Positions 1-7,925 of a stretch of DNA of 7,925 bases are shown here, one piece after another. The translations under genes were made by a program, and so were the position numbers. The DNA is from Clostridia bacterium (GTDB lineage Bacteria; Bacillota_A; Clostridia; Oscillospirales; CAG-272), in the NCBI GenBank assembly GCA_017632155.1, contig JAGBRZ010000124.1, positions 1 to 7,925 of the forward strand, given 5' to 3'. Numbering within the stretch: the stretch's first letter is position 1; every line of letters begins with the position of its first letter. The notes under the pieces were generated by a model. It was not told the origin of the DNA. It did no database searches and was given only the letters and a program-made list of their open reading frames with translations.

Positions 1-1
1 A

Positions 2-157
2 TTGCAGCTCGGCATTGACGAGCGAACCGAGGAAGGTCGGACATGGATCGAGATGGAACTCGTCCGTCAGACCGTGATAGCAATTGAACAAATGAAAAAG
101 AACGGTGACTGTATTGCCGAGGGTGAACTCGGAGATGCGGTCACCGTTTCTGTATGA
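2..157 (+). CDS. C-terminal end of an unrecognised protein (5' end outside window)
   Basis: An open frame enters from the left edge and ends at TGA 155-157, giving 51 residues that begin LQLGIDERTEEGRTW and end AVTVSV. It is rich in Glu, Lys and Arg and includes a likely amphipathic helix around IEMELVRQTVIAIEQMKKNG. I recognise no family. The next gene follows after 15 bases with its own strong ribosome site, so the two are probably co-transcribed. Codon use is similar to the next two genes and less AT-rich than the module after position 1100. It counts as coding because it stays open to the window edge, in the same orientation and with tight spacing to the next gene. Confidence 0.6.
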   Translation: MQLGIDERTEEGRTWIEMELVRQTVIAIEQMKKNGDCIAEGELGDAVTVSV

Positions 158-172
158 AGGGAGGTGCTGAAA

Positions 173-358
173 ATGGATAAGATATTCAAGCAGCTCTATC
201 CCGGCGTGAAAGAAGAATGCCTGGAACGCGCATTTGAAAAGCTGAAAAAGAACGGTTGCCCAGCAGATGAAGATTTAATGGTATGGTTCGGCAAGCTCGT
301 GGCGGCAGAAATCCTTGAAGATGCATTGGGGAACGGTAGGCATGATGAAAACGATTGA
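173..358 (+). CDS. Small unknown protein, 61 aa
   Basis: The protein begins MDKIFKQLYPGVKEE and is acidic and mostly helical, with no signal peptide or membrane segment. I do not recognise the family. ATG 173 is chosen over an in-frame GTG at 164 because the ribosome site GGAGGTG (160-166) lies 6 bases upstream of 173 and contains the GTG. The final codons overlap the start of the following DUF6809-like gene by 14 bases, which suggests translational coupling in one operon. Small acidic proteins of this kind are common in the accessory parts of Clostridia integrative elements. A role in the element is likely, but its nature cannot be read from the sequence. Confidence 0.65.
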   Translation: MDKIFKQLYPGVKEECLERAFEKLKKNGCPADEDLMVWFGKLVAAEILEDALGNGRHDEND

Positions 359-626
359 CGAACTTTGGTACGGCAACGTCTCGCCCTTCGAGCAATGCAC
401 TCGAGGTGACAAGCGGTTGAAGGAACTACTGAAGCTGGTAGCCAGGAATCGCGAGGAGTTGGATGGCACGCTCACGGACAAGCAGAAGGAAACACTCGAA
501 AAGTTCGAGGAATGCATGAATGAAATGCATGGCATCACCGAGCGCGATGCATTCTACTACGGTTTCCGACTTGGAGTGCAGCTGATGGCTGAGGCCTTCC
601 TTCTGCCGATTGGCGAAGACGAGTAA
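345..626 (+). CDS. DUF6809-like small protein, 93 aa
   Basis: The sequence opens MKTIDELWYGNVSPFEQ and ends with ITERDAFYYGFRLGVQLMAEAF. That is the pattern I know for the DUF6809 family of Clostridia: an N-terminal (L)YYGN motif, a charged helical middle and a C-terminal ER-AF-YGFRLG motif. The family has no established function; it is common in mobile elements and prophages of gut Firmicutes. ATG 345 gives the usual family N-terminus. ATG 342 is possible, and a TTG at 315 would only add residues lying inside the preceding gene. The ribosome site is weak (TAGG, 337-340), so translation probably depends on coupling with the overlapping upstream gene. A terminator-like hairpin begins 11 bases after the stop. 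Confidence 0.75.
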   Translation: MKTIDELWYGNVSPFEQCTRGDKRLKELLKLVARNREELDGTLTDKQKETLEKFEECMNEMHGITERDAFYYGFRLGVQLMAEAFLLPIGEDE

Positions 627-637
627 TGGAAGCCCCC

Positions 638-676
638 CAAAAAATCAAGTGGCCATTTTGACCATTTGATTTTTTG
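638..676 (+). terminator. Terminator-like hairpin after the DUF6809-like gene
   Basis: Bases 638-652 pair with 662-676 in a 15-bp stem broken only by one G-T wobble (649/665), with a 9-base loop. The left arm starts with an A-run and the right arm ends with a T-run, so it can work as an intrinsic terminator in either direction. It begins 11 bases after the stop codon at 626 and closes the first operon. The GC content of the stem is low for a terminator, which reduces certainty. Confidence 0.55.
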
Positions 677-690
677 CTCATCTCTTGCAA

Positions 691-715
691 TCAATGGGTC
701 ATTTCGACCCATTGA
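691..715. repeat. Perfect 10-bp inverted repeat, related to the preceding hairpin
   Basis: TCAATGGGTC (691-700) pairs perfectly with GACCCATTGA (706-715) around the 5-base loop ATTTC. The hairpin before it has a similar core: GGCCATTTTGACCATTTG there, GGGTCATTTCGACCCATTG here. The two therefore look like diverged copies of one palindromic unit. No T-run follows, so this copy is not a standard terminator. A protein-binding palindrome or an RNA hairpin are both possible. Confidence 0.55.
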
Positions 716-995
716 AAACCAAGGTATAACAAGTCTTTTAACATTTTAATGTAAGGGCAGTATGTATTCTCATAAAGATGATTTATACTTCCAAAGGCCA
801 AGGTGTATCAAGGGCTTCGGAGCATTGTAAGAGGCATTTGAAGGGGGCTAAACCCCGTTTTTGACGAGATCAGGGCAGGGGTGGTACGTTTAACCCTTGG
901 AAGTGATTCGTTCCTCCCAAACAGGGGTTTGAACCCCACTTTCAGAACCTTGTAGGCGATTTTAGAAGAGGGGATAATGGCTCAAATTCTTTGCC
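716..995. other. Gene-free stretch with imperfect direct and inverted repeats
   Basis: No convincing gene lies between 627 and 1180. CCAAGGTATAACAAG (719-733) recurs as CCAAGGTGTATCAAG (798-812). Each is followed by a CATT..TGTAAG-GGC-like segment (742-758 and 823-834), and a shorter echo, TTGTAGGCGA, is at 950-959. Three GGGG...CCCC inverted repeats follow: 844-856, 877-898 (AGGGGT/ACCCTT) and 924-937 (GGGGTTTGAACCCC). The imperfect repetition suggests iterated protein-binding sites, a structured RNA or decayed sequence. I cannot choose between these. Confidence 0.4.
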
Positions 996-1024
996 GCAAT
1001 AATCAAAGAAAAGGCTTTCGAAAA
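996..1024 (+). repeat. Left copy of the 20-bp direct repeat GCAATAATCAAAGAAAAGGC
   Basis: Bases 996-1015 are identical to 4045-4064. The match continues after a one-base insertion with TTTCGAAA (1016-1023 and 4066-4073). Upstream, TTTGC also matches apart from two extra bases. The left copy lies upstream of the XRE-pseudokinase promoter and the right copy upstream of the LexA-like gene promoter. The two copies bracket the AT-rich module, so they may mark a duplication made when it was inserted, or a shared regulatory site. Confidence 0.75.
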
Positions 1025-1029
1025 TCGCC

Positions 1030-1120
1030 GAGTTGTCATTTCCTTCTTCGATTTCAAATTACCTGATTGTAGTTTAACGACAACTGAAATGACAACTCAC
1101 AATGTCAAATATGACTACAA
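1030..1120. promoter_or_regulatory. Operator-like array upstream of the XRE-pseudokinase promoter
   Basis: GAGTTGTCATTTC (1030-1042) and GAAATGACAACTC (1086-1098) form a perfect 13-bp inverted repeat 43 bases apart. Between and after them, GACAACT occurs at 1080-1086 and 1091-1097. TTGTAGT (1067-1073) is inverted as ACTACAA (1114-1120), which ends just before the -35 box. Such dispersed inverted half-sites next to a promoter are typical of operators for XRE-type regulators. Self-repression by the gene product is the natural inference but is not shown. Confidence 0.5.
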
Positions 1121-1124
1121 CCTA

Positions 1125-1153
1125 TTGACAGGTGGACAAGAACGTGGTATACT
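1125..1153 (+). promoter_or_regulatory. Consensus sigma-A promoter of the XRE-pseudokinase operon
   Basis: TTGACA (1125-1130) and TATACT (1148-1153) are 17 bases apart, with the start of transcription expected near 1160. The promoter lies across the upstream in-frame GTG at 1132, so that codon cannot be the start. It shares the ten bases CCTATTGACA with the promoter of the LexA-like gene (4099-4108). Confidence 0.8.
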
Positions 1154-1179
1154 ATGGTCACGAAAGGATGGTGACGAAA

Positions 1180-2937
1180 ATGTCAAATACAATGAAACAG
1201 CGCATGGAAGAACTTATGAAAAAGAAAAACTTAAGTGCTTCTGAGCTTTTAATGAAAATACATGATATGCTATACCCGGAGCAGCATAGAGAACGATATG
1301 AATTTTGTGAGAAAAATAAAGCTAATTTCTCTAAAATGATTGGCGGTGCTCGTCCGTTTAAGTTTGAATATGTGGTTCCTTTGGAGCGAATTCTCAATAC
1401 AACGATGGATTACATCGTAAACGGCGAAGAATCAAATGTTGGAATTCAACTTAGAAATAAAGGTATTGAATATACTGCTTATTTGAATGATTACGATGAG
1501 TATGTAAAATTAGGTGCTGAAACCGATAGCGAAGGGCGCTTAATTATTGCTAATCATGATGAGTATAACAAAAATCTTCTTAACTACATTATCGAATATC
1601 AATCCGAACAGGGTATTGCATACTTATATGACCATTTTGGATTTAGATATAGTGCAATGCATGGAGCTTTTAATTGCGAACCGCACATATATATTCATAA
1701 GCAAGATGAGCAGCTCATGATTTTGAAACTCTTGGCTTCAAAAGGGGAAACAGTTTTACTGTATAATATTATCAATCCTTATCAACGAATTGAGTACGAT
1801 TGGGAAAGAGATGATAATCTTCTTAAAAGCAAAGATTTCAGGGATCTTCTTCTGACAAGTGGCGATGTTTTAAAAGAGTTTTTGGATGATGCAACAATAG
1901 GCCTAACTGATGCTAATCGCAATCTTGTTTCTTCGAAGTATTCCTTTGATCAATGTATGTTTATCAATCCGATGCTTCAAGATATACTTGCGTTTGCGCT
2001 TGATAATCCACAATATTATGAGACTGCAATCCATGATATTTTGGATTTTGGAATTGCATACAATAAGAGAATGCTTGGATTTGCGGCAGAGAACTTCTCC
2101 TCTTTTGCACAAGAATTGAAGGTGGATGAGAAGGGATATATTGTTGACGGTTGGGCAAAAATCAGTAGCATATTGACATATGATCGTGCTGTAGATCCTG
2201 AAATTAACAATGCGATCAAAGAAAAAATCAAGACTCTTGTGGCGCAAAAGAACGCACTCTTAAACTTGGAGCAGCCGAGTGTTATGGCAGATACTATTAC
2301 AGCAGATGGAAAGTACATTTGGAGACAAGCATCCGAAAATGATGTTGAGTATGAAATGTACAAGCTTTGTGAGAAGCTGGAGATTCATGAGATTCCTAAG
2401 TATTATGAAACACGAGAAGGATTGGATCGTTTAGACTACATATCAGGCAGTGTGTTAAGGCATTGTGGAAATGCAAATTACAATCAAGTTGCTTCTTTGG
2501 TTTCTTGGTTGAAAAAATATCAGGACAAGCTCGGAGATGCTCTCTGTGGCAAAGTGTATGTTCACGGTGCATTGGATAACGATGCGGTATTGTTCGAAAA
2601 TGATGAGATCAAGGGCATTGTTAATTGGCAATATTGCGGAGTCGGCGAGAAGCACGAGGACTTCGTAGATATTCTTATCAATTGGCTTGATATCGGTTCT
2701 TCCATGAGAAAAAATGATGTGATTTATAGCACGATTGTAAAGCTTCTGAATGAATACGGTGCAACAGAAGAAATGCGCAACAACTTACCAAGCCTTATGA
2801 AAGAGGAGCTTGAACGAAGAATACATAGCCTTGATAAGGAAGCATGGAATTACGAGTATTGGTATGAGTATTACCGTCATGCACAGACCTTTCTGGAGCT
2901 GTATGGAGAAAGGATAAAAAAGGAGGCTCGAAATTGA
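1180..2937 (+). CDS. XRE-type DNA-binding domain fused to an APH-like pseudokinase, 585 aa
   Basis: Residues about 5-80 look like an XRE/Cro-type helix-turn-helix (MKQRMEELMKKKNLSASELL through LERILNTTMDYIVNG). Residues about 85-365 are an unrecognised, mostly helical region. Residues about 365-585 resemble aminoglycoside/choline-type phosphotransferases: an N-lobe around W381-R-Q-A with a YISGS hinge, then VHGALDNDAVLF at the catalytic loop and GIVNWQYCGVG at the metal loop, followed by EDFVDI. Against the family patterns HGDxxxxNVLF and IDWE, the catalytic Asp is Ala464, the metal-binding Asn is Ala469 and the second metal Asp is Asn482. It is therefore probably not a kinase and may bind a ligand or partner instead. 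ATG 1180 follows GGATGGTG and lies downstream of the expected transcription start; ATG 1168 and 1192 are alternatives. The stop overlaps the exonuclease start by four bases. I infer a self-regulating sensor-repressor. Confidence 0.7.
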   Translation: MSNTMKQRMEELMKKKNLSASELLMKIHDMLYPEQHRERYEFCEKNKANFSKMIGGARPFKFEYVVPLERILNTTMDYIVNGEESNVGIQLRNKGIEYTAYLNDYDEYVKLGAETDSEGRLIIANHDEYNKNLLNYIIEYQSEQGIAYLYDHFGFRYSAMHGAFNCEPHIYIHKQDEQLMILKLLASKGETVLLYNIINPYQRIEYDWERDDNLLKSKDFRDLLLTSGDVLKEFLDDATIGLTDANRNLVSSKYSFDQCMFINPMLQDILAFALDNPQYYETAIHDILDFGIAYNKRMLGFAAENFSSFAQELKVDEKGYIVDGWAKISSILTYDRAVDPEINNAIKEKIKTLVAQKNALLNLEQPSVMADTITADGKYIWRQASENDVEYEMYKLCEKLEIHEIPKYYETREGLDRLDYISGSVLRHCGNANYNQVASLVSWLKKYQDKLGDALCGKVYVHGALDNDAVLFENDEIKGIVNWQYCGVGEKHEDFVDILINWLDIGSSMRKNDVIYSTIVKLLNEYGATEEMRNNLPSLMKEELERRIHSLDKEAWNYEYWYEYYRHAQTFLELYGERIKKEARN

Positions 2938-3518
2938 ATTATTTATTCTTTGATGTAGAATGTGCTAACAGTTTTGACGGGGTGGGTAAGATATGTGAGT
3001 TCGGTTATGTTTTGACAGATGAGAACTTAAATGTTATCAAACAAGGGATTCATTTGATCAACCCGGATGCGGAATTTGATTGGTATGTCAAACATAAAAT
3101 AATATCTTATGCAATAAAGGAATATGAAAAAGCTCCCCAATATCCACAAATCTATAGAATGCACATTCAAGAACTTGTAGAATTACCGAATACGCTTTAT
3201 GTGGGTCACGGAGTAAGGGATGATATTAAATATCTCAACGATGAAGCCAATCGCTATAATTTGCCAAGATTTGAAAGACAATGTATAGACTCGTCTCAGA
3301 TACATAGGCGTTTTTATAATTTGCCGCAAACTAAAGGGCTAAAAGCCATCGTTAAAGAGCTTGAAATTGGAGATCATAAAAAACTACACAATAGCGAATA
3401 CGATGCGAAAATGACCTTGGAATATGTAAAAAGAATGTGTGAAGAAAGCGGCTTGAGTTTTGAGCAACTAATTAAAAAGCATACAAAAGGTAAGAAAAAA
3501 GTTGCTCGGGTGGTATAG
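2934..3518 (+). CDS. DEDDh-family 3'-5' exonuclease (DnaQ/RNase T-like), 194 aa
   Basis: All motifs of the DEDDh exonuclease fold are present: Exo I FFDVEC with D7 and E9, Exo II GHGVRDDIKYL with D96 or D97, and Exo III LHNSEYDA with H152 and D157. Enzymes of this family use two metal ions to remove nucleotides from 3' ends of DNA or RNA; the substrate here cannot be read. The protein is a single catalytic domain with a basic tail (KKHTKGKKKVARVV) that may contact nucleic acid. Translation starts at TTG 2934, since AGGAGG (2921-2926) lies 7 bases upstream and the next Met codons are too far inside the motifs. TTGA overlaps the upstream stop, so synthesis is probably coupled to the XRE-pseudokinase. 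It is AT-rich like the rest of the module. Confidence 0.85.
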   Translation: MNYLFFDVECANSFDGVGKICEFGYVLTDENLNVIKQGIHLINPDAEFDWYVKHKIISYAIKEYEKAPQYPQIYRMHIQELVELPNTLYVGHGVRDDIKYLNDEANRYNLPRFERQCIDSSQIHRRFYNLPQTKGLKAIVKELEIGDHKKLHNSEYDAKMTLEYVKRMCEESGLSFEQLIKKHTKGKKKVARVV

Positions 3519-3592
3519 GTATAATAGCTATATCAATCGCAAACTTGATTTATCAAATCCATAAAATAAATAAAATTGAAGGAGGTATAGTC

Positions 3593-3772
3593 ATGGGAAA
3601 AGGTGGACGTGGAGTATCCGGATATACTCACACCAAAGAACAATTAGATTATTACGCCAATCAAAACAATCCCAATAACAATGCATATTGGGCAAATCAA
3701 GACAACCATGCAAACCAATGTAATCCAAATAACGATGAGTATTGGCATAGCAGGGAAAAAGATGATGATTGA
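3593..3772 (+). CDS. Small Asn-rich protein with duplicated ANQxNPNNxxYW motif, 59 aa
   Basis: The protein starts MGKGGRGVSGYTHTKEQLD and then has two copies of a motif: ANQNNPNNNAYW and, after a short linker, ANQCNPNNDEYW. It ends acidic (SREKDDD). It has no membrane segment or signal peptide. I recall similar Asn-Pro-rich small proteins with NPNN motifs in Firmicutes but know no function. ATG 3593 is preceded at 6 bases by AAGGAGGT (3579-3586), one of the best ribosome sites here, so the in-frame upstream start at 3545 is rejected. It follows the exonuclease by 74 bases without a terminator, and its stop overlaps or nearly touches the next reading frame, so it probably belongs to the same operon. 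Confidence 0.7.
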   Translation: MGKGGRGVSGYTHTKEQLDYYANQNNPNNNAYWANQDNHANQCNPNNDEYWHSREKDDD

Positions 3773-3786
3773 CAAGAGGGATGATT

Positions 3787-3954
3787 ATGTTTGGAAGGTT
3801 TAGAGCCAATCAAGAGGAAGAACTTCGCTTAGAAAAAGAACGACTGAATAAAATGAGCGAAAAAGAACTTTTGATTGAGATGATATTGGAGTTAAAAAGA
3901 ATCGATCAGAAATGTGATGATATTGCAAGAAAAATTGTTATTTGGAGTAACTGA
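3787..3954 (+). CDS. Small coiled-coil-like protein, 55 aa
   Basis: The protein begins MFGRFRANQEEELRLEKERL and is almost wholly charged helix with heptad-like Leu/Ile spacing (LLIEMILELKRIDQKCDDIARKIVIW), so a coiled coil or helical hairpin is likely. I know no function. ATG 3787 is preferred because AAGAGGG (3774-3780) is 6 bases upstream; ATG 3781 lies directly against that site and is less likely. It is the last gene of the AT-rich module, and a strong intrinsic terminator starts 9 bases after its stop. Being downstream of the NPNN-repeat protein with only 14 bases between, the two small proteins may act together. Confidence 0.6.
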   Translation: MFGRFRANQEEELRLEKERLNKMSEKELLIEMILELKRIDQKCDDIARKIVIWSN

Positions 3955-3962
3955 ATAATTAA

Positions 3963-4004
3963 AGCCGATGAGGGATCGCAAGAAACCTCATCGGCTGTTT
4001 TGTT
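3963..4004 (+). terminator. Strong intrinsic terminator ending the AT-rich module
   Basis: AGCCGATGAGG (3963-3973) pairs perfectly with CCTCATCGGCT (3986-3996) around a 12-base loop and is followed by GTTTTGTT. It isolates the four-gene module from the LexA-like gene, which has its own promoter. Confidence 0.9.
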
Positions 4005-4044
4005 GAACAAAGTAAGTTGCCATTCAAGGTGCAGAATATGGTTT

Positions 4045-4073
4045 GCAATAATCAAAGAAAAGGCGTTTCGAAA
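4045..4073 (+). repeat. Right copy of the 20-bp direct repeat
   Basis: Identical at 4045-4064 to 996-1015, then TTTCGAAA (4066-4073) after one inserted G. It lies between the module terminator and the LexA-like promoter. With the left copy it brackets about 3 kb that holds the four-gene module. Confidence 0.75.
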
Positions 4074-4083
4074 TAACGAAACA

Positions 4084-4153
4084 AAAAGTTCTAAAATCCT
4101 ATTGACAACTCGCACATGGTATGATATAATAATAAAACCAAAAGTTCTAAAAT
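4084..4153 (+). promoter_or_regulatory. LexA-like gene promoter between two identical 14-bp operators
   Basis: TTGACA (4102-4107) and TATAAT (4125-4130) are perfect consensus boxes with a 17-base spacer. AAAAGTTCTAAAAT occurs exactly at 4084-4097, just before the -35 box, and at 4140-4153, just after the expected transcription start. Direct repeats placed on both sides of a repressor gene promoter are most simply its own operators. They do not match the usual Gram-positive SOS box (CGAAC-N4-GTTCG type), so the repressor probably has its own specificity. Confidence 0.75.
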
Positions 4154-4169
4154 GAGTCGAGGTGTCGTT

Positions 4170-4781
4170 ATGAGAGTGATGAGCGAGGAAAAGCTGAACA
4201 AGCTCGCAGAGTTTATCAAGCAGTACGCAAGGGATAACAACGGAGAATCTCCGAGCCTTGCGGATATCATGGATTACATGGGGATGGTCAAGTCCACAGC
4301 CTACCGTCACGTGCTGGAGCTTGAAAAGCGCGGTGTGATCTCTTACACCGGCAAGAAAACTCTGTCATCTCCTCTGCAAAGAAAGATGAATGTGATGTTT
4401 CGCAGGATCCCTATCGTGGGTATGATCGTGTGCGGCACCCCCGATGAACAGGAAGAGCACATCACAGGCTACCTCGCCGTACCCGAAGAGTGGATCGATG
4501 GCGAGTGCTTTCTGCTCGAGGCATACGGTGACTCAATGGTGGATATCGGCATTGACAAGGGCGACCTCGTGCTGGTCAAGAAGACCGAAACCGCCAAAGA
4601 TGGTGATGTCGTGGTAGCTCTCACCGAGGACGGCAACACCCTCAAGCGCCTGTTTTGGGAAAATGGCAAGCCGAGACTTCACGCGGAGAACAAAACCTAC
4701 ACGGGAAGAATGCTTAACTTCTATCCGAGAGAGCTGACGATACAGGGAATCGCCTTGAAGGTGATTAAGGACATTAGATAA
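4170..4781 (+). CDS. LexA-like self-cleaving (peptidase S24) repressor, 203 aa
   Basis: Residues 5-65 form a LexA-type winged helix-turn-helix (KLAEFIKQYARDNNGESPSL, then STAYRHVLELEKRGVI). Residues 80-203 form an S24/LexA-UmuD domain with a cleavage site at Cys88-Gly89 (GMIVCGTP), the nucleophile Ser122 in YGDSM and the general base Lys159 in GNTLKR. The length matches LexA. All residues for RecA-assisted self-cleavage appear present, so DNA damage should inactivate it. ATG 4170 is chosen because GAGGTG (4159-4164) lies 5 bases upstream; ATG 4152 would overlap the downstream operator. Placed before excision and mobilisation genes, it probably represses the element. It could instead be a general LexA homologue, but the mobile context argues against that. 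Codons are richer in GC than in the modules on either side. Confidence 0.9.
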   Translation: MRVMSEEKLNKLAEFIKQYARDNNGESPSLADIMDYMGMVKSTAYRHVLELEKRGVISYTGKKTLSSPLQRKMNVMFRRIPIVGMIVCGTPDEQEEHITGYLAVPEEWIDGECFLLEAYGDSMVDIGIDKGDLVLVKKTETAKDGDVVVALTEDGNTLKRLFWENGKPRLHAENKTYTGRMLNFYPRELTIQGIALKVIKDIR

Positions 4782-4798
4782 TAATTATGGAGGCAATT

Positions 4799-5032
4799 AT
4801 GGGATTCTTTTTTAAGAGCGATTCAGATAAAGAAGGAAGAGAATATTGTGGAAGAGCACAGAATGCTATCGAAGAGATTTTTGATAGCTACAAAAGATAT
4901 TCAGACGAAGATAAATGTGCTGTTAAGGGATTGGTAGAAAAATTAGAAACGCTTGCCAAAGACCTTGAACATTACGACAAAAAATCTCTGATAGACAATT
5001 TCAGAGATAGTATAAAAAGGATTTTTGGGTGA
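4799..5032 (+). CDS. Unknown helical protein, 77 aa
   Basis: The protein begins MGFFFKSDSDKEGREYCGRA and continues as a charged, probably all-helical chain (AIEEIFDSYKRYSDEDKC, then VEKLETLAKDLEHYDKKSL). No membrane segment is evident. I do not recognise it. ATG 4799 is preferred over ATG 4787 because GGAGG (4789-4793) lies 5 bases upstream of 4799 and overlaps the earlier codon. It starts 17 bases after the LexA-like stop and overlaps the membrane protein gene by four bases. It is visibly more AT-rich than the LexA-like gene and the zinc-ribbon gene, as is its partner, which suggests that the pair was acquired together. Confidence 0.65.
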   Translation: MGFFFKSDSDKEGREYCGRAQNAIEEIFDSYKRYSDEDKCAVKGLVEKLETLAKDLEHYDKKSLIDNFRDSIKRIFG

Positions 5033-5469
5033 TAATGAAAAAATATATTCCGGCAATAATTAGAGGAATCATAGCAGGAGCCATTACAATCCTTTTGGGT
5101 GGGGCTGTTGGTTTAGCGTTTCCAAATTTTTACGTTTCGGGCTTGCATTTGATTTGGCAGGTTTGCTTTTGGAGTTTGCTGGTCTTTGTGCCGTTTTCTA
5201 TTTGCAGAATAGGGGTGTTGTTTTATCATAAAGTCAAAAAGCATCCAAAAGATAATCGTAAATTTTGGAATTCGTTAGATTTTGTTTTAACATATATCTT
5301 TAGTGTGATATGGCAAGCATTGATTTTAGATAATTTTGAAACTCATTATGCTTTAGTGTACGGAAGCGTAATTGCATTTGTTTCTGCAATCTTCGGAATT
5401 GTTAGTTGGTATGATTCAAAAAACAATGAGGAGAAAAAGAGCAAGAAGCGTTCTAAACGGAAGAAATAA
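5029..5469 (+). CDS. Unknown membrane protein with four predicted helices, 146 aa
   Basis: Four hydrophobic segments are visible at about residues 6-30 (IPAIIRGIIAGAITILLGG), 38-64 (LIWQVCFWSLLVFVPFSI), 80-102 (FVLTYIFSVIWQALIL) and 105-128 (YALVYGSVIAFVSAIFGIV). A strongly basic tail (KKSKKRSKRKK) should lie in the cytoplasm. I recognise no family; a small accessory or immunity-type membrane protein is possible. GTG 5029 is taken as the start because AAAAGGA lies 7 bases upstream and GTGA overlaps the preceding stop; ATG 5035 is the alternative. The two-gene pair is probably translated together. No terminator separates it from the zinc-ribbon gene. Confidence 0.65.
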   Translation: MIMKKYIPAIIRGIIAGAITILLGGAVGLAFPNFYVSGLHLIWQVCFWSLLVFVPFSICRIGVLFYHKVKKHPKDNRKFWNSLDFVLTYIFSVIWQALILDNFETHYALVYGSVIAFVSAIFGIVSWYDSKNNEEKKSKKRSKRKK

Positions 5470-5484
5470 GAGTGAGGTGTATCC

Positions 5485-5727
5485 ATGGAGAAGACAGTCA
5501 AACGAATCCCCATCGCTCGCTGTCCCGTTCCCGATTGCGGAAGAACGTTGATGTACAGCGGAGATCCTAAAGATAAGCATACCGTCATGCTGAGTATAGC
5601 CGGTGATGGATACCAGGGCAAGACCATGATGTGTCCCAAGTGCAAGACGGTGTTGAAGGTTATTGAAAAGCCGAAAGTCGCGGCAGGGTATATCTCTCTG
5701 CCAATCATCAGCTGTATCGAATGCTGA
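5485..5727 (+). CDS. Small zinc-ribbon protein, 80 aa
   Basis: Cys13 and Cys18 (CPVPDC) and Cys50 and Cys53 (CPKC) make a four-cysteine zinc ribbon. A further CIEC sits at the extreme C-terminus (77 and 80). The region between holds a short beta-rich stretch (HTVMLSIAGDGYQGK). I cannot assign a family or function; small zinc ribbons in mobile elements usually bind nucleic acid or protein. ATG 5485 follows GAGGTG (5474-5479) by 5 bases. Codon use is less AT-rich than in the membrane protein before it and resembles the LexA-like gene, so it seems to belong to the element backbone. A nic-like sequence and a strong terminator follow. Confidence 0.75.
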   Translation: MEKTVKRIPIARCPVPDCGRTLMYSGDPKDKHTVMLSIAGDGYQGKTMMCPKCKTVLKVIEKPKVAAGYISLPIISCIEC

Positions 5728-5749
5728 TAAAATACAATTGAAAGTGAAG

Positions 5750-5775
5750 CTATCCTCCCGGCTGTGAATTCGGGA
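5750..5775 (+). other. Candidate oriT core resembling the IncP/RP4 nic region
   Basis: CTATCCTCCCGGCTG (5750-5764) matches the RP4 nic region CTATCCTGCCCGGCTG as I remember it, except for one missing G at the position next to the nick. TCCCG (5756-5760) and CGGGA (5771-5775) form a small hairpin just after it. The site lies about 950 bases upstream of a MobP-type relaxase, within the mobilisation region. P-type relaxases usually cut within a YATCCTG-like sequence. The missing G and the absence of a clear inverted repeat on the 5' side keep this a candidate. Confidence 0.4.
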
Positions 5776-5785
5776 ATCAAGGGTC

Positions 5786-5840
5786 AAGCATCAGAGCAAA
5801 TGAGCGGAGCAGGTCTCCGCCTTGTTCTGGTGCTTTTTTT
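5786..5840 (+). terminator. Very strong intrinsic terminator after the zinc-ribbon gene
   Basis: Bases 5786-5799 pair with 5822-5835 over 14 positions with two G-T wobbles. Above a small internal loop, GCGGAG (5804-5809) pairs with CTCCGC (5815-5820), and seven T follow in 5834-5840. This should end transcription from the LexA-like/zinc-ribbon side before the excisionase-like gene. Its proximity to the nic-like site means part of it could also belong to a structured oriT. Confidence 0.85.
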
Positions 5841-5876
5841 CGTTACATAAAAACTATGAAAGGATGGTGTTTCGAA

Positions 5877-6092
5877 ATGTTAGAATCCATTATTAAGAAC
5901 TACGATGAGCTCCCATTGTTCCTAAATGCCAAAAATCTTTCCAAGGTCTTGGGCTTGTCCGAATCCAGCGTTTACGAGCTGATGCACGAGAAGGATTTTC
6001 CTTCGCTTTGTATCGGGAGCAGGCTGGTCGTTCCCAAAGAGCATTTCAAAAAATGGGTGGACGAGCAAATTGAGAAGAAAAATCGAAAATGA
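5877..6092 (+). CDS. Excisionase-like (HTH_17/MerR-type) DNA-binding protein, 71 aa
   Basis: Residues 16-62 follow the pattern of excisionase and AlpA-type winged helices: FLNAKNLSKVLGLSESSVYE is the helix-turn-helix, then FPSLCIGSRLVVPKEHF is the wing, with KKWVDEQIEKKN as the last helix. Such proteins bend DNA at attachment sites for excision or regulate mobility genes. ATG 5877 is preferred: AAAGGATGGTG (5859-5869) lies just upstream, while the earlier in-frame ATG 5856 has no ribosome site. The same 11 bases precede the XRE-pseudokinase start. No integrase is visible in this window. The position ahead of the ribbon-helix-helix and relaxase genes also allows a role at oriT. A hairpin spans its stop codon. 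Confidence 0.8.
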   Translation: MLESIIKNYDELPLFLNAKNLSKVLGLSESSVYELMHEKDFPSLCIGSRLVVPKEHFKKWVDEQIEKKNRK

Positions 6093-6106
6093 TGAGTTTT
6101 CGATTT
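6080..6106. repeat. Perfect 10-bp inverted repeat across the excisionase-like stop codon
   Basis: AAATCGAAAA (6080-6089) pairs with TTTTCGATTT (6097-6106) around a 7-base loop holding the TGA. No T-run follows, so it is not a typical terminator. CGATTTCGA at 6101-6109 recurs at 6191-6199, which suggests a protein-binding motif used repeatedly in this leader. Confidence 0.6.
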
Positions 6107-6240
6107 CGAAGCAGGATAAAGCCGCTTAGCTCGCGGCACACAACAGCGCCCGGCAACGCCGGTCGCAGGCGATTTAGGGGGTGTTTGGGGCGATTTCGAG
6201 AAATTTCAAAATCGTTCCGGTCTCCTTCGCGCTTAGCTCT
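6107..6240. promoter_or_regulatory. GC-rich, hairpin-dense leader before the mobilisation genes
   Basis: No gene is visible. GCCGC (6121-6125)/GCGGC (6133-6137) and CCGGC/GCCGG around AAC (6150-6162) are short hairpins. CGATTT (6191-6196) pairs with AAATCG (6209-6214), enclosing the palindrome GAAATTTC. CGCTTAGCTC is an exact direct repeat at 6123-6132 and 6230-6239. This density of symmetry upstream of a ribbon-helix-helix protein and relaxase suggests an oriT or an operator for the accessory protein. I see no clear promoter. Confidence 0.45.
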
Positions 6241-6279
6241 TTCAAAATCGCGCGTTACGCAGTTTTGAAGTGCTTTTTT
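6241..6279 (+). terminator. Terminator-like hairpin in the mobilisation leader
   Basis: TTCAAAA (6241-6247) pairs with TTTTGAA (6263-6269), continuing inward with a T-G wobble, one C-A mismatch and GCG/CGC around a 5-base loop. Three to four bases later comes a run of six T (6274-6279). It may terminate or attenuate transcription 30 bases before the ribbon-helix-helix gene, or be an oriT hairpin. Confidence 0.45.
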
Positions 6280-6308
6280 GAATTTGAAACACAGAAAGGA
6301 AAAAGAAA

Positions 6309-6722
6309 ATGGCTGAAAAATCTTCAGAAAAGATGCCGACAAAGGGAATAAGAATGCCCGAAGAGCAATGGGAAATGTGCCAGGAAAAGGCAAAAGAGCT
6401 TGGCTATCACAATCCAAGTGAATTCGTTCGTGACGCAATTGATTTTTATGTTGAATGGACCAATCGAGAATCCTCTGAAAAGTTTTTAACTCCCGCGCTT
6501 GAATCGGTCGTGAGAGGAATTGTTAAAGACAGTGAGGACAGAACTGCTCGGTTACTTTTCAAAATGGTGGTTGATATAAATCTCATTACTCGAATCATTT
6601 GTTCAGATTTAAATTACTCTGAGGCCGACCTCAGAAGGCTCAGACAAGAGTCTGTTCGCATCGTAAGTGATACCAATGGCACGATCCATCTCGGTGAGAA
6701 TACGGCAGCATGGCACGACTGA
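6309..6722 (+). CDS. Ribbon-helix-helix relaxosome accessory protein, 137 aa
   Basis: Residues about 10-50 form a ribbon-helix-helix: the strand KGIRMPEEQW, then helices MCQEKAKELGYHNPSEFVRD and IDFYVEWTNR. The remainder is helical and may mediate oligomerisation or contact with the relaxase. Such proteins (MobC-like in role) bind oriT, help load the relaxase and often repress the mobilisation operon. ATG 6309 follows AAAGGA (6295-6300) by 8 bases. The gene overlaps the relaxase start by 13 bases, which is strong evidence for a shared function. The hairpin-dense leader immediately upstream is its likely binding region. I infer the relaxosome role from the fold and neighbour, not from a specific family match. 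Confidence 0.8.
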   Translation: MAEKSSEKMPTKGIRMPEEQWEMCQEKAKELGYHNPSEFVRDAIDFYVEWTNRESSEKFLTPALESVVRGIVKDSEDRTARLLFKMVVDINLITRIICSDLNYSEADLRRLRQESVRIVSDTNGTIHLGENTAAWHD

Positions 6723-7925
6723 TATTCAAAGCTCCGTACTATCAGCCTCGTTCAAAAGTTCCATCGGGGAGCACTCGCGGTGGTTACGCTAATTATATTG
6801 CCACTCGCGAGGGGGTGGAGATACTACCTCGCGGTGGTATGGTGGGATATATCGGAGAGCGTCGTGGCTCAAACGGTCTCTTTTCTGACGATGGTGACCC
6901 CGTTATTCTCTCGCAGATCACGAAGGAAATGGATGAGCATGAGGGGAATATCTGGGGCTTGGTCTTCTCTTTGACGCGAGAAGATGCAGAAAGACTTGGC
7001 TACAATCAGGCAAGTCAATGGGTATCTCTTCTGCGTTCTCATCGTAGCGATATCGCTCGCGAGATGCATATTGCTCCGAAAAATCTTCGATGGTATGCGG
7101 CGTATCATAACGCGGAAGGGCATCCTCACGTGCATGTGCTTGTCTGGTCGAGTGATCCGCAAGAGCCATATCTCTCGACCGTTGGTATTCATAACATCAA
7201 ACAGACCTTCGCTGCCGATATCTTTCGCCAGGATAACATCTCTAATTACAAGAAGCAGACCCAGGCTCGTGACGAATTGAAAGCAGAATTCCGCATCCGA
7301 ATTGCTGAGATCAACAAGGAGATCCAAAGCGGTGCTTTCTCTGTTTCGGCAGATCTCGTCTACAAGCTCGAAGAGCTTTCGGTCGCACTTGATAATCATA
7401 AAGGCAAAAAAGTTTACGGTTATCTCTCAAAGAAAAACAAAGATCTGGTGGATGAGATCGTGAAAATGGTTGCCCAGGACGAGAAGATCACCGAACTCTA
7501 TGACCTATGGTACAAGCTTCAATGTGAAAATTATCGTAACTATACCGATCAAATGCCAAAAAAGATACCGCTGGAAACAAATAAAGAATTCAAGTCTCTG
7601 CGGAACTTTGTGGTCAAGTCTGCCTCTGAAATGCTCACGGATATTCCCGAACCGAGTGATTTTGATGACGATTATATTTGGTATCGGAAGTACGGTGACA
7701 ACGAAACTGTTCTGCGCTTCAAGGCAGAGGACGGTAATGCTCACGCGCAGTATCTCTATGCCCGTAGGCTTCTTGAAGATGACGATCCCGAAGAGGCTGA
7801 GCACTGGCTGAAGCAATCTGCATCTAAGGGAAATCATCTTGCTATGTATATGCTTTATAAATGCTATCGCGACGGCAAGATCGAGGATCGTGAGGGTGAG
7901 AAAATGAGATATCTGCTCATGGCGG
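6710..7925 (+). CDS. MobP3-type relaxase with C-terminal Sel1-like repeats, N-terminal 405 residues (runs off window)
   Basis: The frame is open from ATG 6710 to the right edge without a break. The N-terminus MARLIFKAPYYQPRSK, then GGYANYIATREGVE and GYIGERRGSNGLFSD, is the pattern of MobP3 relaxases of Firmicutes elements. Tyr26 or Tyr29 is the likely catalytic tyrosine. The metal-binding histidines are H138, H140 and H142 in EGHPHVHVLVW. Relaxases cut one strand at oriT, stay bound through tyrosine and lead the strand into the recipient. From about residue 345 the sequence turns into Sel1-like helical repeats (AHAQYLYARRLLEDDDPEEA, then AEHWLKQSASKGNHLAMYML), probably for protein contacts. 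The start overlaps the ribbon-helix-helix gene by 13 bases with only a weak ribosome site, so translation is probably coupled. The rest of the protein lies beyond the window. Confidence 0.9.
   Translation, partial: MARLIFKAPYYQPRSKVPSGSTRGGYANYIATREGVEILPRGGMVGYIGERRGSNGLFSDDGDPVILSQITKEMDEHEGNIWGLVFSLTREDAERLGYNQASQWVSLLRSHRSDIAREMHIAPKNLRWYAAYHNAEGHPHVHVLVWSSDPQEPYLSTVGIHNIKQTFAADIFRQDNISNYKKQTQARDELKAEFRIRIAEINKEIQSGAFSVSADLVYKLEELSVALDNHKGKKVYGYLSKKNKDLVDEIVKMVAQDEKITELYDLWYKLQCENYRNYTDQMPKKIPLETNKEFKSLRNFVVKSASEMLTDIPEPSDFDDDYIWYRKYGDNETVLRFKAEDGNAHAQYLYARRLLEDDDPEEAEHWLKQSASKGNHLAMYMLYKCYRDGKIEDREGEKMRYLLMA

What the first reader, a model, noticed from the sequence alone, without database searches (positions are those of the whole stretch)
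1125..4004. Self-contained four-gene module: XRE-pseudokinase, DEDDh exonuclease, NPNN-repeat protein, coiled-coil protein
The sequence shows one promoter, two couplings or close spacings, one strong terminator, and AT-rich composition unlike the neighbours. A DNA-binding sensor-like regulator tied to an intact nuclease and two tiny proteins is the layout of many defence or competition modules, yet I know of no described system with this combination. The defence reading is inference: the nuclease might equally serve element maintenance.
Basis: partly seen in the sequence, partly recalled or inferred. Interest (0 to 1): 0.75.

Follow-up and report, generated by a model that had tools for sequence, protein, structure and literature searches.

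The report
Candidate mobile phage-defence operon with exonuclease
A four-gene unit on a mobile DNA element, probably from an uncultured Clostridia bacterium, looks like a so far unlisted defence operon (a DNA-binding pseudokinase plus an intact exonuclease and two tiny proteins), because a second copy lies inside a defence island and a related element carries a known abortive-infection gene in the same slot; its function is untested.

Summary
The four genes, promoter, coupling and terminator are real, and the unit travels: window 1004-3922 recurs at 97.8% identity with different flanks in a Clostridia MAG, inside a defence island between a complete Wadjet (JetABCD) and SoFic. In the window it fills a cargo slot of a MobP3 mobilizable element; the slot holds another HTH protein plus g4 in one sister element and AbiD in another. 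The tail is not private: in one genome g3-g4 follow an AAA_15 ATPase and an HNH-like gene. g1 = XRE-type HTH + helical middle + APH-like pseudokinase (catalytic Asp lost in 5 of 6 aligned sequences); g2 = DEDDh exonuclease with all catalytic residues (model pLDDT 94). PADLOC models match only the nuclease domain. Best reading: a new candidate anti-phage/anti-MGE operon in which the HTH-pseudokinase senses and represses and the exonuclease acts. Location supports this; no experiment does. Main gap: g1-g2 adjacency is known from two near-identical copies only; in surveys of 295 genomes the distant relatives of g2 and of g1 stood apart.

The parts
996..1025 (+). left boundary repeat of the cargo unit (30 bp, imperfect copy at 4045-4074)
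   Evidence: the repeat finder; homology to L001 starts at 1004 and one homology block to L017 stops at 1013; core motif exact at 996
1030..1098 (.). operator-like inverted repeat, arms GAGTTGTCATTTC 1030-1042 and 1086-1098
   Evidence: 13-nt arms, 100% complementary; arms differ from L001 at 0/13 and 2/13 positions, the spacer 1043-1085 at 13/43. Operator role inferred
1125..1153 (+). sigma-70-type promoter, 11 of 12 matches, extended -10
1180..2937 (+). g1, 585 aa: XRE-type HTH (about residues 1-84) + helical, perhaps ankyrin-like middle (about 90-365) + APH-like pseudokinase (about 370-585)
2934..3518 (+). g2: DEDDh exonuclease, 194 aa, five catalytic residues present (D7, E9, D97, H152, D157)
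3593..3772 (+). g3: 59-aa NPNN-repeat small protein
   Evidence: relatives in 8 of 295 genomes and 5 IMG/VR contigs, 2 of the 5 partial; phage copies near TerL
3787..3954 (+). g4: 55-aa charged small protein shared with other cargo operons
   Evidence: L017 84%, L139 98%, L149 56%, L151 49%
3963..3996 (+). intrinsic terminator
   Evidence: -24.2 kcal/mol, z -6.45
4045..4074 (+). right boundary repeat
   Evidence: homology to G718 (L139) ends at 4067
1..627 (+). element backbone, left of the slot (three small genes)
   Evidence: 93% identical to L017 6779-7405
4170..4781 (+). element backbone: LexA/S24-type repressor right of the slot
   Evidence: NCBIfam lexA 118.3 bits; block 3759-4775 90% identical to L017
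4787..5469 (+). second variable cargo site (77-aa and 144-aa proteins); sister L017 has a pP_pnuc_1 protein here
5485..7925 (+). element backbone: 80-aa protein, HTH_17, RHH, MobP3 relaxase (open at window end)
   Evidence: MobP3 NF041499 278.7 bits; 92-93% identical to L017

Best explanation
The unit is a candidate anti-phage/anti-MGE defence operon carried as cargo by a MobP3 mobilizable element. Shown: promoter and terminator signals, overlap of g1 and g2, all catalytic residues in g2, lost catalytic residues in the kinase-like part of g1, mobility as a block, a second copy inside a defence island, and AbiD in the same slot of a related element. Inferred: g1 binds the inverted repeat upstream of its own promoter and keeps the operon low; its middle and pseudokinase parts bind an invader-derived protein, nucleic acid or nucleotide; this releases transcription and/or directly switches on g2, which degrades 3' ends of invading (or host) DNA. 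g3 and g4 are accessory small proteins (restraint, delivery or stabilising partners) shared with other nuclease operons.
For: Second copy L001 8010-10865 lies on contig C92 about 3.6 kb after JetD (JetA 1e-143, JetB 8.4e-63, JetC 0, JetD 1.8e-120) and directly before SoFic (3.5e-103) and PDC-S66 (6.9e-17, first part only), with MzaB/C/D/E, a cytosine methylase and two PDC-S41 proteins on the same 52-kb contig. Related element L152 (relaxase 47%, LexA-type 33% identical), same order of backbone genes: the slot holds AbiD (2.1e-80; Pfam Abi_2 2.6e-42). Sister element L017 has pP_pnuc_1 (4.6e-37) in the second slot. L139: AAA_15 ATPase (AriA 7.8e-24, PtuA 4.8e-15) + HNH-like + g3 + g4, tail DNA 92% identical to the window; L149: AAA_15 ATPase + HNH-like + g4. 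Low dN/dS for g1 and g2; catalytic residues of g2 invariant in 18 of 18.
Against: No experiment. g1-g2 adjacency is known from two near-identical copies only; the g2 relatives of 10 further genomes of 295 (32-38% identity) had no g1-type neighbour, and shorter HTH-repeat relatives of g1 travel without g2. g3 also occurs in phages, odd for a defence component. [quoted passage not shown] Defence-island residence is guilt by association, seen for one locus; the chance rate of such neighbours was not measured.
Confidence: 0.6

Rival explanations
1. Element-maintenance or transfer-control unit: g1 is a cargo-borne repressor that regulates the mobile element or excludes related elements, and g2 processes DNA ends during transfer, replication or repair of the element.
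For: Lies next to the element's LexA-type repressor and MobP3 relaxase; HTH-repeat relatives sit next to a relaxase gene (L019) or an integrase-like gene (L018, by eye); the closest folds of g2 include replication and repair exonucleases: Pol III epsilon, PolC-type, DinG, ExoI, ExoX.
Against: The L001 copy kept g1, g2 and g3 open while it lacks lexA, relaxase and nearly all of the integrase, so the unit persists without the element's transfer genes; it then sits among defence systems.
Confidence: 0.17
2. Toxin-antitoxin-like (addiction or abortive-infection) unit: g2 (or the pseudokinase protein) is toxic to the host, g3 and/or g4 or g1 neutralise it, and infection frees the toxin.
For: Tiny proteins beside larger ones in many loci: HTH-repeat proteins followed by small acidic/aromatic proteins in L002, L018, L019, L020, L021, L022; a protein that looks like a nucleotidyltransferase followed by a g3-like gene in L072 and L147.
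Against: No toxin family was matched by g2; g3-like proteins also stand without a neighbouring enzyme (L075, L076, L078); g4 is truncated into a hybrid in L001, so an intact g4 is not strictly required there.
Confidence: 0.15
3. A loose cargo assembly: g1, g2 and the g3-g4 tail are passengers brought together by exchange of cargo pieces and do not work together.
For: Tail genes are shared with unrelated heads (L139, L149, L017, L151); g1 relatives are mosaics (P0003: N part 64-71%, C part 91-95% identical; P0002: last part 57%); outside the one cassette g1 and g2 relatives stood apart.
Against: g1 and g2 overlap by 4 bp under one promoter; the block has stayed together in two contexts and both genes show low dN/dS.
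Confidence: 0.08

Closest known systems
diDNase islands of Actinomycetes and Clostridia (Mortensen et al. 2025, PMC11706625; abstract and passages read)
   Same: DEDD-superfamily nuclease of about 200 aa in Gram-positive genomic islands, by that paper mostly beside an HTH gene or a HipA (kinase) + HIRAN pair, and near defence systems in 41.9% of cases
   Different: diDNases are DEDDy NrnC homologues; g2 is DEDDh (His152) and models closest to DnaQ/DinG/ERI1-type exonucleases; g1 is one large HTH-middle-pseudokinase protein
CBASS accessory 3'-5' exonuclease Cap18 with repressor CapW (PMC9122588; passages read)
   Same: defence operon with its own transcriptional repressor and a 3'-5' exonuclease; Cap18 structure 7t2s is among the Foldseek matches of g2 (TMq 0.60, E 1.1e-5)
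   Different: no cGAS-like enzyme, HORMA or TRIP13 gene here; the repressor type differs (XRE-type with pseudokinase, not WYL)
AAA_15 ATPase + HNH-like operons (L139, L149), Septu- or PARIS-like in layout
   Same: they carry the same kind of small-protein tail (g3-g4 in L139, g4 in L149) as the window unit
   Different: head genes unrelated; membership of these operons in Septu or PARIS was not established
AbiD (Abi_2) in related element L152
   Same: occupies the same slot between left backbone genes and the LexA-type gene
   Different: single protein without similarity to g1-g4
HipBA-type kinase toxin-antitoxins (recalled)
   Same: XRE DNA-binding part combined with a kinase-like fold
   Different: the kinase-like part is APH-like and lacks catalytic residues; single fused chain; an exonuclease follows

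Membership tests
DEDDh exonuclease (RNase_T/DnaQ-like) | five catalytic residues D, E, D, H(x4)D in three Exo motifs | tested here: met
   D7, E9, D97, H152, D157 invariant in 18 of 18 aligned sequences, window included
DEDDh exonuclease (RNase_T/DnaQ-like) | DnaQ-like exonuclease fold | tested here: met
DEDDh exonuclease (RNase_T/DnaQ-like) | 3'-5' exonuclease activity and substrate (DNA or RNA) | not testable with these tools
   needs biochemistry
diDNase (NrnC-type, DEDDy) | tyrosine as fifth catalytic residue in Exo III | tested here: not met
   His152 in g2, invariant in relatives; definition read in PMC11706625
APH-type kinase | APH sequence signature | tested here: inconclusive
   window 18.4 and P0004 14.1 bits, below the cut-off 23.2; homologue P0005 (31% identical) 41.9 bits, above it
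APH-type kinase | catalytic Asp and Asn of HxDxxxxN and metal-binding Asp (definition recalled) | tested here: not met
   HGALDNDA and IVNWQ in the window; the catalytic Asp is Ala in the window and P0001-P0004 (5 of 6), present only in P0005
XRE/lambda-repressor-like regulator | N-terminal helical DNA-binding domain | tested here: met
ankyrin-repeat protein | ankyrin repeats in the middle part | tested here: inconclusive
   Ank_2 only weakly in relatives (E 0.01 and 0.13); the model gives only weak helical-repeat matches
described defence systems (PADLOC-DB 2.0, 2023) | system-specific component models | tested here: not met
   g1, g3, g4 no match up to E 1; g2 matches DEDDh (4.9e-13) and PDC-S48 over the nuclease domain (4.6e-8)
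defence-island gene | repeated close linkage to known defence systems at independent loci | tested here: inconclusive
   one locus inside an island; slot and tail equivalence at further loci; no count over many independent copies
Septu | PtuA ATPase and PtuB HNH pair (recalled) | tested here: not met
   g1-g4 match neither; ATPase + HNH-like genes occur in L139/L149, which share only the tail
MobP3 mobilizable element (the carrier) | MobP3 relaxase | tested here: met
   NF041499 278.7 bits, cut-off 150
MobP3 mobilizable element (the carrier) | integrase and ends | tested here: inconclusive
   window ends inside the relaxase gene; sister L017 has two tyrosine integrases after it

The most novel reading that the evidence does not exclude
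The cargo is built like an exchangeable tool: interchangeable nuclease heads (HTH-pseudokinase + DEDDh exonuclease; AAA_15 ATPase + HNH; HTH-repeat protein) are plugged onto a common small-protein tail (g3-g4) and swapped between mobile elements with the help of a 30-bp boundary repeat, and g3 is the common restraint (immunity protein) of these heads. Phages that carry an orphan g3 near their terminase gene would then use it as a ready-made antidote against this whole class of defences.
Probability: 0.1. Interest if true: 0.87.

Novelty: new variant of a known kind. Interest (0 to 1): 0.62.

Why it matters
If the defence reading is right, this adds a candidate system in which a DNA-binding pseudokinase governs a TREX/DnaQ-like exonuclease, a combination found neither in the defence models nor in the paper searches made here, in uncultured Clostridia; one close g1 cluster alone stands for 173 sequences. 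The slot gives a practical hunting rule: what lies between the left backbone genes and the LexA-type gene of these MobP3 elements, or before a g4-type gene, is a defence candidate. It also raises a directly testable question: what tiny shared proteins do in such operons, and why phages carry one of them.

Tried and rejected
Tried without result: megablast of the window against 72,556 plasmid records and tblastn of g1 against plasmids and phages, of g2 against plasmids, of g3 against plasmids and phages: no match; g2 against phages gave 8 Staphylococcus phage records at 25.8%. IMG/VR scans with g1, g2, two HTH-repeat relatives and g4 found no relative; the g1 alignment found one (L002); the g2 alignment found 7 remote exonucleases, not studied. 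Rfam at gathering scores: none. PDB by sequence: none for g2; for g1 11 chains at E 0.015-0.99, most of them APH-type kinases. A second protein search with the g1 alignment gave the same 5 proteins. AF2 of g1 is poor outside the HTH and parts of the middle (mean pLDDT 65), so no fold is claimed for the middle or the kinase-like part; full-length Foldseek matches (none at E 0.001 or better) say nothing. Papers: searches held no paper; one held one HEPN review (not opened); 79 one plasmid paper (not opened); one held 15 (10 listed, PMC11706625 opened); 116 held 54 (10 listed, PMC5398294 outline and abstract seen); 133 held 4 (PMC9122588 passages read).

Considered and rejected: g1 as an active kinase (catalytic residues lost); g2 as diDNase (DEDDh); g3 as a private component; attC-like integron cassettes (I saw no attC features in the boundary repeat; not formally tested).

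Against the cassette idea: of the homology breaks seen, three fall in or at the end of the boundary repeats (1004, 1013, 4067), but others do not (3564 with L139, 3759 with L017, 3922 with L001).

Not done: P0002-P0005 and the 60-74% identical g2 proteins could not be placed on contigs with the tools at hand. The motif enrichment (13 hits in 566 kb, up to 2 mismatches, against a mean of 0.33 in 3 mononucleotide shuffles) is biased, as most loci were chosen by similarity to the window or its genes; the fairer count is: 7 exact matches in the 2.7-Mb genome G001, all on contig C92 and one strand, 0 for the reversed control; 1 in G718, 2 in G673, 0 in G754 and G732.
Full report
WHAT IS THERE. The window is a piece of a mobilizable element: small backbone genes (1-627), a LexA/S24-type repressor (4170-4781), an 80-aa protein, an HTH_17 protein, an RHH protein and a MobP3 relaxase (NF041499, 278.7 bits) that runs off the end. 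Between the left backbone and lexA lies the reported unit: promoter 1125-1153, g1 1180-2937, g2 2934-3518, g3 3593-3772, g4 3787-3954 and a strong terminator 3963-3996 (-24.2 kcal/mol, z -6.45). g1 and g2 overlap by 4 bp; all four have plausible ribosome sites. GC is 0.35-0.37 against 0.46-0.52 in the backbone stretches measured, but the second cargo site 4787-5469 is equally AT-rich. Upstream of the promoter is a 13-bp inverted repeat (1030-1042/1086-1098) whose arms are kept in the second copy (0/13 and 2/13 differences) although the spacer differs at 13 of 43 positions: a likely operator (inferred).

THE UNIT MOVES. Window 1004-3922 recurs at 97.8% identity in L001, contig C92 of an uncultured Clostridia MAG (genome G001), with other flanks. 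C92 also holds a full sister element (L017) with the same backbone at about 90-93%, where the slot contains a different HTH-repeat protein (422-435 aa by start) followed directly by a g4 gene, and the second slot a pP_pnuc_1 protein. The L001 copy looks like a stripped derivative: an 85-bp stretch like L017's left end, the unit, and the last 103 bp of an integrase gene fused to g4. Thus g1-g3 stayed open while lexA, relaxase and most of the integrase are absent; g4 became a hybrid. A decayed 190-bp g1 remnant (96%) sits in G719 (L141). Three homology breaks fall in or at the end of the repeats at 996-1025 and 4045-4074 (1004, 1013, 4067), while others (3564, 3759, 3922) do not. In G001 the core motif occurs 7 times, all on C92 and one strand, reversed control 0; in four other genomes 0, 0, 1 and 2 times. 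Long direct repeats (88-654 and 32955-33522 of C92, 88%) suggest tandem integrations.

THE COMPANY IT KEEPS. C92 is a defence island: MzaB, C, D, E with a cytosine methylase, PDC-S41 twice, complete Wadjet JetA-B-C-D, then g1-g4, then SoFic and a partial match to PDC-S66. In a related element of G754 (L152; relaxase 47%, LexA-type 33% identical), with the same order of backbone genes, the slot between the left genes and the LexA-type gene holds AbiD (2.1e-80; Abi_2 2.6e-42). In G719 (L140) a PDC-S51 protein (6.7e-87) lies on the other side of the left backbone genes. Not every slot looked like defence: the large proteins of L146 and L154 near that place matched nothing, and L145 showed no defence gene by eye (only one of its proteins was scanned). 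The tail also follows other heads: G718 (L139) AAA_15 ATPase + HNH-like + g3 + g4, with window 3564-4067 92% identical; G732 (L149) AAA_15 ATPase (506 of 606 aligned positions identical to L139's) + HNH-like (84 of 100) + g4; G673 (L151) 379-aa protein without a match, a 73-aa protein that looks like an HTH (by eye), g4. The HNH assignments are weak: in L139 19.5 bits, under the Pfam cut-off; the L017 relative passes HNH_4; no PADLOC match.

COUNTS, MISSES INCLUDED. g1 alignment: 9 of 295 genomes of the order and 5 of 391 of the class (overlapping samples) have some match, full length only in G001. g2: 11 of 295 at E 1e-12; the other 10 genomes (32-38% identity) showed no g1-type or HTH-repeat neighbour in the 13-kb (one 10-kb) stretches searched. 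g3: 8 of 295. lexA at E 1e-30: 22 of 295. Window DNA: 41 of 127 genomes of the family have some match, the whole unit only G001. HTH-repeat relatives of g1 (no kinase-like part) are followed by small proteins in L002, L017, L018, L019, L020, L021, L022 and L051 (in L020-L022 after a zinc-ribbon protein); in L070 no such partner was seen, and L071 was not resolved. Hence the link between an HTH-repeat protein and a tiny downstream protein is recurrent, while the link between g1 and g2 rests on the overlap and on one cassette seen twice.

g3 IN PHAGES AND ELSEWHERE. In IMG/VR contigs L058 and L059 the g3-type gene lies between the terminase large subunit (phrog_9, 1.4e-187 and 4e-187) and a methyltransferase/ParB-like gene (phrog_498); L057 has the terminase nearby; L060 and L061 are partial matches in other surroundings. 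Of the 8 genomic hits besides the unit itself: L074 has the phage-type methyltransferase nearby; L072 follows a protein that looks like a nucleotidyltransferase (by eye, no Pfam match), as does L147, found later by DNA; L075, L076 and L078 precede a 57-63 aa acidic protein of the kind that also follows HTH-repeat operons; L073 and L077 showed no such neighbour. So g3 is a general MGE/phage small protein, and any role in the unit must explain this.

HOW IT PROBABLY WORKS. g1 represses its own promoter through the inverted repeat (inferred), senses an invader with its middle/pseudokinase parts (inferred), and releases or activates g2, which removes DNA from 3' ends (inferred from the complete site and the fold). 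g3/g4 restrain or assist (inferred). Confidence in a defence role 0.6. Rivals: element control (0.17), toxin-antitoxin-like unit (0.15), passengers without joint function (0.08).

COMPARED WITH WHAT IS KNOWN. PADLOC models match only the nuclease domain of g2. The nearest printed parallel is the diDNase work (PMC11706625; abstract and passages read): DEDD nucleases in Clostridia/Actinomycete islands beside an HTH gene or a HipA kinase plus HIRAN pair; but those are DEDDy and g2 is DEDDh. CBASS of E. coli upec-117 (PMC9122588; passages read) combines a repressor with a 3'-5' exonuclease, Cap18, whose inactivation did not affect protection there, a warning against taking g2 for granted as effector. 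Searches showed no paper with the combination. Variable defence loci as such are known (PMC5398294, outline and abstract seen). Verdict: a real, mobile unit; a good new defence candidate of a known general kind with a new combination of parts.

Noticed in passing
L001 / L155 / L156 / L017 (contig G001:C92, 52 kb): Dense defence island in an uncultured Clostridia MAG: Mza genes, two PDC-S41, MobP3 element, complete Wadjet, g1-g4, SoFic, PDC-S66-like protein, with long direct repeats that suggest tandem integration.
   Followed up: partly
window 996-1025 and 4045-4074; G001:C92: Short boundary repeat whose core occurs 7 times in the whole genome of G001, all on one contig and one strand; some but not all cargo borders fall on it; role unknown.
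   Followed up: partly
L058 6001-6150, L059 6001-6168: Close relatives (76-88%) of g3 encoded by phage contigs between terminase large subunit and a methyltransferase/ParB-like gene.
   Followed up: partly
L002, L018, L019, L020, L021, L022, L051: Family of HTH-repeat proteins (361-423 aa; L051 a partial copy at a contig end), each followed by a tiny acidic/aromatic protein of one of two kinds, in L020-L022 with a zinc-ribbon membrane-like protein between them.
   Followed up: partly
L139 2831-5442, L149 6131-8582: AAA_15 ATPase + HNH-like nuclease + small tail protein operons, Septu- or PARIS-like in layout.
   Followed up: partly
window 4787-5469; L017 10204-11043: Second variable cargo site after lexA: two small ORFs in the window (one membrane-like by eye), a pP_pnuc_1 nuclease in the sister element.
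   Followed up: no
L072 5429-6064, L147 5192-5827: 211-aa protein that looks like a nucleotidyltransferase by eye (no Pfam match in L072), followed by a g3-type gene beside a tyrosine-integrase-like gene.
   Followed up: no
P0002, P0003 against window g1: Mosaic divergence: the HTH/middle part and the C-terminal part of g1 change independently, as if recognition parts were exchanged.
   Followed up: partly
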